Assembly: GCA_035945995.1 (NCBI GenBank)
Contig: DASYZR010000063.1
Location: 1 to 53,082, forward strand
From: a bacterium
Lineage (GTDB): Bacteria; Sysuimicrobiota; Sysuimicrobiia; Sysuimicrobiales; Segetimicrobiaceae
DNA: 53,082 nucleotides
Direction: 5' to 3'
Of this stretch, positions 1 to 53,082 are shown one piece after another. Within the stretch, counting starts at the first letter, position 1, and every line of letters begins with the position of its first letter. The notes beneath the pieces are model-generated. The model was not told where the DNA came from and made no database searches. It saw only the letters and a program-made list of their open reading frames with translations. The position numbers were made by a program, and so were the translations under genes.

Positions 1-1
1 G

Positions 2-184
2 GCCCGGCGCGACGTCGACGGCGGGCCGGGACCCCGTGCCATGGACGCGATGCTGCGCTCGGCCCGCGCGTCGCTCGCGGCCAGCCGGGCGGAGACCCAG
101 GCGGCGCGCGGACGCGCCGCCGAGGCGAGGGCGCGGCGCGAACAGGCCGTCGCCGACACGCTCGAGGATACTAGGCGGCAGTGA
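2..184 (+). CDS. C-terminal end of an unrecognised protein (partial)
   Basis: An open frame enters at the left edge and stops with TGA at 182-184. The visible 60 residues are rich in Ala, Arg and Glu, with heptad-like spacing (segments such as AETQAARGRAAEARARREQA), suggesting a helical or coiled-coil tail. This frame has a more protein-like composition than the other two forward frames over the same bases. An in-frame ATG at 41 exists, so a very small complete gene is possible, but truncation by the window edge is more likely. No function can be assigned. It lies 31 bases upstream of a sugar-binding protein and could be the previous gene of the same operon. Confidence 0.4.
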   Translation, partial: ARRDVDGGPGPRAMDAMLRSARASLAASRAETQAARGRAAEARARREQAVADTLEDTRRQ

Positions 185-215
185 TCCGAACCCGCGGTCA
201 GAGGAGGCTTCGGCC

Positions 216-1508
216 ATGCACAGGATCGTAACGAGAACCTGGCTCGCGCTCGTCGTGGCGGTCGCGTTGGGTGGGGCGGCCGCGGCGCAAAGTCAGCCCG
301 CCGTCACCATCACCTACTGGCAGTACTATTACGAGAGCAAGGTCAAGACCTTGGACGCCCTGATCCCGCAGTTTGAGCGCCAGAACCCCGGCATCCACGT
401 CGTGCAGCAGACGTTCCCCTACGATTCCTACAATCAAAAGGTCGCGAGCGCGGTCCCCGCCGGCCAGGGTCCGGACGTCGTGAACTTGTACTACGGCTGG
501 CTGCCGTTGTACGTGGACAGCGGCTACCTCCAGCCGCTACCGGCCGATGCCTTTCCTACGGCCCAGATCGAGCGCGACTTCGCGCCCATGGTCAAGGCGG
601 CCCAGTTTGACGGGAAGTTCTGGGCGCTGCCCACGGCGGTCCGGACGCTCGCGATATTTTACAACCGCGATCTGTTCCAGCGCGCCGGGATCACGCGGGC
701 ACCGGCGACGTGGGAGGAGTTCACGGCCGACGCGCAGCGCCTGACCGAGCGCGATTCCCGCGGACGCATCACGACCGAGGGATTCGGCATCGCGCCGAAC
801 GGCCAGGATCACAGCCTGCTGCGCGAGGTGCTGTTCCGCCAGTGGGGCGCATCACCGTACAGCGCGGACGGCCGGCGGGTGACGTACAACACCGCGGCGG
901 GGGCCGCGGCGCTGCGGTGGTACACGGACCTCGTCACAAAGGAGAAGGTGGGCGCGGTCGACTTCTTCCCGGGGAGCAACGGCTACCGCGACGCGTTCCT
1001 GGCCGGCCGGGCCGGCATGATCATCGACGGGTCGTTTGCGATCGGCACGGTCCGGTCGGGGGCGAAGTTCAATTGGGGTGTGGCGCTGCTGCCGCGGCGG
1101 ACCGCCGGCGGCACCCCCGGCAATTTCGGATCGTTCTGGGTGCACGGCCTGACGCGCAGGGCCATCGGCCCGCGCCGGGCGGCCGCGGTGGCGTTCCTCA
1201 AGTTCATCACCTCGTCCGAAGTCCAGCGGACCTGGCTGCAGCAGGTCGGTGAGATCCCCGCCGCCAAGGCGCTCGCCGCCGACCCGAAACTGGCGCAGGA
1301 TCCGGTGTACGGCCCGTTCATCGCCAGCCTGCCCTTCGCGCACGCCACGTTCTTCGTCGACGAAACCGCGCAGCGCACCGTCCTCGTCGACGCGGTGAAC
1401 GAAGTCGTGCTCAACCACATGGATCCGAAGGCGGCGTTGGACGCGGCGGCGGGCAAAGAGCAAAAGATCCTGGACGCGTTCTGGGCGAAGCAGGCGAAAC
1501 ACCCGTAG
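216..1508 (+). CDS. Sugar ABC transporter substrate-binding protein (family 1)
   Basis: A 430-residue periplasmic binding protein for a carbohydrate importer of the MalE/UgpB type. The ATG at 216 was chosen because GAGGAGG lies at 201-207 and because the protein then opens with a Sec signal peptide (MHRIVTRT followed by a hydrophobic run ending GGAAAAQS). There is no lipobox Cys, so the mature protein should be soluble. Family hallmarks are the early segment TITYWQYYYESK, FERQNPGIHV, GPDVVNLYYGW and WALPTAVRTLAIFYNRDLF. Length is normal for family 1 binding proteins. It is followed by two permease genes, making a standard importer lacking its ATPase. The ligand cannot be read from the sequence; di- or oligosaccharides or glycerol-3-phosphate-like compounds are typical of the family. 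Confidence 0.9.
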   Translation: MHRIVTRTWLALVVAVALGGAAAAQSQPAVTITYWQYYYESKVKTLDALIPQFERQNPGIHVVQQTFPYDSYNQKVASAVPAGQGPDVVNLYYGWLPLYVDSGYLQPLPADAFPTAQIERDFAPMVKAAQFDGKFWALPTAVRTLAIFYNRDLFQRAGITRAPATWEEFTADAQRLTERDSRGRITTEGFGIAPNGQDHSLLREVLFRQWGASPYSADGRRVTYNTAAGAAALRWYTDLVTKEKVGAVDFFPGSNGYRDAFLAGRAGMIIDGSFAIGTVRSGAKFNWGVALLPRRTAGGTPGNFGSFWVHGLTRRAIGPRRAAAVAFLKFITSSEVQRTWLQQVGEIPAAKALAADPKLAQDPVYGPFIASLPFAHATFFVDETAQRTVLVDAVNEVVLNHMDPKAALDAAAGKEQKILDAFWAKQAKHP

Positions 1509-1606
1509 GGCCCGCGACGGCCGCGCGCGGACGCGGCGGGGGGCACGCCCTCCGCCGCCGCGGCAGGCGCCTCGGCCTCGGCGCGCGCCGGGCGGTCTGG
1601 GCGTAC

Positions 1607-2455
1607 GTGTTCTTGGCCGTGCCGATGGTGTTCTTTCTCGCGATCCGGATCGCGCCGGCCGCGACCGCGCTCAACATCAGCCTGCATCACTGGAACATCG
1701 TCTCGACCGAGCGGCCGTTTGTCGGCGACGCCAACTTCCGGGAGATCTGGGCCGACCCGCTGTTTGGGAAGGCGATCTGGAACACCGTGCGCTACGCGGC
1801 GGTCGGGGTCCCCGCGCAGCTCGTGCTGGGGCTCGCGGCCGCGCTGCTGATCCGCCGGATCGTGCGGTTCCGCGCCTTCTTCCGGGCGCTGTACTTCGTC
1901 CCCTTCGTCACGCCGGTCGTGGCGGCCGCGTGGGTGTGGCAGTGGATGTACTCTCCGCAGTTCGGACCGCTCGGACATCTCCTCGACGCCGTGGGGCTCG
2001 CGGTGCCGGACCTGCTGCGCACGCCGTCCCTCGCGCTCTACGCGGTGGCGGCGATGGTGGTCTGGGAGTACCTCGGGTTTCAGGTCGTGCTCTTCCTCGC
2101 CGGCCTCGAGGCGATCCCGCGCACCTATTACGAAGCCGCGGCCGTCGACGGGGCCGGCGGCTGGCGGCTCTTCCGGAGCATCACCGTGCCCCTCCTCAAC
2201 CCGACGCTCGTCTTTTCGGCGGTGTACGGAACCATCGTCTACCTGCAGCTCTTCACACAGGTGCTGAACATGACGTTCAACGACCCGGGCGGACCGCTCG
2301 GGAGCACCGAGACCGTCGTGCTCTACGTGTACACGCTCGGCTTCCAGCGGTTTCAGATGGGACAGGCCGCGGCCGCGACCGTCGTGCTGTTCGGAGTCAT
2401 CATGGCCATCTCCATCGTGCAGCTCACGGTCCTCACGCGGCCGGTGGAATACTGA
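1607..2455 (+). CDS. Sugar ABC transporter permease (MalF/UgpA-like)
   Basis: Inner-membrane subunit of the carbohydrate importer, about 282 residues with six predicted membrane segments. The cytoplasmic EAA loop that contacts the ATPase is visible as YYEAAAVDGAGGWRLFRSIT, followed by VPLLNP. The start is uncertain. GTG at 1607 opens directly into the first membrane helix, but the same frame stays open upstream to the end of the preceding gene with a basic, Arg/Gly-rich stretch typical of a permease N-terminus. No standard start codon with a Shine-Dalgarno site is seen there. It ends in a TGATG overlap with the next permease, implying translational coupling. Confidence 0.88.
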   Translation: MFLAVPMVFFLAIRIAPAATALNISLHHWNIVSTERPFVGDANFREIWADPLFGKAIWNTVRYAAVGVPAQLVLGLAAALLIRRIVRFRAFFRALYFVPFVTPVVAAAWVWQWMYSPQFGPLGHLLDAVGLAVPDLLRTPSLALYAVAAMVVWEYLGFQVVLFLAGLEAIPRTYYEAAAVDGAGGWRLFRSITVPLLNPTLVFSAVYGTIVYLQLFTQVLNMTFNDPGGPLGSTETVVLYVYTLGFQRFQMGQAAAATVVLFGVIMAISIVQLTVLTRPVEY

Positions 2456-3276
2456 TGGCCGCCCGGTCTCACGCGGAGCGGGCGGGGGCTTATCTCGCGC
2501 TGGCGGCGGGCGGCGTGCTCGTCGTGTTTCCGTTCGCGTGGATGATCGCGACGGCGCTCAAGGGCCCGCGCGAAATCTTCGAACTGCACTTCTGGCCGCA
2601 CGCACCGACGCTCGACAACGTCCGGCAGGTGCTGCTCGCGACGCAATTCCCGCGGTGGTTCGGCAACAGCCTGGCCGTGGCCGCGGCAACGACGGCCAGC
2701 GTGGCGTTCTTCGACTCGCTCGTCGGGTACACGCTCGCGAAGCTGCGCTTTCCCGGCCGGACGGTGGTCTTCACCGTGATCCTGAGCACGCTGATGATCC
2801 CGACCGAGATGCTCGTAATCCCCTGGTACACGATGAGCGCCCGGTTCGGCTGGATCGACACGTACTGGGGGATCATGTTCCCCGGACTGATGAGCGCGTT
2901 CGGGGTGTTCCTGATGCGCCAGTTCATGGGTGGGATCCCCGACGAACTGCTGGACGCGGCGCGGATGGATGGACTCTCGGAATTCGGCCTGTTCACCCAC
3001 ATCGCGCTCCCGCTGGTCCGTCCGGCGCTCGCGGCGTTGTGCATCTTCACGTTCCTCGGCAACTGGAACGCGTTCCTCTGGCCGCTCATCGTGATCCAGA
3101 CGCCGGCGATGCGGACGCTTCCGGTGGGCATCGCGCTGTTCAGCGGCGAGGCCGGCTCGCACTGGCACCTCATCATGGCCGCTTCCGCCCTGGCCGTCCT
3201 GCCGGTGCTGGCCGTGTTCGTGCTGCTGCAGCGGCATATCATCGAAGGCGTCGTGCTCACAGGGCTGCGCGGGTGA
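2455..3276 (+). CDS. Sugar ABC transporter permease (MalG/UgpE-like)
   Basis: Second inner-membrane subunit of the importer, 273 residues. The ATG overlaps the stop of the preceding permease (TGATG), which fixes the start. MalG-type features are the N-terminal helix followed by FPFAWMIATALKGPREIF, a long periplasmic loop, the AKLRFPG segment and the EAA loop DAARMDGLSEFGLFTHIALP, with a C-terminal LLQRHIIEGVVLTGLRG that is standard for this subfamily. With the preceding two genes it completes the membrane part of one sugar importer. The amidohydrolase that follows starts inside its stop codon region, so all four are probably one transcript. Confidence 0.92.
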   Translation: MAARSHAERAGAYLALAAGGVLVVFPFAWMIATALKGPREIFELHFWPHAPTLDNVRQVLLATQFPRWFGNSLAVAAATTASVAFFDSLVGYTLAKLRFPGRTVVFTVILSTLMIPTEMLVIPWYTMSARFGWIDTYWGIMFPGLMSAFGVFLMRQFMGGIPDELLDAARMDGLSEFGLFTHIALPLVRPALAALCIFTFLGNWNAFLWPLIVIQTPAMRTLPVGIALFSGEAGSHWHLIMAASALAVLPVLAVFVLLQRHIIEGVVLTGLRG

Positions 3277-4268
3277 GCGGACCCACCGCCTCGAACACAC
3301 CGCCGATGACGCTGCCGGTCCCGGTGCTCGACTGCCACGCCCACTTCCCCGTCCGCGGCGGAGGCGATCCGGCGCGGGACGCCTACGTCGCGCGGCACGG
3401 CGAAAGCAAGTGGGAAGCGGTGTCCGCGTGGCTGCGCGCCGACCAGCGCGGCTGGCGGCGCGCCTGGGGGTTTCCGGACCCCGAGGCGCCGGGCACGGAC
3501 GAAGAGATGGCCGGGCGCTGGGCCGGCGAGGTCGCGCGCCACGGACTCGTGCGGATCGTGTTCGTGACCGGCGGCGGCAACGAGCGGTTGGCGAAGGTCG
3601 TCGCGGGCCACCCCGATCGCTTCGTCGGTTTCGCCCATCACGATCCGTTCCATCCGGAGGCCCCCGCGGAACTCGAGCGGGCGGTGCGGACGCTCGGTCT
3701 GCGCGGCTACAAACTCATCGCGCCGCTCCTGTCCGGACGCCTCGACGACGAGCGGCTCTACCCGGTGTGGGACGCGGCCGAGCGCCTCGGCATTCCCGTG
3801 CTCATCCATTTCGGGCCCCTGCGCTACCAGGGCATCGTATCGCACCCCAATATCAGCCCGCTCGTTCTTCAAGATGTGGCGCGTGCCTTCCCGGGGATTC
3901 CGTTCATCGTGCCGCATTTCGGCTGCGGCTATCCGCGGGAGCTGTTGCACCTGGCGTGGGTATGCGGCAACGTCCACGTCGACACGTCCGGCTCCAATGA
4001 ATGGATGCGGTGGATGCCCTACCCGCTCACCCTGGAAGGCCTGTTCCGGACGTTTCGGGAGACCGTGGGCGCCGGGCGGATCCTGTTCGGCACGGACTCC
4101 TCGTGGTTCCCTCGGGGATTCGCGGTCCGCTACCTCGAGGACCAGTTCCGCGCCTGTTGGGCCGCCGGCTGTGGCGAGGCGGAGATGGAGGCGATCTTCG
4201 CCGGCAACGCGGCCCGGCTGCTGCGCATCGCGCTTCCCGACCGCGGGGAGCCGCGGGTAGGGTTATGA
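3273..4268 (+). CDS. Metal-dependent amidohydrolase (amidohydrolase 2 / TIM-barrel family)
   Basis: A 331-residue TIM-barrel hydrolase or decarboxylase of the amidohydrolase-2 family (the group of ACMSD and 2-pyrone-4,6-dicarboxylate lactonase). Visible metal and active-site elements are the N-terminal HxH in DCHAHFP, Lys in GYKLIAPL, His in PVLIHFGPLR, His in FIVPHFGCGYPRE and the late Asp in ILFGTDSSWFPR. GTG at 3273 overlaps the permease stop as GTGA and suggests coupling; ATG at 3306, just before the conserved core, is an alternative. Linkage to a sugar importer suggests action on an imported sugar acid or lactone, but that is inference. It converges with, and overlaps by six bases, the GGDEF gene on the other strand. 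Confidence 0.85.
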   Translation: MSGPTASNTPPMTLPVPVLDCHAHFPVRGGGDPARDAYVARHGESKWEAVSAWLRADQRGWRRAWGFPDPEAPGTDEEMAGRWAGEVARHGLVRIVFVTGGGNERLAKVVAGHPDRFVGFAHHDPFHPEAPAELERAVRTLGLRGYKLIAPLLSGRLDDERLYPVWDAAERLGIPVLIHFGPLRYQGIVSHPNISPLVLQDVARAFPGIPFIVPHFGCGYPRELLHLAWVCGNVHVDTSGSNEWMRWMPYPLTLEGLFRTFRETVGAGRILFGTDSSWFPRGFAVRYLEDQFRACWAAGCGEAEMEAIFAGNAARLLRIALPDRGEPRVGL

Positions 4269-5300
4269 CCGTTCCGGGCGTGTGTCGGTCAGCCGTCCGT
4301 GGTCTTGCTTCATCCGATAGAGACGCGCGTCGGCGGCCCGCAGCAGGTCGTCGGCCGTCATGCCGTCGACCGGCCACGTCGCCGCGCCCCACGAAAACCC
4401 CAGCGGAATCGGCGTCGCGTGTTGACCGGCGACGCACACGTCCGCGAGCCGTCTGAGCGCGATCTCGGCGTCGGCCTCCCCGGTTTCCGGGAACAACAGC
4501 ACAAACTCATCGCCGCCGTGCCGGGCGAGAAAGTCGATCGACCGCAGCGGTCCGCGGAGCGCCCGGGCCGCCGCGACCAGATGGGCGTCGCCGGCGGCGT
4601 GGCCGTGTGTGTCGTTGATGGCCTTGAGCCCGTCGAGATCGACCAACGCCAGGGTCAGCGGGCGCTGCGTCCGTGCGCAGCGCGCGATTTCGTGGCCGAG
4701 ACGCTCCATGCAGGCACGCCGGTTGGCGAGCCCGGTCAGGCTGTCCGTCGCCGCCGCGACCCGCAGCGCCTCATGTACCTGGCTGAGCTCGACGGCGCCG
4801 GCGATGTAGCGCGCCACCACGGTGAGCAACTGCAGGTCCGGGAGCGCGAAGGCGTCCACGTCCGGCCGGTAGGCGCTCAGCACGCCGAGCGGATGGCCGC
4901 GCGACACGAGCGGCGCGTAGATCCCGGAGCGCACCCCCGGATCCTTTCGCCTGATCCGGGGATCGGCGTGCAGGTCGGGAATCAGCACCGCCGACCGTGT
5001 CTCGAGCACTTCCCAGACCAGCCCTTCACCCCGCTTGAAGGTGAGGCCGGACAGGCCGTGGCGCAGACCCGAGCCCGCCTTGACGATCAATTCCTCCTCG
5101 TCGCCGCGGCGCTCCAGCAGCGCGACGGCGGACGACTCGAACCCGAGCGAAACCCGCATGGCCTCGATGATGTGGTCGAGCAGGGCCGGCAGTTCCAGCA
5201 CGGCGGCCAGCTCCGTCGCGAGACCGGCGAGAAACGCGAGCAGATTATCGGAACCGGCGTCCCCCGACGGCGCGGTGCGGGGGGGCCGACTCCCCTCCAT
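4263..5300 (-). CDS. GAF-GGDEF diguanylate cyclase
   Basis: A 345-residue soluble enzyme predicted to make cyclic di-GMP from two GTP. Residues about 18-170 form a GAF sensor domain; residues about 185-340 form the GGDEF domain with an intact GGDEF signature at 262-266. RSID at 253-256 sits exactly five residues before it, the position of the RxxD allosteric inhibitory site, so product inhibition is expected. SLTGLANRRA marks the domain start and FSWGAATWP the end. ATG at 5300 is chosen because upstream sequence in the same frame is Pro/Arg-rich and unlike a GAF N-terminus. No membrane segment or receiver domain is seen, so the signal is probably a small cytoplasmic ligand or redox cue bound by GAF. 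Confidence 0.93.
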   Translation of the reverse strand: MEGSRPPRTAPSGDAGSDNLLAFLAGLATELAAVLELPALLDHIIEAMRVSLGFESSAVALLERRGDEEELIVKAGSGLRHGLSGLTFKRGEGLVWEVLETRSAVLIPDLHADPRIRRKDPGVRSGIYAPLVSRGHPLGVLSAYRPDVDAFALPDLQLLTVVARYIAGAVELSQVHEALRVAAATDSLTGLANRRACMERLGHEIARCARTQRPLTLALVDLDGLKAINDTHGHAAGDAHLVAAARALRGPLRSIDFLARHGGDEFVLLFPETGEADAEIALRRLADVCVAGQHATPIPLGFSWGAATWPVDGMTADDLLRAADARLYRMKQDHGRLTDTRPERS

Positions 5301-5451
5301 TGACGTCTCCGTCACCTCCGGCGGCACGGGTCGACGAGTTGATAGAAGGCAAGAGTTCGAGACCCGCGGCCAGCATATCAAATTCGGGGGGGGGCGGGAA
5401 TGGAACCCCGGCCGGAGTCCCCGCGCCGGCGCCACCCGGCCCCGGAGGTGG

Positions 5452-5865
5452 TCAACGCGCGGCGCGGGCGTCGATGCTGAGCGGCCCGGCGCCGAAGTAG
5501 GCGATCAGCAAGGCGGCGCCGATTCGCGAGAGGTTCGCCATGAAGAACCCTTCCTGCAGCTGCGCCGCCATCGGATCCCGAATGGCCCAGAAGTTGTGCA
5601 TGAACCCCGTCACGGGCACGAGGAACAACACGAGGAGCCACGCGCCGAGCTTGGCCCGATAGCCGAGCACGACGCTCAGCCCGCCCGCCATCCCGATCAG
5701 CCCGGCCAACGGGACCAGGACGTTCGGAACGGGCACGTGTTGCTGCGCCGCCCACGCGACGCCCTGCGGCGTGAAGTCGAGCGGCGCAAACCACACGAAC
5801 ACCGCCGCAAACGCCGCGCGGCCCACCGGAACCAGGTAGCGCGTCCACGCGACGCTGGTGTCCAT
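5452..5865 (-). CDS. DoxX-family membrane protein
   Basis: A 137-residue integral membrane protein with four predicted helices, as in the DoxX family. Visible segments are the N-terminal FAAVFVWFAPLDFTPQG, LAGLIGMAGGLSVVLGYRAKLGAWLLVLFLVPVT, the conserved FMHNFWAI, then a last helix IGAALLIAYFGAGP. ATG at 5865 follows a purine-rich GGCGGGGAG stretch on the minus strand. It lies 10 bases after the stop of a YCII protein and is the last gene of a three-gene leftward operon. Its exact role is not known. DoxX proteins are linked to redox or oxidative stress functions in other bacteria, and the promoter context suggests control by the nearby ECF sigma factor. Confidence 0.85.
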   Translation of the reverse strand: MDTSVAWTRYLVPVGRAAFAAVFVWFAPLDFTPQGVAWAAQQHVPVPNVLVPLAGLIGMAGGLSVVLGYRAKLGAWLLVLFLVPVTGFMHNFWAIRDPMAAQLQEGFFMANLSRIGAALLIAYFGAGPLSIDARAAR

Positions 5866-5875
5866 CTCCCCGCCC

Positions 5876-6232
5876 CTAGTGCGCCGGCAGGCCGGGGATC
5901 TCCATGATCGGTCGGATTTCCACGGTCCCCAGGCGGGCGCCCGGCAGCCGGCCCGCGATCTCGATCGCCTCGTCAAGGTCCGGAACGTCAACGATGAAGT
6001 AGCCGCCGAGCTGCTCGCGCGTCTCCGCGAACGGGCCGTCGGTCACGAGCCGCCGGCCGTCGCGCACCCGGACGCTGGTCGCCGTTGCCACGGGATGGAG
6101 CGGCGCGGCGACGAGATACCGCCCGGTCGACCTGATGTCGTTCGCGAGCTGCGCGGAGTCCCGATAACATTGCTCCCGCTCGGCCTCATCCGAGGCCTGC
6201 TCGTCACCGTACACCAACAGCATGTACTTCAT
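5876..6232 (-). CDS. YCII-related (DGPF-domain) protein
   Basis: A 118-residue protein of the YCII/DGPF family, dimeric alpha+beta ferredoxin-like proteins of unclear biochemical role. It begins MKYMLLVYGDE, the usual family opening. It carries the diagnostic DGPF motif in LVTDGPFAETREQLGGYFIVDV, followed by DLDEAIEIAGRLPGA and VEIRPI. Its ATG overlaps the TGA of the upstream YCII gene by four bases (6229-6232), indicating translational coupling. DGPF proteins are the classic genomic partners of ECF42-type sigma factors, and one of those is encoded about 1.7 kb away on the other strand. Together with its upstream paralogue and DoxX it forms the leftward arm of that regulon. Confidence 0.9.
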   Translation of the reverse strand: MKYMLLVYGDEQASDEAEREQCYRDSAQLANDIRSTGRYLVAAPLHPVATATSVRVRDGRRLVTDGPFAETREQLGGYFIVDVPDLDEAIEIAGRLPGARLGTVEIRPIMEIPGLPAH

Positions 6233-6657
6233 TTCTGCTCCTTCCGCTGCCGGACGTGCTCCCCAATCTCGGGGTACTTGGCCGCCACCTTCTGAACGTC
6301 GTCGGGGAACTCGGAGAGCTCGAACACCTGGCGGACCTCAATCGTGCAGTCGTCCCCGGGACACCGCGACGCCCACGCGACGGCTTCGGCCTTTGACGGC
6401 ACGTCGATCATCCAGTACCCGCCGAGCGCCTCGCGGGTCTCGATGAACGGTCCGTCCGTCACCATGTGTTTCCCGCCGGCGAATACGACCCGGGCGCCCG
6501 TCGACTGCGGGTGAAGTCCGTCGAGCGCGAGCAGCACACCCGCCTTGCGGAGCGATTCGTTGTACTTCATCATCGCATCGACCGCTTCCGCGCTCGGCGC
6601 CGCGTCCGGCGCCGCCTTCTCGTACCCTTTGGGGATCATCAGCAGCATGAATCGCAT
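6229..6657 (-). CDS. YCII-related (DGPF-domain) protein, longer paralogue
   Basis: A second YCII/DGPF protein of about 142 residues with the motif MVTDGPFIETREALGGYWMIDV. Three consecutive ATG codons lie at 6663, 6660 and 6657. A GGAGGG Shine-Dalgarno site on the minus strand ends right before the first, so the third (MRFMLLMIPKG) has the best spacing and is taken as the start. The C-terminus has an extra charged helix (FPDDVQKVAAKYPEIGEHVRQRKEQK) not present in the downstream paralogue. It is the first gene of the leftward operon, and an ECF42-type promoter-like pair TGTCGA-N16-CGACTA sits about 32 bases upstream. The biochemical function is unknown. Confidence 0.88.
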   Translation of the reverse strand: MRFMLLMIPKGYEKAAPDAAPSAEAVDAMMKYNESLRKAGVLLALDGLHPQSTGARVVFAGGKHMVTDGPFIETREALGGYWMIDVPSKAEAVAWASRCPGDDCTIEVRQVFELSEFPDDVQKVAAKYPEIGEHVRQRKEQK

Positions 6658-6694
6658 CATCATCCCTCCGGTTAAGGTTTCTCTCTCACTAGAC

Positions 6695-6722
6695 TAGTCG
6701 AACGGTACCGTCGAAATCGACA
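6695..6722 (-). promoter_or_regulatory. Putative ECF42-type promoter for the leftward YCII-YCII-DoxX operon
   Basis: Read on the minus strand: TGTCGA (6722-6717), a 16-base spacer, then CGACTA (6700-6695), about 32 bases before the first ATG. The same -35 and -10 elements with the same 16-base spacer occur before the rightward YCII gene at 7541-7568. They match the TGTCGA / CGA(T or C) pattern that I recall for ECF42-group sigma factors. Two matched sites facing both arms of a sigma/DGPF locus make this more convincing than either alone. The transcription start has not been determined. Confidence 0.72.
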
Positions 6723-6799
6723 CGCCGGCATGCGACGCGGCGGCCCTCGCGGAGGCGGCGGGGCGCTTGTCCGCCGCACGGTGTCCGGGTACAGTGGCG

Positions 6800-7507
6800 A
6801 TGATGACGCCCGACGCCGGCGGGACGCACGCGTTCGAGCGCCTCACGCTCGGCTCCGCGGGAATCCCGGTATCCACGCTGTGGACACCGGCCGACCGGCC
6901 CATCGCGGTGGCCGCGATCGCGCACGGGGCGGGCGCGGGCATGCAGCATCCGTTCATGACCGGGCTGGCCGACGGGTTCGCGGCCGGCGGCATCTCCGTC
7001 CTGCGCTTCAACTTCCCGTACATGGACGCGCGCCGGCGGATGCCCGATCGTCCCCCGGCGCTCCTGGCGACGTGGGACGCCATCGTGCCCGAAGTGCTGC
7101 GCCGCGCAGGCGGACTGCCGGTCGTGATCGGCGGAAAATCCCTGGGGGGACGGATCGCGTCGATGCTGGCGGCGGCCCAGGGTCGAGACTGTCCGGCGGC
7201 GGCTCTGGTCTTCTTCGGCTATCCGCTTCACGCGCCGGGGAAGATGGATCGTCTCCGCGACGCCCATCTGGCTCAGGTTCGCGTCCCGATGGTCTTCCTC
7301 CAGGGCGGGAACGACGCGTTGGCGAGACTCGACCTGATCGAGGCGGTGGTCGCGCGACTGCACCCCCTGGCCCGTCTGCACGTCGTTCCCGGCGGCGATC
7401 ATGCGTTTCACCGGCGGGGAGCACGCGGTTCCGATCAAGGCACCGCGCGAGAATTGGCCCAGATCGCCACCGGGTACCTCCGCGACCTCATCACCGCCAC
7501 GTCGTAG
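6800..7507 (+). CDS. Alpha/beta-hydrolase (COG3571 / TEX30-KANL3-like)
   Basis: A 235-residue predicted serine hydrolase of the small alpha/beta-fold group related to dienelactone hydrolase. Visible elements: the strand AIAHGAGAGMQHPFM forming the oxyanion region, the nucleophile elbow IGGKSLGGRIAS (Ser in GxSxG), VFFGYPLHAPGK, the acid region FLQGGNDALA and the catalytic His in VPGGDHAFHRR. ATG codons at 6800 and 6803 are both possible and neither has a strong Shine-Dalgarno site. The gene stands between the two ECF42-type promoter sites and reads toward the second, so it may be an independent transcription unit. The substrate is unknown. Confidence 0.82.
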   Translation: MMTPDAGGTHAFERLTLGSAGIPVSTLWTPADRPIAVAAIAHGAGAGMQHPFMTGLADGFAAGGISVLRFNFPYMDARRRMPDRPPALLATWDAIVPEVLRRAGGLPVVIGGKSLGGRIASMLAAAQGRDCPAAALVFFGYPLHAPGKMDRLRDAHLAQVRVPMVFLQGGNDALARLDLIEAVVARLHPLARLHVVPGGDHAFHRRGARGSDQGTARELAQIATGYLRDLITATS

Positions 7508-7540
7508 GGTGACGTTTCCTCCTGCCCGGCGCCCCCCCGT

Positions 7541-7568
7541 TGTCGATTTTTGCCCGCTCAGCCGATTA
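7541..7568 (+). promoter_or_regulatory. Putative ECF42-type promoter for the rightward YCII-sigma operon
   Basis: TGTCGA at 7541-7546, a 16-base spacer, and CGATTA at 7563-7568, ending about 35 bases before the ATG of the YCII gene. This mirrors the element at 6695-6722 in hexamers, spacer length and distance to the start codon. Since the operon includes the sigma factor gene, it implies positive autoregulation. Confidence 0.72.
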
Positions 7569-7603
7569 CTTCATGGGCGTATCCGCCACGCGTGAGGGGG
7601 GCT

Positions 7604-7966
7604 ATGAAATATATATGCCTGCTCTACAATGAAGACGCGAAGTTGGACGCCATGTCCGAGGCCGAGTGGGACGCCCTGACGGGCGAAACCGCCGCCTGCA
7701 ACGAGGAGCTCAGACGCCGGGGGCACCTGATCGCGGCGCAGGTCCTCGAACGCGCGCGGGCGGCGACGACCGTGCGGGTCAGAAACGGCCGGCTGTTCGC
7801 CACCGAGGGTCCCGCCGCCGGCGCGCCGGAGCAGTTGCGGGGGTTCGTCCTGATCGATGCCCGCGACCTGAACGAGGCGATTCAGGTGGCGTCGAAGATG
7901 CCCGGGGCGAGAGTGGGTAGTATCGAGGTGCGGCCGATCCCGGACGTCGATCGGAAGGACCGGTGA
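7604..7966 (+). CDS. YCII-related protein with degenerate DGPF motif
   Basis: A 120-residue YCII-family protein starting MKYICLLYNEDAKLDAMSEAEWDAL. ATG at 7604 is supported by GAGGGGG just upstream. The region equivalent to the DGPF motif reads FATEGPAAGAPEQLRGFVLID, so Asp is replaced by Glu and Phe by Ala, unlike the two paralogues 1 kb away. The rest of the fold signature (DLNEAIQVASKMPGARVGSIEVRPI) is kept. The stop overlaps the GTG of the sigma factor gene as GTGA, the usual tight coupling of DGPF proteins with ECF42-type sigma factors. Function is unknown; a role as sensor or partner of the sigma factor is inference from linkage. Confidence 0.88.
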   Translation: MKYICLLYNEDAKLDAMSEAEWDALTGETAACNEELRRRGHLIAAQVLERARAATTVRVRNGRLFATEGPAAGAPEQLRGFVLIDARDLNEAIQVASKMPGARVGSIEVRPIPDVDRKDR

Positions 7967-9231
7967 ACGCCGTTGTGATGAACGCAGACACCGCCGAGGC
8001 GGCGCGCCGGGCGGTCGAGGACGTGTACCGCTCCGAGTCGCGCCGCGTCCTCGCCACCCTGATCCGGCTGCTCGGTGATTTCGATCTCGCCGAAGAGGCG
8101 CTGCACGACGCCTTCGCGGCGGCGGTGGAGCAGTGGCCGCGCGACGGCGTGCCCGCGAACCCCCGAGCCTGGCTCGTGTCGGCCGGCCGCTTCAAGGCCA
8201 TCGACACCCTGCGCCGGCGGGCCCGGTTCGACGCCTCGCTTGCCCGGGTGACCGAACAACTCGGCACCGATGCCCAAGACGGCGCCGCCGCCCGCCTCGA
8301 CGCGGTCGAGGACGACCGGCTGCGGCTGATCTTCACGTGCTGCCATCCGGCGCTGCCGCCGGAGGCTCAGGTGGCGCTCACCCTGCGCGAGGTCTGCGGA
8401 CTCACGACCGAGGAGGTCGCGCGCGCCTTCCTCACCGGCGCGCCCACGGTGGCCCAGCGGATCGTCCGCGCGAAGCGGAAGATCCGTGACGCGCGCATTC
8501 CCTACCGGATTCCGTCCGCGGACGATCTGCCCGGCCGGCTGGACAGCGTATTGCGCGTCGTCTACCTGGTGTTCACCGAGGGATACGCGGCGTCGTCGGG
8601 TCCGTCGCTCGTGCGGCCCGATCTCTCGGGCGAGGCGATCCGGCTGGGACGGCTGCTCATGGAGCTGCTCCCGGAGCCCGAGGTGTCCGGACTGCTCGCG
8701 CTCATGCTGCTCCACGAATCGCGCCGCGCGGCCCGGACCTCACCGGACGGCGAGCTCCGGCTCCTCGACGACCAGGATCGCACGCTCTGGAACCGGGACC
8801 ACATCGCCGAAGGGCTCGCGCTCGTGGCACGCGCCTTGTCGGCGTCCCAGATTGGGCCCTACACGCTTCAGGCGGCGATCGCGGCGACGCATGCCGAAGC
8901 ACCGGCCGCGGAGGCGACCGACTGGGCCCGAATCGTCGGCTTCTATGATGCCCTGGTGCAGATCCATCCCTCCCCCGTCATCGAGCTGAACCGCGCCGCG
9001 GCGGTGGCGCTGCGCGACGGTCCCGCTGCGGGGCTGGCCCTCGTCGACGCGCTGCTGGCGCGCGGCGATCTCGGCGACTACCATCTCGCGCACGCCGCGC
9101 GTGCGGACCTGTGCCGGCGGCTCGGGCGATGGGCGGACGCCCGCACGTCCTACGAGCGGGCCCTCGAACTCGCGCACCAGGAGCCGGAGCGGCGATTCTT
9201 GCAACGGCGCCTGAACGAGCTGCCGGAGTGA
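7963..9231 (+). CDS. ECF42-type RNA polymerase sigma factor with C-terminal TPR-like extension
   Basis: A 422-residue sigma-70 family protein, about twice the length of a minimal ECF factor. Region 2 spans residues about 15-85 (RRVLATLIRLLGDFDLAEEALHDAFAAAV and WLVSAGRFKAIDTLRRRARF). Region 4 spans about 120-175 (LTLREVCGLTTEEVARAFL, then VAQRIVRAKRKIR). The remaining 240 residues are helical repeats typical of the COG4941/ECF42 C-terminal domain, with IGPYTLQAAIAATHAEA, HPSPVIELNRAAAVA and DYHLAHAARADLCRRLGR. GTG at 7963 overlaps the YCII stop. No anti-sigma factor is present, as is usual in this group, where the C-terminal extension is thought to set activity. Two promoter-like sites nearby suggest it drives its own operon and the leftward YCII-DoxX operon. 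Confidence 0.92.
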   Translation: MNAVVMNADTAEAARRAVEDVYRSESRRVLATLIRLLGDFDLAEEALHDAFAAAVEQWPRDGVPANPRAWLVSAGRFKAIDTLRRRARFDASLARVTEQLGTDAQDGAAARLDAVEDDRLRLIFTCCHPALPPEAQVALTLREVCGLTTEEVARAFLTGAPTVAQRIVRAKRKIRDARIPYRIPSADDLPGRLDSVLRVVYLVFTEGYAASSGPSLVRPDLSGEAIRLGRLLMELLPEPEVSGLLALMLLHESRRAARTSPDGELRLLDDQDRTLWNRDHIAEGLALVARALSASQIGPYTLQAAIAATHAEAPAAEATDWARIVGFYDALVQIHPSPVIELNRAAAVALRDGPAAGLALVDALLARGDLGDYHLAHAARADLCRRLGRWADARTSYERALELAHQEPERRFLQRRLNELPE

Positions 9232-9236
9232 GAAGC

Positions 9237-9255
9237 GCGGCCGCCGGACGGCCGC
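9237..9255 (+). terminator. GC-rich hairpin after the sigma factor gene
   Basis: A perfect 7-bp stem (GCGGCCG / CGGCCGC) with a 5-base loop begins five bases after the sigma factor stop codon. There is no following T-run, so it is a weak intrinsic terminator at best; it may instead stabilise the mRNA end. Confidence 0.35.
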
Positions 9256-9291
9256 CGCGCAACACCGCGCCGGTCAGGTAGAATCGTCGGT

Positions 9292-10965
9292 GTGGATGCG
9301 CGCGTGCGGGCGCCGGTCGTGACCAACAAGCGTGGGACGCTCTGGGCGGCGATCCTCGGGTCGTCGATCGTCTTCTTGGACTCGAGCGTCGTGACCGTCG
9401 CACTCCCACGGATCGGACATGACCTGCCCGCGCATCTCCTCGGCGTCCTGGAAGGGCAGTCCTACGTCTACAACGGCTACCTCCTCGCGGAAAGCGCGTT
9501 CCTGATCCTCGCGGGCGGGCTGACGGACTTCTACGGCCGGCGCCGGATATTTGGTCTGGGGCTTGTGGGATTCGGCGCCGCGTCGCTCCTTAGCGGCCTG
9601 GCGCCGAGCCTGGAATGGCTGGTGGTGTTCCGGGTGGCGCAGGGAGTGGCCGGAGCCCTGCTCGTGCCCGGGTCGCTCGCGCTCATCACGGCGACGTTTT
9701 CCGGCGAGGAACAGGGCCGCGCCTTTGGCATCTGGTCCGGGGCGTCGGCCGGGCTCGCCATCCTCGGTCCGTTTGTCGGCGGCCTGCTGGTGGACGACGT
9801 ATCGTGGCGGGCCGTGTTCCTGCTCAACGTCCCCCTGGTGCTCACGGCACTGTGGTTGACCGCGCGGTACGTGGGCGAAAGCCGGGACACGGACGCGACC
9901 GGACGCTTCGACGTACCCGGTACGGTACTGACAGCCCTGGCCGTGGGCGGGCTTGTGATCGGCACGATTTCGGGAGAGCAGCGGGCATGGCAGAGCCCGG
10001 CGGCGTTCGCCGCCCTCGGCGTCGGCGCCGCGGCCGCGGTGTTGCTCCCCGTGTGGATGCTGCGCGCGCGGAATCCGCTGGTCCCTCCGGCGCTCTTCCG
10101 GTCGCGCAACTTTACCGTGACGAACATTTCCACTCTGGTGATCTACGCCGCGCTGTCTGTGACGTTTTACTTTCTCGCGCTGTTCCTGCAGGGGACACTG
10201 GGGTATTCGGCCGCGGGCGCCGGCTTTGCGACGATGCCGGGCGCGCTGTTCATGGCGCTGTTCTCGGCGAGATTCGGCGCGCTTGGGGCGCGCTACGGGG
10301 CGCGCTGGTTCATGGCCGCGGGGCCGGGCCTCATGGCCGTGGGCGTCCTCTGGTTGGCGCGGATCCCCGCGGGGAGCCCCGCCTGGACGCTGCAGCTATC
10401 GGTTGCGTCCACCTTCGCGCCGCCGGTAGGCTACCTCACGGACGTGCTCCCCGGCGTCGTCGCGTTCGGGCTCGGCGCCATGGTGATGGTCGCCCCGCTC
10501 ACCACGACGCTCATGGCCTCGGTCCCCGTGGAGCACGCGGGCGTGGCGTCGGCGATCAACACGGCGATTTCGGACGTGGGCCCCCAGCTGGCTGTCGCCG
10601 GCCTCTTCGTCGTCGTGACCGCCCACTTCTACTCCGCGCTGGCGGCCCGCGTCCCGGGTGCGGCCGTCGCCGGCGAGGCGCTTCGCCAGACGGTCGCACC
10701 GTTCAACATGCCCGGACCCTCGGTCCCGGGGGCGATCCGGGACGCCGCACGCGCGGCGTCCACCGACGCGCTGCACCTCACCATGCTCGCGAGCGCGGTC
10801 CTGCTGCTCGCCGGTGCCGTGATCAACGCCGCGGGGATCCGGACCCCCGCGGCCGGACGCCCGGCGCCGAAGGTCGTCTCCCCCGATCCGACGTGGCGCC
10901 GGTGCCGCGGGGTGGCGGAGGAAGCGGCGTCCGCCGCGGCACCGGCCGCCGCCGACCGGAGGTGA
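9292..10965 (+). CDS. MFS transporter, DHA2 (14-TM) family
   Basis: A 557-residue inner-membrane exporter of the major facilitator superfamily. The length and the number of hydrophobic segments (about 14) place it in the DHA2 drug:H+ antiporter family. The N-terminal signature is ILGSSIVFLDSSVVTVALPRI; motif A lies between helices 2 and 3 (GGLTDFYGRRRIFG); the antiporter-type motif is in LAILGPFVGGLLVDDVSWR. GTG at 9292 is the start; no clear Shine-Dalgarno site is visible. The C-terminal 40 residues are Ala/Pro/Arg-rich and cytoplasmic. The phosphatase gene follows after 3 bases and uses a ribosome site inside this gene, so the two are co-transcribed. The substrate is not predictable. Confidence 0.88.
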   Translation: MDARVRAPVVTNKRGTLWAAILGSSIVFLDSSVVTVALPRIGHDLPAHLLGVLEGQSYVYNGYLLAESAFLILAGGLTDFYGRRRIFGLGLVGFGAASLLSGLAPSLEWLVVFRVAQGVAGALLVPGSLALITATFSGEEQGRAFGIWSGASAGLAILGPFVGGLLVDDVSWRAVFLLNVPLVLTALWLTARYVGESRDTDATGRFDVPGTVLTALAVGGLVIGTISGEQRAWQSPAAFAALGVGAAAAVLLPVWMLRARNPLVPPALFRSRNFTVTNISTLVIYAALSVTFYFLALFLQGTLGYSAAGAGFATMPGALFMALFSARFGALGARYGARWFMAAGPGLMAVGVLWLARIPAGSPAWTLQLSVASTFAPPVGYLTDVLPGVVAFGLGAMVMVAPLTTTLMASVPVEHAGVASAINTAISDVGPQLAVAGLFVVVTAHFYSALAARVPGAAVAGEALRQTVAPFNMPGPSVPGAIRDAARAASTDALHLTMLASAVLLLAGAVINAAGIRTPAAGRPAPKVVSPDPTWRRCRGVAEEAASAAAPAAADRR

Positions 10966-10968
10966 TCC

Positions 10969-11454
10969 GTGGAGATCTTCGAGATTCTCGACGGCCGGCT
11001 CTTTCAGAGTGGCGCCCCCGAAGAGGCCGCGGAGTGGCAGTCGATTCACGCGCGCAGCATCGACGCGGTGATCGATCTCTACGGCACCCTGGACCCCGGC
11101 GTGCCGACCGTGCCCAACTCCATCCTGTACATCTTCTGGCCGATCGAGGACACCGCCGCCCTGCCCGACATGGGGATCATGAACGTCCTGGTCGACGCCG
11201 TGGTCAGCCTGATCGCGCTCGGCCATAGGGTGCTCGTCCACTGCCACCGTGGCAAGAGCCGCTCGGGCCTCCTGAACGCGCTTGTGGCGATGAAGATACT
11301 CGGGATCAGCGGCCGCGAGGCGGTCGACCTCGTGCGGCGCCGCCGGCCGGGCGCCCTCGGCAACGCCGTGTTCACCGCCTATCTGGAGGCGCTTCCGGCT
11401 CCCGGGAGGCCGCCCGACGGCGCGGCCGCCGGCAACGTGAAGCCGCAGGCCTAG
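10969..11454 (+). CDS. Dual-specificity/tyrosine phosphatase-like protein (CX5R)
   Basis: A 161-residue protein with the cysteine phosphatase signature HCHRGKSRSG (Cys, five residues, Arg) preceded by the strand HRVLVHC. The region DLYGTLDP and the loop PIEDTAALPDMGI correspond to the strand and general-acid region of dual-specificity phosphatases. The start GTG at 10969 has an excellent ribosome site, GGAGGTGATC, lying over the end of the upstream MFS gene. The C-terminus beyond residue 140 is low complexity. Whether the substrate is a phosphoprotein or a small phosphorylated metabolite cannot be told. Confidence 0.82.
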   Translation: MEIFEILDGRLFQSGAPEEAAEWQSIHARSIDAVIDLYGTLDPGVPTVPNSILYIFWPIEDTAALPDMGIMNVLVDAVVSLIALGHRVLVHCHRGKSRSGLLNALVAMKILGISGREAVDLVRRRRPGALGNAVFTAYLEALPAPGRPPDGAAAGNVKPQA

Positions 11455-11474
11455 GATGCGATGAGGAGGCCGTG

Positions 11475-12347
11475 ATGTCGGTGCGCGCCGGAACACTCCC
11501 GATTGACGATGGCGCCCAAGTCTTCTATGCCAAGGATCAGCGGTTCTTCTCGCGGGCCGGCATCGACGTGGACATCCGGCCGATGTCGGACGGGCCTGCG
11601 ATCGCGGCGGCCGCGGCGACCGGCGACATCGACGTCGGATTTTCGAATCTGTTCGCGCTTGCCGCGTCGTTCACGCGCGGCGCGCAGCTGCGGCTCATCG
11701 CTCCGGGTCAGTTGTTTTCTGCGGGGAGGCGGTCGCTGGCGATCATCGTGCGGGCGGATTCACCGTATCATACCGGGAAGGATCTCAACGGCAAGAAGAT
11801 CGGCGTGAGGGTCACCAATAGTCTTGTCGGCGTCGGGGCCAAGGCGTGGGTGGATCAACACGGCGGCGATTCGAACACGATCCGGCTCGTGCATCTCCCG
11901 GGAGAGCGACATGCCGACGCGCTCGAGCAGGGAGAGGTGGATGCCGTCAGCACGTCGCTCACCGACGTTCCGGTCCAGAAGAATGGGACGAAGCGGATCA
12001 TCGGTTGCCCGACCGACGCGATCGCACCGCGCTTCATCGGCGCCGGATGGTACGCCCGGGCCGATTGGATCGAGACACATCGCGACGTCGCCCGCCGGTT
12101 CGCGGAGGCCATCGTGCAGGCCGGCCGGTGGGCAAATGCGCATCAAACCGAGTCCGGTCAAATTCTGATGAAGCATACACACCTGACGCCGAAAGGATTG
12201 GATGCCCTCGGCGACCATCGCGTACGGTATGGCGAGACGCTTGATCCGGCCCTGATCGATCCCCTGATCGCCGTCGCCGCCCGTTACAATGTCATCCCAC
12301 GGGTGTTTCCGGCGCGGGAGCTCATCGCCGGCGACCTGCGCGGATGA
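11475..12347 (+). CDS. NMT1/THI5-like (SsuA-type) binding protein without signal peptide
   Basis: A 290-residue protein with the fold signatures of ABC substrate-binding proteins of the nitrate/sulfonate/thiamine-precursor type: FYAKDQRFFSRAGIDVDI, a GDIDVGFSNLFALA loop, LIAPGQLF, DLNGKKIGVRVTNSLVGVGAKAW and EQGEVDAVSTSL. ATG at 11475 (GTG at 11472 is an alternative) follows GAGGAGG at 11463-11469. The protein starts directly on the first beta strand (VRAGTLPIDDGAQ), with no signal peptide and no lipobox. No permease or ATPase is nearby. It may be a cytoplasmic ligand-binding or THI5-like biosynthetic protein, or a binding protein that lost its leader. The flanking CDS do not indicate a ligand. 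Confidence 0.8.
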   Translation: MSVRAGTLPIDDGAQVFYAKDQRFFSRAGIDVDIRPMSDGPAIAAAAATGDIDVGFSNLFALAASFTRGAQLRLIAPGQLFSAGRRSLAIIVRADSPYHTGKDLNGKKIGVRVTNSLVGVGAKAWVDQHGGDSNTIRLVHLPGERHADALEQGEVDAVSTSLTDVPVQKNGTKRIIGCPTDAIAPRFIGAGWYARADWIETHRDVARRFAEAIVQAGRWANAHQTESGQILMKHTHLTPKGLDALGDHRVRYGETLDPALIDPLIAVAARYNVIPRVFPARELIAGDLRG

Positions 12348-12421
12348 TCCCAAAAGTCTAAGGCGGCCCGCGCGGGGGCATTCATTAGCCCGGTAGTCGT
12401 GCGTTCTCGAGGGGGGCTGCC

Positions 12422-12979
12422 GTGCGCCGGAACCTGATCCGTGTCTCTGGTCTCGCAGCGCTCGCCTGCGCGGCGGCGGGCCTGGCCGCGGCGCAGGTGA
12501 GCGCGCAGGCACCGTTGCCGCAATCCGTCACCGACTCCCACAAGCGCTTCAGCATGAGCTTTCCGGCGGACTGGCAGATCGTCACGAAGCCCGAGGGAAT
12601 GATCGCCCTCCTCGCGGCCGGGCCGGCCCAGGCCGGCTACCGGCCGACCATCAACGTCGTCGTGGAGCCCCTCTCGCAGACGATGTCGCCCGAGGCCTAT
12701 GCGACGGCCGCCAACCGCCTGGCCAAGGTGACGTTTCACAACTACACGGTCGTGCAAGAGGCGGGAGTCACCGTCGCCGGGCAGCCGGCCTACTACCGCT
12801 ACTTCACGTGGGAGACCAACACCGGGGTGACGCTGTACCAGCTCCAGGTGTACTTTACGAATGGGCCGACGGGCTTCGTCGTGACCGGAAGCACGCGCAA
12901 CGACAGCGCTCGCCTTCGCGAGGACACCACGCTGTTCACCCAGATCATCGGCACCTTCCGCCTCGGGGGCCCCGGATAA
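12422..12979 (+). CDS. Secreted PsbP/LpqN-like (DUF1795-type) protein
   Basis: A 185-residue exported protein. GTG at 12422 opens a Sec signal peptide (MRRNLIRVSGLAALACAAAGLAAAQ) with cleavage likely near VSAQA. The mature part has the pattern of PsbP, LpqN and DcrB-like domains: an initial FSMSFPADWQIVTKP segment, a middle INVVVEPL strand, an AGQPAYYRYFTW strand and a terminal helix with TTLFTQIIGTFRL. A G-rich Shine-Dalgarno stretch GAGGGGGG lies just upstream. The Cys in the signal region is not followed by a lipobox context strong enough to call a lipoprotein. Its role is unknown. It is convergent with the SDR gene, with a 33-base gap. Confidence 0.7.
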   Translation: MRRNLIRVSGLAALACAAAGLAAAQVSAQAPLPQSVTDSHKRFSMSFPADWQIVTKPEGMIALLAAGPAQAGYRPTINVVVEPLSQTMSPEAYATAANRLAKVTFHNYTVVQEAGVTVAGQPAYYRYFTWETNTGVTLYQLQVYFTNGPTGFVVTGSTRNDSARLREDTTLFTQIIGTFRLGGPG

Positions 12980-13012
12980 GTCACACCAGGAGCGCGACGG
13001 CGGACCGCGGGC

Positions 13013-13825
13013 CTACCGCTCCCCGATCTGTCCGTAGAAGGCGTCGACGCTCGGCCCCCGCACCGCCAGTTTCCCCGCGGAGTAGCCGCCGTCGACGCAG
13101 AGCACCTGTCCGGTGACGAACCGCGCCCGGTCGGACGCGAAGAACAGCACCGCGTCGGCGATCTCATCCGGCGTCGCGAGCCGGCCGAGCGGCACCTGGG
13201 TGATGAAGGCGCGCTGATACTCGGGGGTCTGCGTCGACCGCGAGAGCCCGGCAATGTCGGTCAGGCCGGGGGAGACGACGTTGACCGTGACCCCGTGGCG
13301 TCCCATCTCCATCGCCATGACGTGCGCGAGCTGGATCTCGCCCGCCTTCGACGCGGCATGAGGGCCGCCCGTGACGCGGGCGTTGTTCCCGGAGGTCGAG
13401 CCGATCAAGATGATGCGGCCGCCCCCGCCCTGCGCGATCAACCGGCGGCCCACCGCCCGGCTCAACAAGAAGGCGCCCCGCAGCTGCACGTCGACCTGCA
13501 GATCCCACTCGTCGTCGGTGAGGTCCACGATCTCCTTGTGCACGCCCACCCCGGCGCCGTGGATGAGGATGTCCACCCGCCCGCATTCGTCTGCGACGCG
13601 ATCCACCATCGCGTTCACCTGGGCGCCGTCGCGGACGTCGGTGCGGATGAAGCGGACGTCGCCGCCCCGCCCGGCCAGGTCCCGGACCCGTGTTGCGGCG
13701 CGCTCCTCGTCGATGTCGGCGATCACCCCGCGGGCGCCCGCCTCGACGAACCGGCGCAGGATCACGCTGCCGATCCCCTGCGCCGCCCCGGACACGACCA
13801 CGACCCTTCCCGAAAACTCGTCCAT
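13013..13825 (-). CDS. Short-chain dehydrogenase/reductase lacking the canonical catalytic Tyr
   Basis: A 270-residue classical-length SDR. The NAD(P)-binding motif VVVSGAAQGIGS is at the N-terminus, VIADIDEE follows strand 2 with Asp favouring NAD(H), and IHGAGVGVH occupies the NAG position. The active-site Ser is in LIGSTSG and the Lys in GGPHAASKAG. The usual Tyr four residues before Lys is absent: the site reads H-A-A-S-K, as though the codon for Tyr were deleted from the common PHYAASK. ATG at 13825 has an ideal GGAGGG ribosome site. The gene is the last in the leftward set behind the GntR regulator, 80 bases after an amidohydrolase remnant. Closest relatives in pattern are 3-oxoacyl-ACP reductase or sugar dehydrogenase types; the substrate is unknown. 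Confidence 0.85.
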   Translation of the reverse strand: MDEFSGRVVVVSGAAQGIGSVILRRFVEAGARGVIADIDEERAATRVRDLAGRGGDVRFIRTDVRDGAQVNAMVDRVADECGRVDILIHGAGVGVHKEIVDLTDDEWDLQVDVQLRGAFLLSRAVGRRLIAQGGGGRIILIGSTSGNNARVTGGPHAASKAGEIQLAHVMAMEMGRHGVTVNVVSPGLTDIAGLSRSTQTPEYQRAFITQVPLGRLATPDEIADAVLFFASDRARFVTGQVLCVDGGYSAGKLAVRGPSVDAFYGQIGER

Positions 13826-13905
13826 CTCACCCTCCCCGGTGAAACGCATCGGCCGGCACCGCGGCGGCCCCGAAGCCGCCCGGATTCATCGGTGCGATCC
13901 GCGGT

Positions 13906-13989
13906 TTATTCGCCGATTCGATTCTTGAACCCGGCGCCGTCGACGAGCGTCCCGCACCGGATCACCGTGGAAGCGGCCGCCGCGTCCAT
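13906..13989 (-). pseudogene. N-terminal remnant of an amidohydrolase (27 codons)
   Basis: Directly at the stop of the DUF885 gene (TAATG overlap) a new ATG begins a 27-codon frame reading MDAAAASTVIRCGTLVDGAG and then FKNRIGE before a TAA. The segment VIRCGTLVDGAG is the standard first strand and turn of imidazolonepropionase- or prolidase-like amidohydrolases. The catalytic part is missing, and none of the 80 bases before the SDR gene continues it in any frame. It looks like the leftover start of a deleted gene. A genuine small leader peptide is the alternative. Confidence 0.6.
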
Positions 13990-15689
13990 TACCGAGCCTC
14001 CTCCGTCATCGCGCCGGCCCCTGCGGTCTGCATCGCCGAGGCGATCAGCGTGACCGGGATCGATCCGAAGGCGAGGACGCGGTCGTGGAACGCGCGCAGG
14101 TCGAACCCCGCCCGGGCAGACAGCGCCCGCCGCAGCGCGTGGAGGCGATCCGTCCCCGCGAGGTACATGAGGGCCGCGCCGGGAAACATGCTGTTCTTCA
14201 CCGCCTCCGCGTGCGCGGCGGCCGGCGTCATGCCGACGCGGTCCCGATACACCGCGGCCGCGTCGTCGAGCGTGATCGCGCCCTCGTGCAGGCGGACGTC
14301 GACGAGCGCCCGCGCGGCCATGCGCAGCCGGGCGTGGACCTGCGCGTATCGCTCGAGGGGATCGAGGAACCCGATCTCCTCCATCAGGTCGGTCGCATAG
14401 CACGCCCAGCCCTCCGCCATCGTCCCGCCGCAGACCATCGCGATCCGGGACGCACAGTCCACCGCCGCGACCTGTCCGATGCGCGAGGCCGCCCGGGCCG
14501 CGTACCAGTTCTGGACGTGGTGGCCGAGCCCGCCGTGGTGGATGACGTGGTTGAGTTTGATCACGCTGTCGTTTGTCTCGCGGAGCCGGCGCGCCTGGGC
14601 GTCGGGCGCCATCGCGGCGTCGACCGGCGGGACGAGATAGTCGGTCACGGGCAGGCGGTCGAAGGGCGCCGGCGAGCGGTAGGCGAGGAAGTACAGCGAC
14701 GGCGCCGCCCCCCGCGCCCACGCCGGCTGGGGCCCGTACCGAATCGGCGCGTCCGGCCACGTCACGAGCCCGTGCGCGTCCGCGGCGGCACGGGCCGCGG
14801 CCCAGACCTCGGCGAACCGCGGGTAGTACGCGTCGGCCGGCGGGTGCCGGTCGGCCAGTGGCGCCAGCGCCTCGCGCCAGGTACGCGCGCCGAACGCCGC
14901 CTGCTCGTGCAGTTGCGCTTCGCAGGCCTCCATGCGGTCCCGGGCGTAGGCCGCGATCGTCCCGGCACTCTCCGCAAGACAGTGTCCCTCGCGCAGCACG
15001 AGCGCCAGGGCCTCTCCCCCGCACGCGTAGTCCGCCGTCGCCCGCGGGGCCAGGTCGCCGGCCAGGTAGTCGCGAAACTCCGCAAACGCGGCCTGGGCGC
15101 CGTCCACCAGGCTGCGCTCGAGCGGGGTCACGCCGCCCGCGCGATCCCGCAGCAGCAGGTCGATGCCGTCTCCGAAGAACGCGAGCGCCCCGTCGCACTC
15201 CCGGATCGCCCGCGCGACCCAGGCCGCCGGGGCGCGGCGCACGTTCGCGCGTCCCTGGCGAAGAAACGCGGGAATGGCCGCCATGCGTGCGAAGGCGCGC
15301 AGGAACCGGTCCTCGAGCGGGGCAAACGGCCGCAGAAACAGCCCGACGACTCCAAAGACCGCCTCGCCGGTGTACTCGCACGGATTGCCGCGATGGAAGT
15401 GCCGCGAGCCGAACTCCCAACGCCGGATGCGCAGGTATCCCTCAGCCAGCCGCCGGTCCAGCGCGTCGACCACGGTGTGCGCCTCCGGGGGGAGCGTCCG
15501 GAGCCGTGCGAGCAGCGTCTCCACGTCTGCGACGGCGTCGCCGGCGCCGTCTTCGGACAGATCCGGGAGACGGTGATCGTAGGCGTGCACACCGGTGAAC
15601 GTGGCGTTCACCGGACGGCGGCGGTAGTAGGAGGCGAAGAAATCGTCGAGCCAGGCACCGAGCGCCGGGGCCCGGACGGCGGCGGCCAC
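13989..15689 (-). CDS. DUF885-family putative hydrolase
   Basis: A 566-residue cytoplasmic protein of the DUF885 family, thought to be metallopeptidase-like alpha-helical hydrolases. Family marks: the opening LDDFFASYYRRRPVNATFTGVHAYDHRL, the central histidine cluster at residues 384-391 (HHGGLGHHVQ) and EGWACYATDLM at 426-436. In many family members the first pair reads HE (HExxPGHHxQ); here it is HH. No signal peptide is seen. GTG at 15689 lies 7 bases after the oxidoreductase stop, so it belongs to the GntR operon. The context (M20D amidohydrolase and peptide-type importer divergently encoded) supports a role in hydrolysing an imported amide or ester, which is inference. Confidence 0.85.
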   Translation of the reverse strand: MAAAVRAPALGAWLDDFFASYYRRRPVNATFTGVHAYDHRLPDLSEDGAGDAVADVETLLARLRTLPPEAHTVVDALDRRLAEGYLRIRRWEFGSRHFHRGNPCEYTGEAVFGVVGLFLRPFAPLEDRFLRAFARMAAIPAFLRQGRANVRRAPAAWVARAIRECDGALAFFGDGIDLLLRDRAGGVTPLERSLVDGAQAAFAEFRDYLAGDLAPRATADYACGGEALALVLREGHCLAESAGTIAAYARDRMEACEAQLHEQAAFGARTWREALAPLADRHPPADAYYPRFAEVWAAARAAADAHGLVTWPDAPIRYGPQPAWARGAAPSLYFLAYRSPAPFDRLPVTDYLVPPVDAAMAPDAQARRLRETNDSVIKLNHVIHHGGLGHHVQNWYAARAASRIGQVAAVDCASRIAMVCGGTMAEGWACYATDLMEEIGFLDPLERYAQVHARLRMAARALVDVRLHEGAITLDDAAAVYRDRVGMTPAAAHAEAVKNSMFPGAALMYLAGTDRLHALRRALSARAGFDLRAFHDRVLAFGSIPVTLIASAMQTAGAGAMTEEAR

Positions 15690-15696
15690 GCCGCGG

Positions 15697-16818
15697 CTAC
15701 CCGTCGAGCGGAAGTGACACCCATCGGCGCTCGTGGTAGGAGCGCTCGACGGCGTTGATCACTTCCTGGACCCACGCACCGTCCTCGAAGTTGCCCTGGT
15801 TGCGCGCGCCCCCGGCGTGGATCTCGTCGACGAAGTCCCGGATCAGGTTGGCGTAGAACAGCGACCGCCACGACTCGCGGGGATGGCCGTTCGGCGGGTA
15901 GAAGTGCTGGGGAATCTCCAGTTCTTTGAACTCGACGGCGTCGGGCGTAGCCGCCTTGATCGTTTCGGCGACGCCGAACTCCTCGACGAGACGGCAGATC
16001 AGGGCCCCCCGGCTGCCGTAGAGGCGCGCCTCGATCCCCGGATAGTTGCCGATCGTGACGAACCCGGTCTGGATCGACCCGATCGCTCCGTTCGTGTACT
16101 CCCCGATGAAGACGTCGCCGTCATCGATGTTCATGCGCATCATCCGGCCGGTCGCCCGCACCATCCGCTCCGGGACGAAATTTCGCATCGTCCCCACGAC
16201 CCGGGCGTAGTCGGCCCCGACCCACTCGTGACCGATGTCGATGATCGGGGCGCCGTATCCCTCGAGGGAGGAGGTCTGGAGGACGGATTGCTCGGCGGTG
16301 TGGTCCACCTGACGCAGCGGCACCTGCGGGTCGAGCCACTGCGAGTTCTGCTCGTACCCGTTGAAGATAAACGGCGTGCCGGCGAACCCTTCCTCGATCA
16401 GCGACCGGGCGTACTGCACGCCGGGACTGTAGCGGAAGGTAAAGCCCAGCTTTGTCAGGAGCCCCCGTTGCCGGGCCAGGGCGGCCGCGCGGCGCGTCTC
16501 ACGGAAATCGTAGGCCACGGGCTTCTCGCACAGGACGTGCTTCCCGGATTCGAGCGCCGCCAGCGCGAGCTCGAGGTGCGTGTGCGACGGGGTGACGATG
16601 TCGATCACGTCGAGGTCGGGCCGCGTGACGACGGCCTGCCAATCGTCGGTGGCCTCCGGGATGTTGAAGTGACCCGCGGCCTCCGCCGCGCGCTCCCGCC
16701 GCACGTCGCAGAGCACGGCGACCGCCGCCCGCGGATCGCGCTGCCAGCCCGGGATGTGGGCGGCCCGGGCCCAGTTGCCCGCACCGAGAACGCCGATCCG
16801 AAGCGCGCTGTCTCTCAT
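15697..16818 (-). CDS. Gfo/Idh/MocA-family NAD(P)-dependent oxidoreductase
   Basis: A 373-residue dehydrogenase. The Rossmann motif is IGVLGAGNWARAAHIPG; the HxH-like SHTHLELALAALESGKHVLCEKP segment carries the conserved EKP lysine. The C-terminal half follows the Gfo/Idh/MocA alpha+beta domain, including DIGHEWVGADYARVVG, where His is near the usual catalytic position. ATG at 16818 overlaps the GntR stop by four bases. Members oxidise or epimerise sugars, inositols and related polyols. Clustering with a regulator, a DUF885 protein and an SDR suggests a catabolic pathway for a substituted sugar or cyclitol amide, but no substrate can be named. Confidence 0.88.
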   Translation of the reverse strand: MRDSALRIGVLGAGNWARAAHIPGWQRDPRAAVAVLCDVRRERAAEAAGHFNIPEATDDWQAVVTRPDLDVIDIVTPSHTHLELALAALESGKHVLCEKPVAYDFRETRRAAALARQRGLLTKLGFTFRYSPGVQYARSLIEEGFAGTPFIFNGYEQNSQWLDPQVPLRQVDHTAEQSVLQTSSLEGYGAPIIDIGHEWVGADYARVVGTMRNFVPERMVRATGRMMRMNIDDGDVFIGEYTNGAIGSIQTGFVTIGNYPGIEARLYGSRGALICRLVEEFGVAETIKAATPDAVEFKELEIPQHFYPPNGHPRESWRSLFYANLIRDFVDEIHAGGARNQGNFEDGAWVQEVINAVERSYHERRWVSLPLDG

Positions 16819-17555
16819 CGCCCGCTCTCCGGAGGCTCCGGCGCGCGCGGGGCTCCGGCGAGGGCCGCGATCACCTGCGCGGCCGCCGCGGCGCCGGCGT
16901 CCGCCGGGGGCGGCGCGCCGACGTAGTGCTCGATCACGGCGTTCTGCAGCGTGTCGGGATTCCGCGACCGGATGGCCTCGAGCAGCCGCCGGTGGAGGTC
17001 CACCAGGTCGCCGATCGTGGCGTGGCGCCGCTCGACCGCGAGCAGCATCAAGGCGCCGATCTGCCCGTTCAGACCCGCCCACAGATCGGACAGGCGGCGC
17101 GAGCCCGCCCGCTCGAGCAGCCGGCCGTGGAACGCGAGGTCGATCTGGAGCACGGCGGGGAACTCGTCCGGCAGCCGGCACGCCTCCATCTTTCGCAGCA
17201 GATCCTCGAGATCCGCGATCAGCCGGGCGTCGATGCGCGGGCACGCGAGCCGCGCCGCGAAGCCTTCGAGAAGCGCGCGGGTCACTTTGAGATCGAAGGC
17301 GTCGCCGGGCGACAGCCGCGTGACGAACGTCCCGCCGCGAGGCTGGTTGAGCACCAGTCCCCGCCGCTCCAGCATGAGGAACGCCTCGCGCACGGTGGTT
17401 CGGCTCACCTCAAGCTGCGCGGCGATCGACGCCTCCAACAGCCGTTCACCGGGATGCACCTGTCCCGACAAGACCGCGTCCTCCAGGATCTTGCACACGT
17501 CGTCCACCAGGCGGAGCCGGCTCGGCCTGCGAAGCTTCGGCGTCTCAACCGTCAT
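16815..17555 (-). CDS. GntR-family transcriptional regulator (FCD subfamily)
   Basis: A 246-residue regulator. Residues about 10-75 form the winged helix (LVDDVCKILEDAVLSGQVHPGERL, then LEVSRTTVREAFLMLERRGLV and a GGTFV wing). Residues about 90-220 form the all-helical FCD ligand domain with the metal-ligand type pattern DLAFHGRLLERAGSRRL and HRRLLEAI. ATG at 17555 is preferred, with GAGGT about eight bases upstream; an ATG at 17579 lacks one. It is divergent from the M20D/Dpp operon and heads the leftward operon, so it probably controls both. A GTCGAC-centred palindrome in the gap is a candidate operator. The C-terminus beyond residue 225 is Ala/Pro-rich. Confidence 0.92.
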   Translation of the reverse strand: MTVETPKLRRPSRLRLVDDVCKILEDAVLSGQVHPGERLLEASIAAQLEVSRTTVREAFLMLERRGLVLNQPRGGTFVTRLSPGDAFDLKVTRALLEGFAARLACPRIDARLIADLEDLLRKMEACRLPDEFPAVLQIDLAFHGRLLERAGSRRLSDLWAGLNGQIGALMLLAVERRHATIGDLVDLHRRLLEAIRSRNPDTLQNAVIEHYVGAPPPADAGAAAAAQVIAALAGAPRAPEPPESGR

Positions 17556-17621
17556 CGACGACCTCGCTAATGGAGGCATACAGGTTGTCTGTGCTGAAGA
17601 ACCGGAAATCTCGACTGTAGA

Positions 17622-17631
17622 CTGTCGACAA
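17622..17631. promoter_or_regulatory. Candidate GntR/FCD operator (TGTCGACA palindrome)
   Basis: An 8-base perfect palindrome TGTCGACA at 17623-17630 lies between the divergent GntR and M20D genes, about 70 bases from the GntR start. FCD regulators often bind short GT-N2/3-AC palindromes, which this fits. It is short, so chance cannot be excluded. Confidence 0.35.
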
Positions 17632-17712
17632 TCTCGAAGGTATCATCCGGATCAGCGCCTGGCAAACGCGTTTTGGGGAGCGTGTTTCTTGACCGCACCG
17701 GCCGGGGACACG

Positions 17713-18951
17713 ATGCCGCTCGACCCTGAGCGAATCGCCGATCTCAAGAAACGCGCTTGCACGCGGATCGACGAGATGACCCCGGCACTGGTCGGCGTCT
17801 CCCTCCAGATCTGGGAACATCCGGAGATCGCCTTTCAGGAGCACCGGGCCTGCGGTTGGCTCGGCGCGCTGCTCGCGGACGCGGGATACGACGTCGAGTC
17901 CGCGGCAGGCGGCCTCGACACGGCCTTCACCGCGAAGCGCTCCGGACCCCGGCCAGGCCTGACGGTCGCCGTCTTCAGCGAGTACGATGCGCTTCCCGAG
18001 CTCGGCCACGGCTGCGGCCACAATCTGCTCGCGATCTCCGGGGTCGGCGCCGGGCTCGGCCTCGCCGCGGTACTCGACGATCTTCCCGGCACCGTGCGGG
18101 TCCATGGCACGCCTGCCGAGGAAGGTCCGTCCGGAAAGACGCTCCTGCTGCGCGCGGGCGTCTTCGACGGCCTCGACGCCGCGCTGATCTTTCACCCGGG
18201 CGCGGAGGCGAACGTGCTGGAACGGATGCGCACGGGACAGGGGCTCGTGTTTACGTTTACAGGCAGACACGCCCACGCGGCGGCGCATCCCGAGCTCGCG
18301 ATCGACGCGCTGAACGGGGTGCTGGCGCTGTTCCAGAACGTCAACCTCCTCCGCCAGCACTTCCGGCCGGACGTCAGCGTCACCGGAAGCATCCTCGACG
18401 GCGGCGGGCGCCGGGCGTTTCCGGTGACGGCGTCCGCGCGCTTCGTGGTGCGGGTCTTCGAGGGCGAAAGCGACTTCGTCGAGCTCCGCGAGATGGTCGT
18501 CGACTGCGCCCGCGGCGCCGCGCTCGCCACCCGCACCCGGCTCGCCGTCGAGTACGGCATCCTGGAGCGCGGCATGAAGCTGAACGAGACCGTGACGGCG
18601 CTGGCCGTGGACAACGCCCGCCGCCTCGGCATCGATCTCGCCGCCCGCGTCACGATGGGTGGCATGTCCGATTTCGGCAACGTCTCGCACCGCGTGCCCG
18701 CGACGCACTTCAGCACCGCCACGTGGCCGGGCGGGGTCACCGCCCATACCCCGGAGGCCGTGGCCGCGAGCCGCACGCCCCGGGCATTCGAGGCGGCGCT
18801 CGCGGCGGCCAAGATCGAGGCGATGACGGCGATCGATCTCCTGGCGAGGCCCGAGGCGGCGGAGCGTGCCAAGCGGGAGTTCCAAGAGAACGATCTCGGC
18901 GAGATCCCGACAGTTCCGGAGGGGAGGGGGAATGATGGGAGTCCCGCGTAG
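17713..18951 (+). CDS. M20D-family metallo-amidohydrolase (AbgB-like)
   Basis: A 412-residue zinc-dependent amidohydrolase of peptidase family M20, subfamily D (p-aminobenzoyl-glutamate hydrolase and N-acyl-amino-acid hydrolases). Visible elements are IWEHPEIAFQEHRAC near the N-terminus, the metal-binding HGCGHNLLAISGVGAG, GTPAEEGPSGK with the catalytic Glu pair, FHPGAEANV, the dimerisation domain (FTFTGRHAHAAAHPELAIDALNG) and the late SDFGNVSHRVP. ATG at 17713 is given; TTG at 17689, eight bases after GGGGAG, is a real alternative. It leads the rightward operon, overlaps the binding-protein gene, and probably hydrolyses the compound that the Dpp-type importer brings in. Confidence 0.9.
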   Translation: MPLDPERIADLKKRACTRIDEMTPALVGVSLQIWEHPEIAFQEHRACGWLGALLADAGYDVESAAGGLDTAFTAKRSGPRPGLTVAVFSEYDALPELGHGCGHNLLAISGVGAGLGLAAVLDDLPGTVRVHGTPAEEGPSGKTLLLRAGVFDGLDAALIFHPGAEANVLERMRTGQGLVFTFTGRHAHAAAHPELAIDALNGVLALFQNVNLLRQHFRPDVSVTGSILDGGGRRAFPVTASARFVVRVFEGESDFVELREMVVDCARGAALATRTRLAVEYGILERGMKLNETVTALAVDNARRLGIDLAARVTMGGMSDFGNVSHRVPATHFSTATWPGGVTAHTPEAVAASRTPRAFEAALAAAKIEAMTAIDLLARPEAAERAKREFQENDLGEIPTVPEGRGNDGSPA

Positions 18952-20608
18952 CGAGGTGCCGAAACGGCAAGGCGGGAGGCGAACGTCTGTCCCGCGCCTG
19001 TCGCGGCGGCGGCTGTTGCAGGCGGCGCTCGGCGCAGGGGCGGCGACGGCGCTCGGCCGGCTCGGCAAGGTACCCGCGCGCGCCTCCGCGGCGGCCTCGG
19101 GGGGTGAGCTGTTCTACGGCCTCACCAACCGGTTCGACACGCTCGATCCGAACGTGACGACGTTTACCGACGTCGGCCGCATCGCGTACCACATCTTCGA
19201 CCCGCTTATCTGGGAAACCAAGGCCGGGGTCTTTGTCCCCGGGCTGGCCGAGCGGTGGGAGGTCAGCCCCGCCGCGGACCAGTACACGTTCCACCTGCGC
19301 CGGGGCGTCCGGTTCCACGACGGGACGCCGTTCGACGCCGACGCTGTCAAGTTCACGTTCGATCGCGTCGTGGACCCCGCGTTGAAGTCGCAGTCGGCGT
19401 TCTCCATGATCGGCCCGTATGCGGCCACAACCGTCGTCGATCCGTACACGGTCGTCGTCAAGTTCAAGGAGCCCTACGCGCCGTTTCTGAGCTCGGTGGC
19501 GCAGTCGGTCCTCGCGCCGGTGTCGCCGGCCGCGGTCAAGAAGTACGGGAAGGACTTCGGCACGCACCCGGTGGGCACCGGGCCATTCAGGTTTGACTCC
19601 TACACGACCGACAGCGTCGTGAGGCTGGTGCGCAACCCGGACTATCGGTGGGCCCCGTCGATGTTCGGCCACCAGGGACCGTCGCATCTCGACGCGATCA
19701 GCTTCAAGATCATCCCCGAGGCGTCGACACGGCTGGCGGCCCTCCGATCGGGCGAGGTCCAGGTGATCCAGGACGTGCCGACGCAGGACTACCGGAACCT
19801 CCAGCACGACGGGACGGTCCAGCTGCTCCAAGGGGAACTCGCCGGGTCGGGCTGGACGATGATGATCAACGTCACGCGGACGCCCACCGACGACGTCCGG
19901 CTGCGCCAGGCCCTCCAATGGGGGGTCGACAAGACGGCGATGATCAAGGCGGTCTGGCAGGGGGTCTACAAACCGGCCAGCAGTGTCATCACGTCCGCCA
20001 CGTTCGGCTTCGATCCGGCGACTCGGGGCGTCTACACCTACGACGCGAAGAAGGCCGGCGCGCTCCTCGACGAGGCCGGGTGGAAGATGGGCCCGGGCGG
20101 CGTCCGCCAGAAGGCCGGCGCGGATCTCGTCCTCGGGCTCTACTATCGCGCGGACAACACCGATTTCACCGCGATGGCCACCTTTCTCCAGAGCATGTAC
20201 GCGCAGATCGGCGTCAAGATCGACCTGCACGGCCTCTCCGCGGCCGGATATTTCGGCGCGGTGCGGCAGGGTCAGCACCATCTGCAGTTCTGGTGGGAGA
20301 CGGACCCCGACCCCGATGTCGTGCGGATCCTCCTGTATTCCAAGAACGCCGACGGCGGCACGAACCGCAACCGGTACAAGAACGCCGAGATGGACATGCT
20401 GATCGATCAGGCGGCGGCGACGACCAATCCGATCAGGCGCAAGCAGCTGTACGCGCAGATCCAGATGAAGACGCTGCGCGAGTCGATCATGGTGGCGTTC
20501 TCGGATCCGCTGAACATCTTCGCAGCCCGGAAAGGCCGGGTGAGCGGCGTCCGGCTCGACTGGTCGGCGACAAACGTCCTTCTCTACGACGCGGCGCTTA
20601 CGACGTGA
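18932..20608 (+). CDS. Dipeptide/oligopeptide ABC transporter substrate-binding protein (family 5)
   Basis: A 558-residue periplasmic binding protein of the DppA/OppA family. It starts inside the end of the M20D gene; ATG at 18932 or 18935 follows GAGGGGAGGGGG. The N-terminus carries a twin-arginine leader (LSRRRLLQAALGAGAATALG), so export is probably via Tat in folded form. Family features: LTNRFDTLDPNV, the YTFHLRRGVRFHDGTPFDADAVKFTFDR signature, VGTGPFRFDSY and ALQWGVDKTAMIKAVWQG. The ligand pocket cannot be read for specificity; family 5 proteins bind peptides, nickel, glutathione, opines and some sugars. Linked M20D suggests an N-acyl or peptide-like ligand. Confidence 0.92.
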   Translation: MMGVPRSEVPKRQGGRRTSVPRLSRRRLLQAALGAGAATALGRLGKVPARASAAASGGELFYGLTNRFDTLDPNVTTFTDVGRIAYHIFDPLIWETKAGVFVPGLAERWEVSPAADQYTFHLRRGVRFHDGTPFDADAVKFTFDRVVDPALKSQSAFSMIGPYAATTVVDPYTVVVKFKEPYAPFLSSVAQSVLAPVSPAAVKKYGKDFGTHPVGTGPFRFDSYTTDSVVRLVRNPDYRWAPSMFGHQGPSHLDAISFKIIPEASTRLAALRSGEVQVIQDVPTQDYRNLQHDGTVQLLQGELAGSGWTMMINVTRTPTDDVRLRQALQWGVDKTAMIKAVWQGVYKPASSVITSATFGFDPATRGVYTYDAKKAGALLDEAGWKMGPGGVRQKAGADLVLGLYYRADNTDFTAMATFLQSMYAQIGVKIDLHGLSAAGYFGAVRQGQHHLQFWWETDPDPDVVRILLYSKNADGGTNRNRYKNAEMDMLIDQAAATTNPIRRKQLYAQIQMKTLRESIMVAFSDPLNIFAARKGRVSGVRLDWSATNVLLYDAALTT

Positions 20609-20625
20609 GCCGGCGTTCGCGTTGA

Positions 20626-20665
20626 CCGCGCGGGGGGAGGGGCGCGCCGGCCCCCTCTCCCCGCG
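20626..20665 (+). terminator. Intercistronic hairpin between binding-protein and permease genes
   Basis: A GC-rich imperfect inverted repeat of about 15 bp (CGCGGGGGGAGGGG facing CCCCCTCTCCCCGCG) with a short loop, followed by TTTCGG. It lies between the stop of the binding-protein gene and the permease start. Such elements often cause partial termination or protect the upstream mRNA so that more binding protein than permease is made. It was recognised by eye; stability was not calculated. Confidence 0.5.
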
Positions 20666-20691
20666 TTTCGGCCCGTAGCGGCCGTCCGCGC

Positions 20692-21615
20692 ATGCTGAAG
20701 TACCTCCAAACCCGCCTCGTGCTGGCGGTCCCGACCGTCTTCCTGACGTCCGCCATCGTCTTCCTGATGTTGTTCCTCACCCCGGGAGACCCCGCGTCGA
20801 TCTACATCGGGGAGCAGACGGCCACGCCGGAGCGCCTCGCCGCGATCCGCCACGTGATGGGCCTCGACCGGCCCATCTACGTCCAGTACGCCGACTTCGC
20901 CTGGAAGGCGCTGCACGGGGACTTGAGCCGGTCGCTCCAGACGAGCCGGCCGGTGACCGTCGAGATCGCGACGCGGCTGCCGAACACGATCGAACTGGCG
21001 CTCGCGGCGATGCTCCTCGCGATCGTCCTCGGGTTCGGGCTCGGCCTTCTCTCCGGCCTCACGCGGAACAGCGTCTTCGACACCCTGTCGATGGTCGTGG
21101 CGCTCTTCGGCGTCTCGGTGCCGGTGTTCTGGCTCGCGCTGTTGTTGATCATGCTCTTCGCCGTCCACTTCCAGGTACTGCCGGCGACGAGCCCGCCGGG
21201 GCTGCGGGGCCTCGTGCTCCCCAGCGTGTCGCTCGCGCTACTCAGCGCGGCGACCCTCGCCCGGCTCGTCCGCTCGAGCATCCTCGAGGTCCTACGGCTC
21301 GACTATCTGACGACCGCCCGCGCCAAGGGGTTGCGGGGGATGGCCGTCGTCTTCCGCCACGCGCTTCCCAACGCGGTCATCCCGGTCATCACCGCGATGG
21401 GACTCCAGTTCGGAAGCCTCCTCAGCGGGGCGGTCATCACCGAGACGGTCTTCGCGCGGCCCGGCCTCGGGAAGCTCGTGGTGGACTCGATCCAGAGCAA
21501 GGATCTCCCCACCGTGCAGGGGGTCGTGCTCGTGCTGGCGCTGACCTACATCGGGATGAACCTGCTGGTCGATCTCTCCTACGCGTTCATCGACCCGCGT
21601 ATCCGGTTCGAATGA
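20692..21615 (+). CDS. Dipeptide/oligopeptide ABC transporter permease (DppB-like)
   Basis: A 307-residue inner-membrane subunit with six helices. DppB-type marks: the N-terminal MLKYLQTRLVLAVPTVFLTS, FLTPGDPASIYIG, RPIYVQYADFAWKALHGDLS, the cytoplasmic loop ending DYLTTARAKGLRG with FRHALPNAVIPVIT, and LSGAVITETVFARPGLGKL. It is 83 bases after the binding-protein gene, beyond a hairpin, and overlaps the next permease by ATGA. No DppD/DppF ATPases occur in the window. Confidence 0.93.
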   Translation: MLKYLQTRLVLAVPTVFLTSAIVFLMLFLTPGDPASIYIGEQTATPERLAAIRHVMGLDRPIYVQYADFAWKALHGDLSRSLQTSRPVTVEIATRLPNTIELALAAMLLAIVLGFGLGLLSGLTRNSVFDTLSMVVALFGVSVPVFWLALLLIMLFAVHFQVLPATSPPGLRGLVLPSVSLALLSAATLARLVRSSILEVLRLDYLTTARAKGLRGMAVVFRHALPNAVIPVITAMGLQFGSLLSGAVITETVFARPGLGKLVVDSIQSKDLPTVQGVVLVLALTYIGMNLLVDLSYAFIDPRIRFE

Positions 21616-22499
21616 GCGCCGGGACGGCACCAGTCGCCGCCGCCGGGCGGCGCCGCGTCCGCGGCATGTGGCGGGACGCGCTCGGTCGTCTCCTCGCCAA
21701 CCGCGGCGCGGCGGCCGGCGGGATCATCTTCCTCCTCGTCATCGCCACGGCGGTCGCGGCGCCCGCGCTCGCGCCGGCCAGCCCGATCGCCCTCAACGTC
21801 TCGGCGTCGCTCGAGCCGCCGGGTCCGCGGCACTTGCTGGGGACCGACCAGTTCGGCCGGGACGTCCTCAGCCGGATTCTCTACGGCGCCCGCACGTCGC
21901 TGGCCATGGGCCTCGTCGCCGTCACGATCGCGGTCGTCGGCGGATCGGTCCTCGGACTGCTCTCAGGGTACTACCGGGGCCCGGTCGACCAGGCCATCAT
22001 GCGGACGGTCGACGTCATGCTGGCGTTCCCGGGCATCCTCCTGGCCCTCGTCATCATCGCGGTCCTCGGAGCCAACCTGGGCAGCGCCATGATCGCCGTG
22101 GGCGTCTCGGGCATGCCCGTGTTCATCCGGGTGGTCCGGGGCGCCACGCTCTCCGTCCGGGAGCTCCAGTACGTCGAGGCGGCCCGCGTCGCCGGCTGCG
22201 GGGATGCGCGCATCCTCTTCCGCCACATTCTGCCCAACGTCGCCGCTCCGGTCATCGTGCTCGTGACCCTCGGGATCCCGAGCGCGATCATCGCCGGCGC
22301 GGCGTTGAGCTTCCTCGGGCTGGGCGTCAAGCCGCCCACGCCCGATTGGGGGGAGATGCTGAGCAACGGCCGGGCATTCATGGACACGGCATGGTGGCTG
22401 TCTACGTTTCCCGGGCTCGCGATCGTGACCATCGTGCTCGCGGTCAACTTGTTCGGCGACGGCCTGCGGGACGCGCTCGACCCGCGCCTGAAACTGTAG
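21612..22499 (+). CDS. Dipeptide/oligopeptide ABC transporter permease (DppC-like)
   Basis: A 295-residue inner-membrane subunit. The ATG at 21612 overlaps the upstream stop (ATGA). DppC-type features: a Pro/Ala/Arg-rich cytoplasmic start, helix 1 RGAAAGGIIFLLVIATAVAAPALA, the signature HLLGTDQFGRDVLSRILYGARTSL, the ATPase-contact loop EAARVAGCGDARILFRHILPN, and SFLGLGVKPPTPDWGEML near the end. Together with the preceding gene it forms the membrane channel of the peptide-type importer. The reductase gene follows after 42 bases. Confidence 0.93.
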   Translation: MSAGTAPVAAAGRRRVRGMWRDALGRLLANRGAAAGGIIFLLVIATAVAAPALAPASPIALNVSASLEPPGPRHLLGTDQFGRDVLSRILYGARTSLAMGLVAVTIAVVGGSVLGLLSGYYRGPVDQAIMRTVDVMLAFPGILLALVIIAVLGANLGSAMIAVGVSGMPVFIRVVRGATLSVRELQYVEAARVAGCGDARILFRHILPNVAAPVIVLVTLGIPSAIIAGAALSFLGLGVKPPTPDWGEMLSNGRAFMDTAWWLSTFPGLAIVTIVLAVNLFGDGLRDALDPRLKL

Positions 22500-22541
22500 G
22501 CACGCTCAACACAGGCAACCAACCGGGGAGGTGCGGCGGCG

Positions 22542-23618
22542 GTGGCGGAGATTGCGGTGGTCGGCTGCGGGGCGATCGGCGGACTCGCCGGCTTCTACAT
22601 GGCCCGGGCCGGTGAAGAGGTCCTGTTTATCGATGAGAACGCCGATCACGTGCGGGCGATCCGCGAGCGCGGGATCTCAATCAACGGCGTGCACGGGCCG
22701 GCGTCGATCGGCCCTCAGCGCGCGTGCACGCCCGAGGAGCTCGCCAAACCGCTCGACGGCCTGATCTTCCTGGCGTGCAAATCGCAGGCGACGGACGCGG
22801 CGGCGCGGAGCATCGCCCCGCGGCTCGGTGAGGCGGCGTGCGTGGTCTCGCTGCAAAACGGGATGAACGAGGAGACGATTGCCGGCATCGTGGGCCACGG
22901 GCGCACGATGGGCGCCCTGCCGGACTACGGCGGCGCGTATTTGGAGCCGGGCGTGCTCGAGGCCGTGCACGAGGGCATCGTGTACGTCGGCGAGCTGGAC
23001 GGCGCCCTGACGCCGCGCGTCCGCGAGGCGGCGCGCCTCCTCGGCCTGGGCCCGAACGTATGCGAGCTGCTGACGGACATCGTCGGGCGGGTCTGGACCA
23101 AGCAAGTGTACAATTCGCAGATCGTTCCGACGGCGCTCGTCGACGACACGATCGTGAACGTGTTGGGCCGCCGGGACATGCAGCGGCTCGCCGGCGCGGC
23201 GGTTCGCGAGGCGATGCGGGTCGCGGACGCCGCGCGCGTTCACATCCAGGCCGACCCGTGGTTCGAGCCGGCGTTGTACCGGCCGGACACCACGGCCGGC
23301 ACGGCGCGGCTGCTCGCCGCCTACGACCGTCTGGTCGAGCACCTCGGCGGCCACCAGGTGACGGCGGGGCCGGGCGGGTACCGGTACGTCAAGCGGGCGA
23401 GCGGCATTCACTGGGACATCGTCTACCGCCGGCGGAGGAGCGAGGCGGCCTATCTCACCGTCGCCTGCGTCGCCGGCCAATACGGCGTGCCGGTCCCGCT
23501 CAACGCCCGGATCGTGCAGATGCTCGGCGAGGTCGAAGCGGGCCGGCGCGACCTGGGATGGCACAACGTCGACGAGCTGACGGCGTACGCGCGGCGGATC
23601 GGCGCCGCCCTGCCGTAG
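22542..23618 (+). CDS. 2-dehydropantoate 2-reductase family protein (PanE/ApbA-like)
   Basis: A 358-residue NADPH-dependent ketoacid reductase-like protein. The dinucleotide motif IAVVGCGAIGGLAG is at the N-terminus; LACKSQATDAAA and VVSLQNGMNEE are standard for the family; VWTKQVYNS holds the catalytic Lys. It is longer than E. coli PanE (about 300). GTG at 22542 has a GGGAGGTG ribosome site. Operon position after a peptide-type importer and an M20D hydrolase suggests reduction of a 2-oxo acid released in catabolism rather than pantothenate synthesis; this is inference. The convergent GH31 gene ends about 50 bases away. Confidence 0.85.
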   Translation: MAEIAVVGCGAIGGLAGFYMARAGEEVLFIDENADHVRAIRERGISINGVHGPASIGPQRACTPEELAKPLDGLIFLACKSQATDAAARSIAPRLGEAACVVSLQNGMNEETIAGIVGHGRTMGALPDYGGAYLEPGVLEAVHEGIVYVGELDGALTPRVREAARLLGLGPNVCELLTDIVGRVWTKQVYNSQIVPTALVDDTIVNVLGRRDMQRLAGAAVREAMRVADAARVHIQADPWFEPALYRPDTTAGTARLLAAYDRLVEHLGGHQVTAGPGGYRYVKRASGIHWDIVYRRRRSEAAYLTVACVAGQYGVPVPLNARIVQMLGEVEAGRRDLGWHNVDELTAYARRIGAALP

Positions 23619-23667
23619 ACGCACGATTTCGTCGGTCCACCGCGCGCGGGCCCCTCGAACGCGGCGC

Positions 23668-25923
23668 TCACTCGACCGTCAGGCAATCGACGCCGCCGTC
23701 ACGCCGCTCCACCCGCACATCCCCCAGCGGGGACACGCGCACGCGGTTGGCCAGGGGATGAATGCGGCAACCGTCCCCACGAACGGTCAGCTCGAACGCG
23801 GATCCGGACAGCGCGAGTTCCACCCGGGGCAGGCCAAACACGACAAGTTCCGACAGCTCCGCACCGGCCTCGAGTTCGCCCGCGTGCTGCGCTGCGGGCC
23901 CGAGCGGCAGGAGACACCCGTCCCGGCCGTACAGCGGCATCCGGTCGAGGGGCACCCGCTGCTCGATCGTCGCCGGTCCGCGAAGGGTCCGCCTGCCCCG
24001 CGCGGCGTCGAACCGCGGGGCATCGGAGAGATCGAACCACGTCCCCGCCGGCAGGTAGATCCGCGCCTGTCCCCCGGGCCGCACCACCGGTGCGACCAGT
24101 AGTGACGGACCGAGCATGTATTGCTCGTCGAATGCCGCGGCCGGCCGGTCGTCGGGGAACGCGAGCGGCATCGCGCGCATCACCGGCAGGCCCGTCGTCG
24201 AGGCCGCGATCGCGCACGACTCGAGATAGGGCAGCAACCGGTACCGCCATTCCAGCCATCCTCGGACAATCCGCTCCGCCTCTTCGCCGAAGTGCCACGG
24301 CTCCCGCGGCGTCGTGCCGTGGAACCGCGTGTGCGAGCACATCACGCCGGCCTGCACCCAGCGCACGTACAGCTCCGGCGCCGGGGACGGACCGAAGAAC
24401 CCGCCGATGTCGTGGCTGTAGTAGGGGGCCCCGCTCATGCCCCACGAGAGCCCGCCCCGGATGCTCGCCGCGAGCCCTTCCCAATCGGCCTGCGGGTCGC
24501 CGCCCCACTGCACCGGGTACCGTTGACTGCCCGTCCATCCCGAGCGTCCCCAGACGATCGCCCCGCCCGTCGCGTAGCGGGCGGTCGACTCGTACACGCA
24601 CCGGTTGTAGAGCACCGGGTACACGTTGTGGAGGCGCGACCCCCGCTCGCCGTTGTGGGCGCGCGCGTCCTCGGGAATCTGCTCGCCGAAGTCGGTCTTC
24701 ATCACGTCCACGCCGGCCTCGAACAACGGACGGTGCGCGTCGCGATACCACGCATACGCGTCGGGATTCGTGAAGTCCACGAGCCCGCTCGGCGGAAGCG
24801 GCGTGAGCAGGGATCCGAACGGCTCGTCGTCCCACGCGTACACGTACGGCGCGCCCTGCGCGTCGCGCAGAAAATACCCGCGCTGCGCGAGCTCGGCGAA
24901 GCGCGGGTTGTGAATCGAAACATACGGGTACTCCCACAGGCACAAGCGAAAGCCGAGCGCCTTCACGTTGCGGATGAATCCGCCGGGATCCGGATACCGG
25001 TCGGGGTCCCACTCGAACGCAAAGCGGGTCTCAACTTTGAGCCAGGCCCGCCCGTCCAGCACAAGGACGTCGCAGGGGATACGCCGCTGCCGGAGCGTTC
25101 TCGCCGCGTCGAGCGCCTCATCGGCCGTCCGGTAGAAGGCCCTCGACATCCACACGCCCAGGCTCCACCGCGGCGGGACGGGCGCGCGGCCGGTGACGTG
25201 CGTAAACCGGTCCAGCAGGCCGGCGGGCGTCTCTGCGGTCAGGAGAAAGAGATCGAGCCCCGGCTCCTCGACGAGGACGACGTACGCCCGGTGGGACCAT
25301 TCCGGGTAGCCGACGCCGTGCACCACCCGGGCCGGGGTATTGATGAACACGCCCCACCCGGCAGGGCTCCAGGCAAACGGCACGTTCTTGTACGACGCCT
25401 CCGCGTTCACGCCCCAGGCATCCTCGTTCCAGGACACGACCCGCTGCCCGCGGCGGTTCAGCGGGCCGTACTTCTCGCCGAGCCCGTACACCGCTTCCCC
25501 GCTCCCCAGGGCGAACGCCGCCACCGACGCCGGCGGGCGTGCCGTCTCGCACACGCCGAACGCCGGAAGCCGGAGTCCGCCGTGGATGTGGCCGTCGTCC
25601 GCGGCCTCGAGCACGACGCGATTCTCACGGAGCAGGCGCACGCGCAGCGGGGCGGGACGAAGCTCGAGGACGACGTCCCCGGCGGCGACGCGGCACCCGT
25701 CGCCCGTCTCGCGGCACTCCAGGTCGACGGGGGTGGGGGCCGCGGCCAGCAGGCCGTAGTCGGGCCCGGAGCCGCTCCCCCATCGCAGGCGGAGAATCCC
25801 CGGTGCATACGACGCGACCTCGAGCGGACCCGCGTCGGTCGCGAAGCGCGCCGCGTGGCGCGTCGTGGCCTCGAGCCGGAGCGATTCGAGCCGGCGAAAC
25901 GCGCGAAACGGATCGTACCGCAC
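23668..25923 (-). CDS. Glycoside hydrolase family 31, alpha-xylosidase-like (YicI type)
   Basis: A 751-residue retaining alpha-glycosidase. The start is GTG at 25923, which shares a base with the upstream gene stop (TAGTG); an in-frame ATG at 25980 would overlap that gene by 58 bases. The nucleophile lies in VDVMKTDFGEQIP (Asp about residue 411) and the acid/base in PVQWGGDPQADWEGL (Asp about 476). This 65-residue spacing and the KTDFGE context match E. coli YicI (416 and 482), so alpha-xylosidase activity is the best guess; alpha-glucosidase remains possible. No signal peptide is present, so it should act on imported oligosaccharides in the cytoplasm. It ends the GMC-importer-isomerase operon. 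Confidence 0.88.
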   Translation of the reverse strand: MRYDPFRAFRRLESLRLEATTRHAARFATDAGPLEVASYAPGILRLRWGSGSGPDYGLLAAAPTPVDLECRETGDGCRVAAGDVVLELRPAPLRVRLLRENRVVLEAADDGHIHGGLRLPAFGVCETARPPASVAAFALGSGEAVYGLGEKYGPLNRRGQRVVSWNEDAWGVNAEASYKNVPFAWSPAGWGVFINTPARVVHGVGYPEWSHRAYVVLVEEPGLDLFLLTAETPAGLLDRFTHVTGRAPVPPRWSLGVWMSRAFYRTADEALDAARTLRQRRIPCDVLVLDGRAWLKVETRFAFEWDPDRYPDPGGFIRNVKALGFRLCLWEYPYVSIHNPRFAELAQRGYFLRDAQGAPYVYAWDDEPFGSLLTPLPPSGLVDFTNPDAYAWYRDAHRPLFEAGVDVMKTDFGEQIPEDARAHNGERGSRLHNVYPVLYNRCVYESTARYATGGAIVWGRSGWTGSQRYPVQWGGDPQADWEGLAASIRGGLSWGMSGAPYYSHDIGGFFGPSPAPELYVRWVQAGVMCSHTRFHGTTPREPWHFGEEAERIVRGWLEWRYRLLPYLESCAIAASTTGLPVMRAMPLAFPDDRPAAAFDEQYMLGPSLLVAPVVRPGGQARIYLPAGTWFDLSDAPRFDAARGRRTLRGPATIEQRVPLDRMPLYGRDGCLLPLGPAAQHAGELEAGAELSELVVFGLPRVELALSGSAFELTVRGDGCRIHPLANRVRVSPLGDVRVERRDGGVDCLTVE

Positions 25924-27245
25924 TACCGAATCGCGCCCTCCGTCGACGGAGGGAGGACCCGCAGGCCGAGCCACGCGCACAATTCAGTCAGCACGTCTTC
26001 GACGTCGCCCATGCCCCAGGCAAAGTGGTGCGGGATGCGGTGGTTGAGCACGCTCGCGACAAACTCGCGGGCCGAGATCGCCGTCCCTCCCCACCGCAGG
26101 TCTCCAACGGTCCCGGTCACCCCGTCGTACCCGTCCCGGCCCGCGTGAACCGTCCCCGCGTAGACCACCGCCTGCGCCTCTTCGAGAAACCGCACGCCGC
26201 TCGCCGGGCCCGGCCGGAGCCGCATATGGCGCACCGCGGGAACGCCCCGGTTGAAGTGGGCGATGAGCCGGGTCTCCCCCGCCGCCCAGGCGCGCGGCGC
26301 GTTCCCGCAGTGCCAGAATATGAGGTCCTCCCCCTGCACGTGCGTCAGGTCGAGCAGGACCGCCGGCCGCGCGGTGACCGCGGCCATCGCCACCATCGCC
26401 GCAAGCCCTGAGGCGTCCCCTTCACAGGCCATCGGGACCCCCCGGTCTCCCAGCCAGGCGAACGCCGCGCACGCCATGGTGCCCGCGGTGTCGGGCAGCT
26501 CGGGCCAGCAGCGCAGAGCGACACCGTCGTATCCGCGTGCGAGCGCGGCGAGCGCGAGCTCGAGCCGGACCGATCGGCGGAGCGTCTCGATCGGGAGGTC
26601 GGACGGCTCGGCGAGTTCGGTGAGACGCGCGTCCACCTCGTCGTCGGGAATCCGGGAGAGCGTCTCGAACACCGCCTCGAGCGGGGCTTGGTCGACGCGT
26701 ATGGAGAGGGCCGGCCGTTGATCGAACCGGAAGAACCCGGGCGCCGCCCCGCCGATCCACAGGAGCCGGCCGCGCGTGAGCGCCCGCCACCCGCGCGCGG
26801 CACGCAGGAGCCGGTCGAGCCGGCGCGGCACCACGGGGTCGTCGGGAGCACCGTACAGCCAGACGAGCGGAGCGGGGCGGGCGCGGCGAAGGCTCATGCT
26901 GAGGTTGAGTCCGCACAGCGCGTTCTGCGGAAGGGGCCCCGCAGTCGTCGCCTCCGGCAGCGCCCACAGCGCGAGCGGGACCGGCACATCGAGCAGCGGC
27001 GTGACCACGTCGCCGGTCGCGAACGTCACGTGCTGGACCAGAAGCAGGTCCAGATCCGCGCGGCGCGCCTCGGCGGCACAGGCGCGCGCCTGGGCACCGT
27101 CGGTCGCGGGCTCGGACGCGTAGGCCAACTCAAAGCCGAGCCGCGGAGCAAGATCGGCGAGGGTGCGGCGGCTCGCCTCCCACAACCCCATCCGGGCGCC
27201 CCGGAAGAGGGGCCGGACGATGGGGACGTATCCCACCCTGATCAT
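25923..27245 (-). CDS. L-fucose/L-arabinose isomerase-like protein
   Basis: A 440-residue protein with the layout of the fucose/arabinose isomerase fold: two N-terminal Rossmann-like domains (VGYVPIVRPLFRGARMGLWEAS, DLDLLLVQHVTFATGDVVTPLL, then VALRCWPELPDTAGTMACAAFAWL and GVPMACEGDASGLAAM) and a C-terminal barrel (DLTHVQGEDLIFWHCGNAPRAW). The Glu, Asp and His residues in these motifs are the type that bind the catalytic Mn2+ in this family. It sits between an importer and a YicI-like xylosidase, so isomerisation of a released sugar is likely. Homologues of this fold also include sulfoquinovose isomerases, so the exact sugar is open. ATG at 27245 is 12 bases after the permease stop. Confidence 0.78.
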   Translation of the reverse strand: MIRVGYVPIVRPLFRGARMGLWEASRRTLADLAPRLGFELAYASEPATDGAQARACAAEARRADLDLLLVQHVTFATGDVVTPLLDVPVPLALWALPEATTAGPLPQNALCGLNLSMSLRRARPAPLVWLYGAPDDPVVPRRLDRLLRAARGWRALTRGRLLWIGGAAPGFFRFDQRPALSIRVDQAPLEAVFETLSRIPDDEVDARLTELAEPSDLPIETLRRSVRLELALAALARGYDGVALRCWPELPDTAGTMACAAFAWLGDRGVPMACEGDASGLAAMVAMAAVTARPAVLLDLTHVQGEDLIFWHCGNAPRAWAAGETRLIAHFNRGVPAVRHMRLRPGPASGVRFLEEAQAVVYAGTVHAGRDGYDGVTGTVGDLRWGGTAISAREFVASVLNHRIPHHFAWGMGDVEDVLTELCAWLGLRVLPPSTEGAIR

Positions 27246-27257
27246 CCCGGGCTGGCC

Positions 27258-28091
27258 CTACCCTTTCACCGCGCCCGCGGTGAGCCCGCGGATCACGAGC
27301 CGCTGCCCGGCCAGGATCACGCCGACGATCGGGATCGTCGCCAGCAGCACCGCCGCGGAAATCACGCCCCAGGGGAACGCGAACTCGCCTTGGAAGAGCG
27401 CGATCCCCACGGTGATCGTGCGCATCTCGGTGCTGCTGGTGAGCGTCAGCGCGACCAGAAACTCGTTCCAGGTGTTCACGAACACGATGATGCCCGCGGT
27501 GACGAGTCCCGGGGCCGCGAGCGGCGCGATGATCCGCCACAGGGTCTCCACCCGGCTGCACCCGTCGATCGACGCCGCTTCTTCGAGGTCGCGCGGGATC
27601 TCGCGGAAGAACGCCGTCAGGATGAAGATCGCGACCGGCAGCGACCAGGTGATGTACGGACCGATCAGGCCGCCGTAGGTATTCAAGAGCCCCAGCCCGC
27701 GGACGAGCACGTACAGCGGCACGATCACCGTGATCAACGGAATCATGGCGACCGTGAGGATCCCGAGCAAGACGATCCGGCTCCCGGGAAACCTGAGGCG
27801 CGCGAACGCATAGGAGGCGAAGACCGCCAGGAACAGGCAGAGCACCGTCGAGGTGATCGAGACGATGCAGCTGTTGAGGAGGAACCGGCCGAACGGATTC
27901 CCGCTGAACACGTGGACGTAGTTGGTCAGGGTCGGCGCGTGCGGCAGGTAGGTCACCGGAAACTGGTACAGCTCGCGTTCGGTCTTGAGCGAGGTGAGCA
28001 GCGTCCAGACGTACGGGCCGACGGAGTAGGCGACGACCAGAACGACGAGCGCCGCGAAGGCGATCCTGCCGAGGGGGCGCCGGCCGGCCAT
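27258..28091 (-). CDS. Sugar ABC transporter permease (MalG-like)
   Basis: A 277-residue inner-membrane subunit. Typical MalG features are YSVGPYVWTLLTSLKTERELY near the N-terminus, the FARLRFPGSRIVLLG segment and the EAA loop EEAASIDGCSRVETLWRIIAP. ATG at 28091 lies 3 bases after the stop of the paired permease. Second membrane component of the importer encoded between 27.3 and 30.3 kb. Confidence 0.92.
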   Translation of the reverse strand: MAGRRPLGRIAFAALVVLVVAYSVGPYVWTLLTSLKTERELYQFPVTYLPHAPTLTNYVHVFSGNPFGRFLLNSCIVSITSTVLCLFLAVFASYAFARLRFPGSRIVLLGILTVAMIPLITVIVPLYVLVRGLGLLNTYGGLIGPYITWSLPVAIFILTAFFREIPRDLEEAASIDGCSRVETLWRIIAPLAAPGLVTAGIIVFVNTWNEFLVALTLTSSTEMRTITVGIALFQGEFAFPWGVISAAVLLATIPIVGVILAGQRLVIRGLTAGAVKG

Positions 28092-28094
28092 GGC

Positions 28095-29048
28095 TCAGTC
28101 GCGCGGCGCGAGCGCGCGATAATACATCGCGGCAAACCCCAGCGCCAGAAGAAGCAGGATCACCGACAGCGCGGCGCCGTACCCGAAGTTTAGGAACTGA
28201 AAGGTATTCTCGTACACATAGAAGGCGAACGTCTCCGTCGCGTTGCCGGGGCCGCCGCCGGTCATCGGGAAGATGATGTCGAACGCCTGCAGGGCCCCGA
28301 GCGTCCGCAGGACGAGCGAGACCAGGATCGCACCCTGCAGCAGCGGCAGCGTCACGGCGAAGAAGGCCCGCAGCGGCGAGGCGCCGTCGAGGCTGCTGGC
28401 CTCGTACAACTCCTCGGGGATGCTCTGCAGCCCCGCGAGCAGAATCAACGCCATGTAGGACGCCGCTCCCCATGAGGCCGCGGTGGCGACCGCCGCGAAC
28501 GCGAGATGCGGCGCCCCGAGCCAGATGACGGGGCGGCTGATGAGGCCGGCGCGGTGCAGCAGATCGTTGATCACGCCCGCGGAGTCGTTGAACAGCCACC
28601 GCCACATCTGGCCGGCGAGGGCCGGCGCCAGCGTCCAGGGAAGCAGGGTGACCGCCCGCACGACACCTTTGGCCCGCACGGTGCGGTTGACGACGAGGGC
28701 GATCCCCAACCCGAGCGCGAACTGCGCCGCCACCGTCACGACCACGTAGGCGAGCGTGACCCCGATCGCGTGCCCGGCCTCGGCATCCCGGAGCACCTGG
28801 GTGAAGTTCCGCAGCCCCACGAAAGGCACGCCCGCCTGCGGCTGGTCGAGTCGCAGACGGTGCAGACTGGTCCAGAAGGCGTTGACGATCGGGTAGAACG
28901 CGAACATTCCGAGGAACAGCAGGCACGGAAGAAGCAGGACGATCGCCAGCTCGGTTTCGGTCAGCTCGCCGGCCGTCCAACGGCGCAGCATCCGGGCGGG
29001 GCCGCCGGCCTCCGCGACCGCGAGGCGCCGCCCGAGCTGCCCGGCCAC
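28095..29048 (-). CDS. Sugar ABC transporter permease (MalF-like)
   Basis: A 317-residue inner-membrane subunit with an N-terminal cytoplasmic tail of about 35 residues, then helix 1 (ELAIVLLLPCLLFLGMFAFYPIVNAFW). The EAA loop is YEASSLDGASPLRAFFAVTLP. GTG at 29048 lies one base after the binding-protein stop; an internal ATG at about 28991 is a less likely start. With the neighbouring genes it forms a carbohydrate importer whose ATPase is not encoded here. Confidence 0.9.
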   Translation of the reverse strand: MAGQLGRRLAVAEAGGPARMLRRWTAGELTETELAIVLLLPCLLFLGMFAFYPIVNAFWTSLHRLRLDQPQAGVPFVGLRNFTQVLRDAEAGHAIGVTLAYVVVTVAAQFALGLGIALVVNRTVRAKGVVRAVTLLPWTLAPALAGQMWRWLFNDSAGVINDLLHRAGLISRPVIWLGAPHLAFAAVATAASWGAASYMALILLAGLQSIPEELYEASSLDGASPLRAFFAVTLPLLQGAILVSLVLRTLGALQAFDIIFPMTGGGPGNATETFAFYVYENTFQFLNFGYGAALSVILLLLALGFAAMYYRALAPRD

Positions 29049-29049
29049 G

Positions 29050-30324
29050 CTACCGGCTCAAGAGCGACCGGATCTCCCGGGCCATCCGTTTGACCGCATC
29101 GTCCGCGGACATCTGGTTCGTGAGCGCGGCCTGCAGGTTCGTCTGGATGATCGCGGACATCCGCGGGTAATCGGCGATCTGCGCCCGAGGCGTCGCGCTG
29201 AGCACGGCCTTGAGCATATCGGGCGCCTGAGGCGCGCGCCGCTTGACCTCCGGGTCGTCGAAGATGTCCTTCCGCGTCGGGACGGTGCTGAGTTGCAACG
29301 CCATGCTTTTCTCGGCCACCCGGCCCGTCATGAACTCGACGAACTTCCAGGCGGCCTCCTTGTGGCGCGAGAACGCGCTGATCGCCAGCTGCCATCCGCC
29401 GAGCGTGGACGCGCTGCGCCCCGCGGCCCCCTTGGGCAGCGGCGCGATGCCGACCTGGCCGGCGACCTTGGAGCCGCTCCCCTGGAACAGGTCGTAGGCG
29501 TACGTCCAGTTCCGAAGAAACACCGCGCGCCCCTCCTGGAACGCGATGCGCGAATCATCGGTAGAGAGCGTGGCGACCCCCGACGGCGAAACCTTGTCTT
29601 TGCGGACCAGATCGAGGATGAAGTTCAACGCCGCGACGCCTTTGGCGTTATCGACGATCACCTTGCCGCCCGGGTCGAGCACGTCGCCGCCGTTGCTCCA
29701 CAGCACTTCGTAGTAGAAGTCCGCGAGCGCCTCGATCTTAGCGCCCTGAAACAGGAAGCCGGCGAGTTGGGGGTCTTTCTCGCCCTCTGTGATCCGCTTC
29801 GCGGTCGCGATAAGCTCCTCCCACGTCGTCGGGACCTTCGCCCCGTATTTCGCGAGGAGATCCTTCCGGTAATAGAGGAGGCCGGCGTCGGTGTACCACG
29901 GCACGCCGTAGAGCCTGCCCCCGATGGTGTTCGCGCGGATCGCGCCGGGGAGGAAGACCGTTCGCTTATCGGGCGTGAACCACCGGTCGAGCGGGGCGAG
30001 CCAGCCGGCGGCCGCCATCGGGGCCGGCCAGATCACGTCGATGGCCAGGACGTCGACCGACGGATCTTTGGCCGCGAACAGCGTCACGTACCGGTTGTAT
30101 TGCTCGCCGGAGGTCCCGGGCAGGATCTGCAGATTCACCCGAATGCCCGGGTTCTGCCGCTCGAACTGTTGCGCCAACGGCCGGTAGACGTCTGAGACTG
30201 CCTGACCACCCTGTCCCAGCGTGGACCAGGTGATGGTCACCGGCGCTTGGGCCTGAGTCTGCGGGGAGATCGTCGCGATCGGCACAGCCACCGCTACGAG
30301 CACAGCCAGCGTGCGTGCGTTCAT
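29050..30324 (-). CDS. Sugar ABC transporter substrate-binding protein (family 1, trehalose/maltose-like)
   Basis: A 424-residue periplasmic protein with a Sec signal peptide (MNARTLAVLVAVAVPIATIS, cleavage near TQAQAP) and no lipobox. Family 1 marks are QFERQNPGIRVNLQ, the SVDVLAIDVIWPAPMAAAGWL segment seen in ThuE/LpqY-type trehalose or maltose binding proteins, YGVPWYTDAGLLYYRKDLL and LGGWQLAISAFSRHKEAAWKFVEFM. ATG at 30324 has a GGAGGGG-type site upstream. The downstream alpha-xylosidase suggests that xylosylated oligosaccharides are the ligand, which is inference. It lies 65 bases after the GMC oxidoreductase stop. Confidence 0.92.
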   Translation of the reverse strand: MNARTLAVLVAVAVPIATISPQTQAQAPVTITWSTLGQGGQAVSDVYRPLAQQFERQNPGIRVNLQILPGTSGEQYNRYVTLFAAKDPSVDVLAIDVIWPAPMAAAGWLAPLDRWFTPDKRTVFLPGAIRANTIGGRLYGVPWYTDAGLLYYRKDLLAKYGAKVPTTWEELIATAKRITEGEKDPQLAGFLFQGAKIEALADFYYEVLWSNGGDVLDPGGKVIVDNAKGVAALNFILDLVRKDKVSPSGVATLSTDDSRIAFQEGRAVFLRNWTYAYDLFQGSGSKVAGQVGIAPLPKGAAGRSASTLGGWQLAISAFSRHKEAAWKFVEFMTGRVAEKSMALQLSTVPTRKDIFDDPEVKRRAPQAPDMLKAVLSATPRAQIADYPRMSAIIQTNLQAALTNQMSADDAVKRMAREIRSLLSR

Positions 30325-30389
30325 GGTCCCCTCCTTCGTCCGGCGCCGGTGCTATTCGACGGGCCCGTTCGGTCCTCCCGGGCCGCCCG

Positions 30390-31955
30390 TCAGCGCAGTC
30401 GGTCCAGCAGATGGTCGCCCACCCGCAGGGTGTTGGCCATGATGGTGAGCGCGGGGTTTACGCCCCCGCTCGACACGAAGAAGCTGCCGTCCACGACGTA
30501 GAGGTTGTCGAGATCGTGCGCCTTGCAGTTGACGTCCAGGGCGGAGGAGGCGGGATCGCGTCCGAACCGCACCGTCCCGACCTGATGCGCTGTGCCGCCG
30601 ATCGGAATGTTCTTCCCGAGATAGAGCGCGCGGGGCAGCAGGTGGTCGTGGCACCCCACGCCCTCCAGCATCGCGCGGAGCTTGGCGTGGAGCCGTCGAT
30701 GGCCCTCCATGTTGGTTTCCTTGAGGTGCAGCACGATCGCGCCGTCGGCGGTGAGCGTCACCCGATTCTCGGGATCGGGAAGATCTTCGGACGTCAGCCA
30801 GAAATCCAGCGAGTGCCGCGCGATGACTTCGAGCGGCAACCCCGGCTTCCAGACCGCCCAATCCGGCGCTTCGGCCTTGATCATCTCCCCGTCGGACTTC
30901 CCCAGCATCTGGATGTGCCCCAGCGGGTAGTCCCAATCGTCGGCCCGATGATAGAAGTCGTTGAGCCCGAGCGTCTTCTGAAAGACGGTGGGGTTCGGCG
31001 TGGCGGAGATCGCCAGGACCGCCGAGTTGTTGTGGCGCATGTAGTGCCGGCCGACCACGTCCGAGCGGTTCGCCAGCCCGCGCGGATGCTTCTCGTTCGC
31101 CGACCGCAGCAGGAGGGCCGCCGAGTTCACGGCCCCGCACGCCACCACGACGATGCCGGCCGAGTACGCTTCCTCGGCCCCGTCGCGGTCGACGTGGACG
31201 GCGGTCACCTCCCGCCCGGACGCGCCGGTCTCCAGGCGGCGCACGTAGGCCCGCCTGAGGAGTTGCACGTTCGGATACCGCAGCGCCGGATCGACGCAGA
31301 TGACCTGCGCGTCGGCCTTGCCGTTGACCAGACACGGGAACCCGTCGAAGGCGCTGCACCGCACGCACGCGCTCGTATGGGTGGGGACGCCGTGCTCCTC
31401 GTCGAGCAGGATGCCGAGGGGAAGCGGAAACGGATGGTACCCGAGCCCTTCGAGACCGTCCGCGAGCTCCTGAATGCGCGGCTCGTGGCTGACCGGCGGA
31501 TACCGGTACGGCGCGCTCGCCGGCGGCTCGGTGGGATCGACGCCGTGCCGGCCGTGCACGCAGTACAGGTGCTCCGCCTCCGTGTAGTAGGGCTCGAAGT
31601 CCTCATAGCCGAGCGGCCACGCCGGGGAGATCCCGCCGTGGTGGCGGATCTCTCCGAAGTCCTCACGGCGCAGCCGCAGCAGGGCCGCGCCGTACATCTT
31701 GGTGTTGCCCCCGACGCAATAATGGATGCCCGGATGAAACGAGCCGCCGCGGCCGTCGTACCAGGTCTCATCGGCGCGGTACCTCGCCTCGACGAACACG
31801 GCGCGGGAGTCCCAGTTGTCCTTCTCCCGCCGCAGCCAGTCGCCGCGCTCCAGGAGGAGGATGCGCTTGCCTGACGGCGCCAGGCGGTACGCCAGCGTTC
31901 CGCCTCCGGCGCCGGTGCCGATGATGATCACGTCGAAGTGCCGCGTCTCAGACAC
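30390..31955 (-). CDS. GMC-family FAD-dependent oxidoreductase with cysteine cluster
   Basis: A 521-residue flavoenzyme of the glucose-methanol-choline family. The FAD-binding motif VIIIGTGAGGGTLAYRLA is at residues 9-26 and the second flavin motif near YCVGGNTKMYGAALLRL. The catalytic His is in GGTAHQVGT and the partner Asn in GGVNPALT near the C-terminus. Cys197, Cys200, Cys208 and Cys220 form a CxxC-x7-C-x11-C group, suggestive of a metal or Fe-S site as in some sugar dehydrogenases of this family. No signal peptide is seen. It leads the leftward sugar operon. Oxidation of a sugar, for example to a 3-keto sugar, is a plausible role by family knowledge and context, not proven. Confidence 0.87.
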   Translation of the reverse strand: MSETRHFDVIIIGTGAGGGTLAYRLAPSGKRILLLERGDWLRREKDNWDSRAVFVEARYRADETWYDGRGGSFHPGIHYCVGGNTKMYGAALLRLRREDFGEIRHHGGISPAWPLGYEDFEPYYTEAEHLYCVHGRHGVDPTEPPASAPYRYPPVSHEPRIQELADGLEGLGYHPFPLPLGILLDEEHGVPTHTSACVRCSAFDGFPCLVNGKADAQVICVDPALRYPNVQLLRRAYVRRLETGASGREVTAVHVDRDGAEEAYSAGIVVVACGAVNSAALLLRSANEKHPRGLANRSDVVGRHYMRHNNSAVLAISATPNPTVFQKTLGLNDFYHRADDWDYPLGHIQMLGKSDGEMIKAEAPDWAVWKPGLPLEVIARHSLDFWLTSEDLPDPENRVTLTADGAIVLHLKETNMEGHRRLHAKLRAMLEGVGCHDHLLPRALYLGKNIPIGGTAHQVGTVRFGRDPASSALDVNCKAHDLDNLYVVDGSFFVSSGGVNPALTIMANTLRVGDHLLDRLR

Positions 31956-32171
31956 GCGCGTCCTCCCTCGACTACGTTTGGCCGGCCCCGCCGGCAGCCG
32001 CGGGCGCGGCGGGCTCCGCTGCCTCCTTAGTTACCACACAGGAAGGACAAGCGGGTTAAGTTTGTGCAACCGCCGGAGCCGCCACGAACACCGGATCGGA
32101 TTGTCAGCGGGCCCGGAAGGGACTATGGTAAAAGTGTCCGCGTGGCGCGCACGAGGTGGGGGGCGAGACCG
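31956..32171. other. Divergent intergenic region between GMC and ACT-domain genes
   Basis: 216 bases separate the start codons of the leftward GMC operon and the rightward ACT-domain gene and must hold both promoters. GCGGGTT and AACCGC at about 32050-32080 form a weak inverted repeat. No confident -35/-10 pair or operator could be picked by eye. Confidence 0.4.
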
Positions 32172-32585
32172 ATGGCCGACACGATCCGGTTGGTGGACTA
32201 TTTCTACATCGTGCAGGGCGACCGGCCCGGCGAGGGCGCCCGAGCCCTCGCGGTGTTGAAGGAGGCGGGCGTCAATCTCATCGCGGTGCACGCGTTTCCG
32301 GCGCGCCGCCGTGCCCAAGTGGATTTCGTACCGTCGGATCCAGAAGCGTTCAGGGCCGCGGCCAGGACGGCGAAATGGAAGATCACGGGGCCGAAGAAGG
32401 CGTTCGTGATCGAGGGCGAGGACCGCACCGGCGCGCTGGTGGACGCGCTCGCGAAGCTCGGCGGCGCGAAGATCAACGTGACGGCCACGAGCGCCGTCGT
32501 CGCGGGGGCCGGCCGGTTCGGGGCCATCCTCTGGGTCAAACCGCGTGACGTGAAACGGGCGGCAAAGGTGCTCGCCGCGGGCTGA
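32172..32585 (+). CDS. Tandem ACT-domain protein
   Basis: A 137-residue cytoplasmic protein made of two ACT-like beta-alpha-beta units. Unit one is residues about 5-65 (DYFYIVQGDRPGEGARALAVLKEAGVNLIAV); unit two is about 70-130 (KKAFVIEGEDRTGALVDALAKLGGAKINV). ACT domains bind amino acids or similar small ligands and usually regulate metabolism. ATG at 32172 is chosen because GAGGTGGGGGGCGAG lies upstream. It stands alone: a divergent operon on the left, a strong hairpin on the right. The ligand and any partner are unknown. Confidence 0.82.
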   Translation: MADTIRLVDYFYIVQGDRPGEGARALAVLKEAGVNLIAVHAFPARRRAQVDFVPSDPEAFRAAARTAKWKITGPKKAFVIEGEDRTGALVDALAKLGGAKINVTATSAVVAGAGRFGAILWVKPRDVKRAAKVLAAG

Positions 32586-32612
32586 GTCCGCGCATCGCGG
32601 CGCACCGCCACG

Positions 32613-32656
32613 CCAAGCCGTTGTGAAGCCGTTCACAGCGGCTTGGTCTATTTAAT
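32613..32656 (+). terminator. Strong hairpin with T-rich tail after the ACT gene
   Basis: CCAAGCCGTTGTGAA (32613-32627) and TTCACAGCGGCTTGG (32632-32646) pair over 15 positions, with one G-U, around a GCCG loop. TCTATTTAAT follows. This is the clearest intrinsic terminator in the window. It separates the ACT gene from the unknown gene at 32716. Confidence 0.72.
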
Positions 32657-32715
32657 GGTACAACGCTCGGTGACCACGGCGCACGGCGCCGCAGATAGAA
32701 GGAGGAGGCGGGACC

Positions 32716-33393
32716 ATGCTGCAGTCGCTCAAAGAGGCTATCGACGCGGCCATGACCGACCCGGCGTCCGACAGCATCGAGTGGGTCCACACGACTGCAG
32801 AAATCGTCGAGGGGGTTGAGGTTGTTATCGAGATTGTGACAAGCGCCGGTGGAGTCGGCGCTTTCAGCACGACGATTGCGTCGATGATTGAGGGTACGGC
32901 CGCAGGAGTGGCCCTGCCGGTGCTGGGTGCCGCGGCAGGCGTCGCCGGAGAATTCGCGGCTCTCGGCCTCGGGTATGCTGAGGCGGCAAAGGCCATCAAG
33001 GAGCGCCGCTCGGGAATCGGCTTTGCCTACGGCGTGGCGTTGGGAGTGTCGCATGAAGCACCGGATTTCGTGAAGGCACACTTCGCGGAATGGTCCCCGG
33101 ACGATGAATCGGACTACCAGCTCGAATTTCGCGCGCCGGCGCAGCACTATTATAACTCGGCGCTCGTGCTCGGGTACCGCTATGGGTACGAGCTCAATCA
33201 GGACGAACAGCAGATGCTTTGGAAGGACCTCGCCCGCGATCCGGAGATCCTGAACACGCCGGATAAGGACTCCGACAGCGAGATGGAACAATTCTATCGA
33301 CACGCCGGTCTGAAATTCTACCGGCTGCATATCACGGATGACGGACAAGATGAGAGCACGGCGCCCTCGGATACGGCCGGCAACGGGGGGTAG
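32716..33393 (+). CDS. Unrecognised protein with hydrophobic Gly/Ala-rich helical hairpin
   Basis: A 225-residue protein that I do not recognise. ATG at 32716 follows a strong GAAGGAGGAGG site. Residues about 30-92 form two long, weakly hydrophobic Gly/Ala/Val-rich helices (GVGAFSTTIASMIEGTAAGV and LPVLGAAAGVAGEFAALGLG). Such segments occur in membrane-inserting or pore-forming proteins and in some soluble helical bundles. The C-terminal half is acidic and aromatic (HFAEWSPDDESDYQLEF, HYYNSALVLGYRYGYELNQDEQQMLW) and ends in a disordered acidic tail. There is no signal peptide. Base composition is visibly less GC-rich than in the flanking sugar operons. It lies between a terminator and GlgX. 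Confidence 0.7.
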   Translation: MLQSLKEAIDAAMTDPASDSIEWVHTTAEIVEGVEVVIEIVTSAGGVGAFSTTIASMIEGTAAGVALPVLGAAAGVAGEFAALGLGYAEAAKAIKERRSGIGFAYGVALGVSHEAPDFVKAHFAEWSPDDESDYQLEFRAPAQHYYNSALVLGYRYGYELNQDEQQMLWKDLARDPEILNTPDKDSDSEMEQFYRHAGLKFYRLHITDDGQDESTAPSDTAGNGG

Positions 33394-33433
33394 CCTGGTT
33401 GCCCGAGGTGCTCGCTCAATGGCCTCTTGACCC

Positions 33434-33449
33434 GCGGCCGGGGGGCCGC
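33434..33449 (+). promoter_or_regulatory. Hairpin overlapping the GlgX ribosome-binding region
   Basis: GCGGCC (33434-33439) and GGCCGC (33444-33449) form a 6-bp perfect stem with a GGGG loop that ends two bases before the proposed GTG start at 33452. The only G-rich ribosome site for that start lies in the loop and stem, so folding would limit initiation. Confidence 0.35.
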
Positions 33450-33451
33450 CC

Positions 33452-35548
33452 GTGCCGACGTCCCTGCGTGGCGGGAACGTGGCATTCCTGGTAGAAAGAG
33501 GGTCGCCGCATCCTCCGGGGGCCAATCCCGACGGGAGCGGCGTCAACTTCTCGCTCTTTTCGGAAAACGCCACAGGCGTCGATCTCCTCCTGTTTGAGAG
33601 GCACGATGATCCCGAGCCCCGCCAGGTCGTCCACCTGGATCCGAACGTCAACAAGACCTTCCACTTCTGGCACGTCTACGTCCGCGGGCTCCGGCCGGGC
33701 TCACACTACGCGTACCGGGTGGATGGCCCGTCAGAGCTTCGCGAAGGGCATCGTTTCAACAAGAGAAAGGTGCTGATCGATCCCTACGCCCGGGGGAACA
33801 CGAACACCCTTTGGAACCGTGCGAATGCCTGCGGACCCGACGATAATCTCGCCACCTCCATGCGGTCGGTGGTGATCGATTCGTCGGGGTACGACTGGGA
33901 AGGCGATCGGCCCCTCGCCCGGCCCATGGAGGACACGATCATTTACGAACTGCACGTGCGGGGATTCACCCGGTCCCCCTCGTCCGCGGTCGGGCATCCG
34001 GGCACGTTCTCCGGCGTCGTCGAGAAGATCCCGTACCTCAAGACCTTGGGCGTGACGGCGGTCGAGCTCTTGCCGGTCTTTGACTTTGACGAGACGGACG
34101 TACTCCGCACCGTCGACGGCGCGCCGCTCACGAACTATTGGGGCTACAGCACGCTGGGGTTCTTCGCGCCGCAATCCGCGTACTGCGTAGCTCCCGAAAT
34201 CGGGGCGCATCTCCGGGAGTTCCGTGACATGGTGAAAGCGCTGCACCGGGCCGGCATCGAGGTCATTCTCGATGTCGTCTTCAATCACACCGATGAAGGG
34301 AACCATCAGGGGCCCGTCTTTTCCTTCAAAGGCATCGACAATCGCGTCCATTATCTGCTCGTGCCCGCGGACAGACAGTATTATTGCGATTACTCCGGGT
34401 GCGGGAACACGTTCAACTGCAACCACCCGGTTGCCCAAAAACTCATCGTGGACGCGCTCCGCTACTGGGTGCGTGAAGCGCATGTGGACGGATTTCGATT
34501 CGACGAGGGATCGATCTTGTCGCGGGGAGAGGACGGCACCCCCGCGGCGCATCCTCCCGTCATCTGGCAGATCGAGCTCGACGACGAACTGGCGAACTCG
34601 AAAGTGATCGCCGAGGCCTGGGACGCTGCCGGATTGTACCAGGTCGGGCACTTTCCCGGCGATCGCTGGGCGGAGTGGAACGGGCGCTATCGCGACGACA
34701 TCCGCCGGTTCGTCAAGGGAGATCCCGGACAGATCGGCGCCGCGGCCGGCCGGCTGGCCGGCAGCGCCGATATCTATCAAGCCCGGGGACAGCTTCCCGT
34801 CAACAGCATCAATTTCATCACCTGCCACGATGGCTTCACGCTGCGTGACCTGGTTTCCTACGATGCGAAGCACAACGAGGCGAACGGCGAAGGCAACCGA
34901 GACGGCATCGATGACAACCTGAGCTGGAACTGCGGGGCGGAGGGCGACACAACCGATCCTGCGGTCGACGCGCTCAGGGCTCGTCAGATCAAGAATTTCG
35001 CGACCATTCTCCTCCTCTCACGCGGGGTCCCGATGTTTGCGGCGGGAGATGAGATTGGGCGCACCCAGAGGGGGAACAACAACGCCTACTGCCAGGACAA
35101 CGAGATCAGTTGGCTCGATTGGAGTCTTTTGGACACACGGGGCGATTTGTTCCGGTTCTGGGCGCGGATGATCGAATTCCGGAAACGTCACGCTGTCGTG
35201 CGCAGCCGTCAATTCTTCACCGGTGCCGCAACGGCGCGCGGGTTGCCGGACGTCGCCTGGCACGGCTGCCGGTTGAACAGCCCCGGCTGGTCCGATCCGA
35301 ACGCCCGCGCGCTGGGGATGACCCTGGGAGGCGTCGGAGACGATCCGGACATTCACGTCATGCTCAACATGTTCTGGGACCGCCTTGATTTCGACATCCC
35401 GAAGGTGGGCGGGCGGCGGTGGTTCAGAGTGATCGACACGGCCCAACCGTCGCCCCGCGACTTCGTCGATCCCGGCCGTGAGGTTGCGGTTGAGGGGGAC
35501 GTCTGCTCGGTGGAAGGGCGCAGCATTGTCGCGCTGATTTCGAAGTGA
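33452..35548 (+). CDS. glgX: Glycogen debranching enzyme / isoamylase (GH13_11, GlgX-like)
   Basis: A 698-residue alpha-1,6-glucosidase that trims branches from glycogen or related glucans. Residues about 10-115 form the CBM48 domain (GVNFSLFSENATGVDLLLFE). The catalytic barrel has the GH13 regions DVVFNHT (274-280), GFRFDEGS with nucleophile Asp351, VIAEAWD with acid Glu388 and FITCHDG with Asp460. WNCGAEGDTTDP and GDEIGRTQRGNNNAYCQDNE are GlgX/TreX signatures. GTG at 33452 is the given start; a GTG at 33479 is possible. Length is normal. No other glycogen gene is nearby, so it is an isolated copy placed between two unknown genes. The protein has no signal peptide and should act in the cytoplasm. 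Confidence 0.93.
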   Translation: MPTSLRGGNVAFLVERGSPHPPGANPDGSGVNFSLFSENATGVDLLLFERHDDPEPRQVVHLDPNVNKTFHFWHVYVRGLRPGSHYAYRVDGPSELREGHRFNKRKVLIDPYARGNTNTLWNRANACGPDDNLATSMRSVVIDSSGYDWEGDRPLARPMEDTIIYELHVRGFTRSPSSAVGHPGTFSGVVEKIPYLKTLGVTAVELLPVFDFDETDVLRTVDGAPLTNYWGYSTLGFFAPQSAYCVAPEIGAHLREFRDMVKALHRAGIEVILDVVFNHTDEGNHQGPVFSFKGIDNRVHYLLVPADRQYYCDYSGCGNTFNCNHPVAQKLIVDALRYWVREAHVDGFRFDEGSILSRGEDGTPAAHPPVIWQIELDDELANSKVIAEAWDAAGLYQVGHFPGDRWAEWNGRYRDDIRRFVKGDPGQIGAAAGRLAGSADIYQARGQLPVNSINFITCHDGFTLRDLVSYDAKHNEANGEGNRDGIDDNLSWNCGAEGDTTDPAVDALRARQIKNFATILLLSRGVPMFAAGDEIGRTQRGNNNAYCQDNEISWLDWSLLDTRGDLFRFWARMIEFRKRHAVVRSRQFFTGAATARGLPDVAWHGCRLNSPGWSDPNARALGMTLGGVGDDPDIHVMLNMFWDRLDFDIPKVGGRRWFRVIDTAQPSPRDFVDPGREVAVEGDVCSVEGRSIVALISK

Positions 35549-35667
35549 CTTGGGCGGGATTGTGAGCTGGATCATAGCGTCGAACCGATGTGGCGTTGCA
35601 TGGTGGTGCTGGGCGCTATCGACCCGATCTGATTGGCGCACCAACGCCGGATCGGTGGCGAGGGGGC
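35549..35667. other. Intergenic region upstream of the PASTA gene
   Basis: 119 bases with an imperfect inverted repeat (CCGATC, GGCG, CGCC, GATCGG around 35622-35655) before the ATG. It probably contains the PASTA gene promoter, or the end of the GlgX transcript; no convincing promoter hexamers were found by eye. Confidence 0.3.
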
Positions 35668-37794
35668 ATGAACGCCAACGTCGGAGTTGGGACACTAGGG
35701 AGGCGCATTCTTCGGCAATTTGGTTGCTGCGTGCTGGCAACGCTTCTTCTGACCTGCGCAACACAGACGGTGGGACGTGCGCAGACCCTACTCGCGACGA
35801 ACGAGCCTCGGGTCGTGGGTCTATCCTACACTCAAGCGCGGTGTCTCCTTAGCCTGCGCAATCTTCGGATAAACGCCGCTTGGCCGTCCGGCACCAGGAA
35901 CCCGGATGACGTCGTAATTTCCCAGAGCGGCGGCGCCGACAATGGAATCGTCAGCGTGACCATGGGTCAGCCGTTCGGGCGATTTTCTCCACAAACGGCT
36001 GTAGTGCCCCCGGTCCAAGGCATGCCTTTCGATAGGGCGCGCGCCGTCGCTCAGCAGCGCGAACTTTGCGCGGTCGCGAGGGGCGCAACGTCACCGGACG
36101 CTACAGTGACTGAGCAGCACCCCTACCAAGGGGAGCGGGTCGCGGTCGGGACGACAGTCATTTTGACAATGGGCCCGGTCCAGCCGGCACCCGTCGTGCC
36201 CAAGCCGGTCATTCCATGGCAGCCTCTTCCACAACTTCGTCCGGTCCCGGACGTTCGGGGCCTCTCGGTCGGTGCCGTGAGGCTCAAACTCGCAGATGCA
36301 GGTTTCATCCTCGGGCGGTACACGCCGATGCCGTCGAGTCAGGACCGGGGCACGGTCGTATCTCAGGACCCCCCGCCCGGCAGTCTCAGGACGCTGGGTG
36401 CGCGGGTCGACGTGACGTACGCCATACCGATCGTCGGGACGGTTCCGGATGTGCGCGGACTGCCGGTTGACACGGCCAGAGCCCGGCTTGTAGACGCCGG
36501 CTTTGCGCTCGGATCAACCACATCGACGCAGTCAAGGCAAGATCAGGGGACGATAGTATCTCAGGAGCCGGCTCCGGGCAGTCTCGGGACGCTGGGTGCG
36601 CGGGTCGACGTAGTCTACGCGGTGCCGATACCGCTCCCACGGATACCTGATGTTCGCGGACTGTCGGTTGACACGGCCAGAGCCCGGCTCGCAGACGCCG
36701 GCTTTGCGCTCGGATCAACCGCGCCGGCGCGGTCAAAGCAGGTTCAAGGGACGATAGTGTCTCAGGAACCGGCTCCGGGCAGTCTCAGGACGCTGGGTGC
36801 GCGGGTCGACGTGACGTACGCGGTGCCGCTGCCGCCCCGTCCGAAGCCACCTATTGAGAGTGTAATGCGGACCCCGCCGCCGATTCCGGACGTCCGCCGA
36901 CTGACAGTCGAGGCGGCCAAAGCCCGACTCGCAGGTGCCGGCTTCACGCTCGGATCGACCGCACCGACACCATCGGATCAAAATCAGGGTACGGTCGTAT
37001 CTCAGGATCCCGCTCCGGGCAGTCTCAGGGCATCGGGGACGCCGGTCAATGTGATCTACGCGGTGCCGATCCCTCTCCGGCCGGTTCCGGACGTTCGCCG
37101 GCTGTCTATTGACGGGGCCAAAGCCCGACTCGCAGGTGCCCGGTTTGCGCTCGGATCGACCGCGCCCGAGGAGTCGACTCAGGACCGAGACACGATAGTA
37201 TCTCAGGATCCCGCCCCCGGCAGCATGAGGGCACCGGATACGGCGGTCAACGTAACATACGCCACGCCAATTGTCCGAGCGGTCCCGGACGTTCGAGGAC
37301 TGACGGTCGAGGCGGCCAAGGCTCGACTCGCGGCGGCCGGTTTTGCGGTCGATTCCATTACCTCGGTCGTGGTGGTGTCCACCGCGCATTCGGGAACAGT
37401 GATCGCGCAGCATCCGGTTGCGCACACGGTCGCGCGGCAAGACACGCCGGTCGGCATTGTCTTGGCGGCGACAACGATCCCCGGTCCGATTCAGTGGCCG
37501 CCGGCGTTCGCCGGCACCCTCCTCGCGATTACTGCGTCGGCCGTCGCGGCGAGGGTGCGGCGCGTTCGCAAAGTGCGGTTCATGCGCCGCGTTCGGATCC
37601 AACCGCATCGTCCTCTTGGGACTCTGGGGATCGACTTGAACGCCGAAGAGTTGGGGAACCCTGTCGAGATCCTCGACCGCGATGTTCGCCTCAGGCCCGT
37701 CGTAGACGCGGGGAAACAGGACATCGAGCGACCAGAAGATCTGCTGAGCACGAATGGAGGGAGCGGACATGTCACCGACGTCGGTCACCCTTAG
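35668..37794 (+). CDS. Secreted multi-PASTA-domain protein with C-terminal membrane anchor
   Basis: A 708-residue protein. ATG at 35668 is preferred over 35590 because AGGGGG precedes it and a signal peptide follows (RRILRQFGCCVLATLLLT, cleavage likely near GRAQT). Eight PASTA units follow; the last six begin with I/VPDVRxL at 36244, 36442, 36643, 36883, 37084 and 37282. Each ends in a pattern such as SQDPAPGSL followed by VxVxYA. After them, PPAFAGTLLAITASAVAA (about residues 611-628) is a single membrane helix, followed by the strongly basic RVRRVRKVRFMRRVR and an acidic tail. So the repeats should face outside and the last 80 residues the cytoplasm. No kinase or penicillin-binding domain is present. 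PASTA domains in other proteins bind peptidoglycan fragments or beta-lactams. The next gene starts within its end. Confidence 0.85.
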   Translation: MNANVGVGTLGRRILRQFGCCVLATLLLTCATQTVGRAQTLLATNEPRVVGLSYTQARCLLSLRNLRINAAWPSGTRNPDDVVISQSGGADNGIVSVTMGQPFGRFSPQTAVVPPVQGMPFDRARAVAQQRELCAVARGATSPDATVTEQHPYQGERVAVGTTVILTMGPVQPAPVVPKPVIPWQPLPQLRPVPDVRGLSVGAVRLKLADAGFILGRYTPMPSSQDRGTVVSQDPPPGSLRTLGARVDVTYAIPIVGTVPDVRGLPVDTARARLVDAGFALGSTTSTQSRQDQGTIVSQEPAPGSLGTLGARVDVVYAVPIPLPRIPDVRGLSVDTARARLADAGFALGSTAPARSKQVQGTIVSQEPAPGSLRTLGARVDVTYAVPLPPRPKPPIESVMRTPPPIPDVRRLTVEAAKARLAGAGFTLGSTAPTPSDQNQGTVVSQDPAPGSLRASGTPVNVIYAVPIPLRPVPDVRRLSIDGAKARLAGARFALGSTAPEESTQDRDTIVSQDPAPGSMRAPDTAVNVTYATPIVRAVPDVRGLTVEAAKARLAAAGFAVDSITSVVVVSTAHSGTVIAQHPVAHTVARQDTPVGIVLAATTIPGPIQWPPAFAGTLLAITASAVAARVRRVRKVRFMRRVRIQPHRPLGTLGIDLNAEELGNPVEILDRDVRLRPVVDAGKQDIERPEDLLSTNGGSGHVTDVGHP
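36244..37476 (+). repeat. Six tandem PASTA-coding repeats
   Basis: Direct DNA repeats with starts spaced 198, 201, 240, 201 and 198 bases. Long near-identical stretches recur, for example CTGGGTGCGCGGGTCGACGT in the third to fifth PASTA units (36399, 36591 and 36795). The 240-base unit contains an inserted Pro-rich linker (PLPPRPKPPIESVMRTPPP). High identity between the middle units suggests recent duplication or gene conversion. Confidence 0.85.
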
Positions 37795-38362
37795 GGGGTT
37801 CTTCGCGAGCTCGGACGTTGCCCAGGATCGGTTAGAATCCAGCCCGGAGGTCGCGGCCCTCAGGTCCGCCCTATCGCTCCGGGGCCCCAAGGGCGCGTGG
37901 CCCGGCGTTCGCGGCGGCATTATCGGCTCGATTGATGAACTGATGGATATTCCGTTCGCGGAGATCGCGGCGGGCGCATGGGACAAATATCAGGTCCTTC
38001 GCAAGTATGCGGACCCAAAGAAATATGCTCCCGACGAGGTCATCGAAGTCCCACTCGCGACTCACACCATCAGATCCGAGCACAAGCCTTATCTTGAAAT
38101 CCTGGTCGACGACAAGGTGATGGGGAAAGTTGATTTCGACATCGCGTTGGCGTTGACGCTGGAAGGCGCGGTTGTGAGCATTCGAGACGGCAAGATCAGG
38201 GAGATCCGGGTCGGATCGTGCGAGGGTAGTGGCAGCGTGAAGTGCGAGAACATCGCCATCGCCGAGCGGAAGACCAGGACCTTTCAGTTACCGGGGTCCA
38301 TTCCGCTGCGGGACGGGATATCCGTGGCTCCCCGTGACGGCTCGAGCGGGGTGAGCCCGTAG
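37769..38362 (+). CDS. Unrecognised protein coupled to the PASTA gene
   Basis: A 197-residue protein that I do not recognise. ATG at 37769 is chosen over 37754 because GGAGGG lies seven bases before it; it overlaps the last 26 bases of the PASTA gene, implying coupled translation. Residues about 45-85 are helical (GSIDELMDIPFAEIAAGAWDK). Residues about 90-180 look like a beta-rich binding domain with alternating strands (YLEILVDDKVMGKVDFDIAL, AVVSIRDGKIREIRVG) and two Cys (VGSCEGSGSVKCENIAI) that could form a disulfide or metal site. No signal peptide or membrane helix is seen, so it should be cytoplasmic and could contact the PASTA protein tail. Confidence 0.7.
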   Translation: MSPTSVTLRGFFASSDVAQDRLESSPEVAALRSALSLRGPKGAWPGVRGGIIGSIDELMDIPFAEIAAGAWDKYQVLRKYADPKKYAPDEVIEVPLATHTIRSEHKPYLEILVDDKVMGKVDFDIALALTLEGAVVSIRDGKIREIRVGSCEGSGSVKCENIAIAERKTRTFQLPGSIPLRDGISVAPRDGSSGVSP

Positions 38363-38395
38363 GACACCCGCCGTCACCGGGCGAAGAGGGCCGGC

Positions 38396-39007
38396 GTGAG
38401 CATCGATTTCTTGATAACGTCGCTCATCGTCGTCGTCGCGCCCGGGACGGGTGTGCTCTATACGCTGGCGGCGGGCTTGTCGCGTGGGCCGCGCGCAAGC
38501 ATCGTGGCGGCGTTCGGATGCACCCTCGGCATTCTCCCGCACATGGCCGCGGCGATCCTGGGGCTGGCCGCGCTCCTGCACGCGAGTGCCACGGCATTCC
38601 AGACCCTCAAGTACCTCGGCGTGATCTATCTGCTCTACATGGCGTGGAACGCGTTGAGGGAGCGGGGCGTGCTGCGGGTGGAAGAGGAGGCCGGCACCCG
38701 TTCGGTCGTGCAGGTGATCGTCACCGCTGTCCTGATCAACGTCCTCAATCCAAAACTGTCGATCTTCTTCTTTGCTTTCCTGCCGCAGTTTGTGACCACC
38801 GGCGAACCGCATCCGCTTCTGCGCATGCTCGGGCTAAGCAGCGTGTTCATGCTCTTGACGTTCGTGGTCTTCGTCGGATACGGGCTGTTCGCGGCGTCGA
38901 TTCGCCGGCACGTTATCGCGCGCCCGCGGGTCTTGACGTGGATGCGCCGCACGTTCGCCGGCGCGTTTGTCGCGCTCGGCGTGAAACTCGCGCTTGCCGA
39001 TCGCTGA
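38396..39007 (+). CDS. LysE/RhtB-family exporter
   Basis: A 203-residue inner-membrane protein with about six helices, as in amino acid and homoserine lactone exporters. The family signature is near the N-terminus (VVVAPGTGVLYTLAAGLSRGPRASIVAAFG), where PGP is replaced by PGT. Later features are KYLGVIYLLYMAWNALRER and the central LINVLNPKLSIFFFAFLPQFV. GTG at 38396 is the start. It follows the unknown PASTA-partner gene by 33 bases and precedes a methyltransferase by 9, so it may belong to either transcription unit. The exported substrate is unknown. Confidence 0.88.
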   Translation: MSIDFLITSLIVVVAPGTGVLYTLAAGLSRGPRASIVAAFGCTLGILPHMAAAILGLAALLHASATAFQTLKYLGVIYLLYMAWNALRERGVLRVEEEAGTRSVVQVIVTAVLINVLNPKLSIFFFAFLPQFVTTGEPHPLLRMLGLSSVFMLLTFVVFVGYGLFAASIRRHVIARPRVLTWMRRTFAGAFVALGVKLALADR

Positions 39008-39016
39008 AGCAAGTCG

Positions 39017-39832
39017 GTGACCCCGCCGGAGGGCCCCGCGGCGCCGCGCGACTACGCGTTCGATAACGCGTGGGCCCACGCGCGGCGGCGGCTGCGCGGG
39101 CTTGAGCAGCTCCTCGATCCCGGCACGCTTCGACATCTCGAGGCGCTCGGCGTGGGAGAAGGTTGGCGCTGCCTGGAAATCGGGGCCGGCGGGGGCTCCA
39201 TCGCGGAGTGGCTCTCCCGGCGGGTGGGTCCGACCGGACAGGTCATGGCGACCGACCTGGATACCCGTTTCCTCGCGGCACTGACGGCGCCCAATCTGGA
39301 CGTGCGTCGCCACGATATCGTCTCGGACGACCTTCCGGAGGGCCGATTCGATCTGGTGCTTTCGCGACTCGTGCTGGAGCACATTCAGGAGCGCGAGAGG
39401 GCGCTCCGGCGGATGCGATCCGCGCTCAGGCCGGGTGGCTGGCTGGTGTGCGAGGGAGCGGACAACATCTCGGTCGCGCTCGTGTCCCCCACGGATGCCG
39501 CGAGCAATGCCCTGTTCATGAAAATCGAGCAAGGAAAAGACCGGGTGATGGCGGCACGGGGCAGTATGTACTGCGGCCGTCACCTGTTTGGAATGCTCCG
39601 CGCGCTCGGGCTCGCCGACGTCCAGGCCGACGCGCGCGTGTCTCTGCTCTACGCGGGTACTGAACCGGTACTGTGGAAGCGGCTCTCGGTCGAACAGCTC
39701 CGGGGAGACATCGTCGACGCCGGCCTGGCGACGGCGGCGGAGATCGAGGCATACTTCGCGCTTCTCGATGCGCCCAACTTCGTATCGCAGGGATTCATCG
39801 TGACGACGGCTTGGGGCCGCGTGAGTCAGTAG
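39017..39832 (+). CDS. SAM-dependent methyltransferase (class I)
   Basis: A 271-residue Rossmann-type methyltransferase. Motif I is CLEIGAGGGSIAEWL, the acidic residue after strand 2 is in VMATDLDTRFL, motif II is FDLVLSRLVLEHIQERERAL and motif III ALRPGGWLVCEG. The C-terminal third (GTEPVLWKRLSVEQLRGDIVDAG) resembles small-molecule methyltransferases. GTG at 39017 is the start. The gene is probably co-transcribed with the LysE gene. Its end overlaps the convergent pilin-like gene by seven bases. The substrate is unknown. Confidence 0.87.
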   Translation: MTPPEGPAAPRDYAFDNAWAHARRRLRGLEQLLDPGTLRHLEALGVGEGWRCLEIGAGGGSIAEWLSRRVGPTGQVMATDLDTRFLAALTAPNLDVRRHDIVSDDLPEGRFDLVLSRLVLEHIQERERALRRMRSALRPGGWLVCEGADNISVALVSPTDAASNALFMKIEQGKDRVMAARGSMYCGRHLFGMLRALGLADVQADARVSLLYAGTEPVLWKRLSVEQLRGDIVDAGLATAAEIEAYFALLDAPNFVSQGFIVTTAWGRVSQ

Positions 39833-40011
39833 GGTCCTGTTGCGGGCGCGGTCAGACCGGCGGCCCACGCGCTGATGTGTGCGAGGGTGTAGTGCATCAT
39901 CTGACCCAAGGCGGCGGCGACCATGACCAAAACAAATATCAGTCCGATGCTCAGCAGCACGTACTCGGAGGTCGTCTGTTCGTTCCCGCCATGGCCGTTT
40001 TGACCGCGCAT
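39826..40011 (-). CDS. Small Flp-pilin-like membrane protein
   Basis: A 61-residue protein. After a short hydrophilic start (MRGQNGHGGNEQTTSEY) comes one hydrophobic helix VLLSIGLIFVLVMVAAALGQM. The QTTSEYVLL context resembles the GQTTxEYxLL processing region of Flp (type IVb) pilins, with the Glu and Tyr at the expected spacing, although the residue before Gln is Glu rather than the usual Gly. No tad/cpa assembly genes or prepilin peptidase are nearby. It converges with the methyltransferase. A hairpin lies just upstream of its ATG. A plain single-span miniprotein is the alternative. Confidence 0.55.
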   Translation of the reverse strand: MRGQNGHGGNEQTTSEYVLLSIGLIFVLVMVAAALGQMMHYTLAHISAWAAGLTAPATGPY

Positions 40012-40018
40012 ATATCTG

Positions 40019-40049
40019 GTCTAGTGCCCACGTACAACTGGGACTAGAC
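40019..40049 (-). promoter_or_regulatory. Inverted repeat upstream of the pilin-like gene
   Basis: GTCTAGTGCCCA at 40019-40030 and TGGGACTAGAC at 40039-40049 pair over 11 bases with one bulged G around an 8-base loop. It lies between the stop of the TIM-barrel gene and the start of the pilin-like gene, both leftward. There is no T-run. It could be an operator, an attenuator or the 3' end of the upstream operon. Confidence 0.5.
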
Positions 40050-40054
40050 ACAGG

Positions 40055-40885
40055 TCACGCGACGTATGTGCGGTAGCCCGCCTTCATGAGCTCGAGCACG
40101 TCGTCCCCGGGCATCGCGGCGATCGCGCGATTGAAGATCTCCACCTCGACCGGCCCCGTGTAGCCGGCCGCGTCGACCGCGCGCTTGAGCCGGCGCAACT
40201 CGATCACGCCGTCGCCCATCATCCCGCGTCCGTGCAGGACGTCCGGGAGCGGTGTGATCCAGTCGCTCACGTGAAACCCGAAGATCTGCCGGCCGGCGCG
40301 CGCGATCTCCGCGCACACCGCCGGATCCCACCACACGTGGTAGACGTCCACGACGACGCCGACGGGGGCGCCGGCGCATCGCGCCGCGATCGCGTTCGCC
40401 TCCGCGAGCGTCGTGATGACCGAGCGATCCGCGGCGAACATCGGATGCAGCGGCTCGATCGCCAGCCGGACGCCGTGCGCGGCGGCATGGGGTGCGAGAT
40501 CGGCGACGGCGTCCTCCACCCAACGCCGCGCGGCCTCGAGGTCGCAGCCGCCGAGCCCCCCGCAGACCAGCACGAGGGTGTCGGTGCCCAGGTCCCGCGC
40601 CTCTTCGATCGCGCGCCGGTTGTCCGCGATGCGCGCGCGCCGCTCCGCCTCGCTCGGCGCGGGGAACCATCCCCCGCGGCACAGACTGGAGACCCCCACA
40701 CCGGCCTCGCGGGCGGCACGGGCGGCTCTCGCGACGCCGACCTCGGCCACCTTCTCGCGCCACAACCCGATCCAGCGAAGGCCGTGGCGGGCGCATCCTT
40801 CCACCGCCTCCGGGACGCTCCAGGCGGGGATCGTCATCTGGTTCAGGCTGAGGCGTACGCCGTCGTCGGACGGAGCGGCCGGCAT
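40055..40885 (-). CDS. Sugar phosphate isomerase/epimerase (AP-endonuclease-2 TIM barrel)
   Basis: A 276-residue TIM-barrel protein of the xylose isomerase-like/AP endonuclease 2 superfamily. Metal-ligand positions typical of the group are Glu in RLAIEPLHPMF, Asp and His in VVVDVYHVWWDP, His in IFGFHVSDWI and the final Glu in GPVEVEIFNRAI. MGDGVIELRRLKRAVDAAGY is the usual late motif. ATG at 40885 is four bases after the DUF993 stop. It is the last gene of the Gfo/Idh/MocA-DUF993-isomerase operon. Related enzymes isomerise, epimerise or dehydrate (keto)sugars and inositol derivatives. Confidence 0.88.
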   Translation of the reverse strand: MPAAPSDDGVRLSLNQMTIPAWSVPEAVEGCARHGLRWIGLWREKVAEVGVARAARAAREAGVGVSSLCRGGWFPAPSEAERRARIADNRRAIEEARDLGTDTLVLVCGGLGGCDLEAARRWVEDAVADLAPHAAAHGVRLAIEPLHPMFAADRSVITTLAEANAIAARCAGAPVGVVVDVYHVWWDPAVCAEIARAGRQIFGFHVSDWITPLPDVLHGRGMMGDGVIELRRLKRAVDAAGYTGPVEVEIFNRAIAAMPGDDVLELMKAGYRTYVA

Positions 40886-40889
40886 GACC

Positions 40890-42059
40890 CTAGTCGACCC
40901 CCACCACCGCCATAACTCTCCGGAAGCGATCGGCGGCGAGCTCGGGGTCCCGGAGCAGCCGGGCGCGATCCGCCAGCACGAGGATCCCGGCGAGGTGGCC
41001 GACCGAGCGGGCGCTTTCCAGCCCGCCGACCATGCGGAAGTGGCTCTGGTGCCCGTTCAGGTACGCGAGAAACACCACGCCGGTCTTGTAGTGGCAGGTC
41101 GGTATCTGAAAGATATGCCGCGCGAGCGGGACCGTGGGCGCAAGGATCGCCTCGTAGGCGTCCGTGTCGCCGCGATCGAGCGCCTGAATTGCCGCGGATG
41201 CCGCGGGCGCGATGGCGTCGAAGATACCGAGCAGCGCGTGGCTATGGAGGCGGCCGTCGCCGCGGATCAACTCCGGATAGTGGAAATCGTCGCCGGTATA
41301 CACGCGGACTCCCGCGGCGTGGAGCCGCCCCCGCACGTCGACCTCCCGGCCGCGGTCGAGCAGGGAGATCTTGACCCCGTCGATCTTGGGCGCGTGCTCG
41401 CTCACGATCTCGACGAACGTCCGGGTCGCCGCGTCCAGGTCGTGCGACCCCCAGTACCCGGCGAGTTGGGGGTCGAACATCTCGCCGAGCCAGTGAATGA
41501 TTACGGGACGGCGGACCCGCGAGAGAACCTGTCCGTACACCCGCAGGTAGTCCTCGGGGCCCCTGGCCCGTGACGCGAGGTGCCGGCTGGCCATGAGCAC
41601 GACCGCGGCGCCTTCATCTTCGATGAAGGCGCACTGCTCGTCGTACGCGCCCTGGATCTCGTCGAGGCCCACCCGTGCGCCGGCCGGCAGTTGATCGGTG
41701 TTCGCGCCGCAGGCGAGCCTCCCCCCGGCGCACCGGGCCTCGGCCGCGGTCCGCCGGATGAGCTCGCGGCACGCGTCCCAGTCCAGGCCCATTCCCCGCT
41801 GGGCCGTGTCCATCGCCTCGGCCACCGCCAGCCCGAGTGACCAGAGATACCGGCGGTAGGCCAGGGTCGCATCCCAGTCCAGGTGCGCGACCGAGTCCGG
41901 CGTGTTCTCGGCCAGCGGATCGGCGACGACGTGGACCGCCGCGTACGCCACGCGGGTTCGCAGCGCCACACCGGGCGCCCCGAACGGCGAGGCGGGCCCC
42001 AGCTCGTAGCGGCTCAGGGTCCCGTCCTCGCGAGGCAGCGTCACCGCCGCGCGGACCAT
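40890..42059 (-). CDS. DUF993-family (dihydrodipicolinate synthase-like) protein
   Basis: A 389-residue protein of the DUF993 group, distantly related to class I aldolases of the dihydrodipicolinate synthase type. Family features include LDWDATLAYRRYLWSLGLAVAEAMDTAQRGMGLDW, RPVIIHWLGEMFDPQLAGYWGS, a likely Schiff-base Lys in KIDGVKISLLD and GDDFHYPELI. ATG at 42059 is chosen because GGAGG lies just upstream; GTG at 42071 would place that site inside the gene. It sits between a Gfo/Idh/MocA dehydrogenase and a TIM-barrel isomerase, a combination pointing to stepwise sugar breakdown with an aldolase step; the reaction itself has not been identified to my knowledge. Confidence 0.82.
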   Translation of the reverse strand: MVRAAVTLPREDGTLSRYELGPASPFGAPGVALRTRVAYAAVHVVADPLAENTPDSVAHLDWDATLAYRRYLWSLGLAVAEAMDTAQRGMGLDWDACRELIRRTAAEARCAGGRLACGANTDQLPAGARVGLDEIQGAYDEQCAFIEDEGAAVVLMASRHLASRARGPEDYLRVYGQVLSRVRRPVIIHWLGEMFDPQLAGYWGSHDLDAATRTFVEIVSEHAPKIDGVKISLLDRGREVDVRGRLHAAGVRVYTGDDFHYPELIRGDGRLHSHALLGIFDAIAPAASAAIQALDRGDTDAYEAILAPTVPLARHIFQIPTCHYKTGVVFLAYLNGHQSHFRMVGGLESARSVGHLAGILVLADRARLLRDPELAADRFRRVMAVVGVD

Positions 42060-42092
42060 GCGTTCCTCCACGTCTTCCCCTACCGGCGACCG

Positions 42093-43244
42093 TCAGAGCG
42101 CGAGCGCCGGAACCTCGATCCAGCGCCCCTCGCGCCACGAACGCATCCCGGCCTCGGCCAGCTGCAGGCCCTTCGCCCCCTCGGGGAACGACCAGGGGAA
42201 GGGCTCGTCGCGGGCCACGTGCCGCAGAAAGAATTCCCACTGTACCTTGAAGGCGTTGTCGAACGGTTCGTTGTCCGGCACGTCGAGCCAGTGCTGCCGG
42301 TAGGCGGTCTGCGGCGCCTCGTCCGGATTCCATACGGCCCTCGGCGTGTTGGCGCGGTGCTGCGTCCGGCACGTCCACAATCCGGCGACGGCGCTGCCGT
42401 CGGTGCCGTCCACCTGGATGCTGAGCAGCTCGTCACGGTAGACGCGCACGCACCACGACGAGTTGAACTGGACGACAATCCCGTCGCCGGCCTCGAAGAT
42501 CGCGTACGCCGCGTCATCGGCCGTCGCGGCGTACGTCTCGCCGCGCTCGTCGACCCGCCGTGGGATGTGCGTGGCCCCGGCGCAGACGACGCGCCGCACC
42601 GGCCCCACGAGGCGCTCCAGGACGTAGCACCAGTGCGGAAACATGTCGGCGATGATGCCGCCGCCGTCCGCCGTCCGGTAGTTCCAGGAGGGACGCTGAG
42701 AGGGCTGCCAGTCGCCTTCGAACACCCAGTACCCGAACTCTCCCCGGACGGCGAGCACCCGTCCGAAGAAGCCGCCGTCCACGAGCCGCCGGAGTTTCCG
42801 GATGCCCGGAAGGAACAACTTGTCCTGCACGATCCCGGTCCGGACGCCCGCGGTGCGCGCGAGCCGCACCAGGTCGAGGCCGGTCTCGAGGTCTTCGGCG
42901 AGCGGCTTCTCGACGTAGACGTGCTTCCCCGCGCGGATCGCGCGGCGGGTCGGCTCGGCGCGGGCGGACGTGACCTGCGCGTCGAAGTAGACGTGCGCCG
43001 CCGGATCCCCCAGGCACGCGTCCAGATCGGTGCTCCACCGCTCGAGCCCGAACCGACCGGCCAGCGCGGCCAGCTTCTCGGAATCGCGGCCGACGAGGAT
43101 CGGCTCCGGCCAGATCACGTCGCCGTCCGCCAGCGCGACGCCGCCCTGGCCGCGAATGGCCATGATCGACCGTGCCAGGTGCTGGTTGGTGCCCATGCGG
43201 CCGGTCACGCCGTTCATGATGATGCCTACCGTCTGCCGCGCCAT
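42093..43244 (-). CDS. Gfo/Idh/MocA-family oxidoreductase
   Basis: A 383-residue NAD(P)-dependent dehydrogenase, somewhat unlike the copy at 15.7 kb. The N-terminus VGIIMNGVTGRMGTNQHLARS is a variant dinucleotide fold; AIRAGKHVYVEKPLAEDLETG holds the conserved EKP lysine; DMFPHWCYVLERLVG has the His of the second catalytic motif. ATG at 43244 follows AAGGAG on the minus strand. It is the first gene of the leftward arm and is divergent from the Tat-type sugar-binding protein, with a LacI-type palindrome between them, so both arms are probably under one repressor. Confidence 0.87.
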   Translation of the reverse strand: MARQTVGIIMNGVTGRMGTNQHLARSIMAIRGQGGVALADGDVIWPEPILVGRDSEKLAALAGRFGLERWSTDLDACLGDPAAHVYFDAQVTSARAEPTRRAIRAGKHVYVEKPLAEDLETGLDLVRLARTAGVRTGIVQDKLFLPGIRKLRRLVDGGFFGRVLAVRGEFGYWVFEGDWQPSQRPSWNYRTADGGGIIADMFPHWCYVLERLVGPVRRVVCAGATHIPRRVDERGETYAATADDAAYAIFEAGDGIVVQFNSSWCVRVYRDELLSIQVDGTDGSAVAGLWTCRTQHRANTPRAVWNPDEAPQTAYRQHWLDVPDNEPFDNAFKVQWEFFLRHVARDEPFPWSFPEGAKGLQLAEAGMRSWREGRWIEVPALAL

Positions 43245-43327
43245 GCCCGAACTCCTTCGTCCGCCCCGCCACGAACGCGTGTTTCCCCGCCCGCCACAGC
43301 GAGACGACAGGAGATTCGGGGCCGGGA

Positions 43328-43343
43328 TAGAAACCGATTTCTA
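43328..43343. promoter_or_regulatory. LacI-family operator-like palindrome
   Basis: TAGAAACCGATTTCTA: six-base arms TAGAAA and TTTCTA flank a central CCGA, with the CG at the centre that is typical of LacI/GalR sites, and further GGG/CCC outer matches. It lies in the divergent region, about 40 bases before the binding-protein ATG and 84 bases from the Gfo/Idh/MocA start. A LacI-type repressor is encoded at the end of the rightward operon. Confidence 0.72.
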
Positions 43344-43381
43344 CCCAATGCCCGTGGGGACCTGCGAGGGGGTGGAACGGT

Positions 43382-44677
43382 ATGCAACGGCTTCGGCGGC
43401 GAGCGTTCCTTCGTCTGACGGCCTTCGCCGCGGCCGGCGGCGCCCTGCTCGGTCGCGCGGCGGCGCAGACCCCGCTCACGCTTCGCATCATGTGGTGGGG
43501 ATCGAAGACCCGGCACGATCGGACCATCAAAGTGCTCGAGATGTACCAGGAGAAGAACCCCGGGATCAAGTTCACCTACGAGTTCACAGGGTTCAACGAC
43601 TACTGGACGCGGCTCGCCACCATGGCCGCGGGCGGCAACCTGCCCGACATCATCCAGCAGGACTACGCGCGGCTCGACGAGTGGGTGGCCAACCGCCTTA
43701 TGATCCCCCTCGACGACTACGTGAAAGACGGCACGATCGACCTCGCCCGGGTCCCGAAGGTCAGCATCGACGGCGGGCGCATCGGCGGCAAACTGTACGC
43801 GATCAACCTCGGCAACAACTCCCAGTCCATGCTCCTGGACGTCGATGCGTTCAAGCGGGCCGGCGTTCCGCTGCCCAATCAACGGTGGACCTGGCAGGAC
43901 TTCGAGCAGATCTGCATGGCGATCCACGATAAGGCGGCGATCTTCGGCTCGGGCTACGCGCTCTCCGATCCCCAAATGTGGAAATCCGTCTACATCGGGC
44001 AGGGACAGTGGGTCTTCGCCAAGGACGGCCGGTCGATCACCGTCGACGACGGGCCGTTCGTCGAGTACCTGAAGATGCTGCTGCGCCTGCAGAAGGCCGG
44101 CGCCGTTCCCTCCCGCCAGCAGGAGATCAGCGAGTATCACGACAACATCGAAGCGCAGCCGATCGTGCCGGCCAAGGCCGCGACGTCATATCAGTGGAGC
44201 AACCAGGTCGTGGCCGAGGATGCGGCCGGCGGCAAGGACCGCCACTACGCGGTCACGCATCTGCCGCGGCCCAAGGGCGGCCGGCCGTCGAACTACCTCA
44301 AGCCGTCGCAGTTCTTCTCGATCACGTCGCACTCCAAGCATCCGAAAGAGAGCGCGGCGGTCATCGACTTTTTCACCAACTCGATCGAAGCCAACCGGGT
44401 GCTGCTGGCCGAGCGGGGCGTGCCCATCGCGCCGAAAGTCCAGGAGGCCCTCAAGCCGCTCTTGAAGCCGATCGACCTCGAGACGTTCCGCTACGTGGCC
44501 CGCGTCCAAACCGACGGCAGCCCGCTCCCGCCGCCCGACCCGCGGAACGAGGGGCCGTTCGAGAACAACGTCTTCACACCGCTCGTGCGCGACGCGGTGC
44601 TGCTCGGAAAGATCACGCCGGAGGAAGGCGCCCGGATCCTCAAGGCCGAGGGCAACAAGGTGCTGGCCAGGTCGTAG
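43382..44677 (+). CDS. Sugar ABC transporter substrate-binding protein (family 1, Tat leader)
   Basis: A 431-residue periplasmic protein. The leader MQRLRRRAFLRLTAFAAAGG contains a twin-arginine motif (RRAFLR) and ends at GRAAAQT without a lipobox. Family 1 features are LRIMWWGSKTRHDRTIKVLEMY, KNPGIKFTYEF, GGNLPDIIQQDYARL and the C-terminal DFFTNSIEANRVLLAERGVP. ATG at 43382 follows a GAGGGGGTGGAA stretch. It heads an operon with two permeases, a GH4 alpha-glucosidase and a LacI regulator, so the ligand is probably an alpha-glucoside or a related oligosaccharide. A LacI-type palindrome lies just upstream. Confidence 0.92.
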   Translation: MQRLRRRAFLRLTAFAAAGGALLGRAAAQTPLTLRIMWWGSKTRHDRTIKVLEMYQEKNPGIKFTYEFTGFNDYWTRLATMAAGGNLPDIIQQDYARLDEWVANRLMIPLDDYVKDGTIDLARVPKVSIDGGRIGGKLYAINLGNNSQSMLLDVDAFKRAGVPLPNQRWTWQDFEQICMAIHDKAAIFGSGYALSDPQMWKSVYIGQGQWVFAKDGRSITVDDGPFVEYLKMLLRLQKAGAVPSRQQEISEYHDNIEAQPIVPAKAATSYQWSNQVVAEDAAGGKDRHYAVTHLPRPKGGRPSNYLKPSQFFSITSHSKHPKESAAVIDFFTNSIEANRVLLAERGVPIAPKVQEALKPLLKPIDLETFRYVARVQTDGSPLPPPDPRNEGPFENNVFTPLVRDAVLLGKITPEEGARILKAEGNKVLARS

Positions 44678-44692
44678 GCGCCCCGGGATCGC

Positions 44693-45655
44693 GTGATCAC
44701 CGACCTTCTGCAGGCCCCGCGCCGAACGGGACCGGCGACCGACCGCGGCGCCCGCCGCCTGCGTCTGCGGCGCGAAACCCTCGCGGGCTATCTGTTCATC
44801 GCGCCGTGGCTCGCCGGATTCCTCGCCTTCACGGTCATTCCCATCGTCGCGTCGCTCGGGCTGGCCTTCACGAGCTACAACATCCTCTCGCCGACGCTCC
44901 GCTGGGTCGGCCTGGAAAATTTCCAGCGCATGTTCACGGAGGATCTGCGCTACTGGACCGCGGTCAGGCAGACGTTCTATTTCGCGTTCACGTCGGTCCC
45001 CTTGAAACTGGCGTTTGCGCTCGCGCTCGCCCTGCTGATGAACCGGCCGAGCCGGCTGGCGGGCGGCTACCGGGCGCTCTACTACCTCCCCTCGATCGTG
45101 GGGGCGAACGTCGCGGTCGCGGTGATGTGGCGGCAGATCTTCGGCGCGGACGGCGTGGTCAACGCACTCCTGGCGGCGCTCGGCATGCCGGCGCACACCG
45201 CGTGGCTGGGAAACCCCGCGACGGCGATCTGGACGGTGGTGGCGCTCGCGGTGTGGGAGTTCGGATCGCCGATGCTCATCTTTCTCGCGGGGCTCAAACA
45301 GATCCCCGCGGAGCTCTACGAGGCCGCGGCGCTCGACGGCGCCGGCACCCTGGCGAGGTTCCGGCGGGTGACGCTGCCCCTCCTCAGCCCCATCATCTTT
45401 TTCAATTTCGTCGTGCAGATGATCTTCGGCTTCACGGTGTTCACGTCGGCGTTCATCATCTCCGGCGGCACGGGCTCGCCGCTCGACAGCCTGCTCTTCT
45501 ATCCCCTGTACCTGTACCAAAAGGGGTTCCGGGATCTCGAGATGGGGTACGCCGCCGGCATGGCGTGGGTCTTGCTCGTGGTCATCGCCGGCCTCACCGC
45601 GCTGATCTTCAAGTCCTCCCGCTACTGGGTCTTTTACGCCCAGGACGAGGGGTAG
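44693..45655 (+). CDS. Sugar ABC transporter permease (MalF-like)
   Basis: A 320-residue inner-membrane subunit starting at GTG 44693. A basic cytoplasmic tail is followed by helix 1 (TLAGYLFIAPWLAGFLAFTVIPIVASLGLAF). The EAA loop is ELYEAAALDGAGTLARFRRV. FTSAFIISGGTGSPLDSLLFYPLYLY is typical of the MalF/UgpA family. It is 15 bases after the binding-protein gene and 6 bases before the partner permease. Confidence 0.92.
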   Translation: MITDLLQAPRRTGPATDRGARRLRLRRETLAGYLFIAPWLAGFLAFTVIPIVASLGLAFTSYNILSPTLRWVGLENFQRMFTEDLRYWTAVRQTFYFAFTSVPLKLAFALALALLMNRPSRLAGGYRALYYLPSIVGANVAVAVMWRQIFGADGVVNALLAALGMPAHTAWLGNPATAIWTVVALAVWEFGSPMLIFLAGLKQIPAELYEAAALDGAGTLARFRRVTLPLLSPIIFFNFVVQMIFGFTVFTSAFIISGGTGSPLDSLLFYPLYLYQKGFRDLEMGYAAGMAWVLLVVIAGLTALIFKSSRYWVFYAQDEG

Positions 45656-45661
45656 ACGACG

Positions 45662-46504
45662 ATGCCGGCACGAACCGCGCTCCGAGGCCTCGCCTACCAC
45701 GCTTTCATGATCGGCTTCGGGTTCGTGATGCTCTACCCGCTGCTGTGGCTGTTAGCCAGCTCGCTGAAAGGGCCCGCGGAGATCTGGACCAACGTGTCGT
45801 CGCTCATCCCGAGATTGCCGACCGGGGAGAACTACGTCCGCGGCTGGGCGGGGTTCGGCGGCGTGTCGTTCGCCACGTTCTACAAGAACTCGTTCTTCTA
45901 CGCCGGCCTCGGTACGATCCTGACCGTCTGCTCATCGGCCGCGGCGGCGTACGGCTTCGCCCGGATCCGGTTCACCGGGCGGCGGTTCTGGTTCGCGGTG
46001 ATGATGTCGACGCTGCTGCTGCCGGTGGAAGTCCAGATCGTTCCGCAGTACATCCTGTTTACGAAGCTCGGGTGGCTCAACACCTACCTGCCGCTCCTGG
46101 TCCCCAAGGTGGGCGGCCAGGCGTTCTTCATCTTCATGATCATGCAGTTCATCCGCGGCGTCCCCGCCGAGCTCGACGATGCGGCGGCGATCGACGGCTG
46201 CAACAAGGTGGGGATCTTCTTCCGGGTGGTGCTGCCGCTCATCACGCCGGTCCTCGTCGCCGCGGCGATCTTCTCCTTCTACTTCACCTGGAGCGACTTC
46301 CTGAACCCGCTGATCTACCTGAACGACCCGAACCTGTACACCATCTCGGTGGCCCTCCGATCGTACGCCGATCCGGCCGGGGCGACGGATTGGGGCGCGG
46401 TGTTCGCCATGTCGGCGCTGTCGCTTGCGCCGGTGTTCGTGATCTTCATTCTGCTGCAGCGCTACCTGGTGCAGGGCATCAGCACGACGGGCTTGCGGGG
46501 ATAG
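45662..46504 (+). CDS. Sugar ABC transporter permease (MalG-like)
   Basis: A 280-residue inner-membrane subunit. MalG-type features are FVMLYPLLWLLASSLKGPAEI, YGFARIRFTGRRFWF, the EAA loop DDAAAIDGCNKVGIFFRVVLP and the terminal LLQRYLVQGISTTGLRG. ATG at 45662 directly follows the first permease. The ATPase is not encoded in the window. Confidence 0.93.
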   Translation: MPARTALRGLAYHAFMIGFGFVMLYPLLWLLASSLKGPAEIWTNVSSLIPRLPTGENYVRGWAGFGGVSFATFYKNSFFYAGLGTILTVCSSAAAAYGFARIRFTGRRFWFAVMMSTLLLPVEVQIVPQYILFTKLGWLNTYLPLLVPKVGGQAFFIFMIMQFIRGVPAELDDAAAIDGCNKVGIFFRVVLPLITPVLVAAAIFSFYFTWSDFLNPLIYLNDPNLYTISVALRSYADPAGATDWGAVFAMSALSLAPVFVIFILLQRYLVQGISTTGLRG

Positions 46505-46540
46505 CGGCCGCATCACCGGGACGACGGGAGGGAAACTTCG

Positions 46541-47935
46541 ATGAAGATCGGGTTTATCGGCGGCGGCAGCGTGCAGTGGACGCCCATGCTCGTGGCGGAC
46601 CTGGCGATGAACCGCGCGCTTGCCGGCGCGGAGCTGGTCCTGCACGACATCGACGCCGACGCGCTGGCCTTGATGGCCCGGGCCGGCCGCCGGGTCGTCG
46701 AGCAACTCGACGGGCGGATGACAATCACCACCAGCACCGAGCGCGCCGAGGCGCTGCGCGACGCCGATTTCGTGATCCTCTGCGTGGCGATCGGCGGCCT
46801 GCGCGCGATGGGGAGCGACCTTGCCATCTCGCAGCGCCACGGCATCCATCATACGGTCGGCGACACGGTCGGGCCGGCGGGGCTGGCCCGCGGCCTGCGC
46901 CACGTCCCGTTCGCGGTGCAGGTGGCCCGCGAGATGGAAGCACTGTGCCCCCGTGCCTGGCTGCTGAACTTGACGAACCCGATGACGACGATCTGCCGGG
47001 GCGTCACGCGGGCAACCGCCATTCGCACCGTGGGACTCTGTCACGAGGTGGATCTCTTTCGCGTCAACCGGCTGGCGCCGTGGTTCGGGGTGCCGGCCGA
47101 GACGATCACCGTCGAGGTCGCCGGCGTCAATCACCTCCCGGCGATCCTCGGCCTTCGTCTTGGCGACCAGGACGGCATCGCGGCGCTGCGGGCGTGGCTG
47201 GACCGGCACAGTCCGTTCGAGTTCATGGGGGACCACGCCCCGGAGCCCCACCGGGACGTCTTCAGAGACCGCCTCGCCGTCAAGCTGACCCTGTTCGACC
47301 AGCTCGGCGTGCTGTTCGGGGCCGGCGATCGCCATCTCGCCGAGTTCTTCCCGTCCTTCATTTCCGACGCCGCCGACCGGGGCGCGCGCTACGGCGTGCT
47401 GTTGACTACGGTCGAGCACCGGATGGCCAACGGGCAGGCCCGGCGGGCGTGGGCGGAGCGCTTCGTCGCAGGCGAGCGGGCGACGCTCCAGCATTCCGCG
47501 GAGACCCTGGCGCCGGTGATGGCCGCGCTGGCCGGCGGACCCTCGGGCCGGTTCGTCGTCAACGTCCCGAACCGCGGGCAGATCGACAACCTGCCGCGGG
47601 ACGCGGTCGTGGAATGCGTCGCCGAGGTCGATGCCCTCGGCATCCGGCCGGTGGCGGTCGGGGCGCTGCCCCTTCCGCTGTACGCGGCGGTCGCGCCGCA
47701 TCTCGCCTGGCAGGAACTCGTCGTCGAGGCGGCGCTCACGGGGAGGCGGGCGGCGGCGCGGGCGGCGATGGCGGTCGATCCGATGGTCGGAGATCCCGCG
47801 ATCGTGGATCCATTGCTCGACGAGTTGCTGGCGGCCAACGCGCCGTTCGTCCATGCCACGGAAGGAGGCGGCCCCGCGCAAAGCGCGGGGCAGGCTCGCG
47901 CGGCGTCGCACCCGACGGCGTCCGGACGCGCCTAG
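46541..47935 (+). CDS. Glycoside hydrolase family 4, probable alpha-glucosidase
   Basis: A 464-residue NAD+- and metal-dependent glycosidase that cleaves by oxidation and elimination. The dinucleotide motif KIGFIGGGSVQWTP is at the N-terminus. The metal ligands are Cys167 in GLCHEV and His198 in GVNHLP, with NLTNPM before them. The CHEV form of the Cys motif marks alpha-glucosidases (AglA-like) in this family, rather than the CHS of alpha-galactosidases or the CDMP/CNVP of phospho-glucosidases, which suits an unphosphorylated substrate taken up by an ABC importer. ATG at 46541 has a GGGAGGG site. The Ala/Gly/Ser-rich last 30 residues are an unusual tail. Confidence 0.9.
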   Translation: MKIGFIGGGSVQWTPMLVADLAMNRALAGAELVLHDIDADALALMARAGRRVVEQLDGRMTITTSTERAEALRDADFVILCVAIGGLRAMGSDLAISQRHGIHHTVGDTVGPAGLARGLRHVPFAVQVAREMEALCPRAWLLNLTNPMTTICRGVTRATAIRTVGLCHEVDLFRVNRLAPWFGVPAETITVEVAGVNHLPAILGLRLGDQDGIAALRAWLDRHSPFEFMGDHAPEPHRDVFRDRLAVKLTLFDQLGVLFGAGDRHLAEFFPSFISDAADRGARYGVLLTTVEHRMANGQARRAWAERFVAGERATLQHSAETLAPVMAALAGGPSGRFVVNVPNRGQIDNLPRDAVVECVAEVDALGIRPVAVGALPLPLYAAVAPHLAWQELVVEAALTGRRAAARAAMAVDPMVGDPAIVDPLLDELLAANAPFVHATEGGGPAQSAGQARAASHPTASGRA

Positions 47936-47947
47936 GGGCCCGCGACG

Positions 47948-49009
47948 ATGGTCTCGGTGTACGACGTCGCGCAGCGCGCCGGCGTATCTCCGGCAACGGC
48001 GTCGCGCGTGCTGTCCGGGTCGTCCTACCCGGTGCGCGCGAGAACCCGCGAGCGGGTCCTGCGGTCGGCGAAGATCCTGGATTTCCGTCCCAGCATGGTG
48101 GCGCGGGCTCTCGTTACGGCGCGCACACGCACGCTCGGCGCCATCGTGCACGACGTGTCCGACCCGTACTTCGGCGAGGTTCTGCGTGGCCTCGAAGGCG
48201 CGGCGCACGCGAACGGCTATCAGATGTTTGTCTGCAGCTCGAATCGCGAGACGCAGCGCGAACTGGCGTACGTCCGATCCCTGCTGTCGTACCGCGTCGA
48301 CGCCATCCTCTTCTGCGGGGGCGGCATCGACGACCGGCGCTACGGCACCGAGTTGCGCCGGCTGCTGGACGGGTACCGCAAGACGGGGGGCGCCGTGGTG
48401 ACCCTGGCGCCGCACGGGTACCGGGCGCCGAGCGTCACCGCCGACAACCGCGGCGGCGCCGTCGCGATGGCCCGGCACCTGCTGGATCTGGGGCACCGGC
48501 GGCTCGGCGTGGTGGCCGGGCCGGCCTCGATTCGCACCGGCACGGTCCGCGTCGCCGGCTTCCGGGCCGCCTTGGCCGAACGCGGGGTGGCGCTTGCGCC
48601 CGACCTGATCGTTTCAGGGGAATTCACCGCGGAGGGCGGCGCCGCGGCGGTCTCGCGCCTTCTCGACCGCGACCCCGCGATCACCGCGGTCCTCTGCGCC
48701 AACGACGTCATGGCGTTCGGCGTTCTGCACGAGCTCGCCGGCCGGGGGATCCGCGTGCCGCAGACGGTGTCGGTCGCCGGCTTCGGCGACGTCAGGATGG
48801 CCGCGTACACGAACCCGCCCCTATCGACCGTCGCCGTCCCGCGGTACGAGATCGGATGGCAGGGCGTGCACGCGGCCCTCGCCCTCCTCGCCGGGGAACC
48901 GGTGCGGTCACGCCGCCTGCCGGTGTCGGTGGTTGCCCGCGCGTCGACCGGACGCGTGCCGGAGCGCACCGCGTCGGGACGGCGCGAGCAGCGCCGGCGG
49001 GCGGGCTGA
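47948..49009 (+). CDS. LacI-family transcriptional repressor
   Basis: A 353-residue regulator. Residues 3-22 form the helix-turn-helix (SVYDVAQRAGVSPATASRVL), followed by the hinge region and a periplasmic-binding-protein-like sensor domain (TLGAIVHDVSDPYFGEVLRGLE through VSVAGFGDVRMAAYTNPPLSTV). ATG at 47948 is 12 bases after the GH4 gene, so it is the last gene of the operon it probably controls. The palindrome at 43328 is the natural operator. The inducer is likely the imported glucoside or a breakdown product. The last 25 residues are an Arg-rich tail of no obvious role. Confidence 0.93.
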   Translation: MVSVYDVAQRAGVSPATASRVLSGSSYPVRARTRERVLRSAKILDFRPSMVARALVTARTRTLGAIVHDVSDPYFGEVLRGLEGAAHANGYQMFVCSSNRETQRELAYVRSLLSYRVDAILFCGGGIDDRRYGTELRRLLDGYRKTGGAVVTLAPHGYRAPSVTADNRGGAVAMARHLLDLGHRRLGVVAGPASIRTGTVRVAGFRAALAERGVALAPDLIVSGEFTAEGGAAAVSRLLDRDPAITAVLCANDVMAFGVLHELAGRGIRVPQTVSVAGFGDVRMAAYTNPPLSTVAVPRYEIGWQGVHAALALLAGEPVRSRRLPVSVVARASTGRVPERTASGRREQRRRAG

Positions 49010-49054
49010 GCCTCGGGTCCGCGCCCGACGGTGGGGCGGCCCGGCGCCGGAGGG

Positions 49055-50326
49055 CTACGGCGTCCGCACGCAGGCGAACAGCGTGCGCCGGTAGTTGCCG
49101 CGGTAGGGGCCGGCGTGGTCGACGTCGGCCCCTAGGCGCACCACGCGAGAAAACGAGGTGTGCCGCCGGATGAACTCGACGATGAAGTCGTCGTCCCAGC
49201 GCGGCAGGGCGCCGCGCCACCATCGTTCGTGTGCCTGGCCCGTATCGACGAACAGGCACGATCCGGTAATCCGGTCGACCTCGCCGAGCAGGTCCCCGGC
49301 GCTGCCCCCGTTCGGTCGCAGCACGAAGTGATGCAGCACGCTCAGCAGCAGCACGACGTCCCACGTCCGGCCGCAGGAGGACAGGTAAGTCCGCAGGTCA
49401 CCGTGCACCGTCTGCTCCGGCCGCAGGCCGTACGCGGTTCGTCCGACCTTCAACGCCGCGGGATCCGCGTCCACGCCGATCGCCGTGCTTCCCCGCTTGG
49501 AGAACTCGTTGACGAACCAGCCGTAGGCGCACCCAAGATCGAGCACGGACAACGTCGCGAGCGGGCGCCCGGCCGCCGCCAAGAATTGCAGCATCAGGGT
49601 CAACCGGTCGTCGCACCGCCGCACGACGTCCCACGTGCCGTCAAATTCCACGCCCTCGATCGGCTGGTACAATTCCCGGCGGCCCCGCGTCTGCGCGCAG
49701 GCCAACACCAGGGATTGCAGCGCGGTCGGCGACCGCGGGGACACGACGGCCGCCGCTGTCTCGTGGCGTCCCAGGGCCCAGGCGACGGCCAGGCGATGGT
49801 GACCGTCGCTGACCTGCACGGTGTTGGAGGTCAGCGATTCGCGGACGACCGGCAGGGATCCGGCGGCGGAATGCCGACCCCGGTGGGCGAACTCCACCTC
49901 CGTCGCATCGCCGCGCGCGATCCGTTCGTAAAGCTGTGTAAACGCGCGGGCCTGCGCGGCGATTCCCGCGGACGTCCGGTGGCCGAAATAACTTCCCCAC
50001 AGGCGGATCGCCTGCGCCGCGTTCTTGAAGTACGGGGTCTGCTCGAGGGTGCTCCCAACGAAGAGCTCCTCGCCCAGCGTCCGGTACTGTTCCAGCAGGT
50101 GCGCGTGCGGCGAATCTTGCATCAGCATCGATGCCCGACGGGCGTTCCCCGTAGCCTCGGCCCAGCGCCCCGCGTCGAACGCCCCTTCGCCGCCGATCAG
50201 TGTTCGGCGCAGGTCAATCGACCTGACCGCGGTCCTCCGAACAAGGTCCCGCCAACTCCCGCGCCCGGATGCGATGCGCCCGTACGCACGGTGCAATCCT
50301 GGTGGCATGAGTTGCTTTAGGGACAT
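49055..50326 (-). CDS. ParB/sulfiredoxin-like domain fused to a class I methyltransferase
   Basis: A 423-residue two-domain protein. Residues about 1-95 are helical and unassigned. Residues about 140-215 contain VSDGHHRLAVAWALGRHETAAAVV, the DGHHR core of ParB/sulfiredoxin-like folds. Residues about 255-400 are a SAM-binding methyltransferase (SVLDLGCAYGWFVNEF, AIGVDADPAALKVG, WDVVLLLSVLHHF). The final segment PYRGNYRRTLFACVRTP closes the fold. ATG at 50326 is preceded on the minus strand by a modest purine-rich stretch. It converges with LacI (46-base gap) and is divergent from the 2Fe-2S gene. Substrate and role are unknown; such fusions occur near surface-polysaccharide or modification genes, but none is seen here. 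Confidence 0.78.
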   Translation of the reverse strand: MSLKQLMPPGLHRAYGRIASGRGSWRDLVRRTAVRSIDLRRTLIGGEGAFDAGRWAEATGNARRASMLMQDSPHAHLLEQYRTLGEELFVGSTLEQTPYFKNAAQAIRLWGSYFGHRTSAGIAAQARAFTQLYERIARGDATEVEFAHRGRHSAAGSLPVVRESLTSNTVQVSDGHHRLAVAWALGRHETAAAVVSPRSPTALQSLVLACAQTRGRRELYQPIEGVEFDGTWDVVRRCDDRLTLMLQFLAAAGRPLATLSVLDLGCAYGWFVNEFSKRGSTAIGVDADPAALKVGRTAYGLRPEQTVHGDLRTYLSSCGRTWDVVLLLSVLHHFVLRPNGGSAGDLLGEVDRITGSCLFVDTGQAHERWWRGALPRWDDDFIVEFIRRHTSFSRVVRLGADVDHAGPYRGNYRRTLFACVRTP

Positions 50327-50407
50327 GGGTTCGGGTAACTCTCCGCCTGACGGTATGCCGCGCCTGCGCCGATTCTAACCAAGAGCGCGCCGGTCCGTCC
50401 ACGCCCG

Positions 50408-50428
50408 GGAGCGCCTGTGCGCTCCTTT
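50408..50428 (+). other. Perfect hairpin in the divergent region (possible terminator)
   Basis: GGAGCGC (50408-50414), loop CTGT, GCGCTCC (50419-50425), then TTT. It looks like a short intrinsic terminator on the plus strand but lies between two divergent genes, where no transcript should need to end. It may end an unannotated short RNA or act as an operator. Confidence 0.4.
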
Positions 50429-50452
50429 GAGACAAAATCTTCATAATCTCAA
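50427..50452. promoter_or_regulatory. TTGAGA/TCTCAA inverted repeat near the IorAB promoter
   Basis: TTGAGA at 50427-50432 and TCTCAA at 50447-50452 flank an AT-rich 14-base centre, followed by GGATAGAATG, which contains a TAGAAT -10-like hexamer. This is the most AT-rich spot of the divergent region and a plausible promoter/operator for the rightward molybdenum enzyme genes. Confidence 0.35.
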
Positions 50453-50524
50453 GGATAGAATGCAAGAAAGACGGGCAGGATCGGCGCAGGCCCGCTCCTG
50501 TTCCGCGGCTGGGGGTGAAGCGCC

Positions 50525-51007
50525 ATGAGCAGTGCCTCCTCGGTCACCGCTCTCCGCCTGACCGTCAACGGCAGCGTACATAGCATTCGATCGTCCCCGG
50601 ACACTCCGCTCCTCTACGTGTTGCGCGATGAACTCGGGCTTCAGGGACCGCGGTTCGGCTGCGGGCTTGGGCAGTGTGGCGCATGTACGGTCCATCTCGA
50701 CGGGGCCGCGGTCCGCTCGTGCAGAATCGCCGTCTCCGCCGCGGCCGGCCATCCCGTCACGACCCTGGAAGGCCTCGGAACCGGTGACCGGCCGCACCCG
50801 GTACAGCAGGCCTTCATCGACGAACAGGCGATGCAGTGCGGCTATTGCATCAACGGTTGGATCATGGCGTCGGCCGCGTTGCTCGCCAAGACTCCGCATC
50901 CGAGCGAGGCCGAGATCCGGACCGGGCTCCGGGGGCTCGTTTGCCGGTGCGGGGCGCACATGCGGATCCTCCGGGCCGTCCGGCGCGCGGCCCGGACGCG
51001 AGGGTGA
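50525..51007 (+). CDS. 2Fe-2S subunit of a molybdenum hydroxylase (IorA/CoxS-like)
   Basis: A 160-residue iron-sulfur protein carrying electrons from the molybdenum site. Plant-type ferredoxin cluster ligands are Cys46, Cys51, Cys54 and Cys66 (FGCGLGQCGACTVHLDG). The second, helical cluster domain has Cys105, Cys108, Cys140 and Cys142 (QCGYCINGW and VCRCGAH). Length and motifs are standard. ATG at 50525 is the start, with a modest GGGGGTG stretch upstream. The molybdenum subunit follows directly. No FAD-binding CoxM-type gene is adjacent, matching the two-subunit isoquinoline 1-oxidoreductase arrangement, where a cytochrome rather than FAD takes the electrons. Confidence 0.93.
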   Translation: MSSASSVTALRLTVNGSVHSIRSSPDTPLLYVLRDELGLQGPRFGCGLGQCGACTVHLDGAAVRSCRIAVSAAAGHPVTTLEGLGTGDRPHPVQQAFIDEQAMQCGYCINGWIMASAALLAKTPHPSEAEIRTGLRGLVCRCGAHMRILRAVRRAARTRG

Positions 51008-51012
51008 CGGCG

Positions 51013-53082
51013 ATGAGGCGCGTCCGTCCGCGCGTCCTGTCCCGGCGCGACTTTCTGAAGACCTCCGGGGCGGTAGTGGTCGCGTTTGGGATTCCGCCGT
51101 TCCTCGGCGCGCCGCTCGACGCCGCCCCCGGTCCCGCCGCCGTGCGCGCTCCAGGACCGATCGACTCCTGGCTGGCGATCGCGCGGGACGGCAGCGTCAC
51201 CGTGTTTACGGACAAGGTCGAGCTCGGTATGGGCGTCTCCACCGCGTTTGCCCAGATCGTAGCGGAGGAGCTCGACGTCCCGGTGCGGTCGGTCTCGGTG
51301 GTGATGGGTGATACCGCGGTGACGCCCGATCAGGGCGGGGTCGGCGGGAGCACGTCCATCTCGGTGGGCGCCGTGCCGATCCGCCAGGCGGCCGCGGAAG
51401 GCCGCCGCGTCCTGCTGGAGCTCGCGTCGGCCCGGCTCGGCGTCCCCGCCGGCCGGCTGATCGTGCAGGACGGGATCGTGCGGCGCACCGACGACCCCGC
51501 GAAGGGCGCGGCGTACGGCGACCTGATCGGCGGCCGGCGCTTCGACGTGACGCTCAAAGCGTCGGGCGGAACGCCCGACGCCGGCGCCGTCCGGCCCAAA
51601 GCCCCGGATCAATACAAGGTCGTCGGCACGCCCGTACCCCGGATGGACATCCCGCCGAAAGCGGCCGGCCGGTTCACGTACGTCGTCGACGTCCGCGTGC
51701 CCGGCATGCTGCACGGCCGCGTCGTGCGGCCGCCGGTGCCGGAGGCCAGGCTCGTCCGTGTCGAGCGGGGGCAGGACTTGCCGCCAGCGGTCAGGATCGT
51801 CACCAGGGGCACCTTCGTGGGGGTCGTGGCCGAGACCGAATGGGAGGCGATCCAGGCGGCCGGGAAAATCGCGGTCACGTGGTCGACGTCCGAAGCGCGC
51901 TGGCCGGCGATGCCCGATCTCTACACCGCGATGTGGGCGATGGCGCCGACGACCCGGAAGGTCATGGCCGAGACGGGCGGCGTCGATGCGGCGTTCGCGT
52001 CGGCGGCGCGCACAATCGAAGCCCGCTATGAATGGCCGTTCCAGTCGCACGCGATGATGGGGCCGGCGTGCGCGGTGGCGGACGTGCGCGCCGGGAGCAC
52101 GACGATCTGGTCGAGCACGCAGCATCCGCATCAGCTCGCGCACGGGATCGCGGAGCTGCTCGGCCGCCCGGCCGATACGGTGCGCGTCATCTGGGTGCAG
52201 GGCTCCGGTTCCTACGGCCGCGCGGGCGGCGACGACGCCGCAGGCGACGCGGCGCTCCTCTCGCAGGCCACCGGACGGCCGGTGCGGGTGCAGTGGATGC
52301 GCGCCGATGAAACGGGCTGGGATCCGAAAGGACCTCCTGTGGTCATGGCCGCCCGCGCCGCCCTGGACGCGCGCGGCGGCGTGCTGGGGTGGGACTACGT
52401 CGCGCGCGGGTTCTCCGGCAGCGGCACGTCCCCGAGACCCGATACGGCGGGCGACCTGCTCGCCGGCCAGTTGATGGGACGGCCGGCGAGTGGCGTCGAC
52501 GTGCCGCCCGCGCTTCAGGAGAACTACGTCTTCGCGTCCAAGCGCAAAATTGGGGAAGTCGTGCCCTGGCCGCAGGACGCGTCGCCGCTGCGGACGTCCA
52601 ACCTGCGGGCGCCGAGCCAACCGGCGACCACGTTCGGCGGTGAGTCGTTCGTGGATGAGGTGGCGGCCGCCCTGCGCGCGGATCCGGTGGAGTTCCGTCT
52701 GCGTTACCTGCGCGAGCCGCGGGACATCGCCGTGGTACGCGCCGCCGCGGACCGGGCCCGCTGGACCGCGCGCCCGTCGCCTCGCGCGGACGCGCCGCGC
52801 GCCGGCCTCGCCACCGGGCGCGGGATCGCCTACACCCCCCGCGGCAACACCCGCCTCGCGACGGTCGCCGAGGTGGGAGTGAATCGGGCGACCGGCGAGG
52901 TCCGCGTGACCCGTCTCGTGATCGCGCACGACTGCGGACTGATCGTCAATCCGGACGGCTTACGGGGGACGATCGAAGCGAATCTGCTTCAATCGGTGAG
53001 CCGGGCCCTCAAGGAAGAAGTGCGGTTCGGCCCGGCCGGGGTGACCAGCGTGGATTGGCATACGTATCCCGTGCTCACGACG
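51013..53082 (+). CDS. Molybdopterin-binding subunit of an IorB-like aldehyde/N-heterocycle dehydrogenase (partial)
   Basis: The first 690 residues of a molybdenum hydroxylase large subunit; it runs off the right edge. ATG at 51013 follows GAGGG; GTG at 51004 overlapping the upstream stop is an alternative. The N-terminus has a clear Tat motif (SRRDFLKTSGAVVVAFG), so the complex is exported folded with its cofactor. Molybdopterin-contact segments include VELGMGVSTAFAQIVAEELD, GGVGGSTSISVG, WPFQSHAMMGPACAVAD, GSGSYGRAGGDDAAGDAALLS and PLRTSNLRAPSQPATTFGGESFVDE. The IorB/nicotinate dehydrogenase type is favoured over CoxL because of the Tat leader and the SYGRAGGDDA form. The substrate (aldehyde or N-heteroaromatic) is not predictable. 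Confidence 0.9.
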   Translation, partial: MRRVRPRVLSRRDFLKTSGAVVVAFGIPPFLGAPLDAAPGPAAVRAPGPIDSWLAIARDGSVTVFTDKVELGMGVSTAFAQIVAEELDVPVRSVSVVMGDTAVTPDQGGVGGSTSISVGAVPIRQAAAEGRRVLLELASARLGVPAGRLIVQDGIVRRTDDPAKGAAYGDLIGGRRFDVTLKASGGTPDAGAVRPKAPDQYKVVGTPVPRMDIPPKAAGRFTYVVDVRVPGMLHGRVVRPPVPEARLVRVERGQDLPPAVRIVTRGTFVGVVAETEWEAIQAAGKIAVTWSTSEARWPAMPDLYTAMWAMAPTTRKVMAETGGVDAAFASAARTIEARYEWPFQSHAMMGPACAVADVRAGSTTIWSSTQHPHQLAHGIAELLGRPADTVRVIWVQGSGSYGRAGGDDAAGDAALLSQATGRPVRVQWMRADETGWDPKGPPVVMAARAALDARGGVLGWDYVARGFSGSGTSPRPDTAGDLLAGQLMGRPASGVDVPPALQENYVFASKRKIGEVVPWPQDASPLRTSNLRAPSQPATTFGGESFVDEVAAALRADPVEFRLRYLREPRDIAVVRAAADRARWTARPSPRADAPRAGLATGRGIAYTPRGNTRLATVAEVGVNRATGEVRVTRLVIAHDCGLIVNPDGLRGTIEANLLQSVSRALKEEVRFGPAGVTSVDWHTYPVLTT

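What the first reader, a model, noticed from the sequence alone, without database searches (positions are those of the whole stretch)
35668..38362. Kinase-free PASTA receptor with reversed topology and a coupled cytoplasmic partner
Known PASTA kinases have a cytoplasmic N-terminal kinase and outer C-terminal PASTA repeats. Here a signal peptide and eight PASTA units come first, then one membrane helix, a very basic stretch and an 80-residue cytoplasmic tail. The next gene starts within the last codons and encodes an unknown soluble protein, a good candidate to bind that tail. Together they could form an undescribed envelope-sensing pair.
Basis: partly seen in the sequence, partly recalled or inferred. 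Interest (0 to 1): 0.62.

Follow-up and report, generated by a model that had tools for sequence, protein, structure and literature searches.

The report
Membrane receptor and overlapping partner gene
The window carries a two-gene unit, a surface protein with a membrane helix and a short inner tail plus a soluble partner made from an overlapping gene, that recurs in about 50 bacterial loci from at least five phyla and matches no described system, although what it does is untested.

Summary
Window 35668-37794 encodes a signal peptide, seven clear PASTA repeats plus one degenerate one, one membrane helix, a basic stretch and a 78-residue tail, with no kinase. An overlapping gene (37754 or 37769 to 38362) encodes a 202-residue protein with no family or fold match.

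I found the partner in 52 other loci; 48 have, directly upstream, a membrane protein of the same plan, overlapping by exactly 4 bp in 43. The tails share a motif (consensus V-R-L-E-P-[HR]-x-D-P-G-x-Q-x-I-x-E) in 45 of 49, against 4 expected. In Streptomycetaceae all 17 genomes with a strong tail match have the partner next to it.

The ectodomain is exchangeable: PASTA in 23 of 48, PKD in 5, Ig-like repeats in most others. So the unit is tail plus partner, not PASTA. It is patchy and lower in GC than its surroundings, as if transferred, and has no constant third gene.

Best explanation: the tail motif docks the partner, coupling an envelope-binding ectodomain to the cytoplasm. Pairing is well supported by genomics. 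Binding, topology and sensing are inferred, not shown.

The parts
35668..37794 (+). Receptor-like gene, 708 aa: signal peptide, PASTA repeats, one TM helix, cytoplasmic tail
   Evidence: SD-like GAGGGGG just before ATG 35668
35668..35784 (+). Signal peptide region (aa 1-39; hydrophobic core aa 17-32)
   Evidence: hydropathy; cleavage site not tested
35803..35973 (+). Degenerate first PASTA-like unit
   Evidence: Pfam E 0.097, below cut-off
36001..36174 (+). PASTA repeat 1
   Evidence: 28.1 bits
36244..36417 (+). PASTA repeat 2
   Evidence: 38.7 bits
36439..36612 (+). PASTA repeat 3
   Evidence: 44.1 bits
36640..36816 (+). PASTA repeat 4
   Evidence: 42.1 bits
36883..37056 (+). PASTA repeat 5
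   Evidence: 47.1 bits
37084..37263 (+). PASTA repeat 6
   Evidence: 36.2 bits
37282..37464 (+). PASTA repeat 7
   Evidence: 43 bits
37498..37557 (+). Transmembrane helix (aa 611-630)
   Evidence: hydropathy 1.43 over 19 residues here; an equivalent segment in all relatives, mostly stronger
37552..37596 (+). Basic juxtamembrane stretch RVRRVRKVRFMRRVR
   Evidence: sequence; net charge of the first 15 residues after the TM averages +4.3 in 49 tails
37558..37791 (+). Predicted cytoplasmic tail (aa 631-708)
   Evidence: conserved between lineages whose ectodomains differ
37591..37635 (+). Tail motif, first degenerate copy VRIQPHRPLGTLGID
   Evidence: by eye, comparison with relatives
37684..37728 (+). 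Tail motif, main copy VRLRPVVDAGKQDIE (consensus VRLEP[HR]xDPGxQxIxE)
   Evidence: 45 of 49 tails; shuffle mean 4.0, max 10
37769..37794 (+). Gene overlap (41 bp if the partner starts at 37754)
   Evidence: sequence; 43 of 48 relatives overlap by exactly 4 bp
37754..38362 (+). Partner gene, 202 aa (likely start ATG 37769, 197 aa), no signal peptide, unknown family
   Evidence: homologues
38039..38323 (+). Partner C-terminal nine-strand beta region (aa 96-190) with invariant H104 and P112; invariant W76 lies in the helical part before it
   Evidence: AlphaFold models of two homologues agree; invariants

Best explanation
A two-gene receptor-partner unit. The first protein is exported, binds the cell envelope with a string of repeats (PASTA here; PKD or Ig-like repeats elsewhere), crosses the membrane once and leaves a short tail inside. 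The tail carries one or two copies of a short strand-turn-strand motif (phi-R-phi-x-P-x-x-D-P-G-x-Q-x-I-x-E). The partner, made at the overlap so that both appear together, docks on that motif, most likely by adding the tail strands to the edge of its own beta domain. Its helical N-terminal part is then free to contact something else. The pair would thus tie an envelope state to a cytoplasmic target by recruitment, without an enzyme. Shown: the sequence anatomy, the conserved overlapping pair, the conserved tail with exchanged ectodomains, and tail-partner co-inheritance. Inferred: topology, binding, strand addition, sensing.
For: Pairing: partner homologues were found in 52 other loci; 48 have the receptor directly upstream, with a 4-bp overlap in 43. 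Reciprocity: of 249 Streptomycetaceae genomes, 17 have a strong tail match (E <= 1e-14), and all 17 have the partner adjacent. Tail motif in 45 of 49 tails against 4 after shuffling; D in 40, G in 45 and Q in 42 of 45. In pairs whose partners are under 30% identical, tails keep 25% identity and ectodomains 18%. The ectodomain class changes at least seven times on the partner tree. L126 has a 32-residue tail holding just the basic stretch and one motif, which suggests that this is the minimal working unit. The partner shows no signal-like segment; tails are strongly basic after the TM. No recurrent third gene, so the unit looks self-contained.
Against: No complex was modelled and no interaction data exist. 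The Caballeronia partner (L023) stands without a receptor. Four of 49 tails lack the strict motif. Co-inheritance of neighbouring genes also fits joint transfer without binding. The TM helix of the window protein is weakly hydrophobic. Tail and partner conservation is partly shared ancestry; several Actinomycetota loci are near-copies.
Confidence: 0.55

Rival explanations
1. Structural anchor: the pair tethers a cytoplasmic structure or complex to the envelope (the partner as linker), with no regulated signal.
For: No enzymatic domain in either protein; ectodomains are generic adhesion or spacer folds; one partner homologue lies beside an eCIS_core gene, and eCIS_core is somewhat more frequent in pair-bearing genomes (CMH p 0.014).
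Confidence: 0.2
2. The partner is a dedicated chaperone or assembly factor for its membrane protein; the tail is a handling signal and the ectodomain alone does the work.
For: Overlapping, receptor-first gene order fits a dedicated accessory; three of 49 partners give a weak Pfam match to the EspG secretion-chaperone family (best E 3.8e-4).
Against: The EspG match is absent from 46 members; no PDB relative by profile or fold. A signal-peptide substrate needs no dedicated cytosolic chaperone, and the tail is made last.
Confidence: 0.15
3. Mobile defence or conflict module: patchy spread and horizontal transfer reflect an anti-phage or competition role.
For: Sporadic occurrence (1 of 257, 1 of 155, 21 of 298, 20 of 299, 5 of 150 genomes), absent from the window's genus and family, low GC of the partner gene.
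Against: PADLOC hits are only PASTA repeats in PD-T4-6 kinase models; partners score nothing. No phage homologues; no toxin-like or nuclease domain.
Confidence: 0.07
4. Two unrelated neighbouring genes with a chance overlap; the receptor is an ordinary surface PASTA protein.
For: Overlaps between functionally unrelated genes are common in dense genomes.
Against: 48 of 52 partner loci keep the same neighbour type, across at least five phyla, with a conserved tail and exchanged ectodomain.
Confidence: 0.03

Closest known systems
PASTA serine/threonine kinases (PknB/StkP/Stk1 type, NF033483)
   Same: PASTA repeats outside, one membrane helix, something functional inside.
   Different: No kinase domain; [quoted passage not shown] Three true PASTA kinases sit elsewhere in this genome.
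Sortase-anchored or C-terminally anchored surface proteins
   Same: Signal peptide, repeats, C-terminal helix, basic residues after it.
   Different: No LPxTG-like site before the helix in the window protein; a long conserved tail with its own motif, and a conserved overlapping partner gene.
Sensor pairs with non-enzymatic single-pass receptors (for example FecR/sigma or RsgI/SigI type; from general knowledge)
   Same: Outer domain, one helix, inner part that would bind a cognate protein encoded beside it; exchangeable outer domains as in RsgI.
   Different: The partner is neither a sigma factor nor DNA-binding by any library; the receptor has a signal peptide and a C-terminal tail, whereas those anti-sigma factors carry the inner part at the N-terminus.
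PASTA-bearing penicillin-binding proteins
   Same: PASTA repeats.
   Different: No transpeptidase domain.

Membership tests
PASTA Ser/Thr kinase | PASTA repeats | tested here: met
   PF03793 6.1e-75
PASTA Ser/Thr kinase | Kinase catalytic domain | tested here: not met
   No Pkinase match; NF033483 scores 189 of 450 bits, best stretch over the PASTA region
PASTA Ser/Thr kinase | Repeats C-terminal to the membrane helix | tested here: not met
   Repeats end at aa 599, helix at 611-630
Sortase-anchored surface protein | LPxTG-like sorting site before the C-terminal helix and a short tail | tested here: not met
   Absent by reading of P0001; tail of 78 residues with a family motif
Anti-sigma/sigma or response-regulator pair | Partner is a sigma factor or DNA-binding regulator | tested here: not met
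   No Pfam or NCBIfam match for the window partner; no such Pfam family in 49 members
EspG (ESX secretion chaperone, PF14011) | Family-wide sequence match | tested here: not met
   3 of 49 members, best E 3.8e-4; profile finds no EspG chain in the PDB at E <= 10
Extracellular contractile injection system (eCIS) component | Linkage to eCIS genes | tested here: not met
   Only the receptor-less Caballeronia locus lies beside an eCIS_core gene
Gasdermin-like pore former | Fold similarity of the partner | tested here: not met
   Top Foldseek rows are gasdermin pores, but E 0.044 or worse and TM at most 0.22
Receptor-adaptor coupling pair (how it would work) | Tail binds the partner | not testable with these tools
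   No multimer modelling; indirect genomic support only

The most novel reading that the evidence does not exclude
A previously undescribed, horizontally spread bacterial receptor system that works by a short inner-tail motif recruiting a dedicated soluble partner of a new fold, with interchangeable envelope-binding ectodomains: transmembrane coupling without kinase, sigma factor or any other known enzyme.
Probability: 0.42. Interest if true: 0.78.

Novelty: categorically new. Interest (0 to 1): 0.64.

Why it matters
If right, bacteria have a modular class of single-pass receptors defined by an inner tail motif and a cognate partner, into which PASTA, PKD or Ig-like ectodomains are slotted. 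That is unlike the kinase-centred view of PASTA signalling. It would add an unnamed protein family with no solved relative, and give a simple first test (does the tail bind the partner, and does the D-x-G-x-Q motif matter) in culturable Embleya, Microbispora and other Streptomycetaceae.

Tried and rejected
(1) One-protein scan of genome contigs with P0002: no relatives; the alignment seeded from plasmid hits found five. (2) Viral contigs and phages: none. (3) Pfam, NCBIfam, PADLOC and PDB for the partner: nothing; PHROG 'baseplate' 1.8e-3 for one homologue's helices only, taken as chance. (4) Foldseek of two models against PDB and of one against viral structures: nothing at E <= 1e-3; gasdermin and maturation-protein rows rejected for TM about 0.2. 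(5) Tail-partner fusion for folding through a frame-moving word: AGCA is read twice, so it could not serve. A second such word was not tried because the tool states one only. (6) EspG link: rejected as sporadic. (7) eCIS link: physical linkage absent outside Caballeronia, genome-level association confounded. (8) Conserved third gene: none among neighbours within 6 kb. (9) Literature: no paper describing this architecture; most subscription journals are not covered.

Full report
What is there. The receptor gene (35668-37794) encodes a hydrophobic signal-like N-terminus, seven PASTA repeats above the Pfam cut-off and one degenerate unit before them. These are followed by a hydrophobic segment (aa 611-630), a basic stretch and a 78-residue tail. 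There is no kinase or transpeptidase domain. The second gene starts inside the last codons of the first. The ORF opens at ATG 37754, but ATG 37769 lies behind a good Shine-Dalgarno (GGAGGGAG) and fits the N-termini of relatives better. Its product has no signal-like segment and no match in Pfam, NCBIfam, PADLOC or the PDB. The genome also holds three ordinary PASTA kinases on other contigs, so this is not a displaced kinase part.

The pair elsewhere. A tblastn search of plasmids found distant partner homologues in two Embleya and two Caballeronia plasmids (the two Caballeronia copies are identical and counted once). In both Embleya plasmids the gene just upstream overlaps by 4 bp and encodes a signal peptide, a Pro-rich region and an Ig-like domain, a helix, a basic stretch and a tail resembling the window's. 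An alignment scan of 84,980 genomes added Syntrophus, a Bryobacterales MAG, a Rhodanobacteraceae MAG, Microbispora oryzae and Embleya scabrispora, all with the same arrangement. Profile searches around these gave 21 of 298 Streptomycetaceae, 20 of 299 Streptosporangiales, 5 of 150 genomes of the Rhodanobacteraceae MAG's family, 1 of 257 in the Bryobacterales order, 1 of 155 in the Syntrophus class, and no other member in the window's own genus, family or order.

Statistics of the pair. After fetching 44 loci with flanks, 52 loci outside the window were examined, and 48 of them show a receptor directly upstream. In 43 of these 48 the overlap is exactly 4 bp (L100 corrected). Exceptions without a receptor are Caballeronia (L023) and three fragmentary partners in G868, G1004 and G901. 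The motif G-x-[QH]-x-[ILVF] occurs in 45 of 49 tails, against a mean of 4.0 and a maximum of 10 in 500 shuffles. The consensus around it is V-R-L-E-P-[HR]-x-D-P-G-x-Q-x-I-x-E. Many tails have a second, earlier, looser copy (by eye). Net charge just after the helix averages +4.3. A reciprocal search with the tail profile in 249 Streptomycetaceae genomes gave 17 strong hits, each beside a partner gene, and no strong hit without one. Several Actinomycetota loci are near-copies, so the number of independent lineages is well below 48.

Ectodomains. Pfam finds PASTA in 23 of 48 receptors and PKD in 5, three of which carry both by reading. The rest are mostly Ig-like repeats with only scattered weak matches. 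On a maximum-likelihood tree of 49 partners the ectodomain classes need at least seven changes, PASTA alone five, of which at least three are forced by well supported branches. The window falls with Syntrophus, Bryobacterales and the four further genomes from the Rhodanobacteraceae MAG's family in a supported group. So the PASTA repeats are a replaceable front end; the constant part is helix, tail motif and partner. The window repeats 36358-36828 are DNA-level tandem copies (85% matches), so repeat number probably changes quickly.

Partner structure. AlphaFold models of the window partner (pLDDT 73, pTM 0.62) and of its Syntrophus relative (pLDDT 76, pTM 0.69) agree: six helices, then nine strands. 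W76, H104 and P112 are invariant in 49 sequences. No catalytic triad is evident. Foldseek finds nothing at E <= 1e-3. The models are of moderate confidence from six sequences, so 'new fold' is a suggestion only.

Mobility. Sporadic occurrence, absence from near relatives, plasmid copies and low GC (partner 61% against a window mean of 69%, in the lowest 1% of 600-bp windows) fit horizontal transfer. Neighbouring genes on the same side are also somewhat low in GC (61-64%), so the GC evidence is soft. No third gene recurs near the pair.

Mechanism. The D-P-G turn flanked by alternating hydrophobic positions reads as a small hairpin. The shortest tail known (L126, 32 residues) is just the basic stretch plus one such motif. 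The simplest account is that this hairpin docks the partner, probably by strand addition to its beta domain, and so couples the state of the envelope-bound ectodomain to the cytoplasm. The pairing is well supported. Direct binding I put at about 0.75 and regulated sensing at about 0.5; the statement as a whole at 0.55, counting docking as its core. A static anchor or a dedicated chaperone remain possible.

Compared with what is known. It is not a PASTA kinase (kinase and topology tests failed), not a sortase substrate, not an anti-sigma pair, and not EspG, eCIS or gasdermin by the tests listed. It works like a receptor-adaptor pair but belongs to no family I could find. The literature search covered only open-access papers, so earlier mention elsewhere is possible. 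I label it categorically new in the sense that no described family or system I could search contains it; its function is unproven.

Noticed in passing
window 32716-33393 (+): 225-aa ORF with no Pfam match, hydrophobic Gly/Ala-rich middle and low GC like the partner gene; about 2.3 kb upstream of the receptor.
   Followed up: partly
window 33452-35548 (+): Glycogen-debranching (GlgX-like) enzyme gene directly upstream of the receptor; name from reading, not searched.
   Followed up: no
window 43382-49009 (+): Sugar ABC transporter genes (binding protein, two permeases), a glycosidase-like gene (46541-47935) and a LacI-type regulator (47948-49009); named by reading.
   Followed up: no
window 36358-36828 and 36879-37250: PASTA repeats are DNA-level tandem copies (period 201 bp, 85% and 76% matches), suggesting change of repeat number.
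   Followed up: partly
L023 7872-8453 and 8632-10470: Caballeronia plasmids carry a lone partner homologue without a receptor, convergent with an eCIS_core (DUF4157) gene.
   Followed up: partly
G868, G901, G1004 (L104, L106, L105): Fragmentary partner genes with no upstream receptor, as if both halves decay together.
   Followed up: partly
L127, L128, L129: Receptors that carry PASTA and PKD domains in the same ectodomain, possible intermediates in ectodomain exchange.
   Followed up: partly
G1529 contig C160, 3627-7781: Three eCIS_core domains in close succession on one contig.
   Followed up: no
G000 contigs C9, C131, C154: Three canonical PASTA kinases in the window's genome, each with two or three PASTA repeats.
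   Followed up: yes
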